Shown: positions 1 through 64,000 of the stretch, in pieces
How the letters are laid out: each line of letters begins with the position of its first letter
How positions within the stretch are numbered: position 1 is the first letter of the stretch
DNA from: Salegentibacter lacus
GTDB lineage: Bacteria > Bacteroidota > Bacteroidia > Flavobacteriales > Flavobacteriaceae
Length of the DNA: 64,000 bases
Direction of reading: 5' to 3'
Assembly: GCF_020164555.1 (NCBI RefSeq)
Contig: NZ_JAIQZB010000005.1
Location: 1 to 64,000 of the forward strand
Translations under genes and position numbers: made by a program
The notes under the pieces: generated by a model
What the model was told of the DNA's origin: nothing
What the model saw: the letters and a program-made list of their open reading frames with translations, nothing else
Database searches by the model: none

Positions 1-567
1 CTTGCTGCCGATACTTATACTGTAACTGCAAGAAATGCTGACGGATGTGAATCGGAAGAACTTTCTGTAACAATAAACGCTCAACCTGAAACTCCTGATG
101 CTCCTGTAGTAGCCGGTGAAGTTTCTCAACCAACTTGCGATATAGCCACCGGATCTTTCAGCATCACTGCTGAAACCGGAATGGAATATAGCTTTAATGG
201 TGGTGCTTTTGGAACTAACACTTCCTGGTCTGAACTTGCTGCCGATACTTATACTGTAACTGCAAGAAATGCTGACGGATGTGAATCGGAAGAACTTTCT
301 GTAACAATAAACGCTCAACCTGAAACTCCTGATGCTCCTGTAGTAGCTGAAACTGTTCAACCAACTTGTGACGAAGCAACCGGGTCTTTCAGCATCACTG
401 CTGTAACCGGAATGGAATATAGCTTTAATGGCGGTGCTTTTGAAACTACTACTTCCTGGTCTGAACTTGCTGCCGATACTTATACTGTTGTTGCAAGAAA
501 TGCTGACGGATGTGAATCGGAAGAGCTTTCTGTAACAATAAACGCTCAACCTGAAACTCCTGATGCT
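1..567 (+). repeat. Tandem SprB-like coding repeats (234 and 231 bp period)
   Basis: The same block begins at 1, 235 and 466 (starting cttgctgccgatacttatac). Copies are almost identical at DNA level, with changes concentrated in the linker between units. The first copy is cut by the window edge, so the full array is longer. Confidence 0.9.
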
Positions 568-2607
568 CCCACAATCACTTCTACCACTGATGTCACTTGT
601 GATGAAAATAACGGGGAGATAATATTTCAGGTTGAAAATAACTTAAGCTATACTTTAACCTATAGCGGCAATAATTCCTTTCAGCATAATAATGGAGAAT
701 ATACAGATCTTTCTCCTGGAGATTACACTCTAAGTGTAAGTAATGGAGAGTGTGAAACTGAGGTACAGATTATAATTGAAGATATTGAAGACAACGAAGC
801 TCCGGTAATTGCCGAAGTAGATCCAATCAATACAACCAACGATGCAAATAGCTGTGGTGCGATGATCGAAATCACCGCTCCAGCTGTAAGTGATAACTGC
901 ATTGCAGAAGATGCTGTTGGAACCCGAGATGATAACCAGGCTTTAGATGCTGAATATCCGGTGGGAACTACTACAATCACCTGGAACGCAACCGATGAAA
1001 ATGGAAATGATGCCGAGCCGGTTGTTCAAACCGTAACGGTAACTGATAACCAGGCACCGGTAATTGCCGAAGTAGATCCAATCAATACAACCAACGATGC
1101 AAATAGCTGTGGAGCGATGATCGAAATCACCGCTCCAGCTGTAAGTGATAACTGCATTGCAGAAGATGCTCATGGAACCCGCGATGATAAACAGGCTTTA
1201 GATGCTGAATATCCGGTGGGAACTACTACAATCACCTGGAATGCAACCGATGAAAATGGAAATAATGCCGAGCCAGTTGTTCAAACCGTAACGGTAACTG
1301 ATAACCAGGCACCGGTAATTGCCGAAGTTGAGGACATTACTGTAACCACTGACGCGGATAACTGTGGTGCGATTGTAGATTTTGATATTCCTGCTGCCAG
1401 CGATAATTGTGGTGTAGCGAGTACAGAACTTACCGATGGTTTTGCCTCAGGATCTGAATTTCCGTTAGGTGAAACTACTGTAACTTATACCGTTACCGAT
1501 ATCAATGGAAATACAGTTAACTCAAGCTTCACAGTAACCGTTATAGATAATGAAGCTCCGGTAATCAATTGTCCGGAAGATATTACTGTAAACGTTGAAT
1601 TTGGTACCGAAACTGTGGTTGTAGATTATAATGCTATTTCAACTACAGATAACTGTTCGGAAACCAATACTGAACTAATCGAAGGTTTTGCTTCCGGAGA
1701 AGAGTTTCCGGTAGGCGAAACAACGGTCACTTATAAAGTTACTGATGCTGCAGGAAATTCTGCCACATGTTCCTTTATCGTAATCGTTGAGGAAGATCCG
1801 GAAGAAACTCCTCCTGCACCAAGTGCTCCAATTGTTGAGCTTATTCAGCCCGATTGTGCAACACCGACCGGAGTGATTCTGATTAATACTGAAGACGGAC
1901 TTACCTATAGCATTGATGGAGAAAACTATGAAGCTGTAGATGAATTTTCTGAGCTTGAGCCGGGTACTTACGAGGTGACCGCCAGAGATGAATTCGATCA
2001 AATTTCAGATGCAACTATAGTAACCTTAGAAGAACCTATAGCAGAAGAAATTGAAACCAGTACTATAAGTCTTTGTACTGAAGATACCACTTTCGATCTT
2101 TACGAATTACTTCAAGGAGAATATGACACTTCCGGAATGTGGATAGATACAGAAGACACCGGTGCATTAAGCCAGGGTATTATTGACCCTGCTATGTTGG
2201 CGGTCGGCACTTACACATTTGAATATCAAATTAATAACGGTGTTTGTAATTCTACTACAGAAGTTATGGTATCTATAAATGATGATTGTGTGGTATTGCC
2301 TTGCAGCCTGGAAGATATTGAATCAAGCATTTCTAAAGCGGTAACTCCTAATGGTGATACTCATAATGATTATTTCAGTATAGATTTCGCCAGCGAATGC
2401 GGATTCACCTACGATGTGAAGATCTTTAACCGTTGGGGAAGTAAAGTATATGAAGCTACTAACTATCAAAACGATTGGGATGGTTATTCCACCAATTCGG
2501 CGACAAGTTCAAACCAGTTGCCATCAGGAACTTACTTCTATGTCTTAGAAATTAGAAATAGCGGATTTGAACCGATTCAAGGTTACATCTATTTAGGAAC
2601 AAAATAA
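1..2607 (+). CDS. Repetitive T9SS adhesin (SprB/HYR repeats, type B sorting domain), 5' end outside window
   Basis: Cell-surface protein exported by the type IX secretion system. The frame is open from base 1, so the gene starts upstream; 868 codons are visible. Order: about two and a half SprB-like units (77-78 residues each, with the conserved stretch ADTYTVTARNADGCESEEL), a divergent unit, two nearly identical HYR units of 85 residues, two more HYR-like units, another SprB-like unit (from about base 1810), and a C-terminal type B sorting domain of about 90 residues (VTPNGDTHNDYFSI, FNRWGSKVYE, LPSGTYFYVLEI). The sorting domain is the gliding-motility-associated CHU_C type. The two genes downstream encode PorP/SprF-like and PorE-like proteins, the usual partners of type B substrates. 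Role in adhesion or gliding is inferred; the ligand is unknown. Confidence 0.9.
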   Translation, partial: LAADTYTVTARNADGCESEELSVTINAQPETPDAPVVAGEVSQPTCDIATGSFSITAETGMEYSFNGGAFGTNTSWSELAADTYTVTARNADGCESEELSVTINAQPETPDAPVVAETVQPTCDEATGSFSITAVTGMEYSFNGGAFETTTSWSELAADTYTVVARNADGCESEELSVTINAQPETPDAPTITSTTDVTCDENNGEIIFQVENNLSYTLTYSGNNSFQHNNGEYTDLSPGDYTLSVSNGECETEVQIIIEDIEDNEAPVIAEVDPINTTNDANSCGAMIEITAPAVSDNCIAEDAVGTRDDNQALDAEYPVGTTTITWNATDENGNDAEPVVQTVTVTDNQAPVIAEVDPINTTNDANSCGAMIEITAPAVSDNCIAEDAHGTRDDKQALDAEYPVGTTTITWNATDENGNNAEPVVQTVTVTDNQAPVIAEVEDITVTTDADNCGAIVDFDIPAASDNCGVASTELTDGFASGSEFPLGETTVTYTVTDINGNTVNSSFTVTVIDNEAPVINCPEDITVNVEFGTETVVVDYNAISTTDNCSETNTELIEGFASGEEFPVGETTVTYKVTDAAGNSATCSFIVIVEEDPEETPPAPSAPIVELIQPDCATPTGVILINTEDGLTYSIDGENYEAVDEFSELEPGTYEVTARDEFDQISDATIVTLEEPIAEEIETSTISLCTEDTTFDLYELLQGEYDTSGMWIDTEDTGALSQGIIDPAMLAVGTYTFEYQINNGVCNSTTEVMVSINDDCVVLPCSLEDIESSISKAVTPNGDTHNDYFSIDFASECGFTYDVKIFNRWGSKVYEATNYQNDWDGYSTNSATSSNQLPSGTYFYVLEIRNSGFEPIQGYIYLGTK
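799..1308 (+). repeat. Two tandem HYR-domain repeats, 255 bp each
   Basis: Units 799-1053 and 1054-1308 are in phase (85 codons) and differ at only about ten bases by eye. A third, clearly diverged unit follows from 1309. Such near-identity suggests recent duplication or gene conversion. Confidence 0.88.
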
Positions 2608-2619
2608 AAAAGAAAGACC

Positions 2620-3531
2620 ATGAAAAATATATATCTACCCCTATTTTTTCTTATGTTTTCGGCATCTGCCCTGGCTCAGCAATTGCCGCAATTCACGCAG
2701 TATATGTACAATATGATATCTGTAAATCCGGCTTATGCCGGGAGCCGGGACGGATTCTCAATAACCGCTTTAAACCGTAATCAATGGGCAGGAGTAAGCG
2801 GAGCGCCAAATACGCAAACCCTGTCTATTCACTCGCCCCTTACGAACGATAAAGTGGGCTTGGGACTTTCGGTGATTAACGATAAAACCGGTTATGAGAA
2901 TTATACTTATGCCTATGGAGATTTCGCCTATCGATTAGATTTCAGTGACAATATCTCACTGGCGATGGGTTTAAAGGCCGGAATGAGCTACTACAATTTA
3001 GATCAAGAGTTGTTTAACGACCAGCAGGTATTGAATGATCCTTTTTTTGAAGATCGATTTAATAAATGGACGCCAAATGTTGGGATAGGTTTTTATCTCT
3101 CCTCTCAAAACTGGTATGTAGGAGCTTCAGCACCAAAATTGATTAATAATAATAATCACGAGTACAGTGAATTTCTAGCTATGGAACAAGTTCATTATTA
3201 CTTAACCGGGGGTTATGTTTTTGATCTAAACGAAAACCTGAAATTCAGGCCTACCTCCTTACTGAAAATGACAACCGGAGCCCCACTTTCGGTCGATTTT
3301 TCAGGAACGATGATCTTTAATGAGAAGTTTTACCTGGGTGCCAACTGGCGAATAGACGATGCATTGGGTGCCTTTCTCGATGTAGAACTTTTTGAAGGGT
3401 TTAGAGCCGGTTATGCCTATGAATATTCAATTTCGGATATTAGGCCTTATACCTCAGGATCTCACGAGATTCTGCTTATTTATGAATTCAGATTCCAAAA
3501 AACAAGGTATAAATCTCCCCGATTCTTCTAA
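2620..3531 (+). CDS. PorP/SprF family T9SS outer-membrane protein
   Basis: 303 residues. An N-terminal signal peptide (KNIYLPLFFLMFSASALAQ) is followed by the family hallmark QLPQFTQYMYNMISVNPAYAG and an outer-membrane beta-barrel-like body rich in alternating aromatic strands. Family members sit in the outer membrane and are needed for secretion or anchoring of a specific type B substrate such as SprB. It starts 12 bases after the adhesin stop and ends 17 bases before the PorE-like gene, so the three form one operon. Many paralogues exist per flavobacterial genome, so a specific symbol is not assigned. The partner is inferred to be the upstream adhesin. Confidence 0.92.
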   Translation: MKNIYLPLFFLMFSASALAQQLPQFTQYMYNMISVNPAYAGSRDGFSITALNRNQWAGVSGAPNTQTLSIHSPLTNDKVGLGLSVINDKTGYENYTYAYGDFAYRLDFSDNISLAMGLKAGMSYYNLDQELFNDQQVLNDPFFEDRFNKWTPNVGIGFYLSSQNWYVGASAPKLINNNNHEYSEFLAMEQVHYYLTGGYVFDLNENLKFRPTSLLKMTTGAPLSVDFSGTMIFNEKFYLGANWRIDDALGAFLDVELFEGFRAGYAYEYSISDIRPYTSGSHEILLIYEFRFQKTRYKSPRFF

Positions 3532-3548
3532 TTTAAACGCTGCTAATT

Positions 3549-5411
3549 ATGAAAAAACAATACTATCTAATCTTTTTATTCTTAGTGTTTAGCATAAGCT
3601 TGCAGGCACAATACGGAAAACAAAAGAAAGCAGATAAACTCTATAGCAATCTCGCTTATACCGAAGCCGTGGATGTTTACAAAGAACTTATAGAAAACGA
3701 GTATAATCTCAAGGAAAACCGGTTAAAACTGGCAGATACTTATATGAAATTAAGGAGTCCGGAAAATGCTGTTTTCTATTATGAAGACATTCTTAAAGAC
3801 TCTACAGATATTTCTGCGGAATATTATTATGAATACGCCCAGGCTTTACGCGGAGCGAAAAGATATGACGAATCCCGGGAATGGTTACAAAAATACCTGG
3901 AAAGTAACGGTGAAGCTTCAGCTGAAGTCAATAAAATGCTAAACAAGAATCATTCTGAAATACAGACTACTTATACCATTAAGAAAAGTAATTTTAATTC
4001 AGAATTCAGTGATTTCGGGGCAGTTAAATATAATGGTGAAACTTATCTTGTTTCAGCGCGGAATTCAGAAAATTCAGATAAAGAATATTCCTGGAATGAA
4101 GAACCCTTTTTAGATGTTTATAAAATAAACTCAAGCGGTGAGGTCTCCCCTATTTCCGGAGAAATAAATACTAAATTACACGATGGCCCAATAAGTTTTA
4201 GCCCAAATGGGGAAACCCTGTATTTTACCCGAAATAATTATTTCAATAATAAGGAAGGAAAACGGGATAAAGAAGCAACCAATCATTTAATGATCTATTC
4301 AGCTCAAAAATCGGGTAATAGCTGGACGAATATACAGGAATTACCAATTAACAGTAAAGATTTTTCTGTAGGTCATCCTTCGGTTTCTCCAGATGGAAAA
4401 ACACTTTATTTCACCTCTAATATGCCCGGTGGTGAAGGCGGTACCGATCTTTATAAGGTTGCAATAAATGGAAATAACGCCTATGGAAATCCTGAAAACT
4501 TAGGAGATAAAATAAACACTGCTGAAGACGAAAGTTTTCCTTTTATAGATGAAGAAAATGTGCTTTACTTCTCTTCTACCGGTCAAGGAGGCTATGGATT
4601 AGCCGATATTTTTAAAACAGATTTACAGGCTGAAAATGATGAAATTCAAAATCTTGGAGAAACCATAAACAGTAATTTAGATGATTTTAGTTACTTCAGG
4701 GAAACTGAAAGTAACGCAGGGTTTATAGCTTCTAACCGTGATGGTGTCGATAATATTTATGGATTTAATCAATTACTTCCGTTAATTTTAAAAGGAAAAG
4801 TAACCGATGCCGTAAATGGTAATCCAATCGCCCAAGCTACCATTAGACTTTTCGATGAGAATAATGAGGAAATCGCCTTTTTAGAATCAGATGAAGATGG
4901 AAATTATCAAACTACGGTAAATAGAAATGTGGAAATTCCGCTGGAAGCGAAACAAATTGAATATATAAATTTCAATGATACTTTGAATACTGGAGATATG
5001 GAGGACTCAGAGGAAATGGAATATAATATTGCTCTCCAGCCGGTTGCCGATGTAGAATACCTTGCGGAAATTAAAAATATTTATTTCGATTTTGATAAAA
5101 GCAATATCAGGCCAGATGCAGCAAAAGAACTGGATAAACTTGTAAAATTAATGCAAGACGAATATCCAGATCTGGTTATTGAAGTTGGCTCACATACCGA
5201 TAAACGCGGGAGCGATAATTACAATGAAGCTTTATCTGAAAGACGTGCCAAAGCTACCCGGGATTACTTAATTGCTGAAGGTATTAGTGGAGATAGAATT
5301 CAAGAACAGGCTTATGGCGAAAGCAAACCTGCAATTGACTGTGACAGATGTTCTAAAGAAGATCATGAGCTTAATCGTCGCTCTATGTTTAGTGTTGTAA
5401 AGATGGATTAA
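3549..5411 (+). CDS. PorE-like OmpA-family protein (TPR, beta-propeller, CRD, OmpA)
   Basis: 620 residues with a signal peptide. Order: TPR-like helical region (about 25-140), PD40/WD40-like propeller blades (about 150-400, e.g. GHPSVSPDGKTLYFTS), a carboxypeptidase-regulatory-like domain (about 415-490, LKGKVTDAVNGNPIAQATI), and a C-terminal OmpA domain (IYFDFDKSNIRPDA, HTDKRGSDNYNEALSERRA) containing the Asp and Arg that bind diaminopimelate in peptidoglycan. This exact order is known for T9SS PorE, which tethers the outer-membrane machinery to the cell wall. Third gene of the adhesin operon; a strong hairpin follows. It may serve only this adhesin rather than the core secretion machine. 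Confidence 0.9.
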   Translation: MKKQYYLIFLFLVFSISLQAQYGKQKKADKLYSNLAYTEAVDVYKELIENEYNLKENRLKLADTYMKLRSPENAVFYYEDILKDSTDISAEYYYEYAQALRGAKRYDESREWLQKYLESNGEASAEVNKMLNKNHSEIQTTYTIKKSNFNSEFSDFGAVKYNGETYLVSARNSENSDKEYSWNEEPFLDVYKINSSGEVSPISGEINTKLHDGPISFSPNGETLYFTRNNYFNNKEGKRDKEATNHLMIYSAQKSGNSWTNIQELPINSKDFSVGHPSVSPDGKTLYFTSNMPGGEGGTDLYKVAINGNNAYGNPENLGDKINTAEDESFPFIDEENVLYFSSTGQGGYGLADIFKTDLQAENDEIQNLGETINSNLDDFSYFRETESNAGFIASNRDGVDNIYGFNQLLPLILKGKVTDAVNGNPIAQATIRLFDENNEEIAFLESDEDGNYQTTVNRNVEIPLEAKQIEYINFNDTLNTGDMEDSEEMEYNIALQPVADVEYLAEIKNIYFDFDKSNIRPDAAKELDKLVKLMQDEYPDLVIEVGSHTDKRGSDNYNEALSERRAKATRDYLIAEGISGDRIQEQAYGESKPAIDCDRCSKEDHELNRRSMFSVVKMD

Positions 5412-5431
5412 AGTTTAGGAATATTTATATT

Positions 5432-5464
5432 AAAAAAGGTTCAGCGTTTTGCTGAACCTTTTTT
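5432..5464. terminator. Bidirectional rho-independent terminator
   Basis: Perfect stem (5432-5445 with 5451-5464, ggttcagc core) around a 5-base loop, with A and T tracts on both sides. It lies between the convergent PorE-like and CAP-domain genes and can serve both. Confidence 0.9.
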
Positions 5465-5491
5465 GCTTAATTAATTTATGAAAAACAAAAA

Positions 5492-6007
5492 TTACTTTCT
5501 AATAAAAATATTGGTGAAGTAGTTTCTACCTTGCTCATCATCTACCACCGAAACTCCAAAATGAGAGTGGTTTCCTTCTATGTTCTTTTTGTGCCCTTCA
5601 CTCTTTAACCAGGCATTTACCACAGCTTCTGCAGTGCGATAGCCATAACCTACATTTTCACTTACAGATTTGGCACCAACGGCAGAAACAAGGTTTTCGT
5701 AACGAGCGCCAAAATTATCGTGGCTCACTTTTCCAACTTCAAGCATATAATAATTATGAGATTCTGCTTCTACTGATATTTCAGCAATAGGTTCCAGAGC
5801 TTCCAGAGCTAAACTTTCTCGGTGTTGATTCACCAATTCAAGAATCTCGCTTTCAATTTCAGTATAATCAAAATTAACCTTTTCTTCAAGAGTATGATTG
5901 TAGGAATTAACTTCCTCTTCGATGCTTTCTTTTGCACAGGATACCGTTGAAACAGCTAGCAAAGCAAGCATAACAAACTTAAGTGTACTTTTTCTCATAG
6001 TGATCAT
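5492..6007 (-). CDS. CAP (SCP/PR-1) domain lipoprotein
   Basis: 171 residues. The signal peptide ends in a lipobox-like VSTVSC, so it is probably lipid-anchored. The rest matches a short bacterial CAP domain: a helical start (LVNQHRESLALEALEP), a conserved His (AESHNYYM), VSHDNFGAR, SENVGYG, and the signature VNAWLKSEGHKKNIEGN followed by HFGVSV. Secreted bacterial CAP proteins are mostly of unknown function. M4 (start 5998) is an equally good start because it begins the charged n-region MRKSTLKF. Single-gene unit, convergent with the T9SS operon. Confidence 0.85.
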   Translation of the reverse strand: MITMRKSTLKFVMLALLAVSTVSCAKESIEEEVNSYNHTLEEKVNFDYTEIESEILELVNQHRESLALEALEPIAEISVEAESHNYYMLEVGKVSHDNFGARYENLVSAVGAKSVSENVGYGYRTAEAVVNAWLKSEGHKKNIEGNHSHFGVSVVDDEQGRNYFTNIFIRK

Positions 6008-6038
6008 GTTAGACTGGGAAGATAAAAGTACACTTTTT

Positions 6039-6076
6039 ATCGATTAAACGCATATGTTAAAATGCATTTCATCGAT
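6039..6076. other. 38-bp near-palindrome upstream of the CAP gene
   Basis: Arms 6039-6053 and 6062-6076 pair with two mismatches around an 8-base loop and both end in ATCGAT. A T-rich run follows on the + strand. It could be an operator, the end of the rnz transcript, or a stop for antisense transcription over rnz. Confidence 0.45.
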
Positions 6077-6177
6077 TTTTTTTGTTTTTTAACAGAAACC
6101 GTAGGATTTACCTTACTAAATAAGGGTGAATATCAAAGTTTTAAAAATAATTATGTAAGAAATTTAACTGAAAAGTG

Positions 6178-7086
6178 TTATTCGAAGATAAAAACCTTCT
6201 CATCATCGGCTAATTCAACCTCTGGAAATATAGTTGCAGCTTCTTCTCTAAATAAATTGATATTGGCATATCGGGTAGAATAATGGCCTAAAATAAGTTT
6301 TTGAACTCCGGCCTGCTTGGCAATTTGTGCCGCTTCCTTTGCAGTACTATGTTTTGTTGGGAAAGCGAGATCGGCTTTATCCTCAAGGAAAGTAGATTCG
6401 TGGTACAAAACAGTTGCGCCACTTATCTGCGGAATCATTTTTTGGTTAAATGCCGTATCGCTGCAGTAGGCATAGCTCTGTGTTGGAGCCGGATCTGCAG
6501 TTACCAAATGATTAGGAATGAGTTCTCCGTCTTCAGAAGTTACGTCCTTTCCCTTTTTTAAGCTTTTATAGAGAGAAACATCTATATTATATTCCACAGC
6601 TTTATTAATAAGCAACTTACGATCACCGGTTTTTTCTTTAAAAAGAAAACCATTGGTATAAACTCTATGTATTAAAGGAATGGTCTCTACGCTTATTTTT
6701 TCATCTTCATAGATAAGTTTCGGTTCTTTGCTATTCAATTCGTGAAAATACAAGGGGTAATTAGTCCAGGAGTTAGAGAGTTTTAGCTGCAGGGTGATAA
6801 TTTCCTTAATTCCCTTAGGACCGTAAACATGCAATTCGGTTTCTCGGTTTAATAATCTAAATGTTGAAATAAGACCTACGAGGCCATAGGAGTGGTCTCC
6901 ATGAAGGTGAGAAATAAATATATGTTTTATTCTGGAAAATTTAATCTTATTGCGTCTTAGCTGTACCTGGGTTCCTTCGCCACAATCAATCAAAAACAAT
7001 TCGTTTTTCATTTCCAGCACCTGGGAAGTGGGATTGGTAAAACTACGTGGAGTAGCGGCGTAACAACCAAGAATATTAAGCTTCAT
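6178..7086 (-). CDS. rnz: Ribonuclease Z
   Basis: 302 residues, the usual length for short-form RNase Z (tRNase Z), which trims the 3' trailer of precursor tRNA in the cytoplasm. Metallo-beta-lactamase fold with the zinc motif HLHGDH, early substrate-loop residues (TPRSFTNPTSQVL, DCGEGTQVQLRR), AYCSDTAF and the late HSTAKEAAQIAKQAG and LGHYSTRY motifs that supply metal ligands and the catalytic region. The longest frame would begin with a TTG two codons earlier; the ATG giving MKLNILGCYAATPRS is preferred because it matches the family N-terminus. It begins 10 bases after the upstream gene's stop, so both are co-transcribed. Confidence 0.95.
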   Translation of the reverse strand: MKLNILGCYAATPRSFTNPTSQVLEMKNELFLIDCGEGTQVQLRRNKIKFSRIKHIFISHLHGDHSYGLVGLISTFRLLNRETELHVYGPKGIKEIITLQLKLSNSWTNYPLYFHELNSKEPKLIYEDEKISVETIPLIHRVYTNGFLFKEKTGDRKLLINKAVEYNIDVSLYKSLKKGKDVTSEDGELIPNHLVTADPAPTQSYAYCSDTAFNQKMIPQISGATVLYHESTFLEDKADLAFPTKHSTAKEAAQIAKQAGVQKLILGHYSTRYANINLFREEAATIFPEVELADDEKVFIFE

Positions 7087-7096
7087 GCACAAAGAA

Positions 7097-7429
7097 TTAA
7101 ACGCCTAAATCTCGCTGAATTTCATCCATTTGAATAAGATCTTCTGCTTCTCTTAAAGAAGGAACCAAAACGATTTCTTCGGGTAAATCATCTATAGTAA
7201 TCGCATTGCTTACCAAAACAAAAGATTTATTATTCATTTGGTGCGCATTGGAAATCTCTAAAAACCCCATCACCTCTTCTTTTTGAAGATTGTGATAAGC
7301 GAGAAGACTAACCGTTACATTTTTAGTTTCGAACTCAGCGTGTCTTTGCGTAAGCAGCGAAACAAAATCTACTACCGGGGCTTCTAATGGTTCTATTAAA
7401 ATATAATTTTCTTTTTCTGATATCTTCAT
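7097..7429 (-). CDS. Small STAS-like protein coupled to rnz
   Basis: 110 residues, no signal peptide or membrane segment. The pattern of alternating strands and helices (VTVSLLAYHNL, NNKSFVLVSNAI, LVPSLREAEDLIQMDEIQ) recalls a STAS/anti-sigma-antagonist fold, but this is by eye only. Proteins of this kind sit directly before rnz in flavobacteria and are sometimes labelled ribonuclease Z by neighbourhood; it has no zinc motif and cannot be the nuclease itself. A regulatory or accessory role toward RNase Z is inferred from the 10-base spacing. Function unknown. Confidence 0.75.
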   Translation of the reverse strand: MKISEKENYILIEPLEAPVVDFVSLLTQRHAEFETKNVTVSLLAYHNLQKEEVMGFLEISNAHQMNNKSFVLVSNAITIDDLPEEIVLVPSLREAEDLIQMDEIQRDLGV

Positions 7430-7470
7430 AGCGTAATTCTTTATAATTAAAGCTAAGGAACTTAAGCCTT

Positions 7471-8400
7471 TTAGCGGTTTATCTTAGAAGCCAATAAATA
7501 GATTACTGCCATTCTAACGGCAACCCCATTTTGAACCTGGTCAAGAATAATCGCGTTTTCTGCATCGGCAACATCACTGGTAATTTCCACTCCGCGGTTT
7601 ATTGGTCCGGGATGCATCACAACAATTTCTTTATTCAGGCTTTCAAGCATTTTCTTATTTAACTGAAATTGCTGCGCATATTCCCGGGTGCTGGGAAAAT
7701 AGCTAATATCCATTCGCTCGTTCTGAACTCTAAGCATATTGGCCACATCACACCATTCGAGGGCATTTTTTAGATCGGTTTCAACTTTTACTCCCAAAGA
7801 TTCAATGTGTTTGGGGATAAGTGTTTTAGGGCCGCAAACTTTAACCTCAGCTCCCTGAAGTTTAAGTGCAAAAATATTGGACAGTGCTACCCTACTGTGT
7901 AAAATATCGCCCACAATCACTACTTTTTTTCCAGCTACATCTCCAAGTCGTTCTCTAATTGAATAAGTGTCCAAAAGTGCCTGGGTTGGATGTTCGTGTG
8001 CACCGTCTCCGGCATTGATTATACTGGCTTTTACGTGGCGTGAAAGAAAAATTCCCGCCCCGGGATTGGGATGTCGCATCACTACCATATCTACTTTCAT
8101 AGAGAGAATATTGTTCACGGTATCTATAAGCGTTTCCCCTTTTTTTACTGAAGAAGATGCTGCCGAAAAATTAACTATGTCGGCACTTAAACGTTTTTCA
8201 GCAAGTTCAAAAGAAAGTCGGGTTCTGGTGGAATTCTCAAAAAATAGGTTGGCAATGGTGATATCTCTAAGCGAAGGGACTTTTTTAATAGGCCGGTTAA
8301 TCACTTCCTTAAAATGATCGGCGTTTTTAAAAATAAGCTCAATATCTTCTTTGGTTAGATATTTAATTCCCAGTAAGTGATTTACACTTAATTCGCTCAT
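7471..8400 (-). CDS. pyrB: Aspartate carbamoyltransferase catalytic chain
   Basis: 309 residues, normal for the catalytic subunit. It joins carbamoyl phosphate and aspartate in the first committed step of UMP synthesis. Visible motifs: the carbamoyl-phosphate loop FENSTRTRLSFELAEKRL, the catalytic HPTQALLDTYSI, and the aspartate-binding MHPGPINRGVEI. No pyrI regulatory chain lies nearby, which fits the PyrR-regulated class. The gene begins 8 bases after pyrR, forming a pyrR-pyrB operon. Confidence 0.96.
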   Translation of the reverse strand: MSELSVNHLLGIKYLTKEDIELIFKNADHFKEVINRPIKKVPSLRDITIANLFFENSTRTRLSFELAEKRLSADIVNFSAASSSVKKGETLIDTVNNILSMKVDMVVMRHPNPGAGIFLSRHVKASIINAGDGAHEHPTQALLDTYSIRERLGDVAGKKVVIVGDILHSRVALSNIFALKLQGAEVKVCGPKTLIPKHIESLGVKVETDLKNALEWCDVANMLRVQNERMDISYFPSTREYAQQFQLNKKMLESLNKEIVVMHPGPINRGVEITSDVADAENAIILDQVQNGVAVRMAVIYLLASKINR

Positions 8401-8408
8401 ATATTTAG

Positions 8409-8948
8409 TTATTTAGAAACCAGATAAACCACGTCTTTCCCATCGTTTTCTTTCCAGTTTACTATTACTTTTTCTTCATTTATAGCATCTACCTGCCTCC
8501 CATTATAATCTGGCTGAATGGGTAAATGACGGCTAAAACGTCTGTCTATAAAACTTAATAATTCAATTTCGGCGGGTCTGCCAAAAGATTGTACTGCAGT
8601 TAGCGCAGCCCTAATGCTCCGGCCTGTGTATAGAACATCATCTATAAAAACTACCTTTTTATCTTCAACTATAAAATCAATTTTTGTCTTATTAGCTTCC
8701 AGCGGTTTGTCACCTCTCCTAAAATCGTCACGGTAAAAAGTAATATCCAGATGGCCATAATCCAGATCAGTGATATTATATTCTTCCTTGAGGATTTTTA
8801 TAATCCTTTCAGCAAGAAAAACACCACGCGGCTGGATTCCTATAATTACGGTATTTTTAAAATCGGTATGATTTTCAACTAATTGGCAGGCAAGACGGTG
8901 CAGAATAATATTAATTTCTTCAGCATTCAGTAATGTTCTTTGACCCAT
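8409..8948 (-). CDS. pyrR: Bifunctional pyr operon regulator / uracil phosphoribosyltransferase
   Basis: 179 residues. Type I phosphoribosyltransferase fold with the PRPP-binding loop VVFIDDVLYTGRSIRAAL and the N-terminal hood IIGIQPRGVFLAERI, typical of PyrR. In Firmicutes PyrR binds UMP and pyr mRNA to trigger attenuation; in flavobacteria the RNA-binding role is less established, and I see no attenuator hairpin pair in front of this gene. Located first in the operon with pyrB. Confidence 0.93.
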   Translation of the reverse strand: MGQRTLLNAEEINIILHRLACQLVENHTDFKNTVIIGIQPRGVFLAERIIKILKEEYNITDLDYGHLDITFYRDDFRRGDKPLEANKTKIDFIVEDKKVVFIDDVLYTGRSIRAALTAVQSFGRPAEIELLSFIDRRFSRHLPIQPDYNGRQVDAINEEKVIVNWKENDGKDVVYLVSK

Positions 8949-8979
8949 AGTTTAGTTGCAAAAAATAGAAGTTCTATCA

Positions 8980-9014
8980 CAAAAGTAAGCTTTTTATTTT
9001 TTTCTGAAGTTCAA
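8980..9014 (-). promoter_or_regulatory. Candidate promoter of pyrR-pyrB
   Basis: On the minus strand a -7 element TACTTTTG lies at 8987-8980, 31 bases before the pyrR ATG, with a TTG at 9014-9012. The 24-base spacing is slightly longer than the usual 17-23, so only the -7 part is well supported. Confidence 0.45.
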
Positions 9015-9196
9015 TAGACTTCAGATTTAAATCTTTTTACTTACAACCTGAAACAGAATATTTCATAAGTATATCCAAAACTAAAATACTTATTAGATCA
9101 AGGAGGCTAAATCTTATCCATCATCAAATAAATTACTGATTTTCAATAGTTTTACACAAACAAAATTAGTAATTTTATAACTCTAAATCATAAGCT

Positions 9197-9520
9197 ATGT
9201 TGGTCCTAAGACACGATTATGAAACCGTGAGCCAGGCGATAAATGGTCTTGCTGTTCGAGGTTATACTACCGACTTTAAATTAGAGCCGGAAAAAGATAA
9301 AATTGTAGATCCGAACCGTTCCCTGGAGCTTTCTCCCGACGAGTTTGAAATTGATGAGATCTACCGTTTTGAAGGAATGACAGATCCAGGCGACGAAATG
9401 ATTGTTTACGCAATTTCTTCACATAATCATAATATAAAAGGCGTTTTGGTAAATGCTTTTGGAACGTATGCAGATTCGAATACTTACAATATTGTAAAAC
9501 GGCTTCATAAGCATCTTTAA
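9197..9520 (+). CDS. Conserved small protein of unknown function
   Basis: 107 residues, cytoplasmic by composition. It starts with MLVLRHDYETVSQAINGLAVRGYTTDF, followed by an acidic middle and a hydrophobic C-terminal half (DEMIVYAISSHNHNIKGVLVNAFG). I recognise this type from flavobacterial genomes, where it is sometimes called a phosphoribosylpyrophosphate synthetase; it is far too short for that enzyme and lacks its PRPP loop, so I do not accept that name. It lies 26 bases before the P-type ATPase on the same strand and may be co-transcribed with it. Confidence 0.8.
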   Translation: MLVLRHDYETVSQAINGLAVRGYTTDFKLEPEKDKIVDPNRSLELSPDEFEIDEIYRFEGMTDPGDEMIVYAISSHNHNIKGVLVNAFGTYADSNTYNIVKRLHKHL

Positions 9521-9546
9521 GCTTAAGCGTTAATTACACTTTTTCT

Positions 9547-12045
9547 ATGTCAAATTTTACTACTAATTTTAAAGGTCTTACCTCAGAGGCGGTAAAAGCC
9601 TCTGCCGAAAGTGATGGGTACAATCAAATAGAATCTAAAAAAAAATCCGGTTTTTTTACAGCAATACAAACTTTGATCACCGAGCCCATGATCATATTGC
9701 TGTTTGTTGCGGCCATTATATATTTTCTAACCGGAAATCCCGGCGATGGACTCTTTCTTAGTTTCGCAATTTTATTAGTAGCGGGTATATCATTATTTCA
9801 GGAAACCAGAAGTAGAAATGCTCTCAAAAAACTAAAAGAGATTATTCAACCGGAAACTAAAGTTATTCGTAATAATAAGCTTGAAAAAATTTCGGCATCA
9901 AAATTAGTCTTAAATGATATTATTGTGGTTGAAGAAGGCAGTAGTGTTCCTGCTGATGCTACAATCCTGCAATCCAATGATTTTTCTGTTAATGAAGCAG
10001 TTTTAACAGGAGAATCGTTTAGCGTTTCCAAACAGCCAGAAGAAAACCCCGAAATTTATATGGGAACCCAGGTGGTTGGCGGACTTGCCGTTGCAAAAGT
10101 TACTGCAATTGGCAATAAAACCCGATTAGGTAAAATCGGGAAAAGCATGGAATCTCAGAAACATGAAAAAACATTACTCGAGAAACAGATTAACAATTTT
10201 GTAAAAAAAATGGTTATCGCAGGTAGTTTCTTTTTTCTACTTGTCTGGATACTAAACTATCTCGAAACACAAAGTATTCTAGAAAGTTTGCTACAGGCCT
10301 TAACACTGGCAATGAGTATTCTTCCCGAAGAAATACCGGTTGCATTTGCCACCTTTATGGCTATGGGAGCCTGGCGACTTATGAAAATGGGAATTGTTGT
10401 TAAGCAAATGAAAACGGTTGAAAGCCTTGGTAGCGCTAGCGTAATTTGCGCCGATAAGACCGGAACTATTACCCAAAATAAAATGAGTCTGGCCAAGATT
10501 GTTACAAGTGAAAATTGGGAAATTCAGGATTTAAATGCAGCTCTAAATACAAAAGCAAAAAGACTTCTTGAAGTGAGCATGTGGGCCAGCGAGCCCATTC
10601 CTTTTGATCCTATGGAAATCGCTATCCATAATACTTATGATTTAAATACAGATGTAGACCTGAGAAAAGAATTTAAAATGATTCATGAGTATCCTCTTAG
10701 TGGTAAACCACCAATGATGACTCATATTTTTGAGAATAACCTTGGGAAAAGAATTATTGCAGCAAAAGGTGCTCCAGAAGCCTTGTTAAAAGTTTCTGAT
10801 CTTGATGAACGCACGAAAGAGCTAATTGAGAAGCAATTGAACAACCTGGCAAGCGAGGGGTTTAGGGTATTGGGTGTAGGCGAAGTAAATACAGAAATTC
10901 AGGAATTCCCTGAAATTCAGCAAGATCTAAAATTTAAATTTTTGGGGCTTATCGCATTTTATGATCCGCCAAAAGAAAACATCAGTAAAGTGTTTGAAGA
11001 TTTTTATTCCGCAGGACTTCAGGTAAAAATAATAACCGGTGATAATGCTAAAACAACTGCTGAAATTGCCAGGCAAATCAATTTCAAAAATGCAGGAAAA
11101 AGCATGGACGGGGAAGAACTTTTAAAACTGTCAGATGAAGAGCTTAAAGAAGAGGTGAAAACTATAAACATTTTTACCCGAATGTTTCCTGAAGCCAAAT
11201 TAAAGATTATAAATGCACTTAAAGCCAATAACGAAATTGTTGCGATGACGGGTGATGGAGTTAATGACGGGCCTGCATTGAAAGCTGCTCATATTGGCAT
11301 TGCGATGGGTAAAAGGGGAAGTGAGCTCGCTAAAGAGGCTGCATCTTTAATTTTGATAAAAGATGACCTTTCGGGGATGGTTGATGCTGTAGAAATGGGT
11401 AGAAGAATTTATAACAACTTAAAAAAAGCAATTCAATATATCATTTCTATTCATATCCCTATTATTCTAACGGTTTTTATTCCCCTGGCTTTAGGATGGA
11501 TTTACCCCAATATCTTCTCTCCTGTACATATTATTTTTCTGGAGTTAATTATGGGACCAACCTGTTCTATCATTTATGAAAATGAACCCGCCGAAGCCAA
11601 TATTTTAAAACAAAAACCAAGACCGGTAACACAAAATTTTTTCAATATAAAAGAATTAAGCCTAAGTGTTATTCAGGGTATTGGTATATCAGTAGGAACC
11701 CTTGGTATTTATCGATTTGCTGTTTTTTCGGGTTTTTCTGAAGATCTTACCCGAAGTATGGTTTTTAGCTGTTTAATTGCCGCAAATATATTTTTAACCC
11801 TGGTTAACCGTTCTTTTCTTTATTCTGCAATCACTACCCTTTCTTATAAAAACAGACTTATTCCAATAATTATTGGAATAACCACATTATTAAGTACTGC
11901 AATGCTATATTGGACACCACTAAGAAAATTCTTTGAATTTGGGCAGATTTCATTAAAACAATTACTGTTAAGTCTCTTCATCGGATTTTTATCAGTGATT
12001 TGGATTGAAGGCTATAAATTCTACAAACGAAGGACTAAAAATTAA
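9547..12045 (+). CDS. Cation-translocating P-type ATPase
   Basis: 832 residues. Inner-membrane ion pump with the full P-type set: actuator TGES (154-157), the M4 segment PEEIP (260-264), phosphorylation site DKTGT (Asp303), and hinge TGDGVND (568-574). About four N-terminal and four to six C-terminal membrane segments are visible. It resembles the P2 (calcium/magnesium-like) group in layout, but the M4 motif PEEIP is not the PEGLP of Ca2+-ATPases and there is no heavy-metal CPC, so the transported ion cannot be named. A late motif (HIIFLELIMGPTCSIIYENEPAE) marks the M6 region. Confidence 0.92.
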   Translation: MSNFTTNFKGLTSEAVKASAESDGYNQIESKKKSGFFTAIQTLITEPMIILLFVAAIIYFLTGNPGDGLFLSFAILLVAGISLFQETRSRNALKKLKEIIQPETKVIRNNKLEKISASKLVLNDIIVVEEGSSVPADATILQSNDFSVNEAVLTGESFSVSKQPEENPEIYMGTQVVGGLAVAKVTAIGNKTRLGKIGKSMESQKHEKTLLEKQINNFVKKMVIAGSFFFLLVWILNYLETQSILESLLQALTLAMSILPEEIPVAFATFMAMGAWRLMKMGIVVKQMKTVESLGSASVICADKTGTITQNKMSLAKIVTSENWEIQDLNAALNTKAKRLLEVSMWASEPIPFDPMEIAIHNTYDLNTDVDLRKEFKMIHEYPLSGKPPMMTHIFENNLGKRIIAAKGAPEALLKVSDLDERTKELIEKQLNNLASEGFRVLGVGEVNTEIQEFPEIQQDLKFKFLGLIAFYDPPKENISKVFEDFYSAGLQVKIITGDNAKTTAEIARQINFKNAGKSMDGEELLKLSDEELKEEVKTINIFTRMFPEAKLKIINALKANNEIVAMTGDGVNDGPALKAAHIGIAMGKRGSELAKEAASLILIKDDLSGMVDAVEMGRRIYNNLKKAIQYIISIHIPIILTVFIPLALGWIYPNIFSPVHIIFLELIMGPTCSIIYENEPAEANILKQKPRPVTQNFFNIKELSLSVIQGIGISVGTLGIYRFAVFSGFSEDLTRSMVFSCLIAANIFLTLVNRSFLYSAITTLSYKNRLIPIIIGITTLLSTAMLYWTPLRKFFEFGQISLKQLLLSLFIGFLSVIWIEGYKFYKRRTKN

Positions 12046-12116
12046 CTACCTACACGCTTTTTTACCATTAATTTAACCGAAATGCGGCTGGTTTTTACTT
12101 AATTGAAACAAAAACT

Positions 12117-13055
12117 ATGGAAGATAAAATACTTGGTTTACACCACATCACCGCGATTGCCGGCGATGCACAAAGCAACTACGATTTTTACACGAAAGTA
12201 CTGGGTTTAAGAATGGTAAAGAAAACCGTAAATTTTGATGACCCTCAAACCTATCATTTTTACTTTGGTGATAAAGTAGGAACACCTGGAAGCATTCTAA
12301 CTTTTTTTCCTTGGACAAGGGTTAAACAGGGAAAAAACGGTGTGGGAATGGCCACAGAAATCGGTTATTCGGTTCCCGAAGGTAGCCTTGATTTCTGGCA
12401 AAAACGTTTTGAAAAACATGGAGTTGAATTTGGCAAGATCAGGGAGCAATTTGGAGAGCAATATTTACCTTTTCGAGATCCGGATGGTCTTAATTTAAAA
12501 CTAATAGTTCCTAAACACCAGGACGATCGTGAAGCCTGGGAAACCGATGAAGTTAAAAGCGATGTTGCTTTAAAAGGTTTTCACAGCGTAACACTTACTC
12601 TTTATAATGTGGGGCCAACCGCCAGCATTCTAACTGATATTTTTGAATACGAACTTGAAGAAAAAGCGGGTGAATTTCATAGATATAAAACCAGTGTGGT
12701 AGAAAATGCTGCAATTATAGATATTCACGAAGACCCTACAGCAGAGCGAGGAATTAACGCCGGTGGTACTAATCACCATATCGCTTTCCGTGTTAAAGAT
12801 GAAGAAACTCAGATGCGTTTTCGGGAAAAAATTGTGCAGAAAGGTTTACAAATCACCGAAAAAATAGATCGTGATTATTTCTTCTCCCTTTACTTTAGAG
12901 AACCCGGCGGAGTCTTATTTGAAATTGCCACCGATAATCCAGGTTTTACAAGAGATGAAAGTTTGGAAGAATTGGGAAGTAGTCTAAAATTACCCGATCA
13001 ATATGAATCTTCCCGTGATCGAATAGAAAAACTACTGCCGGAGTTGAAACATTAG
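12117..13055 (+). CDS. Ring-cleaving dioxygenase of the VOC/glyoxalase superfamily
   Basis: 312 residues with two VOC modules: an N-terminal one (GLHHITAIAGDAQSNYDFYT, LGLRMVKKTVNFDD) and a second from about residue 150 (LKGFHSVTLTLYNVGPTA). Putative iron ligands are His in LHHIT, His in TNHHIAF and Glu in GGVLFEIATD. This is the MhqO/YkcA-like family linked in Bacillus to hydroquinone and quinone stress; the substrate here is unknown. Single gene with its own upstream gap, followed by a hairpin element. Confidence 0.88.
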   Translation: MEDKILGLHHITAIAGDAQSNYDFYTKVLGLRMVKKTVNFDDPQTYHFYFGDKVGTPGSILTFFPWTRVKQGKNGVGMATEIGYSVPEGSLDFWQKRFEKHGVEFGKIREQFGEQYLPFRDPDGLNLKLIVPKHQDDREAWETDEVKSDVALKGFHSVTLTLYNVGPTASILTDIFEYELEEKAGEFHRYKTSVVENAAIIDIHEDPTAERGINAGGTNHHIAFRVKDEETQMRFREKIVQKGLQITEKIDRDYFFSLYFREPGGVLFEIATDNPGFTRDESLEELGSSLKLPDQYESSRDRIEKLLPELKH

Positions 13056-13065
13056 ATAAACTTAA

Positions 13066-13133
13066 AAGACTATCTGAAGATCTTAGATCCTGAAATAAAT
13101 CAGGATGACGTTTGTAGATTCTCAGATAGTCTT
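13066..13133. repeat. Inverted repeat enclosing a half copy of the dispersed hairpin element
   Basis: A perfect 12-bp inverted repeat (13066-13077 with 13122-13133, aagactatctga) encloses 13088-13110, a small hairpin ending in tgacg that matches one arm of the elements at 43584 and 56146. It lies between convergent genes and could also terminate transcription. Confidence 0.7.
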
Positions 13134-13155
13134 CAATAATAAGGCAGAAAAACCA

Positions 13156-14349
13156 CTACTCTACCACGTACATCTCATTAGAAGCTTTAATATATTCCTG
13201 CGGATTAAAAGTAGATTCAAAACTATTTCGAACTACATTAAGTTTCGTTTTTAGATCGGCAATCTTGGTTTTTAAATATTCATCGTTTTCATATTTCTGG
13301 ATAAGCGAATCATATTTCTTTAGATTCTCCAGAATTCTAAACGTAATAGTTCCAAAACGAATTTTTAAGTTCTGTACAGCGATCATCTGGTCGTGATAAT
13401 CCTGTTTCCAGTTTTCAGGATTTTTAGCTTTTTCTTCAGCGATTTTATTTTCAGCGATTTTAGAAATATCAAGAATATATTGAGTTCTCTTTTTGGCATC
13501 TGTTTCATTAGTAAAATTGCGGTCAAATTCTTCAGTATCTATTCCCAGGATTTGTACTAAATTTTCCTGCATCGCTTTTTCCTGAAGCTCCTTTAATTCA
13601 TCCAGGTTTTTGTTTATAGATTCCCATTCGGTTTCTATGAGGTCTTTATCGTGGGTAAATTGCGCTACAGTTGTGGTGAGTTTAAGCATTTCTGTACTTT
13701 GCTGTTTCAGTTTTTTATCGCCCCAACCCAGGGAATTGATAAAACTTCCGATTCCGTCAAAAACAGTTCCAGCAAACATTCCAGTAAACGGCGTGCCTTG
13801 TGCAAGGTCACCGGTAACATTTAAAATATGGCTCAAAGCAGAAAGTCGTGCATCATTCTTTTTTTCTTCTTCTACAAATTTTCTAAACTGTCCGAACCAT
13901 TCCTGATAACCCTCGTAATGCATAGGATTGCTCACCTGATCTAGTGTAGCATAAAATTCACGAGAAGCATTAAAAAGATTCAGCGGTTTAATTTCGCGCT
14001 CCATAGAGGCTAAATTCAGTACGGCAGAACTATAATTATACTTGTAAACGCTAATCGTATTTTTATCTATCTCTTCCTGGCGTTCCTCAAGAAATTTTAC
14101 CCGTTCCAGTAGTTTCTCTACTTTTTCTGCAGAAGAATTGGTGTTTTGAATACTTTCATCCAGATTACTAATCTTTGAGTCTATTTCTTTAATTCTGAAT
14201 TCAAGATTCTGACTTAGCAAACTGCGTTCCCTATTGAGTTCCTGAAGCACTTGCTGGGTTACCGACTGGTCGTCGGCAAAGCTTTGTGCCGAAGTATTCT
14301 GAAAAAACATCCCTGAAACGAACAGGAAAATAAAACCTAATTTATTCAT
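13156..14349 (-). CDS. Exported coiled-coil protein of unknown function
   Basis: 397 residues. A signal peptide (NKLGFIFLFVSGMFFQNTSAQ) is followed by a long helical, charge-rich protein. Heptad-like coiled coil is clear at about 25-95 (REIDSKI, LERVKFLEERQEEID) and again at about 220-270 and 300-390. A short Gly/Phe-rich segment (TPFTGMFAGTVFDGIGSFINSLGWGDKKL) in the middle could be membrane-active, but that is speculation. No cysteine or catalytic motif seen. The longest frame starts with TTG; the ATG two codons later is preferred. Probably periplasmic. Confidence 0.8.
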   Translation of the reverse strand: MNKLGFIFLFVSGMFFQNTSAQSFADDQSVTQQVLQELNRERSLLSQNLEFRIKEIDSKISNLDESIQNTNSSAEKVEKLLERVKFLEERQEEIDKNTISVYKYNYSSAVLNLASMEREIKPLNLFNASREFYATLDQVSNPMHYEGYQEWFGQFRKFVEEEKKNDARLSALSHILNVTGDLAQGTPFTGMFAGTVFDGIGSFINSLGWGDKKLKQQSTEMLKLTTTVAQFTHDKDLIETEWESINKNLDELKELQEKAMQENLVQILGIDTEEFDRNFTNETDAKKRTQYILDISKIAENKIAEEKAKNPENWKQDYHDQMIAVQNLKIRFGTITFRILENLKKYDSLIQKYENDEYLKTKIADLKTKLNVVRNSFESTFNPQEYIKASNEMYVVE

Positions 14350-14430
14350 TATCAATTATTTTAATCAGCTATTTATTCATTTATAACGACAGGAAGTTAA
14401 TCATATTTTATGCCAGTTCAATTCAGAAAT

Positions 14431-15165
14431 TTAATCAATGAATTTTCCTAATCTAAACAGAACAGGAAAGACTATTTTATTCTCATTTCCAAAGGCTGCT
14501 TTAAGTTCGTTCTTAATAAGATTTACAGGGTTTTCTCCTTTTTCTTTTTCGTAGTGTTTTACCGCGCTCCAGGTATTTAAATATCCAATAAGATGATTAA
14601 ATGACCATTGATATTTCTGCTCAAACTCCGGAGTTTCAATTTCCAGAAAGGAAAAAGGGATAGTTTGATATTTTTCATCTAAATAACGCCGTTCTTCATC
14701 CCAAAACGGGCCGATAATATCATTGTAAAATTTCCGGATAACCTTATCGGTTTCCGGATTACTTTTAAATAAAGAATAACCGATAACAGCAATAATTCCA
14801 TTAGGTTTTAAAACCCGTTTTGCTTCTTGGTAAAAAGCCTCAAAATTAAACCAATGAATAGCCTGAGCTACCGTAACAAGATCGAAAGTATTATCTGGAA
14901 AATTTGTTTTTTCAGCAGGTTGCTCGGAATAGTGAATATTCGGCAACTTTATCGCATTTTGTAATTGTTGCTTACTAATATCGGTAGCATGTACTTCATC
15001 AAAAAAATTAGCGAGTTCTCCTGCAACCTGACCGTTGCCGGTTCCGCAATCCCAGGCTGTTGTGGTTTCCGTTAATATTCCTTTTAAAAACTCATATAAT
15101 TCCTTCGGGTATGTCGGCCTATATTCGGCGTAAGAAGAAGATTGAGTAGAAAAGTTATCTTTCAT
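14431..15165 (-). CDS. Class I SAM-dependent methyltransferase
   Basis: 244 residues. Methyltransf_11-type fold with motif I TAWDCGTGNGQVAGEL, then VHATDISKQQL, DLVTVAQAIHWFNFEAFY and KRVLKPNGIIAVIGYS. The family (near yeast Crg1 and trans-aconitate methyltransferase-like proteins) transfers a methyl group to a small molecule; the substrate is unknown. A longer frame starts at 15222 with a hydrophobic stretch, but this would overlap the terminator of the upstream gene; the internal ATG giving MKDNFSTQSSSYAEYRPTYP fits the family and is used here. Confidence 0.88.
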   Translation of the reverse strand: MKDNFSTQSSSYAEYRPTYPKELYEFLKGILTETTTAWDCGTGNGQVAGELANFFDEVHATDISKQQLQNAIKLPNIHYSEQPAEKTNFPDNTFDLVTVAQAIHWFNFEAFYQEAKRVLKPNGIIAVIGYSLFKSNPETDKVIRKFYNDIIGPFWDEERRYLDEKYQTIPFSFLEIETPEFEQKYQWSFNHLIGYLNTWSAVKHYEKEKGENPVNLIKNELKAAFGNENKIVFPVLFRLGKFID

Positions 15166-15203
15166 AAGAAGCTGATTTCTATTAAAAATAAGGAATAAAA
15201 AAA

Positions 15204-15236
15204 CAAAAAAAGAACCGCCCAAAAGGCGGTTCTAAT
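15204..15236 (-). terminator. Rho-independent terminator of the 15256-15930 gene
   Basis: Stem of nine pairs (15211-15219 with 15224-15232, agaaccgcc) with a long T run on the minus strand, 20 bases after the stop of the upstream lipoprotein gene. Confidence 0.88.
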
Positions 15237-15255
15237 AAAATTTATACTTTTTTAT

Positions 15256-15930
15256 CTATTGATCTACGTCAATAGTATCCGGTTCCTGACTGTAATCTGA
15301 CTCATCTACTGCTCCGGGATTAATTCCTATTGTTCCTTCAGAAGTTGGTGCATCCATTTCCTCCATTACATCTGCAGCGTTGTTAAAGAAAGCACGTAGC
15401 TTTTCTTTTGCATCATTGGCCTGCATATCTATCTCTTCAAGTTCGGCTTTCAATTCATCAACTTCACCTGAAAGTTCTTCGTAGGCGTTTTCCTGAAGTT
15501 TTTCTAAAGAAGCAAGGGCAGTTTCCAATTGGGTATCCATATCATCTACAGGATTACTTAAACTGTCACCAATAACTTCCAGTTTTTCATTGGCATCAAG
15601 ACCAAATGCTCTACTTCTCTCAGAAACGGCTGCTGCGAATTTTTGCAAAGCTGTTTCAGGATCAATTTCTTCCTGCATTTCTTCGTATTCATCATCACCA
15701 TCTATATAAGTTAGATAGTCGGCTACGGCGTTGCCTTCATAGGCATAATTAGAGGTTGTATCTTCCTCCGCTTCCATAGTTTGATCAAATTCGATATCTA
15801 CCTCTTCATCTTTTTTATTTCCATCATTACAGGAAAACATTATACCAGATGCGAGGATTATTAGTCCGGTTTTCTTAATAAAATCCGGAGTTATAAGTGT
15901 AGGTTTAAAATTCTTTCTCAATTTCATCAT
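15256..15930 (-). CDS. Acidic coiled-coil lipoprotein of unknown function
   Basis: 224 residues. Basic n-region, hydrophobic segment and lipobox-like IMFSC (Cys at about 34) predict a lipoprotein; the long, basic n-region is unusual. The mature part is very acidic (many Glu/Asp) with a helical heptad-rich region at about 105-185 (LETALASLEKLQENAYEELS, DELKAELEEIDMQANDAKEK). The C-terminus is an unstructured acidic tail (SQEPDTIDVDQ). No known domain recognised. It is a single transcription unit with its own terminator. Confidence 0.78.
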   Translation of the reverse strand: MMKLRKNFKPTLITPDFIKKTGLIILASGIMFSCNDGNKKDEEVDIEFDQTMEAEEDTTSNYAYEGNAVADYLTYIDGDDEYEEMQEEIDPETALQKFAAAVSERSRAFGLDANEKLEVIGDSLSNPVDDMDTQLETALASLEKLQENAYEELSGEVDELKAELEEIDMQANDAKEKLRAFFNNAADVMEEMDAPTSEGTIGINPGAVDESDYSQEPDTIDVDQ

Positions 15931-16088
15931 TTACAATTTTGGTTGTTCACTTAAAATTAGCAAATAAATGAGAGCTGAGCCTAGCACGAATGATAAACTA
16001 TTTCTAAAAATTTAGAGAAAATTCTAATTTTAGTTAAATCTAAATTAATAAATGCGGAAATAACAAAATTATCTTAAAAAAATGGGAT

Positions 16089-17183
16089 TTATACATTAAA
16101 ACGAAAGTGCATCACATCGCCGTCCTGTACAATATATTCTTTACCTTCTACCCGCATTTTACCGGCTTCTTTCACTTTGGCTTCACTTCCAAAACTGTCA
16201 AAATCGGCGTAAGAAATAACCTCTGCGCGAATAAATCCTTTTTCAAAATCGGTATGTATAACACCGGCTGCTTGTGGCGCGGTAGATCCAACAGGAATGG
16301 TCCAGGCGCGTACTTCTTTAACTCCCGCGGTAAAATATGTTTGGAGGTTTAAAAGCTCGTAAGCCCCGCGAATCAATTTTGCAGAACCAGGCTCTTCCAA
16401 TCCTATATCCTGAAGAAACATTTGTCGCTCTTCAAAATCATCAAGCTCGGTGATGTCAGCTTCAGTTCCTACGGCAAGTACCAAAACTTCAGCATTTTCT
16501 TCTTTTACCGCTTCCTTTACACGATCTACGTGTGCGTTGCCGTCTACTGCTGCACCTTCATCTACATTACAAACGTACATCACCGGTTTATCGGTAATAA
16601 ACTGAAGTGGTTTTATAAAATCTTTTCTTTCTTCTTCGGTTAAATCTATAGCCCTAACTGATTTCCCAGCTTCTAAACCTTGCTTAACCTTGCTTAGTGC
16701 AGCTTCTTCTTTCTGCGCTTCTTTATTACCGGTACGGGCGGCACGCTTCACTTTCTCCAACTTCTTCTCTGCAGTTTCCAGATCTTTAAGCTGAAGTTCC
16801 ATATCTATGGTTTCTTTATCTCTTATAGGATCTATAGAACCATCTACGTGTACAATATTGTCGTTCTCAAAACAACGCAAAACGTGTAGAATTGCATCAG
16901 TTTCACGAATATTTCCCAGAAACTGGTTTCCAAGCCCCTCGCCTTTACTCGCTCCTTTTACAAGACCTGCAATATCCACAATCTCTACAGTGGCCGGTTG
17001 TACTTTTTCAGGTTTAACCAAATTTTCCAATCGTTGAATCCTTGGGTCGGGAACGTTAACCACTCCCACATTAGGTTCTATGGTACAAAAAGGAAAATTC
17101 GCGCTCTGCGCCTTTGCGTTAGAGAGACAATTAAAAAGAGTCGATTTTCCTACGTTTGGTAATCCTACAATTCCGGCTTTCAT
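16089..17183 (-). CDS. ychF: Redox-regulated ATPase YchF (Obg family)
   Basis: 364 residues, standard length. N-terminal P-loop [12 protein letters not shown]3 region [20 protein letters not shown], and NVDE in place of NKxD, the change that makes YchF bind ATP rather than GTP. A helical insertion precedes a C-terminal TGS domain ([18 protein letters not shown]). YchF associates with ribosomes and is linked to the oxidative stress response. The frame extends to 17207, but a TAnnTTTG-like element (17205-17212 on the minus strand) overlaps that start, and [15 protein letters not shown] is the conserved N-terminus, so 17183 is chosen. Confidence 0.96.
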
Positions 17184-17414
17184 AGTAATGATTTTTTGCG
17201 GCTGCAAATGTACATATTTTCTAGTGTAGCGACTAATTTCTTTTTATTTACCAATAGCAATTGAACTTAAATAATCTTTATTTCCATAATGGCGACATTA
17301 TTAGTATGTTTATTGCTATCATATGTTGAAAGGTTTCAGAAGAAATAGGAACTGATTTAATAAATTTAAAAATTTCTTTCTGAATGATGTCGAATTAAAA
17401 CACCTCAAATTGTT

Positions 17415-18350
17415 ATGAAAAAAATTCAAATTTTACTGCTCGTGTTCTCATTGAGCCTTTCAGGATGTTATACTGATAGAGACGATTTAGATACCGGAGG
17501 TGAAAACCCCGCAATCCCTGAAATCCCGCAAGAAACCGAAAATCAATTTATTTCTGAAGATGGGGAGATATATTCTACCGGACTTGAATGCACCGGAAAC
17601 GGCACCTACAATATAGATACTGAAAATTTACTGGAAGGCCTGATTCTTCCTGATACTTTACCCGCAGCATTTGATCTTTCGGAAAATCTCCCACCAGTAG
17701 GCGACCAGGGCGAATTAGGGTCTTGTGTTTCCTGGGCAACGAGTTACTATATGAAATCTTATCAGGAGAAAATTGAATCAGATTTACCTTATTCTGAAGC
17801 TACTATATTTAGTCCGTCTTATACATATAACCAACTCACCGACGAGGATTGCGGCGGGACTTCCATTCCCGAAACACTTTCCTTAATAGAAGACCAGGGC
17901 GTAGCAGTTTTAGAACTTTTCCCATATACCGCAACTGAATGTGAATCTCAACCCGACGAAGCTGTAATTGAAGCTGCCGCCGAAGCAAGAATATCCGATT
18001 TTAAAAGTTTAAGCGGAGAAAATATGCTTGCTGAAATGAAAACACTAATCACACAGCAACAACCAGTTATTATAGGCGCAGTACTTTCCCCTGAGTTTGG
18101 AAAAACCGATAGTTTTGGCCTTAGCGCCTACCGCACACATACGGTAGATTATGATGACGTAACCTGTCACGCCATGTTAGTGATTGGTTTTGATGACGAA
18201 GTAAGTGCTTTCAAGGTTGTAAATTCCTGGGGTGAAGCCTGGGGCGACAATGGTTTTGTTTGGATAGATTACCAGGCCTTTGAAAATGTAACCGATGAAA
18301 ATGCTGAATTTAGAGTAATAAACCAAGCTTATGTGGCTTACGATCTTTAA
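17415..18350 (+). CDS. Papain-family (C1) cysteine peptidase lipoprotein
   Basis: 311 residues. Signal peptide with lipobox LSLSGC (Cys18) predicts an outer-membrane lipoprotein. C1 peptidase signatures are complete: oxyanion Gln and nucleophile in GDQGELGSCVSWATSYY (Cys104), His252 in CHAMLVIGFDD, and Asn270 in VVNSWGEAWGDNGFVWI. No pro-peptide of cathepsin type is present; only about 60 residues of linker precede the domain. Related bacterial proteins are surface peptidases. Isolated gene. Confidence 0.9.
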   Translation: MKKIQILLLVFSLSLSGCYTDRDDLDTGGENPAIPEIPQETENQFISEDGEIYSTGLECTGNGTYNIDTENLLEGLILPDTLPAAFDLSENLPPVGDQGELGSCVSWATSYYMKSYQEKIESDLPYSEATIFSPSYTYNQLTDEDCGGTSIPETLSLIEDQGVAVLELFPYTATECESQPDEAVIEAAAEARISDFKSLSGENMLAEMKTLITQQQPVIIGAVLSPEFGKTDSFGLSAYRTHTVDYDDVTCHAMLVIGFDDEVSAFKVVNSWGEAWGDNGFVWIDYQAFENVTDENAEFRVINQAYVAYDL

Positions 18351-18444
18351 AGTTTATTAGCACATTAGGTATTCACAGGTAAATTAAAATTAGCGAGACC
18401 CAGCTTTTAAAATAGGTGTTTTCCATATTTTAAATGCAATCGGG

Positions 18445-18474
18445 TTTGTGAATTGTCACTTTGCCCTAACTTTG
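18445..18474 (+). promoter_or_regulatory. recQ promoter, Bacteroidetes type
   Basis: TTTG at 18445-18448, 18-base spacer, TAACTTTG at 18467-18474: an exact match to the Bacteroidetes -33/-7 consensus. The predicted start point falls at about 18480, the A of the recQ ATG, so the mRNA may be leaderless or nearly so. Confidence 0.75.
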
Positions 18475-18479
18475 CAACT

Positions 18480-20597
18480 ATGGAAAGTACCCGGGTTTTA
18501 AATACGCTTAAAGAATATTTTGGATTTGACAGTTTCAGACCGCTTCAAAAAAAGATCATCCATTCGGTTTTTGAAGGAAAAGACAACCTGGTGATTATGC
18601 CCACCGGTGGCGGAAAATCAATTTGTTACCAACTTCCCGCAATTCTACTTCCAGAAATTACTTTGGTGATTTCCCCGCTTATCGCCTTGATGAAAGACCA
18701 GGTTGACGGACTTACCGCTAACGGAGTTCCTGCAGCTTTTTTGAATAGTAGCCAAACCGAAAGCCAGCAGCAGGAAATCTTTAAAAAAATTGATTCCAAA
18801 GAATTAAAATTACTTTACGTAGCCCCTGAAAGTTTACAGTTTGTAGACCGTTTAATGAGTGATGGCAAAATAAGTTTGATCGCGGTAGATGAAGCACATT
18901 GTATTTCCAGCTGGGGTCACGATTTTAGACCGGCCTATACGCAATTGGGCTATTTAAAAAATCGCTTCCCCACTACCCCAATGATCGCGCTAACCGCAAC
19001 TGCCGATAAAGCTACACGGGAAGATATTTGCAAGCAATTAAATATTCCTAATGCCGAAAAGCACATCGCTTCTTTTGACAGGAAAAACCTTAGCCTCGAT
19101 GTTCGTCCGGGAATTAAACGCTTTGAACAAATCACCAATTTCGTCAAAAACCGGAAAAAAGAAAGCGGAATTATTTATTGCCTAAGCAGAAAAAACACCG
19201 AAGAAATAGCTGAAAAACTGCAACGAAAAGGTTTTGAAGCTGAAGCTTATCACGCAGGATTACCGGCAGAAAAACGCATCGAGATCCAGGATAATTTTAT
19301 CAACGATAATTCAAAGATTATTTGTGCCACCATCGCTTTTGGGATGGGTATCGATAAATCTAATATTCGCTGGGTTATTCATTATAATATGCCTAAGAAC
19401 CTGGAAGGTTATTACCAGGAAATTGGTCGTGCGGGGCGGGATGGTTTGCCTTCAGACACTATGCTTTTCCATAGTTATGCCGATGTAGTACAGCTGCAAA
19501 AATTCGCTTCAAATTCAGGAAACGAGGAAGTCCAGCTGGCTAAACTGGATAGGATGAAGCAATATTCTGAAGCTTTAAGTTGCCGGAGAAAAATTCTCCT
19601 GAGTTATTTTGGAGAATTAAAACAGGAAGATTGTGGCAACTGCGATATTTGTAAGAATCCCCCACAGTTTTTTGACGGGACCATCATCGCACAAAAAGCG
19701 CTTTCCTGTATTTTCAGGCTAAAAGAAAACGAACCGATTACTTTGGTAATAGATGTGCTTCGCGGTTCACAGAACGAAGGTGTTTTCAGCAAAAACTATC
19801 ATGAAATTAAAACCTTTGGGATTGGGAAAGATATATCCTGGCACCACTGGCAACAATATATTATTCAACTTATCAATCTGGGATATGTAGAAATTGCATT
19901 TCATCGGGGCAATAATTTACAGCTCACTGCACTGGCAAAAAATGTACTTTTTGAAGGAGAAAAAGTGCAACTCGCTGAAGTTCCTGATCGTAAAAAACTG
20001 AAACGCCGTGAGGAAACCGAAGTTTCAGAGAAAGCTGCAGAGAATTCCCTTTTTGAAAAATTAAGACAGTTAAGGCTGAAAATTGCGAGAGAAGAAGAAA
20101 TCCCTGCTTACCTCATTTTTAACGATGCTACCTTAAAAGAAATGGAAAAATCCCGCCCTATGACCGATGATGAATTTCTTCAGATAAACGGCGTGGGAAG
20201 GCAAAAAATGCAGGATTACGGATATGAATTTATTAAAGAAATCATAGCTTTCAGCAAAGAAAAAAGAACTACCAAAAAACGTAAAAAAGCAAATACTTAT
20301 AAGGCTACACTCAGTTTATTAAACGAAGATTTAAGCCTGGAAGAAATCGCAAAGAAACGGGAATTGGCCCTAACAACCATCTATTCACATTTAGCAAAAT
20401 TATATGCCGAAAATGAAGATGTAGAACCTATGAAATATATTTCTAAATCAGATTTTGAGGCTGTTGAAAAAGCAAAAACAGAACTTGAAAATCCCGAAGG
20501 CTTAAAACCATATTTTGAGCATTTTGAAGAAGCGATAGATTATGGCACTATTAGGCTGGCTTTAGCGGTTTTAGAAAAACAAGAAGCAAAAGTTTAA
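18480..20597 (+). CDS. recQ: ATP-dependent DNA helicase RecQ
   Basis: 705 residues. 3'-5' helicase acting in recombination and fork repair. Visible: Walker A MPTGGGKSICYQLPA, motif II DEAHC, motif VI QEIGRAGRDGLPSD, the four-Cys zinc site (CRRKILL to DCGNCDIC), winged-helix RQC, and HRDC (EMEKSRPMTDDEFLQINGVG). A further C-terminal helix-turn-helix (LSLEEIAKKRELALTTIYSH) is typical of the Bacteroidetes form. The longest frame starts at 18453, but that is upstream of the promoter's -7 element; the ATG at 18480 (MESTRVLNTLKEYFGF) is used. The end overlaps the convergent truA-like gene by 4 bases. Confidence 0.96.
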   Translation: MESTRVLNTLKEYFGFDSFRPLQKKIIHSVFEGKDNLVIMPTGGGKSICYQLPAILLPEITLVISPLIALMKDQVDGLTANGVPAAFLNSSQTESQQQEIFKKIDSKELKLLYVAPESLQFVDRLMSDGKISLIAVDEAHCISSWGHDFRPAYTQLGYLKNRFPTTPMIALTATADKATREDICKQLNIPNAEKHIASFDRKNLSLDVRPGIKRFEQITNFVKNRKKESGIIYCLSRKNTEEIAEKLQRKGFEAEAYHAGLPAEKRIEIQDNFINDNSKIICATIAFGMGIDKSNIRWVIHYNMPKNLEGYYQEIGRAGRDGLPSDTMLFHSYADVVQLQKFASNSGNEEVQLAKLDRMKQYSEALSCRRKILLSYFGELKQEDCGNCDICKNPPQFFDGTIIAQKALSCIFRLKENEPITLVIDVLRGSQNEGVFSKNYHEIKTFGIGKDISWHHWQQYIIQLINLGYVEIAFHRGNNLQLTALAKNVLFEGEKVQLAEVPDRKKLKRREETEVSEKAAENSLFEKLRQLRLKIAREEEIPAYLIFNDATLKEMEKSRPMTDDEFLQINGVGRQKMQDYGYEFIKEIIAFSKEKRTTKKRKKANTYKATLSLLNEDLSLEEIAKKRELALTTIYSHLAKLYAENEDVEPMKYISKSDFEAVEKAKTELENPEGLKPYFEHFEEAIDYGTIRLALAVLEKQEAKV

Positions 20598-21385
20598 AAA
20601 TCTTCGAGCCCAATTTTATTAAGGAGCAAGCCTGAAGCCGGTACTATATAATCCATTTGCATTTCTACACCGGGCTTTAAGCTGTTTTCTATATCTTCTA
20701 AACTTAGTTCTCCTTTACCAAGTTGTAATAAGGCGCCCATCATTAACCGAACCTGGTGTCTTAAAAATCCGGCGCTGTGAATATGAAATATATAAGATTG
20801 CTGAGGAAAAAAACTAGCGGTAATTTCGGTATTTTCTATTAATTCAGATTTTACGATCTCACGCTCAAAGGTGCTGTTCTCTGAAACCCGCACACAGTAA
20901 TTTCGAAACTGGTGTTTACCTTCAAAAAGTTTGGCTCCTTTTTTCATTAATTCAATATCAAGGTCAAATTGAAAATTGGCCATTAAAGGTGCACAAAAGG
21001 GATGATTCTTTTCTCCAAAACTAAATAGGTAAGCGTATTCTTTAAGTTTTGGATGCTGAATGATATTGAATTTTGAATCTACTTCAGTTATGGAAAGCGC
21101 CCTAATATCCTGGGGTAAATTCAGGTTAAATTCCTTTAAAAATTCATCGAAATCTAAAAGCGGTTTGTAATCCAGGAACAACTCAAATGCCGATTCCTGT
21201 GCTGAAACCATAGCATCGGTTCTGCTGGTGCCTAAAATTTTGAAACGCTCTTCAGGCATTACATAACGCAGGGTTTTTGAAATTAACTCTTCTACCGTTT
21301 TTACATTTGGCTGTTTTTGCCAGCCGTGTAAACGGTAACCTAAATACTGAACTTTAATAAGGTAAAAATAGCGTTTGGGTTGCAA
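20594..21385 (-). CDS. TruA-like tRNA pseudouridine synthase with altered active-site loop
   Basis: 263 residues with the TruA two-lobe layout: IKVQYLGYRLHGWQKQPNVKTVEE at the start, FKILGTSRTDAMVSA holding the presumed catalytic Asp, HHQ-type KEYAYLFSFGEK, and the C-terminal FHIHSAGFLRHQVRLMMGAL. Canonical TruA has GRTDAGVHA; here the residues after the Asp are MVSA, so Gly and His are replaced. It may be a Bacteroidetes TruA paralogue acting on another tRNA site or RNA. The start is TTG; no in-frame ATG exists before the conserved region. Ends inside the last codons of recQ (convergent). Confidence 0.85.
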   Translation of the reverse strand: MQPKRYFYLIKVQYLGYRLHGWQKQPNVKTVEELISKTLRYVMPEERFKILGTSRTDAMVSAQESAFELFLDYKPLLDFDEFLKEFNLNLPQDIRALSITEVDSKFNIIQHPKLKEYAYLFSFGEKNHPFCAPLMANFQFDLDIELMKKGAKLFEGKHQFRNYCVRVSENSTFEREIVKSELIENTEITASFFPQQSYIFHIHSAGFLRHQVRLMMGALLQLGKGELSLEDIENSLKPGVEMQMDYIVPASGLLLNKIGLEDF

Positions 21386-21418
21386 ATTTTTCTTTTTCCG
21401 GGTTCGGAATAATTAATA

Positions 21419-22216
21419 CTAATATTCCCTTTTCTTGTTTAATTCTTCCATTTCTTGAATCGTTTCAGAAGGAATAACCTTAAGGAAAGAGGAGTGCTGC
21501 TCTATAGCATATTCCAATTTACTCACAATATCTTCTATAGATTCATTTTCGTAATCTATTTCAAGAGGCTCTTTAATTTGCATAGTCTGCAAAATGCCGC
21601 GTTTCTTGATCCTAATTCCTTTCTTATCAAAAGAACGCCTAAACCCATCGATCACAATAGGAATTACAATCGGTTTGTATTGTTTTATGATATGGGCGGT
21701 TCCTTTTCTAATGGGTTTAAAAGGCTTGGTAGTTCCCTGTGGGAACGTAATCACCCAACCGTCGTCAAGGGCTATTCCTATGTTCTTGGTATCGTCTGGA
21801 TTTACAGTGCGCTCCACTTCTTCGCCTTTTGCGCGCCAGGTTCTTTCTACACTAACGGCTCCCGCATATGCCATAATTCTATAAATTAAACCGGCATTCA
21901 TCGTTTCTTTGGCTGCAACGTAATAAATATTAAGTTTTGGTTGCCAGATATAACCTATGTTTTTAATGGAATCTACCCTTCCGCTTAGACTTGCATTGAA
22001 AACGTGAAACATTGCGGTTACATCAGCAAAGTAGGTTTGGTGATTGGAAACAAAAAGTACGTTGGTATCTGGAAGATTTTTAATGATATCAGAGCCTTCA
22101 ATGCTCAGTTCATTATAGCCGCGATAACGGCGGTGACTTAGTAATCCAAAAATACGGATAAGCCACTTCTTCACAATTAAATAATGCCCAAATGGATTTT
22201 TCTTAAATAATCCCAT
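21419..22216 (-). CDS. PlsC-family acyltransferase (1-acylglycerol-3-phosphate type), variant motif
   Basis: 265 residues. Inner-membrane-associated acyltransferase of phospholipid synthesis. The usual H(X4)D box appears as NHQTYFADV, with five residues between His and Asp; the second motif is FPQGTTKPFKP in place of FPEGTRS-like. A downstream hydrophobic strand PIVIPIVIDGF follows. Both changes are clear in the DNA and leave the exact substrate uncertain; lysophosphatidate is the default guess. It lies 33 bases upstream of the truA-like gene, same strand, probably one operon. Confidence 0.82.
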   Translation of the reverse strand: MGLFKKNPFGHYLIVKKWLIRIFGLLSHRRYRGYNELSIEGSDIIKNLPDTNVLFVSNHQTYFADVTAMFHVFNASLSGRVDSIKNIGYIWQPKLNIYYVAAKETMNAGLIYRIMAYAGAVSVERTWRAKGEEVERTVNPDDTKNIGIALDDGWVITFPQGTTKPFKPIRKGTAHIIKQYKPIVIPIVIDGFRRSFDKKGIRIKKRGILQTMQIKEPLEIDYENESIEDIVSKLEYAIEQHSSFLKVIPSETIQEMEELNKKREY

Positions 22217-22319
22217 AGTTTAAATTTCAGTTCTTATTCACCTAAAAAATTCGTTATAAATAAGTTCCTTTGAACAATCCTTAAAAATTAAGCCGCGCAA
22301 ATATAGTAATTCTTAGTTT

Positions 22320-22961
22320 TTAAAAGCTTTTTCTAAATATTTCTCGTATTTCGCTAAGCATCATCCCCGTAGCACCCCAAACCACCTGTTCGTTTAATTT
22401 AAATGCCGGAACAATCATTTTACTTGAATAGCTCGTGCTTAATTCCTGATTTATAAAATTAGAATGATCTAGAAAATGATCTAAATCTACTTCTAAAATT
22501 CGCTCTACCTCGCTTTCCTGCGGAATTAAAATCGGGGTTTTTTCCAGCAAGCCCAAGTAAGGTTGCACCCAGAAATTACTCGGCGGAATATACAAGCGGG
22601 TGAGTTCTTTTATTACTTCAATATTATTCCTGGGAATTCCCACTTCCTCTTCGGTTTCGCGTAATGCTGTTTGTTCAAGATTCTCATCCTCAGGTTCTAC
22701 GCGGCCACCCGGAAACCCTATTTGATTGGAATGGACGCCTTTATAAGTTTTTCTTAAAATTAAAACCAGGTGGGTTTTTCCGAAACTATCAGGATAAAAA
22801 ACAGCCATAACCCCGGCTTTATTAGGCTTAAGACTATCAATATCAAGATTTCTCATTTCTTCAATGCGGTTGCCGGGCACTAATTTATGATGCGCCTTTT
22901 CTCCCGGAAGGACAATTTTTTTTAATTTTGGTATCCTGTCTTTAAAATCCTGAAAATCCAT
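22320..22961 (-). CDS. CoA pyrophosphatase-type Nudix hydrolase
   Basis: 213 residues. Contains the Nudix box GFPGGRVEPEDENLEQTALRETEEEVGI and, just before it, the NudL/CoAse-type sequence LVLILRKTYKGVHSNQIGFPGG. Family members cleave CoA or its derivatives into phosphopantetheine and 3',5'-ADP. C-terminal region (QVVWGATGMMLSEI) is also typical. The start codon ATG overlaps the ATG of the divergent cyclophilin gene in the palindrome CATG. Confidence 0.92.
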   Translation of the reverse strand: MDFQDFKDRIPKLKKIVLPGEKAHHKLVPGNRIEEMRNLDIDSLKPNKAGVMAVFYPDSFGKTHLVLILRKTYKGVHSNQIGFPGGRVEPEDENLEQTALRETEEEVGIPRNNIEVIKELTRLYIPPSNFWVQPYLGLLEKTPILIPQESEVERILEVDLDHFLDHSNFINQELSTSYSSKMIVPAFKLNEQVVWGATGMMLSEIREIFRKSF

Positions 22962-23721
22962 GAAAAACTCGCTTGCTTTCGTTTATCTTTTTCTAATTCT
23001 TTTTTTCGCAAGTTGTGAAGATAAGGAATCTTCCAGTAAAAACACTTCGGAAAAGGCTTCAGATAAAGAAGAAGTAACTCAGAAAACCTCTAAATTAGAT
23101 TCCCTGAAAGCGAAATATAGTAAAGCTGAAGAAGTATCTTACCAAAGTGATTCCATTCAAAGCAACGAGGAGTTTCCTATTGCCCAAGAAGAATTGATTC
23201 CTTTTTTAACCCAATACGGGAAGGAAAATCCTGAAAACCGGGTTAGAATTGTTACCAGTTTTGGGAATATTGAAGTAGAACTTTTTAGAGACACTCCCCT
23301 ACACCGCGCCAATTTTATAATGCTGGTAAAAGAAGGTTATTTTAACAGCACCTTTTTTCACAGGGTAGCACCGGGATTTGTTGTACAGGGTGGAAATTCA
23401 GATAATAAAGCCACTCCTGGAATGCGTTCTTCAATAGGTGATTATCTTATTCCCAGTGAATTTGATGCCGGGCATAAACATACCTACGGCGCATTTTCAG
23501 CTGCGAAATATAGCGAGCAGAACGTAAGTAAAGCTTCTTCTCCTTTTGAATTTTTTATTGTAATAAAAGAAAACGGAACCCCGCATTTAAATAATGATCA
23601 CACGGTTTTTGGACGTGTTACTAAAGGAATGGATGTAGCCGAAAAAATAGCACAGGTTGAAACCGGCCAATCTGAATGGCCTATTGATAACGTGGAAATG
23701 GATGTCGAAATAATCAATTAA
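22960..23721 (+). CDS. Cyclophilin-type peptidyl-prolyl isomerase lipoprotein
   Basis: 253 residues. Signal peptide with lipobox LFFASC (Cys19), a charged Ser/Lys/Glu-rich linker (about 20-85) and a cyclophilin domain from about 95: VRIVTSFGNIEVELF, THFHRVAPGFVVQGG-like FFHRVAPGFVVQGGNSD, and a late FGRVTKGMDVAEKI. It should act as a proline isomerase/chaperone in the periplasm. Two bases of overlap with the divergent Nudix gene mean the promoter of each must lie inside the other's coding region. Confidence 0.93.
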   Translation: MKNSLAFVYLFLILFFASCEDKESSSKNTSEKASDKEEVTQKTSKLDSLKAKYSKAEEVSYQSDSIQSNEEFPIAQEELIPFLTQYGKENPENRVRIVTSFGNIEVELFRDTPLHRANFIMLVKEGYFNSTFFHRVAPGFVVQGGNSDNKATPGMRSSIGDYLIPSEFDAGHKHTYGAFSAAKYSEQNVSKASSPFEFFIVIKENGTPHLNNDHTVFGRVTKGMDVAEKIAQVETGQSEWPIDNVEMDVEIIN

Positions 23722-23724
23722 ATT

Positions 23725-23815
23725 AAGACCTCGGTGCAAGTCCGCGAGGTATGGATCGGAAAACTATTTTAAAATTTCGAGGCAAGCATCGGATAATTAA
23801 ACCCTCAATGAGGGA
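23725..23815. repeat. Intergenic palindrome-rich element
   Basis: Between convergent genes: a hairpin cctcg...cgagg (about 23730-23749), a second related block beginning ttcgaggcaagc, and a short ccctcaatgaggg hairpin. The pattern cctcg-gcaag-cgaggtat looks like a degraded dispersed palindromic repeat. It may also stop transcription. Confidence 0.45.
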
Positions 23816-24532
23816 TTAGGCTCGCTGGGTGTAATAATTATAATCGGTAATCACCTGCTGAATAAATTCCATCGGTGATTCCTTTGGTTGGGTTTCCAGT
23901 AATTCTGCTAGTTTTTCTGAAAGCGATAAAATAAGTCGGTGATTATGACTTCTTTTCGCGGTTTGGTACAGGTTTTTAATATTCTGCACATCGGCATCTT
24001 TTAAAACACTCACCTGCGGATATTTGGGTTCGTAACCTTCAGGTACATCTACAGCAAGGCTTCGATTTAAATTAGTTCTTGGTTTTTCTGAAATGACGGT
24101 AGTTTTAGCCGCAAGATCGCCCAGACGCTGTCCTTTTCCGTTTAATAAAATAGTTACCACCGCGATCGCACCACTACTAATAGAGATATCAATAAAACGT
24201 AACAACCACCTGATTAAATATTCAGCAAAAGCGGGTCTGCTGCCGTCTAATTTCACGACCCTAATTTGTAAAGCAGCTTTTCCGGGGGTTTGGCCGTTAT
24301 ATAAACTTTCCCATAATAAATAATATAAAAGAGAAGGTAAGCCCATAACCAGGTAATAAACCCACTGCCCTGCTGCATCTAATCCTGTGCCGGCCAATGC
24401 AAGCGAACTTATCACTATATACAACCCAATAATAAATATATCTACGATAAAAGCGAGGATACGATCGCCTACACTCGCAACATTCTGATTAATACTTATA
24501 TTTTGAGCGGTTTCAATTTGAAAATTATCCAT
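23816..24532 (-). CDS. RDD family membrane protein
   Basis: 238 residues. RDD domain with the signature ASVGDRILAFIVDIFIIG at the start, three to four membrane segments, and the typical NGQTPGKAALQIRVVKLDG plus RLGDLAAKTTVI. The C-terminal 80 residues are soluble. RDD proteins are often transporters or accessory membrane proteins of unknown cargo. The gene diverges, across 34 bases, from the SpoIIM/MoxR operon, the usual neighbour in flavobacteria, so a linked role is likely. Confidence 0.9.
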   Translation of the reverse strand: MDNFQIETAQNISINQNVASVGDRILAFIVDIFIIGLYIVISSLALAGTGLDAAGQWVYYLVMGLPSLLYYLLWESLYNGQTPGKAALQIRVVKLDGSRPAFAEYLIRWLLRFIDISISSGAIAVVTILLNGKGQRLGDLAAKTTVISEKPRTNLNRSLAVDVPEGYEPKYPQVSVLKDADVQNIKNLYQTAKRSHNHRLILSLSEKLAELLETQPKESPMEFIQQVITDYNYYTQRA

Positions 24533-24566
24533 TTAATCTGTTTCTTTGAGTCATAATAGAAAAACC

Positions 24567-25544
24567 ATGCGAGAGGCGGCTTTTGTGAAGCAAAATAAGG
24601 ATAAATGGCTTAAGTTTGAAAGCCTGCTTCAAAATAAAAATAAGCTGCGGCCAGAGCAGCTCTCCAATATTTATATTGAAATTAGCGACCATTTAAGCTA
24701 TTCCAGAACGTTTTATCCCAACAGCAACACAACCACCTATTTAAACCAGTTAGCGGCTTCAACACATCAAAAGATTTATAAGAACAAGAAGGAATCACAA
24801 AACCGATTTGTCACATTTTTTACAACAGAATTTCCGCTATTCTTCTATAAATTTCAGAAGCAATTACTGCTAAGCTTTTTAATTTTCGCGCTTTTTTCTG
24901 CAGCGGGCGCTTTTTCAGCTGCATCAGATCATACTTTTGTGAGAAGTATTTTAGGTGATGCTTATGTGAATATGACGCTGCAGAATATTGCTGAAGGCGA
25001 TCCTATGGCGGTTTATAAAAAAATGTCTGAAACCGATATGTTCCTGGGCATTACCATTAATAATATTCGGGTTTCGTTAATGGCTTTTAGTATGGGAATC
25101 CTGGCCGGAATCGGCACGGTGTTTATTTTAATGCAAAACGCAGTGATGCTGGGATCTTTTCAATACTTTTTTTACGACCAGGGTTTACTCTGGGAATCTG
25201 CCAGAACAATTTGGATTCACGGAACCATAGAAATTTCAGTAATAATTATTGCAGGATGCGCCGGGCTTGTTGTTGGAAAAAGCATACTTTTTCCTGGCAC
25301 CTACACCCGCCTGACTTCATTTGTAAAAGGAGTTAAAAACGGACTTAAAATAGTGATTAGTACCATTCCGTTTTTTATTATAGCAGGATTTCTGGAAGGC
25401 TTTGTAACCCGAATAACCCAAATGCCCGACTGGCTGGCAATTTTAATTATTGGCAGCTCTTTAGCACTCATTCTATTTTACTATATCTTTTATCCCATTT
25501 ATCTACATAAACAACAACAAATTCATGAAACAGGATTACATTGA
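24567..25544 (+). CDS. SpoIIM-like (stage II sporulation protein M family) membrane protein
   Basis: 325 residues with an N-terminal soluble helical part and about five to six membrane segments (SFLIFALFSAAGAFSAA, VSLMAFSMGILAGIGTVFIL, ISVIIIAGCAGLVVG). SpoIIM family members are membrane proteins; this organism is not a spore former, so the name is only a family label. A TTG start 21 bases upstream is possible, but the ATG giving MREAAFVKQNKDKW is preferred. Overlaps the next gene by 20 bases; first gene of the MoxR operon. Confidence 0.88.
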   Translation: MREAAFVKQNKDKWLKFESLLQNKNKLRPEQLSNIYIEISDHLSYSRTFYPNSNTTTYLNQLAASTHQKIYKNKKESQNRFVTFFTTEFPLFFYKFQKQLLLSFLIFALFSAAGAFSAASDHTFVRSILGDAYVNMTLQNIAEGDPMAVYKKMSETDMFLGITINNIRVSLMAFSMGILAGIGTVFILMQNAVMLGSFQYFFYDQGLLWESARTIWIHGTIEISVIIIAGCAGLVVGKSILFPGTYTRLTSFVKGVKNGLKIVISTIPFFIIAGFLEGFVTRITQMPDWLAILIIGSSLALILFYYIFYPIYLHKQQQIHETGLH

Positions 25545-26382
25545 TTTTAAGCAACAGCGGGAGCTGGGCGATATTATTAGCTATACGTTTAAGTTTATAC
25601 GTGAAAATTATAAGGCTTATTTTACAAGCGTTATGAAAATTTCGTGGCCGGCGTTTTTGCTTTTAATAGCGGCCGTGGCTTATTATTCTTATACTACGGT
25701 GGGAAACTCCTTAATGTTCAATCAGGATGGTGGGTTTTTCATTGGGTTTGGTCTATTAATGATTGGTTTGCTCTTATATTTTTCGGTGATGAATGTAGCG
25801 GCATTTCATTTTATAAAATCTTATGTAAGTAATAATGGTGAAACCAGCCACCAGGAAGTTAAACAGGGCGTTAAAAAAGATTTAGGAAAAATGTTTGGAC
25901 TAGGTGCCGTAACCTGGATTTTAATTTTCGCCGGACTTATAATATTTATAATTCCCGGGATTTACCTTAGTGTTCCGCTTAGTATTGCGGCTGCGGTACT
26001 TGTTTTTAAAAGTGACAGTATTGGCGGCAGTATTTCTGAAGGTTTTCGCCTGGTAAAAGATAATTGGTGGATGAGTTTTATAAGCCTTTTTCTAATTTGG
26101 CTTATCGTGTATATCATTAGCCTTATTTTTCAACTGCCTGTGCTAATTTATACGTTTATAAAAATGTTTACCATCATGGAAGAAAACTCCGCTTCGGCAG
26201 CGAATGTGGCTGATATGTTTGATTGGGTTTATCTCACCTTAACCATTATTGCGTCTGCGATTCAATACCTGCTTTATGCCATTACGCCAATTGGGGTTGC
26301 TTTTGTGTATTATAATTTAAACGAAATAAAATATTTTACCGGCGCCTACGAAAGCATTGAAAACCTTGGTAAAAACGATTAA
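25525..26382 (+). CDS. Multi-pass membrane protein of the MoxR operon
   Basis: 285 residues with about six membrane segments. N-terminal soluble stretch KQQRELGDIISYTFKFIRENYKAYF then hydrophobic helices (WPAFLLLIAAVAYYSY, VTWILIFAGLIIFIIPGIYL). The segment SIGGSISEGFRLVKDNWWMSF is shared with flavobacterial homologues. No enzymatic motif seen. Conserved in position between the SpoIIM-like gene and the DUF4129 gene; overlaps both (20 bases and 1 base), implying translational coupling. Role unknown, probably part of a membrane complex with the neighbours. Confidence 0.82.
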   Translation: MKQDYIDFKQQRELGDIISYTFKFIRENYKAYFTSVMKISWPAFLLLIAAVAYYSYTTVGNSLMFNQDGGFFIGFGLLMIGLLLYFSVMNVAAFHFIKSYVSNNGETSHQEVKQGVKKDLGKMFGLGAVTWILIFAGLIIFIIPGIYLSVPLSIAAAVLVFKSDSIGGSISEGFRLVKDNWWMSFISLFLIWLIVYIISLIFQLPVLIYTFIKMFTIMEENSASAANVADMFDWVYLTLTIIASAIQYLLYAITPIGVAFVYYNLNEIKYFTGAYESIENLGKND

Positions 26383-27140
26383 TGATTAAAGTCTTACTTC
26401 TTTTCAGTTTTCTTTTCTTCGGAAATTTAATTGCGCAGGATCAAGCAGTTGCTGATTCTACGGAGTTAATTCAGAATTTTTCTGAAGAGAAACTGGAAAA
26501 AGCGGATTTTGATACTGAAAACATTGAAAATTATAAAGCAGATAAAGCCTTTGACTATTTAGAAAAAATTGAAGAAGATTCCTGGTGGACACGCTTGAAA
26601 CGATGGGTTAACCTCAAATGGAATGCCTTTTTACAATGGCTTTTTGGTGATTACCAAACCAACGCTTTCTGGAACGCTGTTCTTACGGCCTTACCTTACG
26701 TTCTTCTAATTTTAGTGCTTGGCTTGATCACCTGGCTTTTTATTCGTTTAAATCCCGGAAATGCTGTGATGACTGAACCTATTACCGGAAAAGTGAATCT
26801 TAAAAAAGAAGAAGATATCGTAAAATCGGCTGATATTTATTCTTTAATTGATGAAGCGATTCGCAACCAAAATTATCGGTTGGCGGTTCGATATTTATAT
26901 TTAAAGAGCCTGCGCTTGCTGGATCAAAAGGAGCATATTTCCTATAGATTTCAAAAAACAAACGAAGATTATATCAACGAAATAAAAGAAAATGAAATTA
27001 AAAATCAGTTTACAAAAATCACCAGGCTCTACGACTTTATCTGGTATGGAGATTTTGAACTTTCAAAAGAACGTTTTGAGAAGGTAAACAGGGAATTTAC
27101 CCAAATGGAAAACAACCTGAAAACGGGAGATAATGGGTAA
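26382..27140 (+). CDS. DUF4129 domain protein
   Basis: 252 residues. Signal peptide (LLLFSFLFFGNLIAQ), an acidic extracytoplasmic part, a Trp-rich segment before one membrane helix (ALPYVLLILVLGLITWLFI), then a cytoplasmic DUF4129-like C-terminus (NYRLAVRYLYLKSLRLLDQK, TRLYDFIWYGDFELS). DUF4129 proteins are typical members of MoxR/DUF58 clusters. Starts inside the TAA of the previous gene (1-base overlap) and overlaps the next by 8 bases. Confidence 0.88.
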   Translation: MIKVLLLFSFLFFGNLIAQDQAVADSTELIQNFSEEKLEKADFDTENIENYKADKAFDYLEKIEEDSWWTRLKRWVNLKWNAFLQWLFGDYQTNAFWNAVLTALPYVLLILVLGLITWLFIRLNPGNAVMTEPITGKVNLKKEEDIVKSADIYSLIDEAIRNQNYRLAVRYLYLKSLRLLDQKEHISYRFQKTNEDYINEIKENEIKNQFTKITRLYDFIWYGDFELSKERFEKVNREFTQMENNLKTGDNG

Positions 27141-28347
27141 AACATCAAAGCTATTTTTCGGTTTTTTCTTGCTCCTGGTAATTTTTCTTACTTATTTGGA
27201 AGCCACAGAACCGGAACCGGTAAACTGGACGCCCAGTTATATGAGCGATGATAAAATCCCACTGGGAAGTTTTGTTTTTTATGAAAGCTGGAAGAATACC
27301 GAGAAATGGGAGTTTGAAGAAATTGGTGTTCCCCCATTCGAAAAACTTTCTGATAGCCTGGAAAACGGTACTTATTTTTTTCTGAATAATGCCGTGAATT
27401 TTGATCCAGACGAATTGGATAAGCTGCTTGATTGGGTAACTAAAGGAAATGAATTGTTTGTTTCTGCAAGAGGCATAAGTCAAGCCTTATTAGATACGCT
27501 TCATTTAGAAACCAAAGTTTTTATTCCAAAAAACGACCTGAGCTCAAAACCACAGGTAAATTTTGAAAATTCAGTCTTAAAAAGTAAAACCGATTTTCAG
27601 TTTAAGAATGAATTTTCCTCACTTTTCTTTCATCAAAAAGATAGCGCAAAAATTGAAATTCTGGGTGAGATAAATATCCAGGGAGATGAGAAAAGCAGCC
27701 AACCTAATTTTGCAAGATCAGATTTCGGGAAAGGAAAAATTTACCTTCACAACACCCCTGAAGCGTTTGGAAATTACTTTTTACTAACTGACCAGAATTA
27801 TAAATATGCTGAAAACATCCTGGCTTATATAAATAAGGAAAAACCGGTGTTTTTAGATAATTATTATAAGGCAGGAAAAACATTTTATTCCTCTCCGCTT
27901 TATATTTTACTTAGTGATAACCGACTTAAATGGGCGTATTATTTCTTACTGTCCGGCTGTGTTTTGTTTATTATTTTTGAAGGAAAAAGAAAACAACGGG
28001 CAATTCCAATAGTAAATCCTCTTAAAAATCAGAGTTATGAATATGCAAAAACTGTCGGGAACCTCTATTTAGAAGAGAAGGAATACGGAGAATTGATCAC
28101 GAAAAAAATCAATTTATTTTTAGAATATATCAGGGTTCATTATAAAATTTCTACCAAAACCATAGACGAAGAATTCCATACCTTACTGGCTGCAAAATCT
28201 GGAAATAGTTTAGCTTTAGGAAAGGAACTTTTTGCTAAAATGGAGAAAATTTCAAACAATACTAATGCCGGGAAAAGCGAGTTTCACGAACTTTCTGAGG
28301 CAATAAATAATTTTAAATCACATTCCGATGGAAAACTACGAAAATAA
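27133..28347 (+). CDS. DUF4350 domain membrane protein
   Basis: 404 residues. N-terminal membrane anchor, a DUF4350-type extracytoplasmic domain (LGSFVFYESWK, DELDKLLDWVTKGNELFVSA, GKGKIYLHNTPEAFGNYFLL), a second membrane segment near 265-285 (WAYYFLLSGCVLFIIFEG) and a cytoplasmic helical tail. DUF4350 is related to GATase-like folds but I see no catalytic Cys-His pair. It overlaps the DUF4129 gene by 8 bases and the MoxR gene by 20. Confidence 0.87.
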   Translation: MGKTSKLFFGFFLLLVIFLTYLEATEPEPVNWTPSYMSDDKIPLGSFVFYESWKNTEKWEFEEIGVPPFEKLSDSLENGTYFFLNNAVNFDPDELDKLLDWVTKGNELFVSARGISQALLDTLHLETKVFIPKNDLSSKPQVNFENSVLKSKTDFQFKNEFSSLFFHQKDSAKIEILGEINIQGDEKSSQPNFARSDFGKGKIYLHNTPEAFGNYFLLTDQNYKYAENILAYINKEKPVFLDNYYKAGKTFYSSPLYILLSDNRLKWAYYFLLSGCVLFIIFEGKRKQRAIPIVNPLKNQSYEYAKTVGNLYLEEKEYGELITKKINLFLEYIRVHYKISTKTIDEEFHTLLAAKSGNSLALGKELFAKMEKISNNTNAGKSEFHELSEAINNFKSHSDGKLRK

Positions 28348-29329
28348 AGAAACCGAATCGCTAGATTTTGATAGTCGTATTCCTTTAGACGACCTTAAAG
28401 AAGCTGTTTCAAGATTAAAGAATCAATTGGCTAAAGTAATTGTGGGCCAAAATGATTTTGTAGAATTATTAATCGCCGGCCTGCTTTCTAACGGCCACGT
28501 TTTAATTGAGGGCGTGCCAGGAGTTGCCAAAACCTTAACCGCAAAACTATTCGCCAAAAGCCTGGACACCAATTTTAGTCGAATTCAGTTTACGCCAGAT
28601 TTGATGCCGAGCGATGTCCTGGGAACTTCGGTTTTAAATGCTCAAAAAGGCGAATTTGAATTTAAACCAGGTCCTATTTTTTCCAATATTATCCTAATCG
28701 ATGAAATTAACCGCGCTCCTGCTAAAACCCAGGCGGCTTTGTTTGAGGTGATGGAAGAACGTCAAATTACCATAGACGGGATGCAGCACAATCTTAAAGC
28801 CCCATTTATGGTTCTGGCTACCCAAAATCCTATTGAACAGGAAGGAACTTATGCGTTACCCGAAGCCCAGTTAGATAGGTTTTTATTTAAAATTCAAGTT
28901 GACTATCCGAGTCTTGAAGACGAGGTAGATATTTTAAAAACACATCACCAGCGCAAAGGGGTGCTTCCCGTTTCACAAATAGAAGCGGTTTTGAATCCTG
29001 AGAATCTAAACGAGTTAAAAAGCCAGATCCAGGAAATTATAGTAGAAGAAAAACTGATGCATTATATTGCCAGTATTGTGGGGAAAACTCGTAATCATTC
29101 TCACGTTTACCTTGGCGCTTCTCCCCGGGCTTCTATCGCGGTGATGAATGCTTCAAAAGCTTTTGCTGCTATAAACGGTAGGGATTTTGTAATTCCTGAG
29201 GATATCAAAAAAACTTTAAATCCAGTTCTGGCGCACCGACTAATTATTAGCCCCGATCGGGAAATGGAGGGAATTACTGCCAAAGAAGTAATAGAAATGA
29301 TCTCGCAATCTGTTGAAATTCCACGTTAG
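28328..29329 (+). CDS. MoxR-type AAA+ ATPase
   Basis: 333 residues. AAA+ ATPase with Walker A EGVPGVAKTLTAK, Walker B IILIDEINRAPAKTQAALF, VMEERQITIDG, sensor 1 LATQNPIEQEGTYALPEAQL and sensor 2 region GASPRASIAV. MoxR ATPases work as chaperones that activate partner proteins, often metal-loaded or von Willebrand factor-type. In this operon the DUF58 protein is the expected partner. The GTG of the DUF58 gene overlaps the last base of its TAG. Confidence 0.95.
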   Translation: MENYENKETESLDFDSRIPLDDLKEAVSRLKNQLAKVIVGQNDFVELLIAGLLSNGHVLIEGVPGVAKTLTAKLFAKSLDTNFSRIQFTPDLMPSDVLGTSVLNAQKGEFEFKPGPIFSNIILIDEINRAPAKTQAALFEVMEERQITIDGMQHNLKAPFMVLATQNPIEQEGTYALPEAQLDRFLFKIQVDYPSLEDEVDILKTHHQRKGVLPVSQIEAVLNPENLNELKSQIQEIIVEEKLMHYIASIVGKTRNHSHVYLGASPRASIAVMNASKAFAAINGRDFVIPEDIKKTLNPVLAHRLIISPDREMEGITAKEVIEMISQSVEIPR

Positions 29330-30660
29330 TGCTCCAATTCTTTAAATCTTTATATCTAAATCAACGTTTTTTCTATGCGATCTTTGCCATCGCCCTACTC
29401 TTTCTATTTTCGTATTTCTTTGATTTTATATACGGATTTACCTGGGTTTTAAGCCTTATTTTATTGCTTCTGTTTCTCGCCGATCTGGTAAGTCTTTATA
29501 AATCTAACCGAATAAATGCTGAAAGAATTCTTCCGCAGAAACTCTCGAATTCAGATGATAACGAAGTGGAAATCATTCTGGAAAACAATTATAAATTCCC
29601 GGTTTACACTGAAATTATAGATGAAATTCCTGTACAATTTCAAAAGCGGGATTTTTTAAAACAGCTGAAAATTCGTGCCGGTGCTTCTGAAAAATTCAGC
29701 TATTATTTACGGCCTGTTACCCGCGGTGAATATTTCTTCGGAAAATTAAATATTTACGTTTTCACAAAAATTGGTCTGGTAAAAAGACGGTCGGTTTTTG
29801 GTGATCAACAAATGCTGAAAGTCTATCCTTCCTTTATCCAAATGAAAAAACTGGATTTTCTGGCCATAGATAATCGCTTATCACAACCCGGTCTAAAGAA
29901 AATCAGAAGGATTGGGCATACTATGGAATTTGAACAAATTAAAGAATACGTTCCGGGAGATGATGTGCGCACTATAAACTGGAAAGCCACCGCTAAACAA
30001 GGCGATCTAATGGTGAACCAGTTTCAGGATGAAAAAGCCCAACCCATCTATTCCATTATAGATACCGGCCGGGTAATGAAAATGCCTTTTAATGGCTTGA
30101 GTTTGCTGGATTATGCAATTAACAGCAGCCTCGCTTTTTCTAATATTGCACTTAAGAAAAAAGACAAAGTAGGATTAATTTCGTTTTCTGCTAAAATTGA
30201 AAGTATTCTAAAGGCAAATGCCAAATTGAGCCAGTTGCAGCAAATTATGGAACGCTTGTATAATATAAATACGCAGTTCCCAGATTCAGATTTTAATATG
30301 CTCTACAGTAATTTGCGTAAAAGGATCACCCAGCGTAGTTTGCTGATGTTATATACTAATTTTGAGCATATTTCGGCACTAAAAAGACAGCTTCCCTATT
30401 TGCAGGCCATCAATAAAAAGCATGTGCTGGTGGTGATATTTTTTGAAAATACAGAGCTGGAAAAAATTATAGCCAGTAAGCCTGATAATACTACTGATAT
30501 GGCTCACCAGGTGATCGCTGAAAGTTTTACGCACGATAAAAAAATAATGGCGGCAGAGCTACGGAAACACGGGATTAATACCTTACTCACCAAACCCGAA
30601 AATCTAAGTATTAACGCCATTAATAAATATCTAGAAATTAAAGCACGGGGTATTCTTTAG
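29329..30660 (+). CDS. DUF58 domain protein
   Basis: 443 residues, GTG start fused to the MoxR stop (1-base overlap), which argues for translational coupling. Two N-terminal membrane segments (ALLFLFSYFFDFIYGFTW) precede the DUF58 core with the signature GDDVRTINWKATAKQGDLMV and NQFQDEKAQPIYSIIDTGR, a vWA-like fold. DUF58 proteins pair with MoxR ATPases in cell-envelope functions. Last gene of the operon; the region after it holds a palindromic repeat remnant. Confidence 0.92.
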   Translation: MLQFFKSLYLNQRFFYAIFAIALLFLFSYFFDFIYGFTWVLSLILLLLFLADLVSLYKSNRINAERILPQKLSNSDDNEVEIILENNYKFPVYTEIIDEIPVQFQKRDFLKQLKIRAGASEKFSYYLRPVTRGEYFFGKLNIYVFTKIGLVKRRSVFGDQQMLKVYPSFIQMKKLDFLAIDNRLSQPGLKKIRRIGHTMEFEQIKEYVPGDDVRTINWKATAKQGDLMVNQFQDEKAQPIYSIIDTGRVMKMPFNGLSLLDYAINSSLAFSNIALKKKDKVGLISFSAKIESILKANAKLSQLQQIMERLYNINTQFPDSDFNMLYSNLRKRITQRSLLMLYTNFEHISALKRQLPYLQAINKKHVLVVIFFENTELEKIIASKPDNTTDMAHQVIAESFTHDKKIMAAELRKHGINTLLTKPENLSINAINKYLEIKARGIL

Positions 30661-30889
30661 CCCCGTCATTACGAGCGACGCTGGAGCGCGGAATCTTTTT
30701 ATTAGAGAGTTTACCTTGTTTGAAGATTGCTTCAGTCTTAGCATCATCGCCATGATGAGCTAAAATTTTTAATAATTAGAAGAATTCTACGGTTCATCAT
30801 TCAAAAATTACAACTCGGTTATAATTATTAATAAGGCAGCATAAATACATTTAGTTTTGAAGATATAAATCAATATAAACTAAGTCATT
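30661..30889. repeat. Intergenic spacer with a degraded dispersed repeat
   Basis: 229 bases without a gene. The part 30663-30760 (starting cgtcattacgagcgacgctg and containing agattgcttcag) resembles the common Bacteroidetes intergenic palindrome that begins cgtcattgcgagc. I see no ORF or clear terminator; the remainder is AT-rich leader of the DUF2141 gene. Confidence 0.4.
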
Positions 30890-31306
30890 ATGAAAACAAT
30901 TGCCATTTTATTCAGTCTATTCCTTTGTCAAATTGCCTTCGCGCAAAACGAAAACGGAAACATTACAGTGAGTGTAGAGAATCTTTCTTCGGAAGAAGGA
31001 AAGGTTTATTTCGCCCTTTTCAATGAAGATAATTTTCTTAAAAAAGCTCCGATCCAGGGAGAGGTAAGTGAGATTAAAGAAGGAGTCGCGCAGATCACTT
31101 TTTCTGAAGTTCCTACCGGGACCTACGCAATCACCGCTTATCACGATAAAAATGGAAATCAGCAGATGGATTTTGAAAGTAATGGAATTCCGAAAGAAAA
31201 TTACGGAGTTTCCAATAACCAAATGAATTTGTACGGTCCGCCACTGTGGGAAGATGCAAAATTTGAATTTGACGGATCTGAGAAAGCGTTACAGCTTCAG
31301 TTCTAA
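30890..31306 (+). CDS. DUF2141 domain secreted protein
   Basis: 138 residues. Signal peptide (TIAILFSLFLCQIAFAQ) then a complete DUF2141 domain: ITVSVENLSSEEGKVYFALF, ITFSEVPTGTYAITAYHDKN, and the Ca-binding-like DKNGNQQMDFESNGIPKE, ending with NLYGPPLWEDAKF. The domain is a small beta-sandwich of unknown function found in periplasmic or secreted proteins. The DxNxNxxxD spacing resembles a dockerin/EF-hand-like metal loop. Single gene. Confidence 0.92.
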   Translation: MKTIAILFSLFLCQIAFAQNENGNITVSVENLSSEEGKVYFALFNEDNFLKKAPIQGEVSEIKEGVAQITFSEVPTGTYAITAYHDKNGNQQMDFESNGIPKENYGVSNNQMNLYGPPLWEDAKFEFDGSEKALQLQF

Positions 31307-31376
31307 AGAAAACTCTGGTAAATCAGTTCACATAGACAAAATCATATTTATTTTAATTTATAATAGAAAAAACCAA

Positions 31377-31384
31377 TACATTTG
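31377..31384 (+). promoter_or_regulatory. -7 element of the oxyR promoter
   Basis: TACATTTG matches TAnnTTTG, 24 bases before the ATG. No TTG is visible at the expected -33 position, so a regulator may be needed or the promoter is weak. Confidence 0.5.
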
Positions 31385-31408
31385 CAGTAACAATAAGGCT
31401 TCAATTTT

Positions 31409-32365
31409 ATGACAATTACACAACTGCATTATGTATTGGCTGTTGCCGAGCATAAGAATTTTACTAAAGCAGCGCAAAAGGTTTTTGTAACCCAGCCTAC
31501 GCTAAGTATGCAAATTCAAAAACTGGAAGAAGAACTGGATGTACAGATATTTGATAGGACCAAAAAACCTATTCAACTAACCGAAACGGGACAAAAAATT
31601 GTACAACAGGCAAGAAATATTGTTAATGAAAGTGACCGAATCAAAGACATTGTAGATCAGCAAAAAGGTTTTGTAGGCGGGATTTTCAAACTGGGTGTTA
31701 TTCCCACGGTTATGCCTACTTTATTACCGATGTTCATCAATAATTTCATTAAGAAATACCCTAAAGTAAAGCTCAAAATTGAGGAGTTAAATACCGAAGC
31801 TATAATTGAACGTTTAAGGGAAGGACATTTAGATGCAGCAATTGCTGCTACTCCGCTGGAGTTGCAGGGAATTAAAGAAAATGTGCTTTACTACGAGCCT
31901 TTTGTTGGATATATCCCAAATACGCACCGTTTACATAAAAATGAAAAGATTGAAATTAATGATCTGGATATAGATGATATGTTGCTTCTTGAAGATGGAC
32001 ATTGCTTTAAAGACGGTATTCTTAACCTTTGTAAATCGTCCAGAAATTATGATGATGACCATTTTCAATTAGAAAGCGGAAGTTTTGAAACTTTAATAAA
32101 GTTGGCCAACGAAGGTTTGGGTATGACACTGCTACCCTATTTGCATACTTTAGATATAAAAGATGCTGAAAAGAAAAACTTAAGGATGTTTAAGGATCCT
32201 GTACCAGCCAGGGAAGTAAGTCTCATCTACAACCGAAGCGAATTAAAAATGCAAATTATTGAAGCTATAAGAAATACAATTGCAGGTGTTGTAAAGGGTG
32301 CTATCGCTTTTCATAATGTGAATATTATTAGCCCTTTAAGTAAGAAGAACGAATTTAAGGAATAA
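31409..32365 (+). CDS. oxyR: LysR-type hydrogen-peroxide sensor OxyR
   Basis: 318 residues. N-terminal winged helix (LHYVLAVAEHKNFTKAAQKV, VTQPTLSMQIQKLEEELD) and a substrate-binding domain. The redox pair is present: Cys199 in LLEDGHCFKDGILNLC and Cys208, with the same 8-residue spacing and even the same numbering as Escherichia coli OxyR. Peroxide should oxidise these to a disulfide and switch target genes such as catalase and Dps, none of which is in the window. It stands alone with its own terminator; the neighbouring msrB genes are far away. Confidence 0.94.
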   Translation: MTITQLHYVLAVAEHKNFTKAAQKVFVTQPTLSMQIQKLEEELDVQIFDRTKKPIQLTETGQKIVQQARNIVNESDRIKDIVDQQKGFVGGIFKLGVIPTVMPTLLPMFINNFIKKYPKVKLKIEELNTEAIIERLREGHLDAAIAATPLELQGIKENVLYYEPFVGYIPNTHRLHKNEKIEINDLDIDDMLLLEDGHCFKDGILNLCKSSRNYDDDHFQLESGSFETLIKLANEGLGMTLLPYLHTLDIKDAEKKNLRMFKDPVPAREVSLIYNRSELKMQIIEAIRNTIAGVVKGAIAFHNVNIISPLSKKNEFKE

Positions 32366-32382
32366 ATACCTTAAAATTAAAT

Positions 32383-32426
32383 TGGCTGTCTAAAGGCTTT
32401 TTCATGCTTTCAGACAGCCATTTTTA
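32383..32426. terminator. Terminator after oxyR
   Basis: Stem tggctgtct...agacagcca with an added AAAG/CTTT pairing (32383-32395 with 32407-32420, one bulge) followed by a T run. It sits between the convergent oxyR and lipoprotein genes. Confidence 0.85.
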
Positions 32427-32437
32427 TAATTAAAAAA

Positions 32438-33124
32438 CTATAAACTAGGATACTCAACAGCATTCCAGGTTCCCTGGTGATTAGGATAATCAAAAGTGCC
32501 AGCCATTACCCCTACTTCAAGAGTTCCGTAATACATTACATTTCCCGGGTCTGAGCTATCAAAATCGTAAGTTAGCTCATTGCCATTTAAAGACCAGGTT
32601 CCATTGGTCAGGTAAGTTCCGGGAGATGAAGGTTCATCATATACCGCTGTACCATTGGTATTAAATACCACATCTCCATGCCATGAGGTATTTTGATCGT
32701 AAACTACGTGAAAATCCCAGGTAGTCCCTCCCAATGAATTTGTTGTGAAAGACTCTTCATTACTATAAGCTGTACCTTCAGCGTTTGTTGCATATGTTCT
32801 AAAATAGTAAGTTGTGTTTGCCTCTAAATTTTCTATTTCACTGGTAAAACTTGCTGAAGATTCTGTTGTAGAGTTATCATTTAACGTAGGTCCAGCATTA
32901 GTACTCCAAACAGTTCCCTGTGCAGTAACTGGGTCTCCGCCATCATCATCAACTGTTCCGCTGATTTCTATGGTGGTATAGGTCTTATCCACATCTGAAG
33001 CAGTGGTTTGCAAGCTAAGGCTTGGAACTGTGGCTGCCAGGGGTTGGGGACCATCATCGGTTGAGCAGTTTGAAAAAAATAAGCATAGACTTATTACAGA
33101 AAGGATTTTTAGAATAATTCTCAT
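32438..33124 (-). CDS. Lipoprotein with fibronectin III-like domain
   Basis: 228 residues. Signal peptide with lipobox LFFSNC (Cys20) after MRIILKILSVISLCLF. A fibronectin III-like region (about 45-125: YTTIEISGTVDDDGGDPVTA, LEANTTYYFRTYATNAEGTA) is followed by a lipocalin-like small beta domain (TWDFHVVYDQNTSWHGDVVF, GTWSLNGNELTYDF). The longest frame adds 46 residues with no signal features and is rejected. Function unknown; similar proteins are common flavobacterial surface lipoproteins. Confidence 0.82.
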   Translation of the reverse strand: MRIILKILSVISLCLFFSNCSTDDGPQPLAATVPSLSLQTTASDVDKTYTTIEISGTVDDDGGDPVTAQGTVWSTNAGPTLNDNSTTESSASFTSEIENLEANTTYYFRTYATNAEGTAYSNEESFTTNSLGGTTWDFHVVYDQNTSWHGDVVFNTNGTAVYDEPSSPGTYLTNGTWSLNGNELTYDFDSSDPGNVMYYGTLEVGVMAGTFDYPNHQGTWNAVEYPSL

Positions 33125-33407
33125 AGTGATTGGTTTAATTGGTCCTACTTCAGAATTGAATTGGCTTTTCGGATTGTTCCCAAGGTGTATAGAATGCATA
33201 TTTAATTTTGAAAAAATAAGTGGTAGGAAAATCAAACTAAAATTAAATTTGATAATCAGCAATATACAAAAAATTACAAGGAAATGTTAAATTTCAGAGA
33301 AAACGCTAATAAAGTGGAAGAAGAAAACATTTAGACTATGAAAATAATTAAAAAGGCGGACTATATATTAAGATCATTTTGGATAAAAAGAAGTAATTCT
33401 GAAAATT
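33125..33407. other. AT-rich spacer, no gene seen
   Basis: 283 bases between the start of the lipoprotein gene and the terminator of the 65-residue gene. Very AT-rich; no ORF longer than a few codons with a plausible start, no clear TAnnTTTG promoter and no stable hairpin. It must hold the lipoprotein promoter, but I cannot place it. Confidence 0.5.
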
Positions 33408-33436
33408 AAAAAAGCGGCCCAAAAGCCGCTTTTTTT
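33408..33436. terminator. Terminator of the 65-residue protein gene
   Basis: Perfect stem aaaaaagcggc/gccgctttttt (33408-33418 with 33425-33435), overlapping the stop codon of the minus-strand gene. A- and T-tracts allow use in both directions. Confidence 0.88.
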
Positions 33437-33632
33437 ATGTATTTAAATAAGTTAAACATTGATTAAGTTCCGGGTTTTGCCGGGTCAAAGCCAGAATCCA
33501 GATACGAAGTTCCTCTATTTCGTGAGGTAAAAGTCGCTGAAGTGCTTTTTTCACTTCCCTGCAAAACAGGGCGGGATCAAAACTGACTTTATCCAGTACA
33601 GTCTTGGTGTATTCAAACATCGCTCTCGCCAT
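33435..33632 (-). CDS. Small conserved protein of unknown function
   Basis: 65 residues, helical, no signal or membrane segment. Sequence pattern: MARAMFEYTKTVLDKVSFDPALFCREVKKAL in short segments, then RLLPHEIEELRIWILALTRQ. It has a proper strong terminator that begins at its stop codon, which supports a real gene. I recognise such short proteins in other flavobacteria but no function. The sequence suggests a helical bundle. Confidence 0.72.
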   Translation of the reverse strand: MARAMFEYTKTVLDKVSFDPALFCREVKKALQRLLPHEIEELRIWILALTRQNPELNQCLTYLNT

Positions 33633-33764
33633 AATTTGAAAGATTTAAATTAGAAGTTAGTTTAAAAAAGAGTAGAAATCTTATAATAGGCTAGTGTTTT
33701 TTAAATCACCTAAATATAGTAAAAATTTACTAATCTTTTTTTAATTCAGAACTGTTTAACAGTC

Positions 33765-34565
33765 CTAAAATCTGCGATCACCACTAATAACATCTCCTAA
33801 GCCTCCAAGAATACTGCCTTCTCCTTTATCTTTCCCACCACCCTGTGGGGCAGCCTGCCAAATTCGATTGGCTAATCGGCTAAAAGGTAAGGATTGAACG
33901 TATACCGTTCCCGGGCCGGTGAGCGTTGCAAAGAAAAGTCCTTCACCACCAAAAATTGTATTTTTAATTCCGCCTACAAATTCAATATCATAATTTATAT
34001 CCTGCGTAAAACCAATAATACAACCAGTATCTATTTTTAGCTTTTCGCCGGGAGATAATTCCTTTCTAGCCATAGTTCCTCCGGCGTGAACAAATGCCAT
34101 TCCATCTCCTTCGAGCTTTTGCATTATAAAACCTTCGCCGCCAAAAAATCCGCGACCCAGTTTTTTACTGAATTCAATTCCTACAGCAACACCTTTGGCT
34201 GCGCATAAAAAAGCATCTTTCTGACAAATAAATTTATTCCCATACCGGGTAAGATCTATAGGAATAATTTTCCCGGGATAAGGTGAAGCAAAACTAATAC
34301 GCTTCTTTCCTTGAATTTCATTACTAAAAATCGTCATAAACAGGCTTTCCCCGGTAAGTAATCGTTTCCCGGCACCTAAAACTTTGCCCAGAAAACCTTC
34401 ATTTTCTTTAGAACCGTCGCCAAAAATGGTATCCATTCTAATCCCATCATCCATCATCATAAAATTGCCGGCTTCAGCAATTACGGCTTCCTGCGGATCC
34501 AATTCTAATTCTACATACTGCATCTCTTCCCCAAAAATCTGGTAATCTATTTCATGTGCATTCAT
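33765..34565 (-). CDS. AIM24 / TIGR00266 family protein
   Basis: 266 residues. Beta-rich fold of the AIM24 family: [58 protein letters not shown], and a Gly-rich tail ([19 protein letters not shown]). In yeast AIM24 is mitochondrial; bacterial members are uncharacterised, possibly membrane- or stress-associated. Sits 4 bases downstream of the DUF4442 gene, same strand, so they are co-transcribed. Confidence 0.9.
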
Positions 34566-34569
34566 AATA

Positions 34570-35022
34570 TTATTTTGCTTTTATAGTCCATTCAAACTCA
34601 AATACTGCAACCTGTTCGCCGGTTTCGTTTATACCGGTAGATTTCATCCATACAGTTTGGCCTTCACCTGTTGAGAGTGTTTTTTCTATGGCTTCATCTA
34701 TTAAATGACCATCGTAGCAAAAAAAGTTGATCTTTCCAGTGGCTTTTTTGGTAAAGGTTGCTCGATTCTGTGCCACCAGCATGGAAATCTTTCTATTAGA
34801 CTGCTGAATTTTTCCCATCACCATCGCACCCGTACTCAATTCGGCAGCCATTGCCTGTACAGCAAAGTACATGCTATTAAAAGGGTTTTGGTTTATCCAT
34901 TTATGCTTAACACTTACCTTGCAGGTATTCTCTTCAATTTCACTAACCCGAACCCCGCAAATCCAGGCACTCGGTAGTTTCAGCATTAAGAATTTATTGA
35001 GTTTGCTTTTATTTAATGTCAT
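34570..35022 (-). CDS. DUF4442 hotdog-fold protein
   Basis: 150 residues. Hotdog/thioesterase-like fold of the DUF4442 family: [40 protein letters not shown], and [18 protein letters not shown]. Could be an acyl-CoA thioesterase relative; the catalytic residue is unknown. The longest frame begins at 35067, adding 15 residues; the second ATG ([14 protein letters not shown]) fits better. Upstream of and nearly abutting the AIM24-like gene. Confidence 0.83.
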
Positions 35023-35115
35023 TGTAAAAGGTTTGTTTTTAATAAATGTATTCAATTTAATCAACAAGTCTTCAGAAATAATTTCATAAAAATATGTTAA
35101 AATTTAGTACTATGC

Positions 35116-35148
35116 TTTGCAAAATACCTGCTTTTAACCATATATTTG
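35116..35148 (+). promoter_or_regulatory. Promoter of the DUF4870-PadR-PspC operon
   Basis: TTTG at 35116-35119, 21-base spacer, TATATTTG at 35141-35148, a full match to the Bacteroidetes consensus. Predicted transcript start at about 35155, 13 bases before the first ATG. PadR from this operon could act here. Confidence 0.75.
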
Positions 35149-35167
35149 TAATGTAAATTAATAGGTT

Positions 35168-35704
35168 ATGAACTCAAAGATAGCAAAAGAAGAAAAAACA
35201 CTGGCCACAATCCTGCATTTATCGGTCTTTAGCAAGTTTATTATTCCGTTTGGGAATTTTATATTTCCGCTAATATTATGGCTTACTAAAAAGGAAAAGC
35301 CATTTATAGACGACCACGGCAGAAAGGCTATAAATTTCCAGATCAGTCTTTTTCTCTACACCATTTTAGTACTGGCAATTGGGATTTCAATTATCCTTTT
35401 CCAGGCAATACGCCTGGGTGGTGATGTTCCCTTTATAATTGGGCCCGAGCAGTTTTATATAGACGAGATAGGTCAGGCAATTTCTATAGTGATTACAATT
35501 ATTGTATTTGCAATTATACTTTCCGCACTATTCTTTTTAGAAATTATTGCTGTAATCAGCGCAAGTATAAGAGCTAGTAATGGAGAAAATTACTCTTTTC
35601 CCTTATGCATCAATTTTATAGGAAAAGATTTAGATAATCATCATAATAACCATCAACAATCAAAAAATGAACAGTTTAACAACCCTCAAAACCAAACGCT
35701 ATGA
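35168..35704 (+). CDS. DUF4870 domain membrane protein
   Basis: 178 residues with about four membrane segments and the DUF4870 layout: LATILHLSVFSKFIIPFGNFIFPLI, TKKEKPFIDDHGRKAINFQISL. C-terminal tail is hydrophilic (HHNNHQQSKNEQ). The family is broad, function unknown. First gene of the operon, just after a good promoter; its stop overlaps the start of the PadR gene (ATGA, 4 bases). Confidence 0.88.
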   Translation: MNSKIAKEEKTLATILHLSVFSKFIIPFGNFIFPLILWLTKKEKPFIDDHGRKAINFQISLFLYTILVLAIGISIILFQAIRLGGDVPFIIGPEQFYIDEIGQAISIVITIIVFAIILSALFFLEIIAVISASIRASNGENYSFPLCINFIGKDLDNHHNNHQQSKNEQFNNPQNQTL

Positions 35705-36045
35705 AGATAGAAAACACCAAGGCTCAAATGCGTAAAGGTGTACTGGAGTACTGCATTCTTTCGGTTTTAAAAGACGAAGATGCGTATGTAGCCGAAATCC
35801 TGGACACCCTTAAAGACGCTAAATTACTGGTGGTTGAAGGCACTATCTATCCGCTTTTAACAAGGTTGAAGAATGCAGGATTGCTCAGTTATCGCTGGGA
35901 AGAATCCAGCAGCGGACCACCACGAAAATATTATGGGCTTACCGATACCGGTAAACTCTTTCTTAAGGAGCTTACCGGCACCTGGGACGAACTCCAAACC
36001 GCTGTAAATGTTGTAACCAATCAAAAAAATAAGAATCATGAATAA
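35701..36045 (+). CDS. PadR family transcriptional regulator
   Basis: 114 residues, typical of short PadR proteins: winged helix with MRKGVLEYCILSVLKDEDAYVAEI, the LVVEGTIYPLLTRLKNAGLL recognition region and SGPPRKYYGLTDTGK wing. PadR proteins are usually repressors released by a ligand or envelope signal. Located between DUF4870 and PspC genes, overlapping both by a few bases (4 and 8), so a role in autoregulating the operon is inferred. Confidence 0.94.
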   Translation: MKIENTKAQMRKGVLEYCILSVLKDEDAYVAEILDTLKDAKLLVVEGTIYPLLTRLKNAGLLSYRWEESSSGPPRKYYGLTDTGKLFLKELTGTWDELQTAVNVVTNQKNKNHE

Positions 36046-37774
36046 GACAGTAAATATAAATCTTGCCGGTATATTCTTTCATATTGACGAAGACGCATAT
36101 GCCAAACTGCAGCATTATCTGGAGGCTATAAAACGTTCTTTTACCAACACTCAGGGAAAAGATGAGATTATAGCTGATATTGAAGCACGTATTGCTGAAT
36201 TGTTCAATGAGAAGAAAAAAGACGACCGTCAGGTTATCGGCATTAAAGAAGTAGAAGAAGTAATCGCCATAATGGGGCAACCCGAAGATTATATGGTAGA
36301 TGAAGAGATCTTTGAAGATGAACCGGTTTATACAAAAACCACAAAATCTACCGGAAAACAGTTGTTTAGGGATACCGAACATTCTTATGTAGGTGGTGTT
36401 TCTTCAGGACTGGGACATTATTTAGGCATAGATTTTATTTGGGTGCGTTTGCTTTGGATCTTACTAACCATTTTCTCAAGTGGCGCTTTTATCCTAATCT
36501 ATATTGCACTTTGGATCTTTGTTCCCGAAGCTAAAACCACGGCCGATAAACTAGCAATGCGCGGTGAGGAGGTAACTATAAGCAATATTGAAAAAAAGAT
36601 TCGTGAGGGTTTTGATAACGTTACCGGAAAAGTAAAAGATGTAGATTATCAAAAATATGGCAACCAGGCAAAAAGCGGGGCAACCTCTGCAGCCACTGCC
36701 ATAGGTGATGTAATCACATTTATCTTAAAGGTATTTGTGAAATTAATAGGAATTCTAATAATCCTACTAGCAGGTGGAGGCTTAATCCTACTATTTATAG
36801 GCTTATTTACTGTGGGCACCTTTGGACTTATAGATGCCCCCTGGAGTAGTTATGTAGAAATGGCAGTTAGTGGAGCTCCGCTTTGGTTAATGTGGTTAAT
36901 TAGTTTCTTGTTGGCAGGAATCCCACTATTTTTCCTGTTTATTTTAGGATTAAAGATCCTGGTGGGTCGCTTAAGATCTATTGGTAACCCGGCAAAACTG
37001 GTTTTACTCGGACTTTGGATAATAGCATTTATTGGCGGAGCAATTATAGCAGTTCAACAAGCCACTCACAGGGCTTTTGATGGCGAGCAGGTAATTACTG
37101 AAACACTGCCTATTTCAGCTAACGATACGCTTTACCTGGGAATGCAGGCAAATCAAAATTATTCATCAAGTATTTACAGAAGTACAGATTTTAAAATCAA
37201 ATACGATGATAATGATGAAAAAGTAATGTACAGTTCTGATGTTCGCCTAATCGTAAAGCCCACAAAAGACTCCCTGGCTAAACTTGAAATTGTGAAGTCG
37301 GCAGAAGGCAAAGACTACAAAGAAGCCAAAGAACGTGCTCAGAATATAGCTTATGAAACTAATTTCAGCGGAAATAAATTATTGCTGAACAGCTTTTTTA
37401 CTTCGGCTACAAAATACAAGTATCGGGATCAAAAAGTAAAAGTTACTTTGTATTTACCCGAAGGCAGCAGCCTTATTGCAGACGATAATACAAGTACTTT
37501 TCATAGAAATACCGACTACTGGGGAGATATTTTGATAAGTGGTGACGAAGAAAAATTCTTAAAAATCACCGAAGATGCTGCTATTTGTGAAAATTGCCCG
37601 GTAGAAGAATGGGAAACCGAAAGTGAAGATGAATGGGACGAAGACGGGGATTTTAATGCAAGAATAAATTCTGGGGATGAAGAAGTCAATATTCAAATTA
37701 ATAGCAGAGGAGTAACGGTAGACAAAAAACCGGCTGATAATGAAAGGGAAAACGATGCAAATGAAGAGTTATGA
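36038..37774 (+). CDS. PspC domain envelope protein
   Basis: 578 residues. N-terminal cytoplasmic domain (1-105, MNKTVNINLAGIFFHIDEDA, IMGQPEDYM), then a PspC domain (about 110-165: EHSYVGGVSSGLGHYLGIDF, VRLLWILLTIFSSGAFILIY), more membrane segments (FILKVFVKLIGILIILLAGG, LWLMWLISFLLAGIPLFFLF, LVLLGLWIIAFIGGAIIAV), and a long C-terminal extracytoplasmic domain that resembles GIN-type beta-helices in spacing but is not clear. PspC is a phage-shock-type membrane sensor. Overlaps PadR by 8 bases and the 47-residue ORF by 4 (ATGA). Confidence 0.9.
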   Translation: MNKTVNINLAGIFFHIDEDAYAKLQHYLEAIKRSFTNTQGKDEIIADIEARIAELFNEKKKDDRQVIGIKEVEEVIAIMGQPEDYMVDEEIFEDEPVYTKTTKSTGKQLFRDTEHSYVGGVSSGLGHYLGIDFIWVRLLWILLTIFSSGAFILIYIALWIFVPEAKTTADKLAMRGEEVTISNIEKKIREGFDNVTGKVKDVDYQKYGNQAKSGATSAATAIGDVITFILKVFVKLIGILIILLAGGGLILLFIGLFTVGTFGLIDAPWSSYVEMAVSGAPLWLMWLISFLLAGIPLFFLFILGLKILVGRLRSIGNPAKLVLLGLWIIAFIGGAIIAVQQATHRAFDGEQVITETLPISANDTLYLGMQANQNYSSSIYRSTDFKIKYDDNDEKVMYSSDVRLIVKPTKDSLAKLEIVKSAEGKDYKEAKERAQNIAYETNFSGNKLLLNSFFTSATKYKYRDQKVKVTLYLPEGSSLIADDNTSTFHRNTDYWGDILISGDEEKFLKITEDAAICENCPVEEWETESEDEWDEDGDFNARINSGDEEVNIQINSRGVTVDKKPADNERENDANEEL

Positions 37775-37914
37775 TACAATTAATTCTGCAATTACTAATG
37801 GTCGTCTTCAGTTTAGGAGAACCAGTAGTTGAAAACGAAAACCTAGTTAAAGATTATATGGAATGTAATCAAATCTTAACCAAAAAATGTACAGTAGCTT
37901 TCTACGAACGCTAA
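37771..37914 (+). CDS. 47-residue ORF coupled to the PspC gene
   Basis: Reads MIQLILQLLMVVFSLGEPVV, then a hydrophilic tail with two Cys (ENENLVKDYMECNQ, LTKKCTVAFYER). The ATG overlaps the PspC stop (ATGA), as other junctions in the operon do, and the terminator follows 9 bases after the TAA. The hydrophobic start suggests a signal peptide or membrane anchor. Too short for most gene finders. Function unknown; a PspC/PadR-linked micro-membrane protein is an inference. Confidence 0.6.
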   Translation: MIQLILQLLMVVFSLGEPVVENENLVKDYMECNQILTKKCTVAFYER

Positions 37915-37923
37915 GCAAGTCTT

Positions 37924-37951
37924 AAAAGCCTCCCTTCCGGAGGCTTTTTTA
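37924..37951 (+). terminator. Terminator of the DUF4870-PadR-PspC operon
   Basis: Stem aaaagcctcc/ggaggctttt (37924-37933 with 37939-37948) with a cttcc loop and T run, ending the DUF4870-PadR-PspC-ORF unit. Confidence 0.9.
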
Positions 37952-37952
37952 G

Positions 37953-37960
37953 TATATTTG
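37953..37960 (+). promoter_or_regulatory. -7 element before the head-GIN lipoprotein gene
   Basis: TATATTTG matches TAnnTTTG, 19 bases before the ATG. It follows immediately on the upstream terminator; no TTG is seen at the -33 distance. Confidence 0.5.
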
Positions 37961-37979
37961 TATTAAATCCTTATTTTTT

Positions 37980-38798
37980 ATGAAAAAGATATTACTACTA
38001 CTAAGTATTTGCATGGCCTTTAGCTGTGGCGCCAATAAAGTAAAAGGAAGCCGAAATGTTACTACTGAAAAGACTCGCCTACCGGATTTTCATAGTATAG
38101 AAATAGCCGGTGATTTTGAAGTAGAACTCAAAAAAGGCAGCACTGGTATGATGGAAGTTGAGGCTGATGACAATTTGCACCGCATAATAAGAGGCGAGGT
38201 TATAGACCGGGTTTTATATTTAAAACCATCAAAAAAAATAGCAAGAAGTAAATCCCAGGAAATCATCCTTACCTATCCTGAAAATCTTCAGAAAATTACG
38301 GTATCAGGAAATACCGAATTAGAAGCAGACGAAGAGATATATTCTGAAGAACTTAAAATCACCACTGCAGATGATGCTGAAGTATACCTTACTGTAACGG
38401 CAACTAAGTTCGACCTATTTAACGAAGGGAAATCTGAAGTAGAATTAAACCTAACGGCAGAGAATGCCTATTTTCAACTCAATGGTTCTAGTGATATTGA
38501 AGCCCTGGTAAATGCTCCAAACTTTAAAGTTGATACCTACGAAAAAGCTAGTGCAAAAATTGAAGGAGAAATAGACGATCTACAACTGCGTGCTGAGCAT
38601 TCTACTAAATTTGACGGGAGAAGATTAACCGCCATTACTGCTGTAGTTATCGCCGAAGGCAAATCTAAAAGCGAAATTGAAGTGTTGGAAAAACTCACGC
38701 TAACCGCCAAAAACCGAAGTGAAATAGAGTTGTATGGCAACCCACAGATAGATTTGGTAGAATTTTCAGAAAAAGCAGTACTGGCTAAAAAAGATTAG
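37980..38798 (+). CDS. Head-GIN (DUF2807) lipoprotein
   Basis: 272 residues. Signal peptide with lipobox MAFSC (Cys16). DUF2807/putative auto-transporter adhesin head GIN domain: RLPDFHSIEIAGDFEVELKK, MEVEADDNLHRIIRGEVIDR, then right-handed beta-solenoid-like repeats (ITVSGNTELEADEEI, TTADDAEVYLTVTATKFDLF, NGSSDIEALVNAPNFKV). Probably periplasmic or surface exposed. Despite the adhesin family name there is no transporter domain. Next to the PspC operon; sequence and fold similar to the two proteins at 47460-49375. Confidence 0.88.
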   Translation: MKKILLLLSICMAFSCGANKVKGSRNVTTEKTRLPDFHSIEIAGDFEVELKKGSTGMMEVEADDNLHRIIRGEVIDRVLYLKPSKKIARSKSQEIILTYPENLQKITVSGNTELEADEEIYSEELKITTADDAEVYLTVTATKFDLFNEGKSEVELNLTAENAYFQLNGSSDIEALVNAPNFKVDTYEKASAKIEGEIDDLQLRAEHSTKFDGRRLTAITAVVIAEGKSKSEIEVLEKLTLTAKNRSEIELYGNPQIDLVEFSEKAVLAKKD

Positions 38799-38842
38799 GT
38801 TATTTAGTCTACATTTAAACTAAATTACTAAACCTAATAATT

Positions 38843-39073
38843 ATGAAAATTGCATTAAAATCAATCCTACTAATACTGGCTTTAAGTCTAACTTTTGTGT
38901 CCTGCAGAGAAGAAGAGAAATCTGAAGTCGAGCAATTGGCTGAAGAAGAAGGTGCCAAGGTTAAAATTAAAGACGACAAAGTAAAAGTAAAGACTGATGA
39001 CAAGAAGATTAAGATCAAAGAAGATGATGGTGAGATTACAACAAAAATAAAAACAGACAACGACGATAACTAG
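38843..39073 (+). CDS. Lysine-rich mini-lipoprotein with short repeats
   Basis: 76 residues. Signal peptide with lipobox TFVSC (Cys21), a Glu-rich stretch (REEEKSEVEQLAEEE), then a K/D alternation with about an 8-residue beat: KVKIKDDK, VKVKTDDK, KIKIKEDD, ITTKIKTD. Alternating lysine and hydrophobic residues suggest short beta-strands with one basic face. No known domain; could bind polyanions such as LPS or DNA, which is speculation. Own terminator. Confidence 0.7.
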   Translation: MKIALKSILLILALSLTFVSCREEEKSEVEQLAEEEGAKVKIKDDKVKVKTDDKKIKIKEDDGEITTKIKTDNDDN

Positions 39074-39126
39074 TGAAATCTAGATTTTCTATGTTCACTT
39101 CGTGAATAAAATCTAAAAATTGTTTT

Positions 39127-39154
39127 AAAAGTCCCGTTTTTCGGGGCTTTTTTA
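39127..39154 (+). terminator. Terminator of the mini-lipoprotein gene
   Basis: Stem aaaagtcccg/cggggctttt (39127-39136 with 39142-39151, one G-T pair), followed by a T run. Confidence 0.8.
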
Positions 39155-39189
39155 TTGGTATTTAGTATCTTAATTTAAAAATTCAGAGA

Positions 39190-39807
39190 ATGCATAAAAA
39201 AGAGATATATACCGCCGGAAAAGAATTACGGGAAGCCGAAAAAGTTTTGGTTTTAATACACGGCCGCGGTGGCAGCGCTAAGGAGTTTCTTTCTTTGGCC
39301 AATCAATTAAATACTTCGGAATTTGCAATTTTAGCACCCCAGGCTACAGATTTCACCTGGTATCCAAATTCATTTTTAGCACCGGTTGCTCAAAATGAGC
39401 CGGAATATTCATCTGCTTTAGAAATATTGAATGAATTACTGGAAGAAATTAAAGAAACCGGTATAGCTTCAGAAAATATTTATTTAGCCGGTTTTTCCCA
39501 GGGCGCCTGCCTAACGCTGGAATTTGTAACCCGAAATGCCCAAAGGTTTGGCGGAGTTGCAGCTTTCACCGGCGGGCTCATTGGTGATAAGATTTATCCT
39601 GAAAATTATTCTGGTGATTTCAATGGTACGCCAATTTTTATAGGAACTGGTGATCCAGATCCTCACGTACCGGTAGAACGCGTAGAAGATTCTGTCGAAA
39701 TCTTGCGTGAAATGAACGCTAATGTAGAAGTGAAAATCTATAAAAACAGGCCACATACCATTTCAGAAGATGAGCTGAAACTTGCCAATCAATTTGTTTT
39801 TAACTAA
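39190..39807 (+). CDS. Carboxylesterase/phospholipase of the alpha/beta hydrolase family
   Basis: 205 residues. Abhydrolase_2 type (acyl-protein thioesterase-like): LVLIHGRGGSAKEFLSLA, nucleophile in LAGFSQGACLTLEFV (Ser), Asp in GTGDPDPHVPVERV and His in YKNRPHTIS. Cytoplasmic, no signal peptide. Hydrolyses carboxylic esters; natural substrate unknown. Begins after the terminator and runs into the pirin gene 16 bases downstream. Confidence 0.92.
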   Translation: MHKKEIYTAGKELREAEKVLVLIHGRGGSAKEFLSLANQLNTSEFAILAPQATDFTWYPNSFLAPVAQNEPEYSSALEILNELLEEIKETGIASENIYLAGFSQGACLTLEFVTRNAQRFGGVAAFTGGLIGDKIYPENYSGDFNGTPIFIGTGDPDPHVPVERVEDSVEILREMNANVEVKIYKNRPHTISEDELKLANQFVFN

Positions 39808-39823
39808 AATATCGATTAATTCT

Positions 39824-40678
39824 ATGAGAAGCATCAAGAAAATACATACAGCGGTGAGCTCCCCTATCGCCGATCTAATTACTTACCGCGCCTTACCTAC
39901 AAATTCAATAGATCATATAGATCCTTTTTTATTTTTAAACCATCACGGCTACCAGGAATACCCTGAAAACAATAACGGATTACCTTTTGGCCCACACCCA
40001 CACCGCGGATTTGAAACCGTTACGTTTATTCTGAAAGGTGATTTAACCCATAAAGACAGTGGCGGATTTGAAAGCGTGATCAAAGCCGGTGGCGTGCAAT
40101 GGATGACCGCGGGGAAAGGACTTATTCACGCTGAAGTTTCTTCAGAAGAATTCAAGAAAAAAGGTGGCGAATTGGAAATCCTTCAGCTTTGGGTAAACCT
40201 GCCTGCAAAACATAAAATGACTGAAGCCAATTATAAAGGACTTCAAAAAGAAGATATTCCGCAGTTAACTTTAAATGATGGAAAAGTCAAATTAGCAGCA
40301 ATTTCAGGAAACTGGGAAGAAAAAAAGGGAGCTTTTGAACCTTTAAATGATATCCATATGGCTACGTTGGAATTTATAGAAGGCGGTAAATATTCGGTTG
40401 AAATTCCTTCAGAAAGAAATATTTTCTTTTACGTGGTTAAGGGTAAGGTAAACGTAAACGGAGAAGAAGCCAAAATGCATAACCTGGTTGAATTCGCAAA
40501 TGATGGGGAAAAAGTGGAAATTGAAGCTTTAGAAGAAAGCATTTTACTTTTAGGCCACGCCACACCTTTCAAAGAACCCATAGTCGCACAGGGTCCTTTT
40601 GTCATGAATTCCCAGCAGGAAATTCAGCAAGCATTTCAGGATTATCAAAATGGTGAATTTGGAAACTGGAATGGGTGA
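39824..40678 (+). CDS. Pirin family protein
   Basis: 284 residues. Two-cupin pirin with the metal ligands (His, His, His, Glu) in LPFGPHPHRGFETVTFILKG and WMTAGKGLIHAEVSSEE. Opening MRSIKKIHTAVSSPIADLIT is standard. Bacterial pirins are iron-binding and some oxidise quercetin; its role here is unknown. A longer frame begins at 39782 with TTG inside the esterase gene; the ATG at 39824 is chosen. Followed by a strong terminator. Confidence 0.93.
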   Translation: MRSIKKIHTAVSSPIADLITYRALPTNSIDHIDPFLFLNHHGYQEYPENNNGLPFGPHPHRGFETVTFILKGDLTHKDSGGFESVIKAGGVQWMTAGKGLIHAEVSSEEFKKKGGELEILQLWVNLPAKHKMTEANYKGLQKEDIPQLTLNDGKVKLAAISGNWEEKKGAFEPLNDIHMATLEFIEGGKYSVEIPSERNIFFYVVKGKVNVNGEEAKMHNLVEFANDGEKVEIEALEESILLLGHATPFKEPIVAQGPFVMNSQQEIQQAFQDYQNGEFGNWNG

Positions 40679-40702
40679 TTTAAAGCATTGATTATTTACT
40701 AT

Positions 40703-40739
40703 AAAAAAACCTCCTTAGCAAAAACTAAGGAGGTTTTTA
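40703..40739. terminator. Bidirectional terminator between pirin and rpsA
   Basis: A 14-bp perfect stem (aaaaacctccttag with ctaaggaggttttt, 40705-40718 and 40725-40738) with A/T tracts on both sides, between convergent genes. Confidence 0.92.
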
Positions 40740-40760
40740 TTTATGATTAAATATCAGGAT

Positions 40761-42611
40761 TTATTTCCCTTCCATTTTATCTTTTAAAGCTTGAAGATCG
40801 GCATTAACATCACCAATAGTGGTTTTGTCATTGCTTTGCGAAGCTGCTTTCTTAGCGGCTTGCTTAACAATTTGCTGCTCTTCTTCTTTGTGAATAGCCA
40901 TATGAGAAGCTACCACTCTTTTGAATTCTTTATTGAATTCAATGATCTGGAACTCTGCAGATTCACCTTTAGTCAATTTGTTACCGTCTTCTTTCTCAAG
41001 ATGTCTGGTTGGAACAAATGCAGTAATATCTTCGTTAAAGTCTATTGTAGCGCCTTTGTCTACGATCTCTGCGATCTCTGCGGTGTGTTTAGTACCAACA
41101 GCGAACTCAGTTTCGTATTTATCCCAAGGGTTGTCTTCAACCTGCTTGTGACCAAGGCTTAACTTACGACCATCAACGTCTAATTCAAGAACTACAACCT
41201 CAAGTTCATCACCTACATTAGTAAATTCTGATGGGTGCTTAATTTTCTTAGTCCATGAAAGATCAGAGATATAGATAAGTCCGTCGATTCCTTCTTCCAA
41301 TTCTACGAATACACCAAAGTTGGTGAAGTTACGTACAATCCCTTTGTGTTTAGAACCAACAGGATATTTAGTAGTAATATCTGTCCATGGGTCTGGAGTT
41401 AATTGCTTAATTCCAAGAGACATTTTACGGTCTTCACGATCTAGAGTTAAGATTTGAGCTTCAACCTCATCTCCAACATTTACGAAATCCTGAGCTGAAC
41501 GCAAGTGCGTGCTCCAAGACATTTCAGAAACGTGAATAAGACCTTCAACACCATCTGCAACTTCAATAAATGCACCGTAATCTGCGATTACAACTACTTT
41601 ACCTTTTACCTTGTCTCCAACCTTAAGGTTCTCGTCAAGTGCTTCCCATGGGTGTTTACTTAATTGCTTAAGACCTAATTGAATTCTTGTTTTAGCTTCA
41701 TCAAAGTCAAGAATTACCACGTTTAGTTTTTGATCAAGTTCAACGATCTCATTTGGATGGTTGATACGAGACCAGCTAAGATCGGTAATGTGAACAAGTC
41801 CGTCAACTCCTCCAAGATCAACAAATACTCCGTAAGAAGTAATGTTTTTAACAGTACCTTCAAGTACCTGACCTTTTTCAAGCTGACCGATAATTTCTTT
41901 CTTCTGTTCTTCGATATCGGCTTCAATAAGCGCTTTGTGAGAAACCACAACGTTTTTGAATTCGTGGTTGATCTTCACAACTTTGAATTCCATTGTTTTT
42001 CCTACGTAAGCATCGTAATCACGGATTGGCTTCACGTCTATTTGAGAACCTGGCAAGAATGCCTCAATTCCAAATACATCTACGATCATACCACCTTTAG
42101 TTCTGCATTTTACAAAACCGTTTACGATAAGACTTTCGTCGTGAGCTTTATTCACACGATCCCAGGCCTGAATTACACGAGCTTTACGGTGAGAAAGGAT
42201 TAATTGTCCTGTAGAATCTTCACGAACATCAATCAATACCTCAACTTCGTCTCCTACTTTAAGGTCTGGATTGTAACGAAATTCGTTAAGGGAAATAACG
42301 CCTTCACTTTTTGCATTAATGTCTATAATTGCATCACGATCGGTAAGGTTAATTACCGTTCCTGTTACAACTTCGTCATTTAAAGTGTCTACGAAATTTT
42401 CTGCAACTAATTTCTCAAATTCTTCTAACTTCTTATCATCAATAGGGTCAATTCCCTCTTCATAATTGTGCCAGTTAAATTCTTCAAGAAATTTCTCAGG
42501 GTTTTCCTGTTGCTCGGTAGGAGCAGGTTGCGATGAAGTAGCCATTCCGGCTACCGGTTGAACTTCAAGATTTTCGTCCTGAACGTCCTGATTTGTTTTG
42601 TCTTCAGCCAT
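40761..42611 (-). CDS. rpsA: 30S ribosomal protein S1
   Basis: 616 residues with six S1 (OB-fold) motifs from about residue 75; typical ones are GVFVDLGGVDGLVHITDLSW and GAFIEVADGVEGLIHVSEMSW. N-terminal extension is Gln/Glu/Pro rich, C-terminus ends in a charged helix. S1 brings mRNAs to the 30S ribosome; in Bacteroidetes, which rarely use a Shine-Dalgarno, it is expected to be important. Preceded by a promoter and a leader of about 115 bases. Confidence 0.97.
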   Translation of the reverse strand: MAEDKTNQDVQDENLEVQPVAGMATSSQPAPTEQQENPEKFLEEFNWHNYEEGIDPIDDKKLEEFEKLVAENFVDTLNDEVVTGTVINLTDRDAIIDINAKSEGVISLNEFRYNPDLKVGDEVEVLIDVREDSTGQLILSHRKARVIQAWDRVNKAHDESLIVNGFVKCRTKGGMIVDVFGIEAFLPGSQIDVKPIRDYDAYVGKTMEFKVVKINHEFKNVVVSHKALIEADIEEQKKEIIGQLEKGQVLEGTVKNITSYGVFVDLGGVDGLVHITDLSWSRINHPNEIVELDQKLNVVILDFDEAKTRIQLGLKQLSKHPWEALDENLKVGDKVKGKVVVIADYGAFIEVADGVEGLIHVSEMSWSTHLRSAQDFVNVGDEVEAQILTLDREDRKMSLGIKQLTPDPWTDITTKYPVGSKHKGIVRNFTNFGVFVELEEGIDGLIYISDLSWTKKIKHPSEFTNVGDELEVVVLELDVDGRKLSLGHKQVEDNPWDKYETEFAVGTKHTAEIAEIVDKGATIDFNEDITAFVPTRHLEKEDGNKLTKGESAEFQIIEFNKEFKRVVASHMAIHKEEEQQIVKQAAKKAASQSNDKTTIGDVNADLQALKDKMEGK

Positions 42612-42726
42612 TGCTGATAAAAAATTTGTATCCTGTATTCTTCGGAAAAATTAAGCAAATTAAACACAGAAGATGTTTATGGTTTGATTTTCAATCCCTT
42701 TTGAATTTCCGATTCTTTGCCAAAAA
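42612..42726 (-). promoter_or_regulatory. Long 5' leader of rpsA
   Basis: From the promoter below, the predicted transcript starts near 42726, leaving about 115 untranslated bases before the rpsA ATG. No strong hairpin by eye; A/T-rich with a short agggctg and aagggattg. S1 autoregulates its own translation in Escherichia coli; a similar function here is only an inference. Confidence 0.45.
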
Positions 42727-42732
42727 GGGCTG

Positions 42733-42763
42733 CAAAAATACAACTTATTTTTAAATTCTCAAA
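42733..42763 (-). promoter_or_regulatory. rpsA promoter, Bacteroidetes type
   Basis: On the minus strand TTTG (42763-42760), 19-base spacer, TATTTTTG (42740-42733): exact match to the consensus at consensus spacing. Confidence 0.75.
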
Positions 42764-42789
42764 CCATAAATAGTTTAAAAACAGAAGAC

Positions 42790-43482
42790 TTATTCCTCAA
42801 TTTTATCTTTGGCCAGTTTCAGTACTTTTTCAAACTGTTCTTCCAAATTCATTTCTGAGTTATCTATTTCTATAGCGTCTTCAGCCTTTACTAATGGAGA
42901 GTCTTCCCGGGTAGTATCCAGGTAATCGCGTTCCTTTACATTGGCGAGCACATCTTCATATTTAATATCGTCTCCACGCTCTTTTAATTCACTATACCTG
43001 CGTTCTGCCCTCTTTTCGGTTGAAGCGGTCATAAATAACTTAAGATCGGCATCTGGAAAAACCACGGTTCCAATATCGCGACCATCCATAACTACCGCTT
43101 TATTTTTCCCGATTTCCTGCTGAATTTTAACCAGCATTTTTCGAACGTCAGGAACTGCAGCTACTTTACTCACCTGCTGAGAAACCTCCATCAACCTGAT
43201 TTCCTTTTCTACATTTTCACCATTTAAATGCACTTCACCATAACCAACCTCTTTATTGAAAACAAAACTGATATTAATAAAGGGCAATTGTCTTAAAATG
43301 ACTTCTTCATCAAAATTGGTATCGGTAACTATCATTTTACGCATTAGGTACAGGGTTACCGCACGATACATAGCGCCGGTATCTACATACACATAACCCA
43401 GTTCCGCTGCAAGTTGCTTGGCAACGGTACTTTTCCCTGTTGAAGAGTAGCCGTCTATGGCAATCGTTATTTTCTTACTCAT
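42790..43482 (-). CDS. cmk: Cytidylate kinase
   Basis: 230 residues. P-loop IAIDGYSSTGKSTVAKQLAA, then YVDTGAMYRAVTLYLM, MDGRDIGTVVFPDADLKLFM and RYSELKERGDDIKYEDVL. Phosphorylates CMP and dCMP. The glycine usually following the P-loop start (GPxGxGKST) is SS here, seen in other flavobacterial Cmk. Located upstream of rpsA, the common cmk-rpsA order, but the rpsA promoter lies between them. Confidence 0.96.
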   Translation of the reverse strand: MSKKITIAIDGYSSTGKSTVAKQLAAELGYVYVDTGAMYRAVTLYLMRKMIVTDTNFDEEVILRQLPFINISFVFNKEVGYGEVHLNGENVEKEIRLMEVSQQVSKVAAVPDVRKMLVKIQQEIGKNKAVVMDGRDIGTVVFPDADLKLFMTASTEKRAERRYSELKERGDDIKYEDVLANVKERDYLDTTREDSPLVKAEDAIEIDNSEMNLEEQFEKVLKLAKDKIEE

Positions 43483-43583
43483 AATTTAATTTCTGTATGG
43501 ATGCAAAATTAGATAAAGCTTTACAGTCCTGAAACTTTCGTTTTAGAATAAAAATAGCTGCCTACAAAGTATCTTTAATTGAA

Positions 43584-43664
43584 CGTCATTCTGAATTTAT
43601 TTCAGAATCTAACAAATTGAAAAATTATATCATGTTAGAACCTGAAACCAGTTCAGGTTGACGA
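43584..43664. repeat. Twin-hairpin dispersed element, copy A (81 bp)
   Basis: Ends CGTCA and TGACG are inverted. Two small hairpins (ttctgaatttatttcagaa and acctgaaaccagttcaggt) flank a core (ctaacaaattgaaaaattat with atgttag) that can itself pair. Closely related copy at 56146-56225. It lies between lon and cmk. Confidence 0.85.
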
Positions 43665-43692
43665 CAAAAGATCTTTTTAGACAGCTAAGATA

Positions 43693-46143
43693 TTAAAGCG
43701 TTTTTGCGTTTTTAACCTTTTCTTTGGTAATCGCAAGATCTATAACTTCATGCATTTCATTTACATAATGAAAGGTAAGTCCTTTTAGATAATCTTCTTT
43801 TATTTCCTTTATATCACGTTCGTTCTCTTTACAAAGAATGATCTCTTTAATACGTGCACGTTTTGCAGCGAGGATTTTCTCTTTGATCCCTCCTACCGGG
43901 AGTACTTTTCCCCTAAGGGTGATTTCTCCCGTCATAGCGATGCTTTTCTTCACTTTTCGCTGTGTAAATAACGAAACCAGAGAAGTAAGCATTGTTATCC
44001 CTGCACTTGGTCCATCTTTTGGAGTAGCACCTTCAGGCACGTGAATATGCACATTGTATTTTTCAAAAATAGTAGGGTCTAAACCAAGTTCTTCGGCATT
44101 AGACTTCATATATTCCATCGCAATGGTAGCCGATTCTTTCATTACCTTCCCAAGGTTACCGGTAATATTCAGGTTCCCTTTTCCTTTAGAAAGAATAGAT
44201 TCAATAAAGAGAATATCACCGCCTACTTGAGTCCAGGCCAGGCCTGTTACAACACCGGCAACTTCATTATTCTCATATTTATCCCGTTCCAGTCTTGGAC
44301 TACCAAGAACTTCTATAACATCTTCATTGGTCACTTTAACATTATACTCATCTTCCATCGCGATATTTTTGGCCGCGTGACGAACCATTTTAGCGATTTG
44401 CTTTTCCAGACCACGAACTCCCGATTCCCGGGTATAACCTTCCACAATTTTTTCTAATTGCGGTTTAGCAATTTTTATATGCTCTTTGGTTAATCCATGT
44501 TCTTTTAATTGCTTCGGAAGTAAATGCTGCTTGGCAATTTCTACCTTCTCCTCTATAGTGTAACCGGTAACGTTTATAATTTCCATACGGTCTCTAAGTG
44601 CCGGTTGAATGGTACTTAAAGTATTTGCGGTAGCTACAAACATTACTTTAGAAAGGTCGAAGCCCATTTCCAGGAAGTTATCATGGAATTCACTGTTTTG
44701 CTCAGGATCCAAAACTTCTAACAAAGCTGAAGAAGGATCGCCGGCGTGACCCATACTTAATTTATCTATTTCGTCTAAAACAAAAACAGGGTTGCTAGTG
44801 CCCGCTTTTTTAAGCGATTGGATAATTCTACCCGGCATCGCACCTATATAGGTTTTCCTGTGCCCACGTATTTCTGCTTCGTCACGCAAACCTCCTAGAG
44901 AAACCCTTACGTACTCTCTACCAAGAGCTTCAGCCATAGATTTACCAAGCGAAGTTTTACCAACCCCGGGAGGTCCATAAAGACAAAGTATTGGTGACTT
45001 CATATCATTACGAAGTTTCAATACCGCTAAATACTCTATAATTCGGCGTTTTACATCGTCTAAACCATAATGGTCGCGATCAAGTATTCTTTTCGCCCTT
45101 TTTAAATCGAATTTATCTTTACTAAATTCATTCCACGGCAGATCCAGGAACAAGTCCAAATAATTTCGCTGAATTGAATACTCCGCAACCTGCGGATTCA
45201 TTCGTTGCATTTTGGAGATTTCCTTATTAAAATGCTTTAGCACTTTTTCACCCCATTTTTTCTTCTTGGCGCGCAACTTCATTTCTTCAATTTCATCTTC
45301 ATGTGAAACACCGCCCAGTTCTTCCTGGATGGTTTTCATTTGCTGATGAAGAAAATACTCACGCTGCTGCTGGCTCATATCGCTTTGCACCTTGCTCTGA
45401 ATATCATTTTTGAGTTCCAGTTTTTGAAACTCCATATTCATATGGCGTAAAGTAGCCAGGGCGCGATCCTTAAGATCGTTAGTTTCCAGTAATTTTTGCT
45501 TGTCTTCTACGGCAAGATTCATATTCGAAGACACAAAATTGATTAGGAAAGAAGAGCTTTCTATATTCTTAATCGCGAAAGAAGCCTCGCTTGGAATATT
45601 AGGACTTCCTTTTATAATTTGCAGTGCAAGTTCCTTTATAGAATCTATAATTGCTGGAAACTCTTTATTATCAATTTCCGGTCTTGCTTCAGGAACTTCC
45701 TTGATTTTCGCTGTTAAATAAGGTTCTTCTTTTACAATTTCGTCAATTTCAAAACGCTTTTTCCCCTGTATAATTACCGTAGTATTTCCATCGGGCATTT
45801 TTAAAACTCTAAGAATACGCGCAACAACACCGGTTGTATAAATATCCTTTGCAGAAGGATTTTCTACTTCTTCATCTTTTTGTGCAACAACCCCGATTAT
45901 TTTAGAATCGTTGTTCGCTTCATTAATTAATTTAATGGAAGTATCCCTTCCGGCAGTAATTGGAATTACTACCCCGGGAAATAATACAGTATTCCTTAGT
46001 GGTAATATCGGTAAAGTTTCAGGCAATTCTTCCCTGTTTATTTCTTCTTCATCCTCTGGCGTCATTAAGGGAATTAAATCTGCATCCTGATCTATATCTT
46101 GTAATGACAAACTGTCAAAACTCGTTAATTTAGTTTTAGCCAT
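43693..46143 (-). CDS. lon: Endopeptidase La (Lon protease)
   Basis: 816 residues. N-terminal LON substrate-binding domain ([19 protein letters not shown]), a coiled-coil linker, AAA+ module (Walker [18 protein letters not shown], Walker [13 protein letters not shown]), and the protease domain with the Ser713-Lys756 dyad ([22 protein letters not shown]). The 43-residue spacing equals that of Escherichia coli Lon. Cytoplasmic quality-control protease. Not linked to clpX here. Confidence 0.97.
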
Positions 46144-46358
46144 AATTTATTTTAAGTCAAACTGTCACAAACAGCTTGTGGTTCTTAATGTTTTCTTTTT
46201 CTATAAAGGCTTATGCTCAGTAAACTAAGCTGCTTTTCGTGCAATTTCTACTAGAGGTAGTCAATTCCTATGCCACCATCTTTTTCAGATTTATTTTCTA
46301 AAAAGTGTAACAAATTAGAATCAAAGCTATCTTTAGTATAGAAACAAGATAGTTTTAA

Positions 46359-46913
46359 TTGACACCAACCATCACACATATTAATGATCTTGTTGCGCGT
46401 TGCCGAAAAAATGACCAGCGTGCACAAATGGAAGTTTACGAGCGCTATTACAAAGCTATGTATAATACCTCCCTGCGTATTGTGAACGATACAGCTGAAG
46501 CTGAAGATATTATGCAAGAAGCATTTTTAAAAGCTTTTGCAAAAATAGATAGCTTTCAGGGGACTTCCACCTTCGGTGCCTGGTTAAAAAGAATCGTGGT
46601 AAACCTAAGTATAAACGCCTTCAATAAAAAAGTAAAATTAAACGAAGTAGCCTATAACGATGAACTGAAGAACGAAATAGATGAAAGTGAAGGAGTTATA
46701 CTAGAAGAAGATTCTAAAAATGAAAAAGTTAATAAAGTTCTAAATACCCTCAATTCGCTTAAAGAAAACTACCGTGTTGCTTTAACGCTGCACTTAATAG
46801 AAGGTTACGATTACGAAGAGATTAGTGAAATACTCAATTTGTCTTATGCCAATTGCAGAACCACGATTTCAAGAGCCAAAGAAAGTTTAAGAAAAAAAAT
46901 TGCTGAAAGATGA
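46359..46913 (+). CDS. ECF-type RNA polymerase sigma factor
   Basis: 184 residues. Region 2 (QMEVYERYYKAMYNTSLRIV, NDTAEAEDIMQEAFLKAFAK) and region 4 (LKENYRVALTLHLIEGYDYE, ISEILNLSYANCRTTISRAK). The start is TTG (MTPTITHIND); a stop lies directly upstream in frame, and the next ATG would cut region 2, so TTG is firm. First gene of a four-gene unit with the anti-sigma candidate (4-base overlap) and two beta-solenoid proteins, which it probably controls. Confidence 0.93.
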   Translation: MTPTITHINDLVARCRKNDQRAQMEVYERYYKAMYNTSLRIVNDTAEAEDIMQEAFLKAFAKIDSFQGTSTFGAWLKRIVVNLSINAFNKKVKLNEVAYNDELKNEIDESEGVILEEDSKNEKVNKVLNTLNSLKENYRVALTLHLIEGYDYEEISEILNLSYANCRTTISRAKESLRKKIAER

Positions 46914-47476
46914 AAAATGATAACCTAGACGAGCTTTTTAAAGAGCTGGACTTTGATAATAAAGAGCCCACCACAGGTCATAAAGCCAGGTTTTTTGAAA
47001 AGTTGGAAAATCAGAATATGCAAAAGAAAAATTCTGGTTTTAATAGCTATAAAAGAAGTTTATGGGCACCAATGCTTTCGGTAGCTGCGATTCTGGCCAT
47101 AGCGTTTATGGTTTTTTCAGGTTTATTTAATGAGAATTCACGCGGAAACTATGGCGAATTATCCAGCGTTTCCCCTGAAATGAAAGAAACCCAACAATTC
47201 TATACGCAATTAATAAAAACTGAATTGGCAAGCCTAAAGGCTGAAGAAACCCCAGAAACCCAAGCAATCGTTAATGATGCACTCTACCAGCTAGAAAAAC
47301 TGGAGAGTGAATATGATAAATTGAAAGAGGATCTTAAAAATAGTGGGCAAGATAAACGTGTTATCTACGCAATGATCTCCAATTTTCAGCAAAGAATAGA
47401 TCTATTAAACCAAGTACTAGAGCAAATAGAAAATATTAAAACCCTAAAAAACAAAAGCGATGAAAACTATATTTAA
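46910..47476 (+). CDS. Putative membrane anti-sigma factor
   Basis: 188 residues. Cytoplasmic N-terminus of about 50 residues (NLDELFKELDFDNKEPTTGH), one membrane segment (about 50-70, WAPMLSVAAILAIAFMVFSG), and an extracytoplasmic helical, coiled-coil-like region (about 85-180). No zinc-binding HxxxCxxC is present, so it is not a ZAS-type anti-sigma. The 4-base overlap with the sigma gene and single-pass topology support an anti-sigma role. Overlaps the next gene by 17 bases. Confidence 0.8.
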   Translation: MKNDNLDELFKELDFDNKEPTTGHKARFFEKLENQNMQKKNSGFNSYKRSLWAPMLSVAAILAIAFMVFSGLFNENSRGNYGELSSVSPEMKETQQFYTQLIKTELASLKAEETPETQAIVNDALYQLEKLESEYDKLKEDLKNSGQDKRVIYAMISNFQQRIDLLNQVLEQIENIKTLKNKSDENYI

Positions 47477-48545
47477 AATATTAATGGTGACTATGCTCGC
47501 CCCGGCACTTAGTTATTGCCATGGCGACCTGGACGGCAGGCATACCAAAGAGAAAAAAGTCACAAAATCTTACAATGTGAGCGCTACCGATTTGCTCACG
47601 ATAGATAACAGTTATGGAAATGTAGATATTTCAACCTGGGATCAAAATAAAGTGGTGATAGAAGTCAATATAAAAACCAATGGGGACGATGAAGAAAAAG
47701 TACAACAGAAACTGGATGAAATCAATATAGAATTTAACCAATCCTCTTCCGGGGTAAGTGCAAAAACTCATTTCACAAAAGAGGAAAGATCCTGGTGGAG
47801 TTCGCTTTTTAATAGCTCCGGTAATGTGAATATGCAAATTAATTATACTATTAAAGCTCCTGCAAGACACAGCGTAGATATTGAAAACGATTACGGCGGT
47901 ATATACATAGACCGGCTGCTGGGGAATGCAAAAATAAGCTGCGATTATGGAAAAATTGATATTGGTGAATTACGTGGAAACTCTAACCTTCTTAATTTTG
48001 ATTACACGCGGAACAGCCACATAGGTTACGTGAAAAATGCAGAGATAAAAGCCGATTATAGCGCTTACGAAATTGAAGAAGCCGAAAGACTAAATATTAG
48101 TGCCGATTATACCGATTCCAGGATCAAAAAAGTAGCTCAGTTGGATTTTAACTGTGATTATGGCAGCATAAATATTGAAAAGGCAAAAAGGATTGTGGGT
48201 AACGGCGATTATCTAAGCACTAAAATAGGCCGTGTTTTTGAATCCTTAGACCTTAACCTCGATTATGGTTCAGCAACTATAGAAAAGATCTTAAAAGGAG
48301 TTTCCAAAGTAGAGATAAACACCGATTATGCCGGGATAAAACTGGGCTACGATAGCCAACATCCATTTAATTTTACGGTAAAATCATCCTACGGAAATGC
48401 AAAAGGACTGGACGAGATGCAAATTAGAAAACGTCACGACCAGAATACCAGCAAACTTTTTGAAGGCTATTACCTAGAAGATAATTCAGGTAACAGCATT
48501 TTTATCAATACCAGTTATGGAAATGTAACCTTCAACAAACAGTAA
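47460..48545 (+). CDS. Secreted beta-solenoid protein with DY repeats (DUF4097-like)
   Basis: 361 residues. Signal peptide (MKTIFKILMVTMLAPALSYC); the Cys at residue 20 could be lipidated. About 11 repeats of roughly 20 residues carry a D/S-Y-G or D-Y core: NDYGGIYI, CDYGKIDI, ADYSAYEI, CDYGSINI, LDYGSATI, TDYAGIKL, SSYGNAKG, TSYGNVTF. The spacing fits one solenoid turn per repeat. Probably exported to the envelope and controlled by the upstream sigma pair. Confidence 0.83.
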   Translation: MKTIFKILMVTMLAPALSYCHGDLDGRHTKEKKVTKSYNVSATDLLTIDNSYGNVDISTWDQNKVVIEVNIKTNGDDEEKVQQKLDEINIEFNQSSSGVSAKTHFTKEERSWWSSLFNSSGNVNMQINYTIKAPARHSVDIENDYGGIYIDRLLGNAKISCDYGKIDIGELRGNSNLLNFDYTRNSHIGYVKNAEIKADYSAYEIEEAERLNISADYTDSRIKKVAQLDFNCDYGSINIEKAKRIVGNGDYLSTKIGRVFESLDLNLDYGSATIEKILKGVSKVEINTDYAGIKLGYDSQHPFNFTVKSSYGNAKGLDEMQIRKRHDQNTSKLFEGYYLEDNSGNSIFINTSYGNVTFNKQ

Positions 48546-48643
48546 ACTACCTCAGAGCATTTAAATCTCGATTATCGAGTAACTAAACCAAAAATAATTT
48601 TACCCAACCTTTAAAACAATTCATCAATCATTAAACTTAAATT

Positions 48644-49375
48644 ATGAAAAAACTAATCTTGATTTTAGCAGTATTATTTATCGCGTCATCACCTGTTCAG
48701 GCACAATGGTGGGGCAGTAACGAAACCGTAAAAGGAAACGGTGAAATGACTTCAGAAAAAAGGAACACCGGCGATTATGACAAAATTTCCCTGGTGGGTT
48801 CTATGGATGTGGAACTGGTTTCAGGCTCCGAAGGTAATTTAACCATTGAAGCTGAAAGTAACCTGCAGGAATATATTACTACTGAAGTAAACGGCGGTAC
48901 CTTAAAAATTTCAATCGAAAAAGGTTATAATTTAAGACCTTCCAGAAATAAAGGCATAAAAGTGACAGTTCCTTTTAAAGATTTAGATGCTGTTGAAGTA
49001 ACCGGCTCCGGAGATCTTTGGAATTCTACTACAATTACTGCGAGAAACTTCAGCACCAAGCTTACCGGTTCCGGGGATATTAAATTAGACCTGGAAGTTG
49101 AAAACCTGGAAGGTGCAGTAACCGGCTCGGGGGATATTCAATTAAGAGGAAAAGCCAGGGATTTTGATTGTAAAGTGACCGGCTCTGGAGATTTTAAAGC
49201 GTATGACTTAAGAGCAGAAAATGTTGAAGCTACCGTAATGGGCTCCGGGGATATTCAAATTTTAGCAAATAAAAAATTGAAAGCTAAAGTAATGGGCTCG
49301 GGAGATATTAAATATAAAGGAAACCCGGAAAATCAGGATTTCAAAACCTCGGGGTCGGGTTCAATTTCAAATTGA
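48644..49375 (+). CDS. Head-GIN (DUF2807) secreted protein with GSGD repeats
   Basis: 243 residues. Signal peptide (LILILAVLFIASSPVQAQ). DUF2807 head (MTSEKRNTGDYDKISLVGSM) followed by seven repeats of about 20 residues with a GSGD core (VTGSGDLW, LTGSGDIKL, VTGSGDIQL, VTGSGDFKA, VMGSGDIQI, VMGSGDIKY, TSGSGSIS), one turn of a beta-helix each. 98 bases after the DY-repeat gene and probably part of the same regulon. Exported, location beyond the periplasm unknown. Confidence 0.9.
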   Translation: MKKLILILAVLFIASSPVQAQWWGSNETVKGNGEMTSEKRNTGDYDKISLVGSMDVELVSGSEGNLTIEAESNLQEYITTEVNGGTLKISIEKGYNLRPSRNKGIKVTVPFKDLDAVEVTGSGDLWNSTTITARNFSTKLTGSGDIKLDLEVENLEGAVTGSGDIQLRGKARDFDCKVTGSGDFKAYDLRAENVEATVMGSGDIQILANKKLKAKVMGSGDIKYKGNPENQDFKTSGSGSISN

Positions 49376-49408
49376 GATTAAAAAAAATAACTGAAAAAGA
49401 AAAAAATA

Positions 49409-50746
49409 CTAAACCCTGTCTTTCGAGATGGGGTTTCTTATAGGTACACGCAATAGCAAAATTACACCACCAATAAAAAACACCACTAAAAATAAAATGG
49501 AATTTCTAACGCTTCCTGTCAGTTGAGCTACTATTCCGTAGAGGAACATTCCTATTACGATTCCTATTTTTTCGGCTACATCATAAAAACTAAAATAACT
49601 CGCGGTATCTATAGCATTTTCCGGCAGCATTTTAGAATAAGTAGACCGCGAAAGCGACTGAATCCCACCCATAACTAATCCTACCGAAGCCGCTGCTACA
49701 TAAAATTGTTGCGGACTCACGATAAAAAAAGCATAACCACAGATGGCGATCCAGATTAAGTTTATGAAAATAAGAATTTTAATATTTCCGAATTTTATCG
49801 CTAGCCTCGAGGTCAAAGTGGCCCCAACTACAGCCACAAGTTGAATTAATAAAATACTAATAATTAATCCAGTGGTTGCATCCTGTTCTCCCCATTCCAG
49901 TTCTTCTATTCCAAAATAAGTTGCTACCAGCATTATGGTTTGTACCGCCATACTATAAACAAAGAAAGCAGCTAAATATCGCTTAAGTTGAATATTGTGT
50001 TTAAGGGTAATCCATATTCCCCGAAGTTCCCTGAATCCATTAAAGAGAACATTTTTAGTGAAAGCAGCCTTCTTATTTCCTTTAGGTAAATAGGCATAGG
50101 TATATTGACTGAAGCCAATCCACCAAACTCCGGTTAAAACAAAAGACAAACGTGTGGGTAAAGCTTCACTTTTAAATCCGAATGTCTCAAAATTAAGGAT
50201 CATTAAGAGACAAACTACCAGTAGGATGACACTGCCGATATAACCCAAGGAAAATCCCCTGGCACTAACTTTATCCTGCTGATTCGGAAAAGCAATATCG
50301 GGCAAATAAGAATTATAAAAAACCAAACTCGCCCAAAACCCGATTAAGGCAAGAAAATAACATAGTAAACCAAACCAAAGATAATCGAGATCAAACCAAA
50401 ATAGCCCAATACAAGAGAGCGCACCCAGGTAGCAGAAAAACTTCAGGAAATTCTTCTTATTCCCAACATAATCGGCGATGCCCGATAAAAACGGACTCAA
50501 AATTGAAACAACCAAAAAAGCGACGGCAGTTACATAACTTATTAAAGAATCGTTATTAATACTAAAACCCAGGAAGTCTACAGTGTCGTCCAGGATCCTA
50601 CCGTCTTCATCTTTTACAATAGTTAGCGCACCATAGAAAATAGGAAAAATGGCCGATGAAATCACCAGGCTGTAAACCGAGTTTGCCCAATCATAAAAAG
50701 CCCAGGCATGTAATAATTTTTTATGCCCTTTGGGAAGTTTATTCAT
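49409..50746 (-). CDS. UMF1-type MFS transporter
   Basis: 445 residues with 11-12 membrane segments. UMF1/Atg22-like opening HAWAFYDWANSVYSLVISSA and the loop PFLSGIADYVGNKKNF. In other bacteria these are putative exporters; substrate unknown. A weak hairpin covers its last codons (about 49411-49436). Converges with the GIN gene. The terminator at 50780 belongs to the upstream M48 gene. Confidence 0.92.
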   Translation of the reverse strand: MNKLPKGHKKLLHAWAFYDWANSVYSLVISSAIFPIFYGALTIVKDEDGRILDDTVDFLGFSINNDSLISYVTAVAFLVVSILSPFLSGIADYVGNKKNFLKFFCYLGALSCIGLFWFDLDYLWFGLLCYFLALIGFWASLVFYNSYLPDIAFPNQQDKVSARGFSLGYIGSVILLVVCLLMILNFETFGFKSEALPTRLSFVLTGVWWIGFSQYTYAYLPKGNKKAAFTKNVLFNGFRELRGIWITLKHNIQLKRYLAAFFVYSMAVQTIMLVATYFGIEELEWGEQDATTGLIISILLIQLVAVVGATLTSRLAIKFGNIKILIFINLIWIAICGYAFFIVSPQQFYVAAASVGLVMGGIQSLSRSTYSKMLPENAIDTASYFSFYDVAEKIGIVIGMFLYGIVAQLTGSVRNSILFLVVFFIGGVILLLRVPIRNPISKDRV

Positions 50747-50779
50747 TTAGATCGAATCTTTTAAGGAGCCCTAAAATAG

Positions 50780-50808
50780 AAAAAGCTGCCTTAAAAGACA
50801 GCTTTTTC
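50780..50808 (-). terminator. Terminator of the M48 protease gene
   Basis: Stem aaaaagctg/cagcttttt (50780-50788 with 50799-50807) on the minus strand with a U run, 22 bases after the stop at 50830. Confidence 0.85.
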
Positions 50809-50829
50809 ATATAATTTATAAGTTATATT

Positions 50830-51651
50830 CTATTGGAAACTTGTAACTCCGTATTTCTTGGCTTCAGCTTCGGCTTGCGGCGCCCATTTCTCCAGGTTAT
50901 TAACCCTGGTTTGGTTAGCCGGGTGAGTACTTAAAAACTCTGGTGGAGCCTGACCATCACTTTGTGCAGCCATTCTTCTCCATAAATCGGCAGCCTCATA
51001 AGGATCGTAACCGGCGATTGCCATTAAGGTTAATCCTATTCTATCGGCTTCGGTTTCGTGGCTACGGCTAAAAGGTAGCATCACTCCCACTTGAGTTCCC
51101 AAACCATAGGCTTGTGCAAAAATTTGTTGCGTTTCCTGGCTTCTTCCGCTTACCGCTACAGAACCGGCAACAGCACCAAGTTGTTGTAATTGTGCTGCAC
51201 TCATTCTTTGGGCACCGTGATCGGCAAGGGCGTGGGCAATCTCGTGGGCCATTACTACAGCTATACCGGTCTCAGTTTCGGCTACGGGCAAAATACCTGT
51301 AAAGAAAACAATTTTCCCACCTGGCATCGCAAATGCATTTACCGCATCATCTTTTACCAGATTATACTCCCATCTAAAATCTTCTAAAAACCCCTGGTAA
51401 CCATTGGCGTTTAAATATCTTTCAGCAGCAGTTTCAATTTTATTACCAACTCGCTTTATCATTTGCGATTCAGCAGTTCCTGTCACCACTTCATTTTCAG
51501 ATAAAAATTGATCATATTGCTGAAAAGCGGCTGGAAATAACTGATCGTTAGAAACAAAATTCAAGTTTTTCTCTCCTGTAAAGGGATTGGTCTTACAAGC
51601 TACCACGAGCAGTAAAACAGCAATCACACTAATTGTCTTTTTAAGTTTCAT
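50830..51651 (-). CDS. M48-family metallopeptidase lipoprotein (BepA/LoiP-like)
   Basis: 273 residues. Lipobox LLVVAC (Cys19). Zinc motif HEIAH (HExxH) in AVVMAHEIAHALADHGAQRM with the third ligand Glu in SRSHETEADRIGLTLMAIAG. Sequence FLSTHPANQTRVNNLEKW is typical of periplasmic M48 proteases that guard outer-membrane proteins. Lies in the periplasm, anchored in a membrane. Single gene. Confidence 0.93.
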   Translation of the reverse strand: MKLKKTISVIAVLLLVVACKTNPFTGEKNLNFVSNDQLFPAAFQQYDQFLSENEVVTGTAESQMIKRVGNKIETAAERYLNANGYQGFLEDFRWEYNLVKDDAVNAFAMPGGKIVFFTGILPVAETETGIAVVMAHEIAHALADHGAQRMSAAQLQQLGAVAGSVAVSGRSQETQQIFAQAYGLGTQVGVMLPFSRSHETEADRIGLTLMAIAGYDPYEAADLWRRMAAQSDGQAPPEFLSTHPANQTRVNNLEKWAPQAEAEAKKYGVTSFQ

Positions 51652-51836
51652 ATGTTTTGGTTTAGTTTTGTTAAAATTACAAAAGCCCTCAATGCTTATT
51701 TATCGCTTTAAGCATCATTTAACAGTTTACAGTTTTCAAAAATGATACCACAAAATAATTATCCTATTGATACTGATCCCAGGGCTGTTTAGCATTTAGG
51801 AAATATGTAAATTGCGGCCTAATTACCCATTCAAAA

Positions 51837-52706
51837 ATGAATCAGCAGAAAAAAGATCAAATCCCGGTGCAAAGATTGCTTGTTCCAAATTATATACGTT
51901 ATACAGGAAAAGTACTTTCTAAACTTTCTCCCTTTGTAGCCAGCAGATTTGCTGCGCAACTCTTTCTAACCCCTTTTAAGTATAAGCTACCGGATCGAGA
52001 AAAGAATATGGATGAGCTTTCTAAACAATACCGGACTAAAATCCCGAAAACCGATCGGGAGATTGTGGTATACGAATTTGGTGAAAGCGAAAAGAAAATT
52101 TTAATGGTACACGGCTGGAGTGGTCGTGGCACACAATTAGCAAAAATAGCTGAAGCTTTAAAGGCTAAAGGTTATAGCACCATTAGCTTTGATGCACCAG
52201 CGCATGGAAAAGCGCCCGGTAACAAAAGTATGATGTTGGATTTTATTGACTCGGTTCAATTTTTGGATAATAAATATGGGCCTTTTGAAGCTGTAATTGG
52301 GCATTCCCTTGGTGGAATGGCTACTTTAAGAGCTGTAAAAGAAGGTTTAAATTCCAAAAAATTGGTAATTATTGGTACAGCCAACAGTATTACCCATATA
52401 ACCCGCGAATTTGCCAGAAATCTTAAAATGAATAGAAAGGTAGCTGATAAAATGAAAGCTCATTTCGATAAGAAATTCAATATTGATATGGACAGCTACT
52501 CCGGGGCGATTTCAGCGAAAGAAGTAAATATTCCTACGCTTGTTATTCACGATGAAAATGATGTAGATGTTGAAATCTCTTCAGCATACGATATTCATGA
52601 GGTTTTAGAAAACAGTGAACTTTTTATCACCAAAGGTTTAGGACATCGTCGCATCTTGGGCGATTCTAAAGTAATTAACAAAATCACAACGTTCATCGCG
52701 GTATAA
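51837..52706 (+). CDS. Alpha/beta hydrolase
   Basis: 289 residues. Core around the oxyanion region LMVHGWSGRGTQLAKIAEAL, nucleophile elbow AVIGHSLGGMATLRAV (Ser), Asp in VIHDENDVDVEISS and His in TKGLGHRRILG. No signal peptide. Serine hydrolase of unknown substrate. It diverges from the M48 gene across a 185-base gap. Confidence 0.88.
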   Translation: MNQQKKDQIPVQRLLVPNYIRYTGKVLSKLSPFVASRFAAQLFLTPFKYKLPDREKNMDELSKQYRTKIPKTDREIVVYEFGESEKKILMVHGWSGRGTQLAKIAEALKAKGYSTISFDAPAHGKAPGNKSMMLDFIDSVQFLDNKYGPFEAVIGHSLGGMATLRAVKEGLNSKKLVIIGTANSITHITREFARNLKMNRKVADKMKAHFDKKFNIDMDSYSGAISAKEVNIPTLVIHDENDVDVEISSAYDIHEVLENSELFITKGLGHRRILGDSKVINKITTFIAV

Positions 52707-52805
52707 TCTTTGTAGTTTTAAAAGAAAAAAGCCCTTCCGGGCATTCATAAATGGCCAATTTCTTGTTTCTAACATAAAAAAAGCCATTTAAAATTTTAAA
52801 AAGCA

Positions 52806-53300
52806 ATGAAAAAGATAATACCAATTTTGCTCGCAGTTTTTATTATTAGCTGCCAGGGCAATGCACAAAAAGATGAGGAAAAAGACCGGCAAAAACAAGA
52901 GCAATTTGAAGTTTCCAAAACCGATCAGGAATGGAAAGCTGAATTGACCAATGCAGAATATAAAGTATTAAGAAAAGCTGCTACAGAACCTTCATTTTCA
53001 AGTCCGCTAAATGACATTGAAGAACCGGGAACCTTTGTTTGCGCTGCCTGTGGAAATGAACTTTACAAAACCAAACATAAATTTATGAGCGGTACAGGCT
53101 GGCCAAGTTTTGATCGCGCTATTGAAGGCGGTGTGGCCTATGGAACCGACTCAAAACTAGGTTACCAAAGAAACGAAGTGCATTGCGCACGTTGCGGAGG
53201 ACATTTAGGCCACGTCTTTGAAGACGGACCAAAGGAAACTACCGGTAAAAGACATTGCATCAACGGGATCGCGATGGATTTTGAACCAGAAGAAAAATAG
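52806..53300 (+). CDS. msrB: Peptide-methionine (R)-S-oxide reductase, lipoprotein form
   Basis: 164 residues. Lipobox AVFIISC (Cys16) and a Lys/Glu-rich linker precede an MsrB domain. Zinc-binding CxxC pairs CAACGNEL and CARCGGHLGHVFED, GTGWPSFDRAIEGGV, and the catalytic Cys in RHCINGIAMDF. Repairs Met-R-sulfoxide in exported proteins, presumably in the periplasm. Immediately upstream of a second, cytoplasmic msrB. Confidence 0.93.
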   Translation: MKKIIPILLAVFIISCQGNAQKDEEKDRQKQEQFEVSKTDQEWKAELTNAEYKVLRKAATEPSFSSPLNDIEEPGTFVCAACGNELYKTKHKFMSGTGWPSFDRAIEGGVAYGTDSKLGYQRNEVHCARCGGHLGHVFEDGPKETTGKRHCINGIAMDFEPEEK

Positions 53301-53385
53301 GTTTCCGTTGAAATTTATCCCGACTTTTTTGCGGGACGGAAATGATAAAAAATAAGATTTCCGCCTTCACGGAAATAACAAAAAA
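53301..53385. repeat. Palindrome-rich spacer between the two msrB genes
   Basis: Contains cccgacttttttgcggga hairpin and atttccgccttcacggaaat palindrome, bounded by tttccg. The second is a pattern I have seen in other flavobacterial spacers; probably a decayed dispersed repeat. Confidence 0.45.
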
Positions 53386-53392
53386 ATTAAGA

Positions 53393-53785
53393 ATGAAAAA
53401 GTATAGTATAGAAAAACCTGAAACCGAATGGAAAGAAAAACTTTCAGAGGAACAATTTCGGGTATTGAGAAAAAAAGGTACAGAGGCTCCACATACCGGG
53501 AAATACAATATGCATTTTGAAGATGGAGAGTATTTTTGCGCCGGCTGTGGAGAAAAACTCTTTGATAGCGAGGCCAAGTTTGATAGTGGCTGCGGATGGC
53601 CAAGTTTCGATAAAGCCATAGAAGGTAAAGTAGAATACGTACAGGATAAAACCTTTGGTATGATAAGGACTGAAATCCTGTGTTCCAATTGCGGCGGTCA
53701 TCTTGGCCACGTTTTTGATGATGGACCTACTGAAACCGGCCAGCGCTACTGCGTGAACTCGGCCAGTATTAATTTTAATAAATAA
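53393..53785 (+). CDS. msrB: Peptide-methionine (R)-S-oxide reductase, cytoplasmic form
   Basis: 130 residues, near-minimal MsrB: EWKEKLSEEQFRVLRKKGTE, CAGCGEKLFDSEAKFDSGCGWPSF, two zinc CxxC pairs, and catalytic Cys in RYCVNSASINF. No signal peptide: the longest frame starts at 53342, but the ATG at 53393 (MKKYSIEKPETEWKE) fits family N-termini. Paired with the lipoprotein version, so the two cover different compartments. Confidence 0.93.
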   Translation: MKKYSIEKPETEWKEKLSEEQFRVLRKKGTEAPHTGKYNMHFEDGEYFCAGCGEKLFDSEAKFDSGCGWPSFDKAIEGKVEYVQDKTFGMIRTEILCSNCGGHLGHVFDDGPTETGQRYCVNSASINFNK

Positions 53786-53798
53786 CAACCTAACACCT

Positions 53799-54371
53799 AT
53801 GATTATGAAAAAACTATTTTCAATTTTATTTATGACCACGTTTTTATTCACCGCTTGTTCCAGTGACGGAGAAAGAGGACCACAAGGCCCTCCGGGACAG
53901 GACGGACTTGATCCTGCATCTGCAACAATTTTTGAAGTTAATTCAGACTTTTTTTATGATGCAGAGGCCAACCTTTGGACTACAGATTTTCTAACATTTG
54001 CTGATTTTACGGATGTTGAAGTTCTTGAAACAGATGTTGTTCTCATTTACCGTTTAGATGCCGTAGGACAATTAGATGATGGTAGCGATGTGGATGAATG
54101 GAGTATGTTACCTCAGAATTTTTTTACTGATGAGGGAACTATCCAGTATGTTTTTAACCATACATTCGTAGATACCGAGATTTTTATTGATGGGAATTAT
54201 GATTTAAGTGGACTTAGCGATGATTTCACAACGGGTCAGATATTTAGAGTAGCTATTATTCCAGCTAACTTCTATGAAAGTGCAAATTTTGATAGCTCTA
54301 ATTTTGGATCATTGATGAAGGCATTAGAATTAAAAGAACAGGATATTAAAAAAGCAGGAAGTCTTAAGTAA
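53799..54371 (+). CDS. Lipoprotein with short collagen-like segment
   Basis: 190 residues. Lipobox FTAC after MKKLFSILFMTTF, then the collagen-like GERGPQGPPGQDG (about 23-36) and a conserved Bacteroidetes domain rich in Asp and aromatic residues (ATIFEVNSDFFYDAEANLW, VVLIYRLDAV, VFNHTFVDTEIFIDGNYDLS). Function unknown. A second ATG two codons in (53805) may be the real start. Preceded by msrB; distance 13 bases. Confidence 0.82.
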   Translation: MIMKKLFSILFMTTFLFTACSSDGERGPQGPPGQDGLDPASATIFEVNSDFFYDAEANLWTTDFLTFADFTDVEVLETDVVLIYRLDAVGQLDDGSDVDEWSMLPQNFFTDEGTIQYVFNHTFVDTEIFIDGNYDLSGLSDDFTTGQIFRVAIIPANFYESANFDSSNFGSLMKALELKEQDIKKAGSLK

Positions 54372-54683
54372 GACTGGCTTTTATTTAAAATAGACCTCAC
54401 AGGATGCGAAAACTGTGGGGTTTTTGTATTTAAAATACTTAAGATTTTAAGTATCAGTTATACTCAAAATGCGGTCCAGATTAATTGTGAAATTCAGCGT
54501 ATCATACTTTCCTTTTACTTAGTAGCTATACTCCCAGTTAAAACTTTCAGTTTAAGTGATTATTCCTTAAATTCGCAACTTAACTCGCTAAGCGAGATTT
54601 AAAAATGGTCTTGAAGCACGCCCTTTTTTATTACGATTTGGCCTGTCTCGGGAAAGTTACTAAGCATAATAAAAATTCCGAAT
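54372..54683 (+). other. Upstream region of lpdA
   Basis: 312 bases. Holds a terminator (54394-54426) and, at 54584-54596, the palindrome ctcgctaagcgag, 88 bases before the lpdA start. No clear promoter match; ttaaattcg at 54567 could be a degenerate -7. Confidence 0.5.
54394..54426 (+). terminator. Terminator of the collagen-like lipoprotein gene
   Basis: Stem acctcacag/ctgtggggt (54394-54402 with 54413-54421, one G-T pair) with a T run. Confidence 0.8.
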
Positions 54684-56075
54684 ATGAGTAAATACGATAT
54701 CATTGTTTTAGGTAGTGGCCCTGGAGGTTACGTAACCGCTATTAGAGCTTCACAATTAGGATTTAAAGTCGCTATTGTAGAGAAAGAAAGCCTTGGGGGT
54801 GTTTGTTTAAACTGGGGGTGTATCCCAACTAAAGCGCTTTTAAAAAGTGCCGAGGTTTTTGATTACCTGAAACACGCCGAAGATTACGGATTGAGTTTGG
54901 AAAATCCAGATAAGGATTTTTCTAAAGTGATTAAACGTAGCCGTGATGTAGCGGCGGGAATGAGCAAAGGAGTTCAGTTCCTGATGAAGAAGAACAAAAT
55001 TGACGTAATAGAAGGCTACGGAAAACTAAAATCCGGAAAGAAAGTCGCTGTCACCGATAAAGACGATAAAACTAAAGAATACCAGGCCGATAATATTATT
55101 ATAGCTACCGGTGCGCGTTCTCGCGAATTGCCTAACCTTAAACAGGATGGTAAAAAAGTAATTGGATACCGTGAAGCAATGAGCCTGGAAAAACAACCAA
55201 AATCTATGATCGTGGTTGGGTCCGGTGCTATTGGAGTTGAGTTTGCTCATTTCTACAACGCTATGGGAACTGATGTAACTGTAGTAGAATTTTTACCAAA
55301 TGTTGTGCCTTTAGAAGACGAAGAAATCTCTAAACAATTTGAGCGCAGCATTAAAAAGGCCGGAATTAAGGTAATGACCAATTCTTCGGTAGAAAGTGTA
55401 GATACTTCAGGTAAAAAAGTAAAAGCCAAGGTTAAGACCAAAAAAGGCGAAGAAACGCTTGAGGCAGATGTGGTACTTTCTGCAGTTGGAATCAAAACCA
55501 ATATTGAAAATATAGGTCTTGAAGATCTTAAGATCAAGACCGAAAAGGATAAAATTATCGTAGACGATTTTTATAAAACCAATGTGGACGGAATTTATGC
55601 CATTGGTGATGTAGTGCACGGCCCTGCGCTGGCCCACGTTGCGTCTGCCGAAGGAATTCTTTGTGTTGAAAAAATTAAAGGAATTGACGTTGAGCCATTA
55701 GACTACGGAAACATCCCTGGTTGTACTTATGCTACGCCTGAAATTGCATCTGTTGGAATGACTGAAAAGCAAGCTAAGGAAGCGGGATACGAACTTAAAG
55801 TAGGTAAATTCCCATTTTCTGCTTCAGGAAAAGCAAAGGCCGCAGGAAAATCTGACGGATTTGTAAAAGTGATCTTTGACGCCAAATACGGCGAATGGTT
55901 AGGTTGCCATATGATTGGTGCTGGAGTTACAGATATGATCGCTGAAGCGGTTCTTGGACGTAAACTGGAAACTACAGGTCACGAAGTACTAAAAGCAGTT
56001 CACCCTCACCCAACGATGAGTGAAGCGGTGATGGAAGCTGTTGCTGCTGCTTACGATGAAGTCATTCATATTTAA
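54684..56075 (+). CDS. lpdA: Dihydrolipoyl dehydrogenase
   Basis: 463 residues. E3 component of 2-oxo acid dehydrogenase complexes; FAD-binding GSGPGGYVTAIRASQLG, redox-active CxxxxC in GGVCLNWGCIPTKALLKSA, NAD-binding VGSGAIGVEFAHFYNAMG, and the dimer-interface His-Glu pair in HPHPTMSEAVMEAV. Normal length. Monocistronic, with a strong terminator after it. Confidence 0.97.
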   Translation: MSKYDIIVLGSGPGGYVTAIRASQLGFKVAIVEKESLGGVCLNWGCIPTKALLKSAEVFDYLKHAEDYGLSLENPDKDFSKVIKRSRDVAAGMSKGVQFLMKKNKIDVIEGYGKLKSGKKVAVTDKDDKTKEYQADNIIIATGARSRELPNLKQDGKKVIGYREAMSLEKQPKSMIVVGSGAIGVEFAHFYNAMGTDVTVVEFLPNVVPLEDEEISKQFERSIKKAGIKVMTNSSVESVDTSGKKVKAKVKTKKGEETLEADVVLSAVGIKTNIENIGLEDLKIKTEKDKIIVDDFYKTNVDGIYAIGDVVHGPALAHVASAEGILCVEKIKGIDVEPLDYGNIPGCTYATPEIASVGMTEKQAKEAGYELKVGKFPFSASGKAKAAGKSDGFVKVIFDAKYGEWLGCHMIGAGVTDMIAEAVLGRKLETTGHEVLKAVHPHPTMSEAVMEAVAAAYDEVIHI

Positions 56076-56102
56076 GCAGTAATAGAAAAAGATTTGAAAA
56101 AC

Positions 56103-56139
56103 AAAATCCCCGAGGCAGTAATGCTTCGGGGATTTTTTT
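56103..56139 (+). terminator. Terminator of lpdA
   Basis: Stem aaaatccccgaggca with tgcttcggggatttt (56103-56117 and 56122-56136, one G-T pair) and a T run. Confidence 0.9.
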
Positions 56140-56145
56140 GTTTAA

Positions 56146-56225
56146 CGTCATCCTGAAATTGTTTCAGGATCTAATAAATTGAAAAATTAAATTATGTTAG
56201 AAGCTGAAACAATTTCAGCTTTACG
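56146..56225. repeat. Twin-hairpin dispersed element, copy B (80 bp)
   Basis: Same organisation as the copy at 43584: CGTCA start, two hairpins, shared core aaattgaaaaatta and atgttagaa, TTACG end. The end hairpins have changed jointly (tcctgaaattgtttcagga, agctgaaacaatttcagct), which keeps pairing intact. Confidence 0.85.
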
Positions 56226-56246
56226 AAACCAGAATATTTAGATACT

Positions 56247-56972
56247 CTATTTCAACAACAAATCACAATAAACAAAACTCGTATCCCAGGATTTTTGATC
56301 TTCGGAAAAACAATTATCGGCTGATTTTTCAGCAGGTTTATAAGATTTCTCAATCATCTCTCCTTTGACAAATTCAATAGGTTTCTTAAAAATTGGTGCA
56401 TCGAAAACAAAGGTGTGAAATTCACCGTTTTCACCGCAGGGATCAACATTTTCAGGGAGATCTTTTAGAAAACTTTGATCAATAATTCTTCCGCAGAAAG
56501 ATTTATCGAGTTTATCTGTATTTACACAAACTACAATCGCTTTAAATCCGATTTCAATAAATTCCTCCAAAAGCTCTTTTGTATTTTGTTTCCAAAGCGG
56601 AAACACTGACTGTATTCCAATTTCCTCCAATTGTTTTTCCCGGTAACGCTTCAGGTCTTCCAAGAATATATCACCAAAAATACTATGGGTAAAACCTTCA
56701 TCTAAAAGCTTGTTGGTTTCTATCGCCATCACCTCATTATACCTTTCCATAGAAACCTCGCCGTGCAATTTAATTTGATGAAGGGGCAATTTTAAATAAT
56801 CGGCCTGCTTTTGGAGTAATTCTATTCTCACACCGTGCATGGAGATTCGGTTAAATTCTGTGTTAACCGTTGTCACTAATTTTTGAACCGAATATTCTCC
56901 TTCCTGCCGAACTTTAAATAGCGCCAATGCGGCATCTTTTCCACTACTCCAGTTTAAATAAGCCTTTTTCAT
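56247..56972 (-). CDS. Diphthine--ammonia ligase-like PP-loop ATPase (Dph6 family)
   Basis: 241 residues. PP-loop NWSSGKDAALALFKVR in the N-terminus (SGGKD-type loop), then the family stretch NTEFNRISMHGVRIELLQKQ and FGDIFLEDLKRYREKQL, and a C-terminal CGRIIDQSFLKDLPENVDPC. Family members adenylate a substrate; bacteria lack diphthamide, so the true substrate is unknown. The longest frame starts with a TTG; the ATG overlapping the aroQ TGA by one base (TGATG) is preferred. Confidence 0.85.
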   Translation of the reverse strand: MKKAYLNWSSGKDAALALFKVRQEGEYSVQKLVTTVNTEFNRISMHGVRIELLQKQADYLKLPLHQIKLHGEVSMERYNEVMAIETNKLLDEGFTHSIFGDIFLEDLKRYREKQLEEIGIQSVFPLWKQNTKELLEEFIEIGFKAIVVCVNTDKLDKSFCGRIIDQSFLKDLPENVDPCGENGEFHTFVFDAPIFKKPIEFVKGEMIEKSYKPAEKSADNCFSEDQKSWDTSFVYCDLLLK

Positions 56973-57394
56973 CAATGTTCATTTAAAAAACTCTGAATGG
57001 CCAGATCATAACCCAGTAGTCCAAAGCCAAGGATCACACCCTTGGCATTGGGTGCGATATACGATTTATGCCTGAATTCTTCCCGGGAATGAGTATTGGA
57101 AATATGCACTTCTACCACCGGGGTTTTTATGCCTTTTACCGCATCTCCTAAACCAATTGAAGTATGTGTATAGGCAGCTGCGTTTAAAACAATACCGTCG
57201 AAGTCTCTGTCGGCTTCGTGAAGTTTATCAAGAAGTTCTCCCTCTATATTACTTTGAAAATAGGAAAGTTCTGTTTTTTTAAATTTGAACTGAAGCTCAG
57301 AAAAATAAGTTTCGAAGCTTTTACTTCCGTAGGTATCAGGTTCACGGGTCCCTAAAAGATTTAAGTTTGGCCCGTTGATTATCATTATTTTCAT
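56972..57394 (-). CDS. aroQ: Type II 3-dehydroquinate dehydratase
   Basis: 140 residues. Shikimate pathway enzyme forming 3-dehydroshikimate. Motifs GPNLNLLGTREPDTYGSKSF (catalytic Tyr), NAAAYTHTSIGLGDAVKG and VEVHISNTHSREEFRHKSYI. Length normal for the flavodoxin-like type II form. Overlaps the Dph6-like gene by one base, so they are translationally coupled; xerD lies near but divergent. Confidence 0.96.
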   Translation of the reverse strand: MKIMIINGPNLNLLGTREPDTYGSKSFETYFSELQFKFKKTELSYFQSNIEGELLDKLHEADRDFDGIVLNAAAYTHTSIGLGDAVKGIKTPVVEVHISNTHSREEFRHKSYIAPNAKGVILGFGLLGYDLAIQSFLNEH

Positions 57395-57453
57395 TTTTTA
57401 CCGCTTAGCTGGTTATACTTGTAAAGGTAAAAAATAAGAAATAGTTGATCTAT

Positions 57454-57512
57454 AAAAAACCCTTCAGAAAAAAGAAACATCCATTGGGGGAAGTCCAAAT
57501 TTTAAGAAGGGT
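57454..57512 (-). terminator. Possible terminator before aroQ
   Basis: Inverted repeat (cccttc at 57460-57465 and gaaggg at 57506-57511) on the minus strand with a U-rich end, located after the porin-like gene at 57536. Large loop, so weak. Confidence 0.35.
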
Positions 57513-57535
57513 AATTTCTGGTTGATTAATTTTAA

Positions 57536-58024
57536 TTATAATCCGAATTCGATTCCCAAATTTATGGAGCCAATGTTTCCACCATCTACACTAATTCCGG
57601 TATAAGAGCCCACTATACCTATTATCCCAAAATTATATCCAACTTGTGGCCGATAATAAAAGCCCCCATCGTTTCCATCATTCAAACCTACCGCATAGCC
57701 AAGATCGGTTCCGAAGAAAAAACCTCTTGCCAGGGAAACACGGCCAGATGCTGAAATGGGTAGAAATGCAGGATCGTCTACTTCAAAGCCTCCAAAATTA
57801 TCTTCATCCATAAAAAAGCGGGTATAGCCTATTTTAGGGCCAACATATAACATATCTGCTACGCCAACCATGTAGGCTAAATCTGCCCCGGCCTGAAAAT
57901 TACTAGCTTCTTCAATATCTCCTACGGGTAAGCCAATATTTGCACCAACTCTTAATCCACTTTGAGCGTGCATTACAGTAGCACCCATTAGCATAAAACA
58001 AAAAATAAGTACTAATCGTTTCAT
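57536..58024 (-). CDS. Outer-membrane beta-barrel protein, small
   Basis: 162 residues. Signal peptide (LVLIFCFMLMGATVMHAQS), then short amphipathic strands with Gly/aromatic alternation (LRVGANIGLPVGDIEEASNF, GADLAYMVGVADMLYVGPKI, LGIEFGL at the end). The C-terminal Leu/aromatic end is typical of outer-membrane barrels. Function unknown. Followed by a second beta-barrel gene upstream in reading direction (58169), same strand. Confidence 0.8.
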   Translation of the reverse strand: MKRLVLIFCFMLMGATVMHAQSGLRVGANIGLPVGDIEEASNFQAGADLAYMVGVADMLYVGPKIGYTRFFMDEDNFGGFEVDDPAFLPISASGRVSLARGFFFGTDLGYAVGLNDGNDGGFYYRPQVGYNFGIIGIVGSYTGISVDGGNIGSINLGIEFGL

Positions 58025-58113
58025 AATTTTGCTATTTTGGTTATTTACATAAAGATATTACAAAAAGCAAACAAAGCACTTATTTACAGCGAATTACAGG
58101 ATTTCAGGTATAA

Positions 58114-58144
58114 AAAAAGCGGGAACCTTAAAGTTCCCGCTTTA
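58114..58144 (-). terminator. Terminator of the 58169-58783 barrel gene
   Basis: Stem aaagcgggaac/gttcccgcttt (58116-58126 with 58133-58143), U run on the minus strand. Confidence 0.9.
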
Positions 58145-58168
58145 TAATCATAGGTGTTAATATTGGTC

Positions 58169-58783
58169 TTAAAACATTAATCCAATACCTAACTGGATCC
58201 CATTGTTTTTAATAGCATCATCGTCCCAGTTGTCACTATCGAACACATCTGTAAATCCTTGAGTGTATCTCGCAGAAGCAAAGAAACCATTGTTAAATTT
58301 GTAAGAAGCACCAATTGCTCCCCCAAATTCAAAAGTACTTCCGGCTTCAGTATCAAATTCTGCATCACCCATACTACTTTCAAAATCATACTCTTCTTCT
58401 ACTAAAAAGTTAAAAGAAGGCCCTGCCTCTATAGACAATCCATCTATAAGGTAGATCTTGGCTAAAACAGGCACTTGAATATAATCAAGCTGATACTCTC
58501 CATTAAAATTCTGTCCGGCGAAAGTTCTATTTGCTTCCAGTCCCTGAGTTGCATAAAGCACCTCTGGCTGAAGGGAAAAACGTTCACTTAAAGGAATTTC
58601 AGAAAGTAAACCTAAATGAAATCCTGTTCGGCTTTTTTCATCTTCAAAACCATCTGAAGTCATGTTGGTGAAATTCACTCCACCTTTTGCTCCAAAATAC
58701 ACAAATTCCTGTGCACTTGCTGCGCTAGTAAAACCAAATACGGCAATTACTGCAATTAAAATCGACTTTTTCATTACTTTCAT
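58169..58783 (-). CDS. Porin family outer-membrane protein (OMP_b-brl-like)
   Basis: 204 residues. Signal peptide (KKSILIAVIAVFGFTSAASA) then outer-membrane barrel motifs: FVYFGAKGGVNFTNMTSDGF, RTGFHLGLLSEIPLSERFSL, IQVPVLAKIYLIDGLSIEAG, ending in GIGLMF. This is the PorT/OmpW-like DUF of flavobacteria. M4 (58774) is an alternative start. A CAAATGTA block (58804-58811), reverse complement of a -7 TACATTTG, lies 20 bases upstream of the start. Confidence 0.87.
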   Translation of the reverse strand: MKVMKKSILIAVIAVFGFTSAASAQEFVYFGAKGGVNFTNMTSDGFEDEKSRTGFHLGLLSEIPLSERFSLQPEVLYATQGLEANRTFAGQNFNGEYQLDYIQVPVLAKIYLIDGLSIEAGPSFNFLVEEEYDFESSMGDAEFDTEAGSTFEFGGAIGASYKFNNGFFASARYTQGFTDVFDSDNWDDDAIKNNGIQLGIGLMF

Positions 58784-58890
58784 TTTTGTTAGTGTTACAA
58801 GGGCAAATGTAGGGACAGGCTTCTTAATAAAATGTTATGTAAGCCTAAAGTATTACTAAGATTAAGGCAAATTGTTTATATCTTTAACGT

Positions 58891-59787
58891 ATGAAATGGG
58901 CCGCAGCATTACAGGATTATTGCAACTACCTTCGTATAGAACGCGGACTCTCAGATAACTCCATTACTAATTACAGGCTGGATGTTGTAAAACTTATCAA
59001 CTTTTTAGAAGTTAAAAAACTGGAAGTCTCCCCTATTCAAATTTCCGAAGAAGACTTGCAACAATTTATTTATGAAATCGCAAGAGATGTAAATGCACGT
59101 TCACAATCGAGAATAATTTCTGGCATTCGGGGGTTCTTCACTTATATGGTTTTTGAAGATTACCGCAAAGACAATCCTTTAGACCTCATAGAATCCCCTA
59201 AAATAGGCCGAAAATTACCCGATACCATTTCTACTGAAGAAATAGATCTGCTTATTGCAACTATAGATCTAAGCAAGGCTGAAGGCGAACGTAACAGTGC
59301 CATTCTGGAAACACTATATGGTTGTGGTTTGCGGGTTAGCGAACTTACAGAACTTAAAATTTCAGACCTTTTCTTTAAAGAAGGTTTTATAAAAGTGACT
59401 GGAAAAGGAAATAAGCAACGTTTTGTCCCGGTTTCAGATTATACGCAGAAGTTTATCAATATTTATAAGGACGAGGTTAGAATTCACCAGAAGATTAATA
59501 AAGATGCTTCAGACACCTTGTTTTTAAACCGAAGAGGAAACCAACTCACCCGGGCAATGATCTTTACCATAGTTAAACGTCTTGCCGAAAAGGCCGGAAT
59601 TCAGAAAAAGATAAGTCCGCATACATTTAGGCATTCTTTTGCTACGCATTTACTGGAAAATGGCGCCGATTTACGTGCTATTCAACAAATGTTGGGTCAC
59701 GAAAGCATTACCACTACTGAAGTGTATATGCACGTAGACCGAAAACACCTTCGGGAAGTTATGGAGCAATTTCATCCACGGCGATAG
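58891..59787 (+). CDS. xerD: Tyrosine recombinase XerD
   Basis: 298 residues, right size for XerC/D. N-terminal core-binding domain (YCNYLRIERGLSDNSITNYR) and catalytic domain with Arg148 (LYGCGLRVSELTEL), His244-x-x-Arg247 (SPHTFRHSFATHLL), His270 (QQMLGHESITTTE) and the nucleophile Tyr279 (EVYMHV). Resolves chromosome dimers at dif. XerD is preferred over XerC by overall look and its place beside aroQ, usual in flavobacteria; no dif site recognised in the window. Confidence 0.93.
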   Translation: MKWAAALQDYCNYLRIERGLSDNSITNYRLDVVKLINFLEVKKLEVSPIQISEEDLQQFIYEIARDVNARSQSRIISGIRGFFTYMVFEDYRKDNPLDLIESPKIGRKLPDTISTEEIDLLIATIDLSKAEGERNSAILETLYGCGLRVSELTELKISDLFFKEGFIKVTGKGNKQRFVPVSDYTQKFINIYKDEVRIHQKINKDASDTLFLNRRGNQLTRAMIFTIVKRLAEKAGIQKKISPHTFRHSFATHLLENGADLRAIQQMLGHESITTTEVYMHVDRKHLREVMEQFHPRR

Positions 59788-59911
59788 CTTATATTAAAGT
59801 TCGGTTAAAACCGTTCCAAATCTTCGAAAAGCCGTTATTTATTAGTATTTTCAATCGAATAATTTTTAAAAATTGCTACGGAAACCTTGTTTTCCTTAAA
59901 ACATCTCGAAA

Positions 59912-60874
59912 ATGAAAACTTTAAAATTTAAGAACGGTGACGAAATGCCGACCATAGGATTAGGTACCTGGAAATCTGGAAATAAAGAAGTTAAAGAAGC
60001 GGTGAAAATTACATTGAATAATGGTTACAGACATATTGATTGTGCTGCAACCTACGGGAATGAAGACGCAGTAGGTGAAGCTTTCGCTGAAGTTTTTGCT
60101 GAAGGAAAAATAAAACGCGAAGAAGTATGGATTACTTCAAAATTATGGAATAATGCCCATAAAAAAGAAGATGTAATCCCTGCATTAAAAAAGACATTAA
60201 AAGACCTGCAGCTAGATTATTTAGACCTTTATTTAATTCATTGGCCTGTGGCTTTTAAACCCGATGTGAGTTTTCCTGAAAATGATGATGAATATTTATC
60301 ATTAGAAGAAGCACCTCTAATTGAAACCTGGAATATGATGTTGGAAGCAAAAAAACAAGGTTTGGTAAAACACGTTGGGGTTTCCAATTTTAGCACTATG
60401 AAACTGGAAGAATTAATGGAAGAATCTTCAGAACATCCCGAAATGAACCAGGTAGAATTACATCCCTATTTGCAACAAAATGAATTACTGGAATTTTGCA
60501 GTAACTATAATATTCACGTTACTGCATTTTCGCCCCTTGGAAGTGGCGACCGGCCAGACGGGTTGAAAGCAAAAGACGAACCTTCATTATTAGAAAATCC
60601 GGTTATAAAAAAGATCGCTAAAAAACACGGATCGAGTGCGGGACAGGTTTTAATTAAGTGGAGTGAAATGCGAGGAACTGCAGTAATACCAAAATCTACC
60701 AATGAAGGCAGAATTATAGAAAATCTTGCCAGTGCAGGTTTAAATTTAAATGAAGACGATCTGGAAGCAATAGCCGCTTTAGATGAACATTATAGATATG
60801 TAACCGGCGAGTTTTTTGTCACAAAGGGCAATTCTTACGAGAATATTTATGATGACGATGATTATAAAGCTTAA
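59912..60874 (+). CDS. Aldo/keto reductase
   Basis: 320 residues. NADPH-dependent reductase with (beta/alpha)8 fold: GYRHIDCAATYGNEDAVGEA contains the catalytic Tyr and Asp, WITSKLWNNAHKKEDV the Lys, YLDLYLIHWPVAF the His, and the cofactor-binding C-terminal IPKSTNEGRIIENL. Substrate unknown. Isolated gene. Confidence 0.93.
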   Translation: MKTLKFKNGDEMPTIGLGTWKSGNKEVKEAVKITLNNGYRHIDCAATYGNEDAVGEAFAEVFAEGKIKREEVWITSKLWNNAHKKEDVIPALKKTLKDLQLDYLDLYLIHWPVAFKPDVSFPENDDEYLSLEEAPLIETWNMMLEAKKQGLVKHVGVSNFSTMKLEELMEESSEHPEMNQVELHPYLQQNELLEFCSNYNIHVTAFSPLGSGDRPDGLKAKDEPSLLENPVIKKIAKKHGSSAGQVLIKWSEMRGTAVIPKSTNEGRIIENLASAGLNLNEDDLEAIAALDEHYRYVTGEFFVTKGNSYENIYDDDDYKA

Positions 60875-61031
60875 AAAGGGTTTAGACACTCCGCAAAGTA
60901 TAAGAACTGAGACATTTTAAAAACAAACCCCTCCGGTCTGCGACCACCTCCCTTGAAAATAAGGTGAGGATCCTTTTTAGGTTTTCAAATTAAAAGAAAT
61001 AAAATTTACAATCGCGAAACAGATAGAATCG
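60875..61031. other. Spacer with hairpin sequence
   Basis: Between convergent genes. Contains cacctcccttgaaaataaggtgagg-type pairing near 60944-60969, resembling a decayed flavobacterial intergenic repeat. No ORF. Confidence 0.4.
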
Positions 61032-61073
61032 AAAAAGGGTGATTGAAAATTAAATTCCAATCACCCTTTTTTA
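61032..61073. terminator. Terminator of rny
   Basis: Stem aaaaagggtgattg/caatcacccttttt (61032-61045 with 61058-61071) with A/T tracts; on the minus strand it ends rny, and on the plus strand it could end the aldo/keto reductase transcript. Confidence 0.88.
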
Positions 61074-61098
61074 TAAAGTATTTTAATATTTCTCTATC

Positions 61099-62661
61099 CT
61101 ACTTAGCAATATTAACCGCCCTGGTTTCCCGAATTACAGTTACTTTAACCTGTCCCGGGTAAGTCATATCGGTTTGGATCTTTTGAGAAATTTCAAAAGA
61201 AAGATTTGAAGCTTTTTCGTCGTTTACTTTTTCGCTTTCTACAATTACGCGAAGTTCACGTCCTGCCTGGATAGCGTAAGCTTTTTTCACACCACCAAAC
61301 CCGAAGGCGATCTCTTCAAGATCCTTTAAACGCTGAATATAAGAATCGAGCACCTGTCTTCTCGCTCCCGGTCTGGCACCACTAATAGCATCACAAACCT
61401 GAACAATAGGTGAAAGCAAGGAGGTCATCTCTATCTCGTCGTGGTGAGCACCAATAGCATTACAAACTTCCGGTTTTTCACCGTGCTTTTCGGCCCATTG
61501 CATTCCAAGGATTGCGTGAGGTACTTCTGTTTCGGTTTCCGGCACTTTACCAATATCGTGGAGTAATCCGGCACGTTTGGCGAGTTTAGGGTTAATTCCA
61601 AGCTCTGAAGCCATCACACCACAAAGTTTTGCAACTTCTCTGGAGTGCTGTAGTAAGTTTTGTCCGTAAGACGAACGGTATTTCATTCGGCCTACTAATT
61701 TGATCAATTCAGGGTTTAGACCGTGAATTCCGAGATCGATTACCGTACGTTTTCCAATATCTATAATTTCCTCGTCAATTTGCTTACGGGTTTTCTTAAC
61801 GATTTCTTCAATTCTGGCCGGGTGAATTCTACCATCAGTTACCAGTTTGTGTAAAGATAAACGGGCAACTTCTCTCCTAACAGAATCAAAACAAGAAAGG
61901 ATAATAGCTTCAGGAGTATCATCTACAATAATTTCCACACCGGTTGCAGCTTCAATAGCCCTTATGTTTCTACCTTCACGGCCAATAATCCTACCCTTAA
62001 CATCATCGCTTTCCAGGTTGAAAACCGAAACGCAATTCTCAATAGCTTCTTCAGTTCCTATTCGCTGAATGGTATTGATTATAATTTTCTTTGCTTCCTG
62101 CTGTGCAGTTAGTTTAGCTTCTTCTATAGTATCTTGAATTAAGGCCATTGCATCTGTCCTGGCACTGTCTTTAAGCGCTTCAGAGAGTTGTGCTTTAGCT
62201 TCATCGGCAGAAAGTCCTGATATTACTTCTAATTGCTGAATCTGGCTATTATGAAGTTTATCGATTTCTTCCTGTTTCTTTTCAAGATATTCAACACGAT
62301 GATTATAATCGGCTAACTTATCTTCAAATTCTTTATTGAGTTTCTTGTTTTTGGAAAGTTCTCCAGAAACCTGAGATTCTTTATCCCTGATGCGTTTTTC
62401 GGCATCGTTCATTTTCTTATCCCGGTTTAGAATTACCTTCTCATGCTCCGATTTTAATTCAATGAACTTCTCTTTGGCCTGAAGAATCTTATCTTTCTTG
62501 ATACTCTCTCCTTCAGATTTAGCTTCTTTAAGAATATTTGCCGCCGTTTTCTTAGCGTTCTTGATGGTTTGTGAAGCTCTTTTTCGCTCCAATTGCTTGG
62601 CAATAGCAAATCCTATTGCTGTCCCAATAACCCCGATAACTATATTTAATAATATTTCCAT
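61099..62661 (-). CDS. rny: Ribonuclease Y
   Basis: 520 residues. N-terminal membrane anchor ([16 protein letters not shown]), long coiled coil (about 30-200), KH domain ([20 protein letters not shown]) and HD domain ([16 protein letters not shown], catalytic His-Asp). Membrane-tethered endonuclease that starts mRNA decay. The order zapA, then a 6S-like RNA, then rny is all on the minus strand. Confidence 0.96.
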
Positions 62662-62678
62662 ATTTAAAATTTATGTAT

Positions 62679-62858
62679 AAAAAAAGCCTGTATTAGATGG
62701 GTTTTTGGATTAAACTCCTTAAAAACAAGTTTAGGGCTAACAAGCTGATCAAGAATCCGCTCATCCCGAAAAATCGGGAGCGGCGCGCTTTTACAACTTA
62801 GACTCACCCTCTTTAAAGAATCTCTGTTGAGTTTATCAAAATATCACTAATACAGGCA
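62679..62858 (-). ncRNA. Candidate 6S-type regulatory RNA (6S-Flavo-like)
   Basis: Read 5' to 3' on the minus strand from 62858: a perfect 11-bp closing stem pairs 62847-62857 with 62686-62696, followed by a run of U. Inside, 62829-62835 pairs with 62711-62717 and an apical hairpin uses 62757-62783. Open stretches between the stems leave a central bubble, and the 5' side holds tgatattttgat, which resembles a TAnnTTTG -7 element. Total about 180 nt, typical of 6S RNA, which traps housekeeping RNA polymerase by mimicking an open promoter. Position between zapA and rny recalls ssrS beside zapA in Escherichia coli. No clear promoter seen, so it may be processed from the zapA transcript. Confidence 0.6.
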
Positions 62859-62887
62859 GTAACCTTTATTTATTTAAAGAACGCTCA

Positions 62888-63178
62888 TTACACCAAATGC
62901 TTCTGCAGTAAATCGTTAAGTGATTTAAGTTTATCTTCTGCTTTAAGCGTATCGGTAGATCTATCTATATCTTTTTGCTCGGTTTGGGCGGCAAATTGCA
63001 AAGCGCACATCGCCAATACATCCTGCTTATCCCTTACGGCATAACTTTGCTCAAATTGCTTAATCATAGCCTCAATCTTCTTCGCTGCCTTGCGTAAACC
63101 TTCTTCCTGTTGTGGATTAATGGTTAAAGGATACACACGATCTGCAATAGAAAGTTTTATTTTTAGTTTATCGGCCAT
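62888..63178 (-). CDS. zapA: Cell division protein ZapA
   Basis: 96 residues. N-terminal beta part (DKLKIKLSIADRVYPLTINP) and a long C-terminal helix (LRKAAKKIEAMIKQFEQSYA, VRDKQDVLAMCALQFAAQTE) as in ZapA, which bundles FtsZ filaments at the division site. Follows the coiled-coil gene by 5 bases and is likely co-transcribed. Confidence 0.93.
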   Translation of the reverse strand: MADKLKIKLSIADRVYPLTINPQQEEGLRKAAKKIEAMIKQFEQSYAVRDKQDVLAMCALQFAAQTEQKDIDRSTDTLKAEDKLKSLNDLLQKHLV

Positions 63179-63183
63179 ATTTA

Positions 63184-63474
63184 TTATTCAGATAATTGAA
63201 CAATGCATTGATCAATTTCTCTTATTAAGCTGTTTAATTTAAGCTTAGTTTCTGTTTTGAATTCGGTACTGCCCAGCATTGCATTGGCGGCTTTGAGGTT
63301 TTGAACTTCCTGATTGGAACGTTCAAGTTGTTGAGTTAATCTAAGATTTTCCTCTTTAACAGCTGTCATTTCTTCCTCTATAGAACTTTGATTCTGCTTT
63401 AAATTTTCATATTTATGAAGCAATTTACTAATCCTATTTTCAAGGCTATCAACGATTTCTGTCAATTCACTCAT
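63184..63474 (-). CDS. Small coiled-coil protein (ZapB-like) upstream of zapA
   Basis: 96 residues, nearly all coiled coil from about 5 to 75 (SELTEIVDSLENRISKLLHK, AVKEENLRLTQQLERSNQEV). Overall it resembles ZapB-type division proteins, but with no diagnostic motif. Position just before zapA supports a role in division. The longest frame begins at 63588, but this would lie upstream of the promoter; the ATG at 63474 is used. Confidence 0.82.
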   Translation of the reverse strand: MSELTEIVDSLENRISKLLHKYENLKQNQSSIEEEMTAVKEENLRLTQQLERSNQEVQNLKAANAMLGSTEFKTETKLKLNSLIREIDQCIVQLSE

Positions 63475-63501
63475 AAAAGCCAAATGTAATGCTTGTCCCC
63501 A

Positions 63502-63532
63502 CAAAGTTAACATTCGCGCTCTAATATGCCAA
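63502..63532 (-). promoter_or_regulatory. Promoter of the coiled-coil-zapA unit
   Basis: On the minus strand TTG (63532-63530), 20-base spacer, TAACTTTG (63509-63502), with predicted start near 63495, 21 bases before the ATG. A second TACATTTG lies at 63488-63481. Confidence 0.65.
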
Positions 63533-63658
63533 TTGTTTTTTCGTCTATTTTTAAAAATCGGCAAGACTATTGCTAAGTTTCTAAGCACTAAGGCTTTAAT
63601 TTTTGGTTAAACTTTAATTAACTTTACTGCCCCGTAATACCTCAAATAAAAAATTTAC

Positions 63659-64000
63659 ATGAAATCTATTTTAACGCTTATTCTCTTATTTGTTGGCACT
63701 GCCATCTTCGCTCAGGCGCAGCTTCCGCAGGATTATTTTCAGAAACCACTGGAAGTTCCGCTAGTTCTTTCAGGTACTTTTGGAGAACTGCGTTCCAATC
63801 ATTTTCACAGTGGTTTAGATATCAAAACCCAGCAAAGGCAGGGACTAAATGTGGTCGCTTCAGCTAAAGGATATGTAAGCCGAATCAATATTCAGCATTA
63901 CGGCTACGGAAAAGCGCTTTATGTGCAGCATCCTAACGGCTATACCACAGTGTACGCCCATTTAAAAGAATTTTCACCTGAAATTGAAGCCTATATCAAG
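63659..64000 (+). CDS. M23-family metallopeptidase, 3' end outside window
   Basis: 114 residues visible; frame is still open at base 64000. Signal peptide (KSILTLILLFVGTAIFAQAQ) then the start of an M23/LytM-type domain with the first zinc motif HxGxD in NHFHSGLDIKTQQRQGLNVV and HPNGYTTVYAHLKEF. Likely a periplasmic or surface murein endopeptidase. Divergent from the coiled-coil-zapA genes. Confidence 0.88.
   Translation, partial: MKSILTLILLFVGTAIFAQAQLPQDYFQKPLEVPLVLSGTFGELRSNHFHSGLDIKTQQRQGLNVVASAKGYVSRINIQHYGYGKALYVQHPNGYTTVYAHLKEFSPEIEAYIK

Follow-up and report, generated by a model that had tools for sequence, protein, structure and literature searches.

The window analysed here is a stretch of 64,000 nucleotides from the Salegentibacter lacus genome (Bacteroidota; Bacteroidia; Flavobacteriales; Flavobacteriaceae), positions 1 to 64,000 of contig NZ_JAIQZB010000005.1. 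Near its far end, a zapB-like gene, zapA, an RNA gene and rny follow one another on the minus strand, with the following features:

61099–62661, minus: rny, encoding RNase Y (Pfam RNase_Y_N, HD and KH_1), starting 17 nt after the U-run
62679–62857, minus: RNA of 179 nt, almost certainly 6S RNA, 5' end at about 62857, U-run end at 62679
62679–62685, minus: U7, which with the closing stem makes an end like that of an intrinsic terminator
62686–62696, minus: closing stem, 3' arm CUAAUACAGGC, pairing with 62857 to 62847
62712–62717, minus: inner helix, 3' arm GAGUUU, pairing with AAACUC
62718–62733, minus: central bubble, 3' strand UAAACUUGUUUUUAAG, which holds a conserved C-N-U-G-U
62812–62828, minus: central bubble, 5' strand, unpaired in the Rfam model and conserved, proposed template of a product RNA
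62829–62834, minus: inner helix, 5' arm AAACUC, which opens the near-invariant AAACUCAAC
62835–62846, minus: tgatattttgat, previously read as -7-like, its UUUG paired with the 3' strand
62847–62857, minus: closing stem, 5' arm GCCUGUAUUAG, pairing with 62696 to 62686
62872–62883, minus: boxA-like CGTTCTTTAAAT, between the zapA stop and 6S
62888–63178, minus: zapA (Pfam PF05164, E 1.1e-18)
63184–63474, minus: zapB-like gene, coiled-coil (Pfam ZapB scores 20.9 bits against a cutoff of 31.5)
63502–63532, minus: sigma-A-type promoter before zapB, by eye, with TTG at 63532–63530, a 20-nt spacer and TAACTTTG at 63509–63502

An earlier reading of the letters alone (the sequence-only reading) had placed a 6S-like RNA between zapA and rny, and Pfam identifies both of these genes. 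The zapB assignment rests on three protein profiles that we grew from loci of the order. No promoter is visible in the 17-nt gap before rny (62662–62678, minus strand). The zapB promoter lies in an intergenic region shared with a divergent gene that has a Peptidase_M23 domain (63659–64000, plus strand).

We scanned the 64 kb against 4227 Rfam families, and only RF01685 (6S-Flavo) exceeded its cutoff, at 62712–62832 on the minus strand (94.3 bits against a curated cutoff of 85, E 4.7e-15). A covariance-model search of this kind had been suggested as a check on the 6S reading, which the match supports together with the near-invariant segments and covarying helices described below. RF01685 has one match in the window's genome and none in 14 control genomes. 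Its flanks ACUCAAC and CUUGUUU...GGAGUUU are both present in the window alignment, and ACUCAAC (62832 to 62826) is 96–100% conserved per position across 64 loci of the order. At a loose threshold, Bacteroidales-1 (RF01693) gives a weak end-to-end match at 62679–62857 (22 bits against a cutoff of 60); a search of 62400–63200 up to E 10 gave 7 matches, none of them the general Rfam 6S model. On this homology, the RNA at 62857 to 62679 on the minus strand is almost certainly a 6S RNA of the 6S-Flavo family, a kind of RNA that binds RNA polymerase and holds it in check. The RNA itself is of a known kind and ordinary.

Two alignments, chosen to lower redundancy, underlie the comparisons: A1 holds 46 of the 104 RF01685 loci and A2 holds 100 loci. 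For A1, the stem ends of L047 were corrected by hand after wrong automatic placement, and the reverse-strand row of L233 (29.6 bits) was dropped from A2. The 46 A1 sequences gave a full-length covariance model, R1, which matches the window at 62680–62857 with 146.9 bits, the window being one of its source sequences. The sequence-only reading had named no strand. Because the plus strand also folds stably (z -4.8), the choice of strand follows homology and not fold energy; the plus strand was rejected as the RNA since the Rfam and R1 matches both lie on the minus strand.

The RNA has the general architecture of 6S, with a closing stem, a bubble, an apical stem-loop and a length of about 180 nt. 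Most of the structural description in the sequence-only reading holds: the closing stem of 11 bp is perfect, U7 follows it directly (62685 to 62679), the fold contains an apical hairpin, and the predicted length of about 180 nt compares with 179 nt. We placed the ends (62857 and 62679) by the covarying closing stem and the U-run. The 179-nt fold has an energy of -60.3 kcal/mol (z -5.9), and none of 200 dinucleotide shuffles was as stable. Among the 104 relatives the full RNA is 157–209 nt long, and nearly all have a T-rich tail.

Covariation over the 46 relatives in A1 underpins this structure. The outer (closing) helix is paired in 96.8% of cells, with 10 of 12 pairs changed on both sides, and the inner helix AAACUC/GAGUUU is paired in 97.5%, with a nearly invariant core. 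The upper helix (74–77) is paired in just 78.3%. Compensatory changes occur in 19 of 28 pairs, with a score of 0.44 against 0.20 in shuffles and 0.05–0.11 in slid versions. Taking the four helices together, 188 cells are changed on both sides (55 +/- 8 in shuffles), and pairing falls from 94% to 33–43% when the 3' partners are shifted by 1 to 3 columns. The RF01685 model has 108 positions, its ends are unpaired, and the closing stem and U-run lie outside it; the Rfam model of 6S-Flavo thus seems to miss a covarying closing stem.

The central open region stands with a qualification. It is open in the Rfam model and mostly open over 100 relatives, but in the window's minimum-energy fold a 6-bp helix spans part of it. 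Mean pairing probabilities of its two strands are 0.33 and 0.42 in the 100 relatives and 0.45 and 0.50 in the window. On the 3' strand, the C-N-U-G-U at 62729 to 62725 is conserved across 64 order loci (C 95%, U 100%, G 95%, U 89%).

R1 extends the family well into the order, matching 171 of 246 genomes, where RF01685 passes its cutoff in 19 and finds 104 at E 0.001; R1 E-values are rough, and an R1 match is no proof of function. Within the class it matches 111 of 395 genomes, 16 of these from the window's order. A search of the phylum gave 28 of 198, every match within the class, and is uninformative on other classes. R1 also matches 12 of the 16 genomes with RF01693 (three of the 12 being order genomes), at identical coordinates in 6 and overlapping coordinates in 6; of the other four, G275 has no R1 match and three are perhaps outside the R1 sample. 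These shared matches suggest that RF01685 and RF01693 are one RNA family in two Rfam entries.

The gene order zapB-zapA-6S-rny, on one strand, is present at all 104 RF01685 loci and at each of 20 more order loci matched by R1, though the loci are related and neither these linkage counts nor the motif counts below are independent events. Neighbours were examined at these 124 order loci, compared with 171 order genomes with an R1 match, and outside the order at 80 of 95 R1 matches and 4 loci matched by RF01693 only. Duplicate loci (L112/L141 and L119/L189) were each counted once. zapA adjoins 6S at 51 of the 84 distinct class loci outside the order, 49 of them with rny in the stretch examined. 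The other 33 have neither zapA nor rny in that stretch, an upper bound on unlinked loci since some are short stretches at contig ends.

We compared the sequence upstream of linked and unlinked 6S genes. In the 120 nt before linked 6S, the sigma-A -7 element TAnnTTTG occurs at 5 of 86 loci, 2 of 64 in the order (all of them linked) and 3 of 22 in the rest of the class, with shuffle means of 3.5 and 1.7. Before unlinked 6S it occurs at 9 of 14 loci (shuffle mean 1.4). The element is at chance level before linked 6S, and the linked gene therefore probably has no promoter of its own. Of 104 loci, 1 has TAnnTTTG between 6S and the rny start, and counting the 6S gene as part of the interval raises the number to 10. 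Within 150 nt of the zapB start it is found in 43 of 45 relatives (shuffle mean 7.5), these being the A1 loci except L085, which is cut by a contig end; the window counts among the two without it, its zapB start having been set by the script at an earlier ATG.

A different motif, GTTCTTT, precedes linked 6S at 57 of 86 loci within the same 120 nt (38 of 64 in the order and 19 of 22 in the class; shuffle means 0.5 and 0.3, with maxima of 2 and 2). At unlinked class loci it was found once in 14 (shuffle mean 0.3). In the 64 kb of the window, both strands counted, CGTTCTTTA occurs once, against 19 occurrences of the shorter GTTCTTT. Family by family among the 104 RF01685 loci, GTTCWTW lies within 70 nt of 6S in f1 (39/40), f7 (13/14), f15 (6/6), f3 (1/1), f10 (1/1) and f11 (1/2). 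Its absence from f5 (0/38) and f2 (0/2), generally with no TAnnTTTG instead (2/64 order loci), counts against the reading of the motif developed below. By eye, some f5 loci (e.g. L060 and L072) have a hairpin-like GGGAAAT...TTTCCC directly before 6S.

Genomes in which 6S lies elsewhere show what remains of the locus. All 30 such genomes have rny, 29 with zapA just upstream of it, and GTTCTTT occurs in none of the 29 zapA-rny gaps without 6S. A quick tree of 81 RNase Y proteins needs 5 changes between the linked and unlinked states, at least 2 of them forced by well-supported branches. We viewed 29 of the 33 unlinked loci, excluding 4 at contig edges. In a clade of families f47, f71, f81, f83 and f92, the relocated 6S has TAnnTTTG at -22 to -37 at 10 of 10 loci and no GTTCWTW. 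The other 16 relocated loci are mixed, 8 with TAnnTTTG at various distances and 2 with GTTCTTT. In f27 (L190, L205 and L207), 6S lies away from zapA and keeps GTTC[TA]TTGAAC 28–29 nt upstream; GTTCWTW is present at 3/3 of these loci and TAnnTTTG at none, as if the site belonged to 6S. The mixed loci outside the one clade and the f27 motif without zapA both count against an operon read through by means of boxA. At L105, the relocated 6S follows a gene judged DnaJ-like by eye.

The motif recurs in rRNA leaders of the lineage. Sixteen genomes had a 16S gene, two with leaders too short to use; GTTCTTT is present in 10 of the 14 leaders over 300 nt, a count without a shuffle control. The other four, which weigh against the boxA reading, have by eye GTTCAT (G138 and G079), GTTCGTTTG (G003) and nothing clear (G561). 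Ten more 16S genomes, also inspected by eye, have GTTCATT in both f1 genomes and two f5 genomes, GATCATTG in five f5 genomes (of eight f5 genomes viewed), and neither in one. The window's genome assembly has no 16S, and relatives of its family show GTTCAT forms. A purine follows GTTCTTT in 48 of 57 cases before 6S and 10 of 10 in 16S leaders, and in 25 of 86 elsewhere in the linked loci. In sequence, then, the motif before 6S is the rRNA-leader element of the lineage, GTTCTTT with the same following letters, and on this likeness it may well act as a boxA.

Other small RNAs served as controls. Upstream of rnpB, TAnnTTTG occurs at 25 of 30 loci and GTTCTTT at 3 of 30 (shuffle mean 0.3); upstream of tmRNA the counts are 21 of 28 and 9 of 28 (shuffle mean 0.7). 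Because GTTCTTT also stands before tmRNA and rnpB, the motif is not confined to 6S, and the controls are not clean. The nine tmRNA loci with the motif include L355, from the window's genome. The motif lies at -13 to -26 in eight of them and downstream of TAnnTTTG in all 7 loci that have both, and is perhaps another boxA before a small RNA.

The position of the motif could also be explained if 6S had its own promoter of an unrecognised type, with GTTCTTTA as an upstream element or activator site. Of the 38 order loci with the motif, 37 have it 15–39 nt ahead of the RNA, a promoter-like distance, and ssrS of E. coli has promoters of its own. However, the 19 linked class loci with the motif have it at 25 to 105 nt, the motif and its following letters match 16S leaders, and the usual -7 element is at chance level while rnpB shows it at 25 of 30 loci. 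We regard such a promoter as unlikely. A processing site for the 6S 5' end, in place of an antitermination signal, is a poorer explanation and quite unlikely: trimming would be needed if 6S is co-transcribed, and an RNase gene, rny, lies downstream, but the distance from motif to RNA end varies widely. The motif at 9 of 28 tmRNA genes is compatible with a processing site or with antitermination.

Taking family, structure, gene order and motif statistics together, we infer co-transcription, Nus binding, processing, polymerase binding and a product RNA. A zapB-zapA-6S operon with boxA-type antitermination, followed by processing to 6S, is the likely arrangement. 6S would be the untranslated third cistron of this operon, on a transcript starting at the sigma-A promoter before zapB. 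The boxA-like element after the zapA stop would be read as RNA by the NusB-S10 system, which would prevent early termination in the untranslated stretch, as it does in rRNA. The closing stem and U-run would terminate most transcripts, with read-through carrying rny, and the precursor would be trimmed to the 179-nt RNA. The central bubble would imitate an open promoter, hold sigma-A polymerase and template a product RNA that releases the polymerase. The 5' strand of the bubble is the proposed template, by analogy with E. coli, and the product RNA is predicted opposite C 62826 (invariant in 64 order loci), as GUUGAGUUUAUC. boxA mainly opposes Rho-dependent termination, which we count against the boxA model. 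A 6S RNA with two product-RNA classes is reported in B. thetaiotaomicron (PMC7366714), and a 6S transcript in F. psychrophilum (PMC9723704). There is perhaps an even chance that 6S, in much of the class, is carried without a promoter of its own in the zapBA cell-division operon and depends for its output on rRNA-type boxA antitermination. If so, the elongation of 6S would be controlled together with rRNA and its initiation together with cell division, and the supply of NusB or S10 would set the 6S level.

The promoter mimicry proposed here belongs to the central bubble, and the -7-like tgatattttgat lies outside it. The sequence-only reading had put this element in the open region; its letters are present (62846 to 62835), but UUUG (62840 to 62837) is paired, with covariation. 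Its pairing probability reaches 0.97 in the window, against an order average of 0.73. RNA positions 21 and 150 are paired at 49 of 64 order loci (GC 44, UA 3) and at 27 of 36 outside (GC 11, UA 9), and positions 20 and 151 at 57 of 63 and 28 of 36. Of the four UUUG pairs, the outermost two are weaker (32/47 and 34/44 in the order; 24/34 and 15/33 outside). All of these pairs lie outside the structure used to fit the alignment. The tgatattttgat segment is a helix beside a bulge and not an open region, and an open promoter mimic at this site was rejected, the segment being paired with compensatory changes.

TTTG at 62840 to 62837 might still be a promoter mimic of another sort, perhaps for a second product RNA made off the other strand. 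A scan of the 100 aligned RNAs for TAnnTTTG ranks the tgatattttgat site first both in the order (mean 3.9/6 over 57 rows, against 1.8 over all positions) and outside it (3.6/6 over 30 rows, against 1.7). The pairing and covariation just described stand against a mimic, if less so at the two outermost pairs, and the site is on the closing-stem side, which is downstream in the geometry of E. coli. Even with its top rank and the two product-RNA classes of B. thetaiotaomicron (PMC7366714), we find such a role for TTTG improbable. On the 3' strand, the window's UAAACUUG (62733 to 62726) departs from TAnnTTTG at a single position. Speaking against it, 95% of order loci have C at RNA position 129, and among all positions scanned its place comes third in the order and seventh outside; we make no claim for it. 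That the hairpin is a mere terminator or attenuator between zapA and rny and not 6S, as its terminator-like stem with U7 and the near absence of TAnnTTTG before rny (1/104 loci) might suggest, can be set aside with great confidence in view of the RF01685 match above cutoff, the near-invariant unpaired segments and the fact that other families carry this RNA apart from zapA and rny.

RF01685 was described as 6S-Flavo by Weinberg 2010 (PMC2864571), and the core of the window's RNA (62712–62832) matches it end to end above the curated cutoff. RF01693, suggested as the 6S of Bacteroidales, differs in its setting: the clade of f47, f71, f81, f83 and f92 has the RNA apart from zapA and with a TAnnTTTG of its own. 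Linkage of zapB, zapA and ssrS is published for beta- and gamma-proteobacteria (PMC7641849) and is now extended to another phylum. The sequence-only reading had likened the locus to ssrS near zapA in E. coli; that parallel is real, since the E. coli annotation gives zapA-ssrS-fau, and the linkage reaches far beyond one genome. In both species the RNA gene lies directly downstream of zapA, on the same strand and ahead of another gene, which is fau in E. coli and rny in the window. A search of 1000 nt around ssrS in E. coli found no [GT][CT]TCTTT.

In the literature searched we found no earlier report of this gene setting, a boxA-like leader in a zapBA operon, nor a paper joining boxA, 6S RNA and antitermination; this does not establish absence from print. 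The setting gives a testable account of 6S production in a phylum with an unusual sigma-A, and it points to a possible role of boxA upstream of small non-coding RNAs, a class that PMC5725501, by its own account, left out of its boxA survey. The boxA consensus given there for rRNA leaders and suhB, GYTCTTTAANA, is gamma-proteobacterial; GTTCTTTAA resembles it, and GTTCTTTAAAT of the window differs in the last letter. The boxA sites described in PMC5725501 precede rRNA or protein genes, unlike the site described here, which precedes a small RNA.
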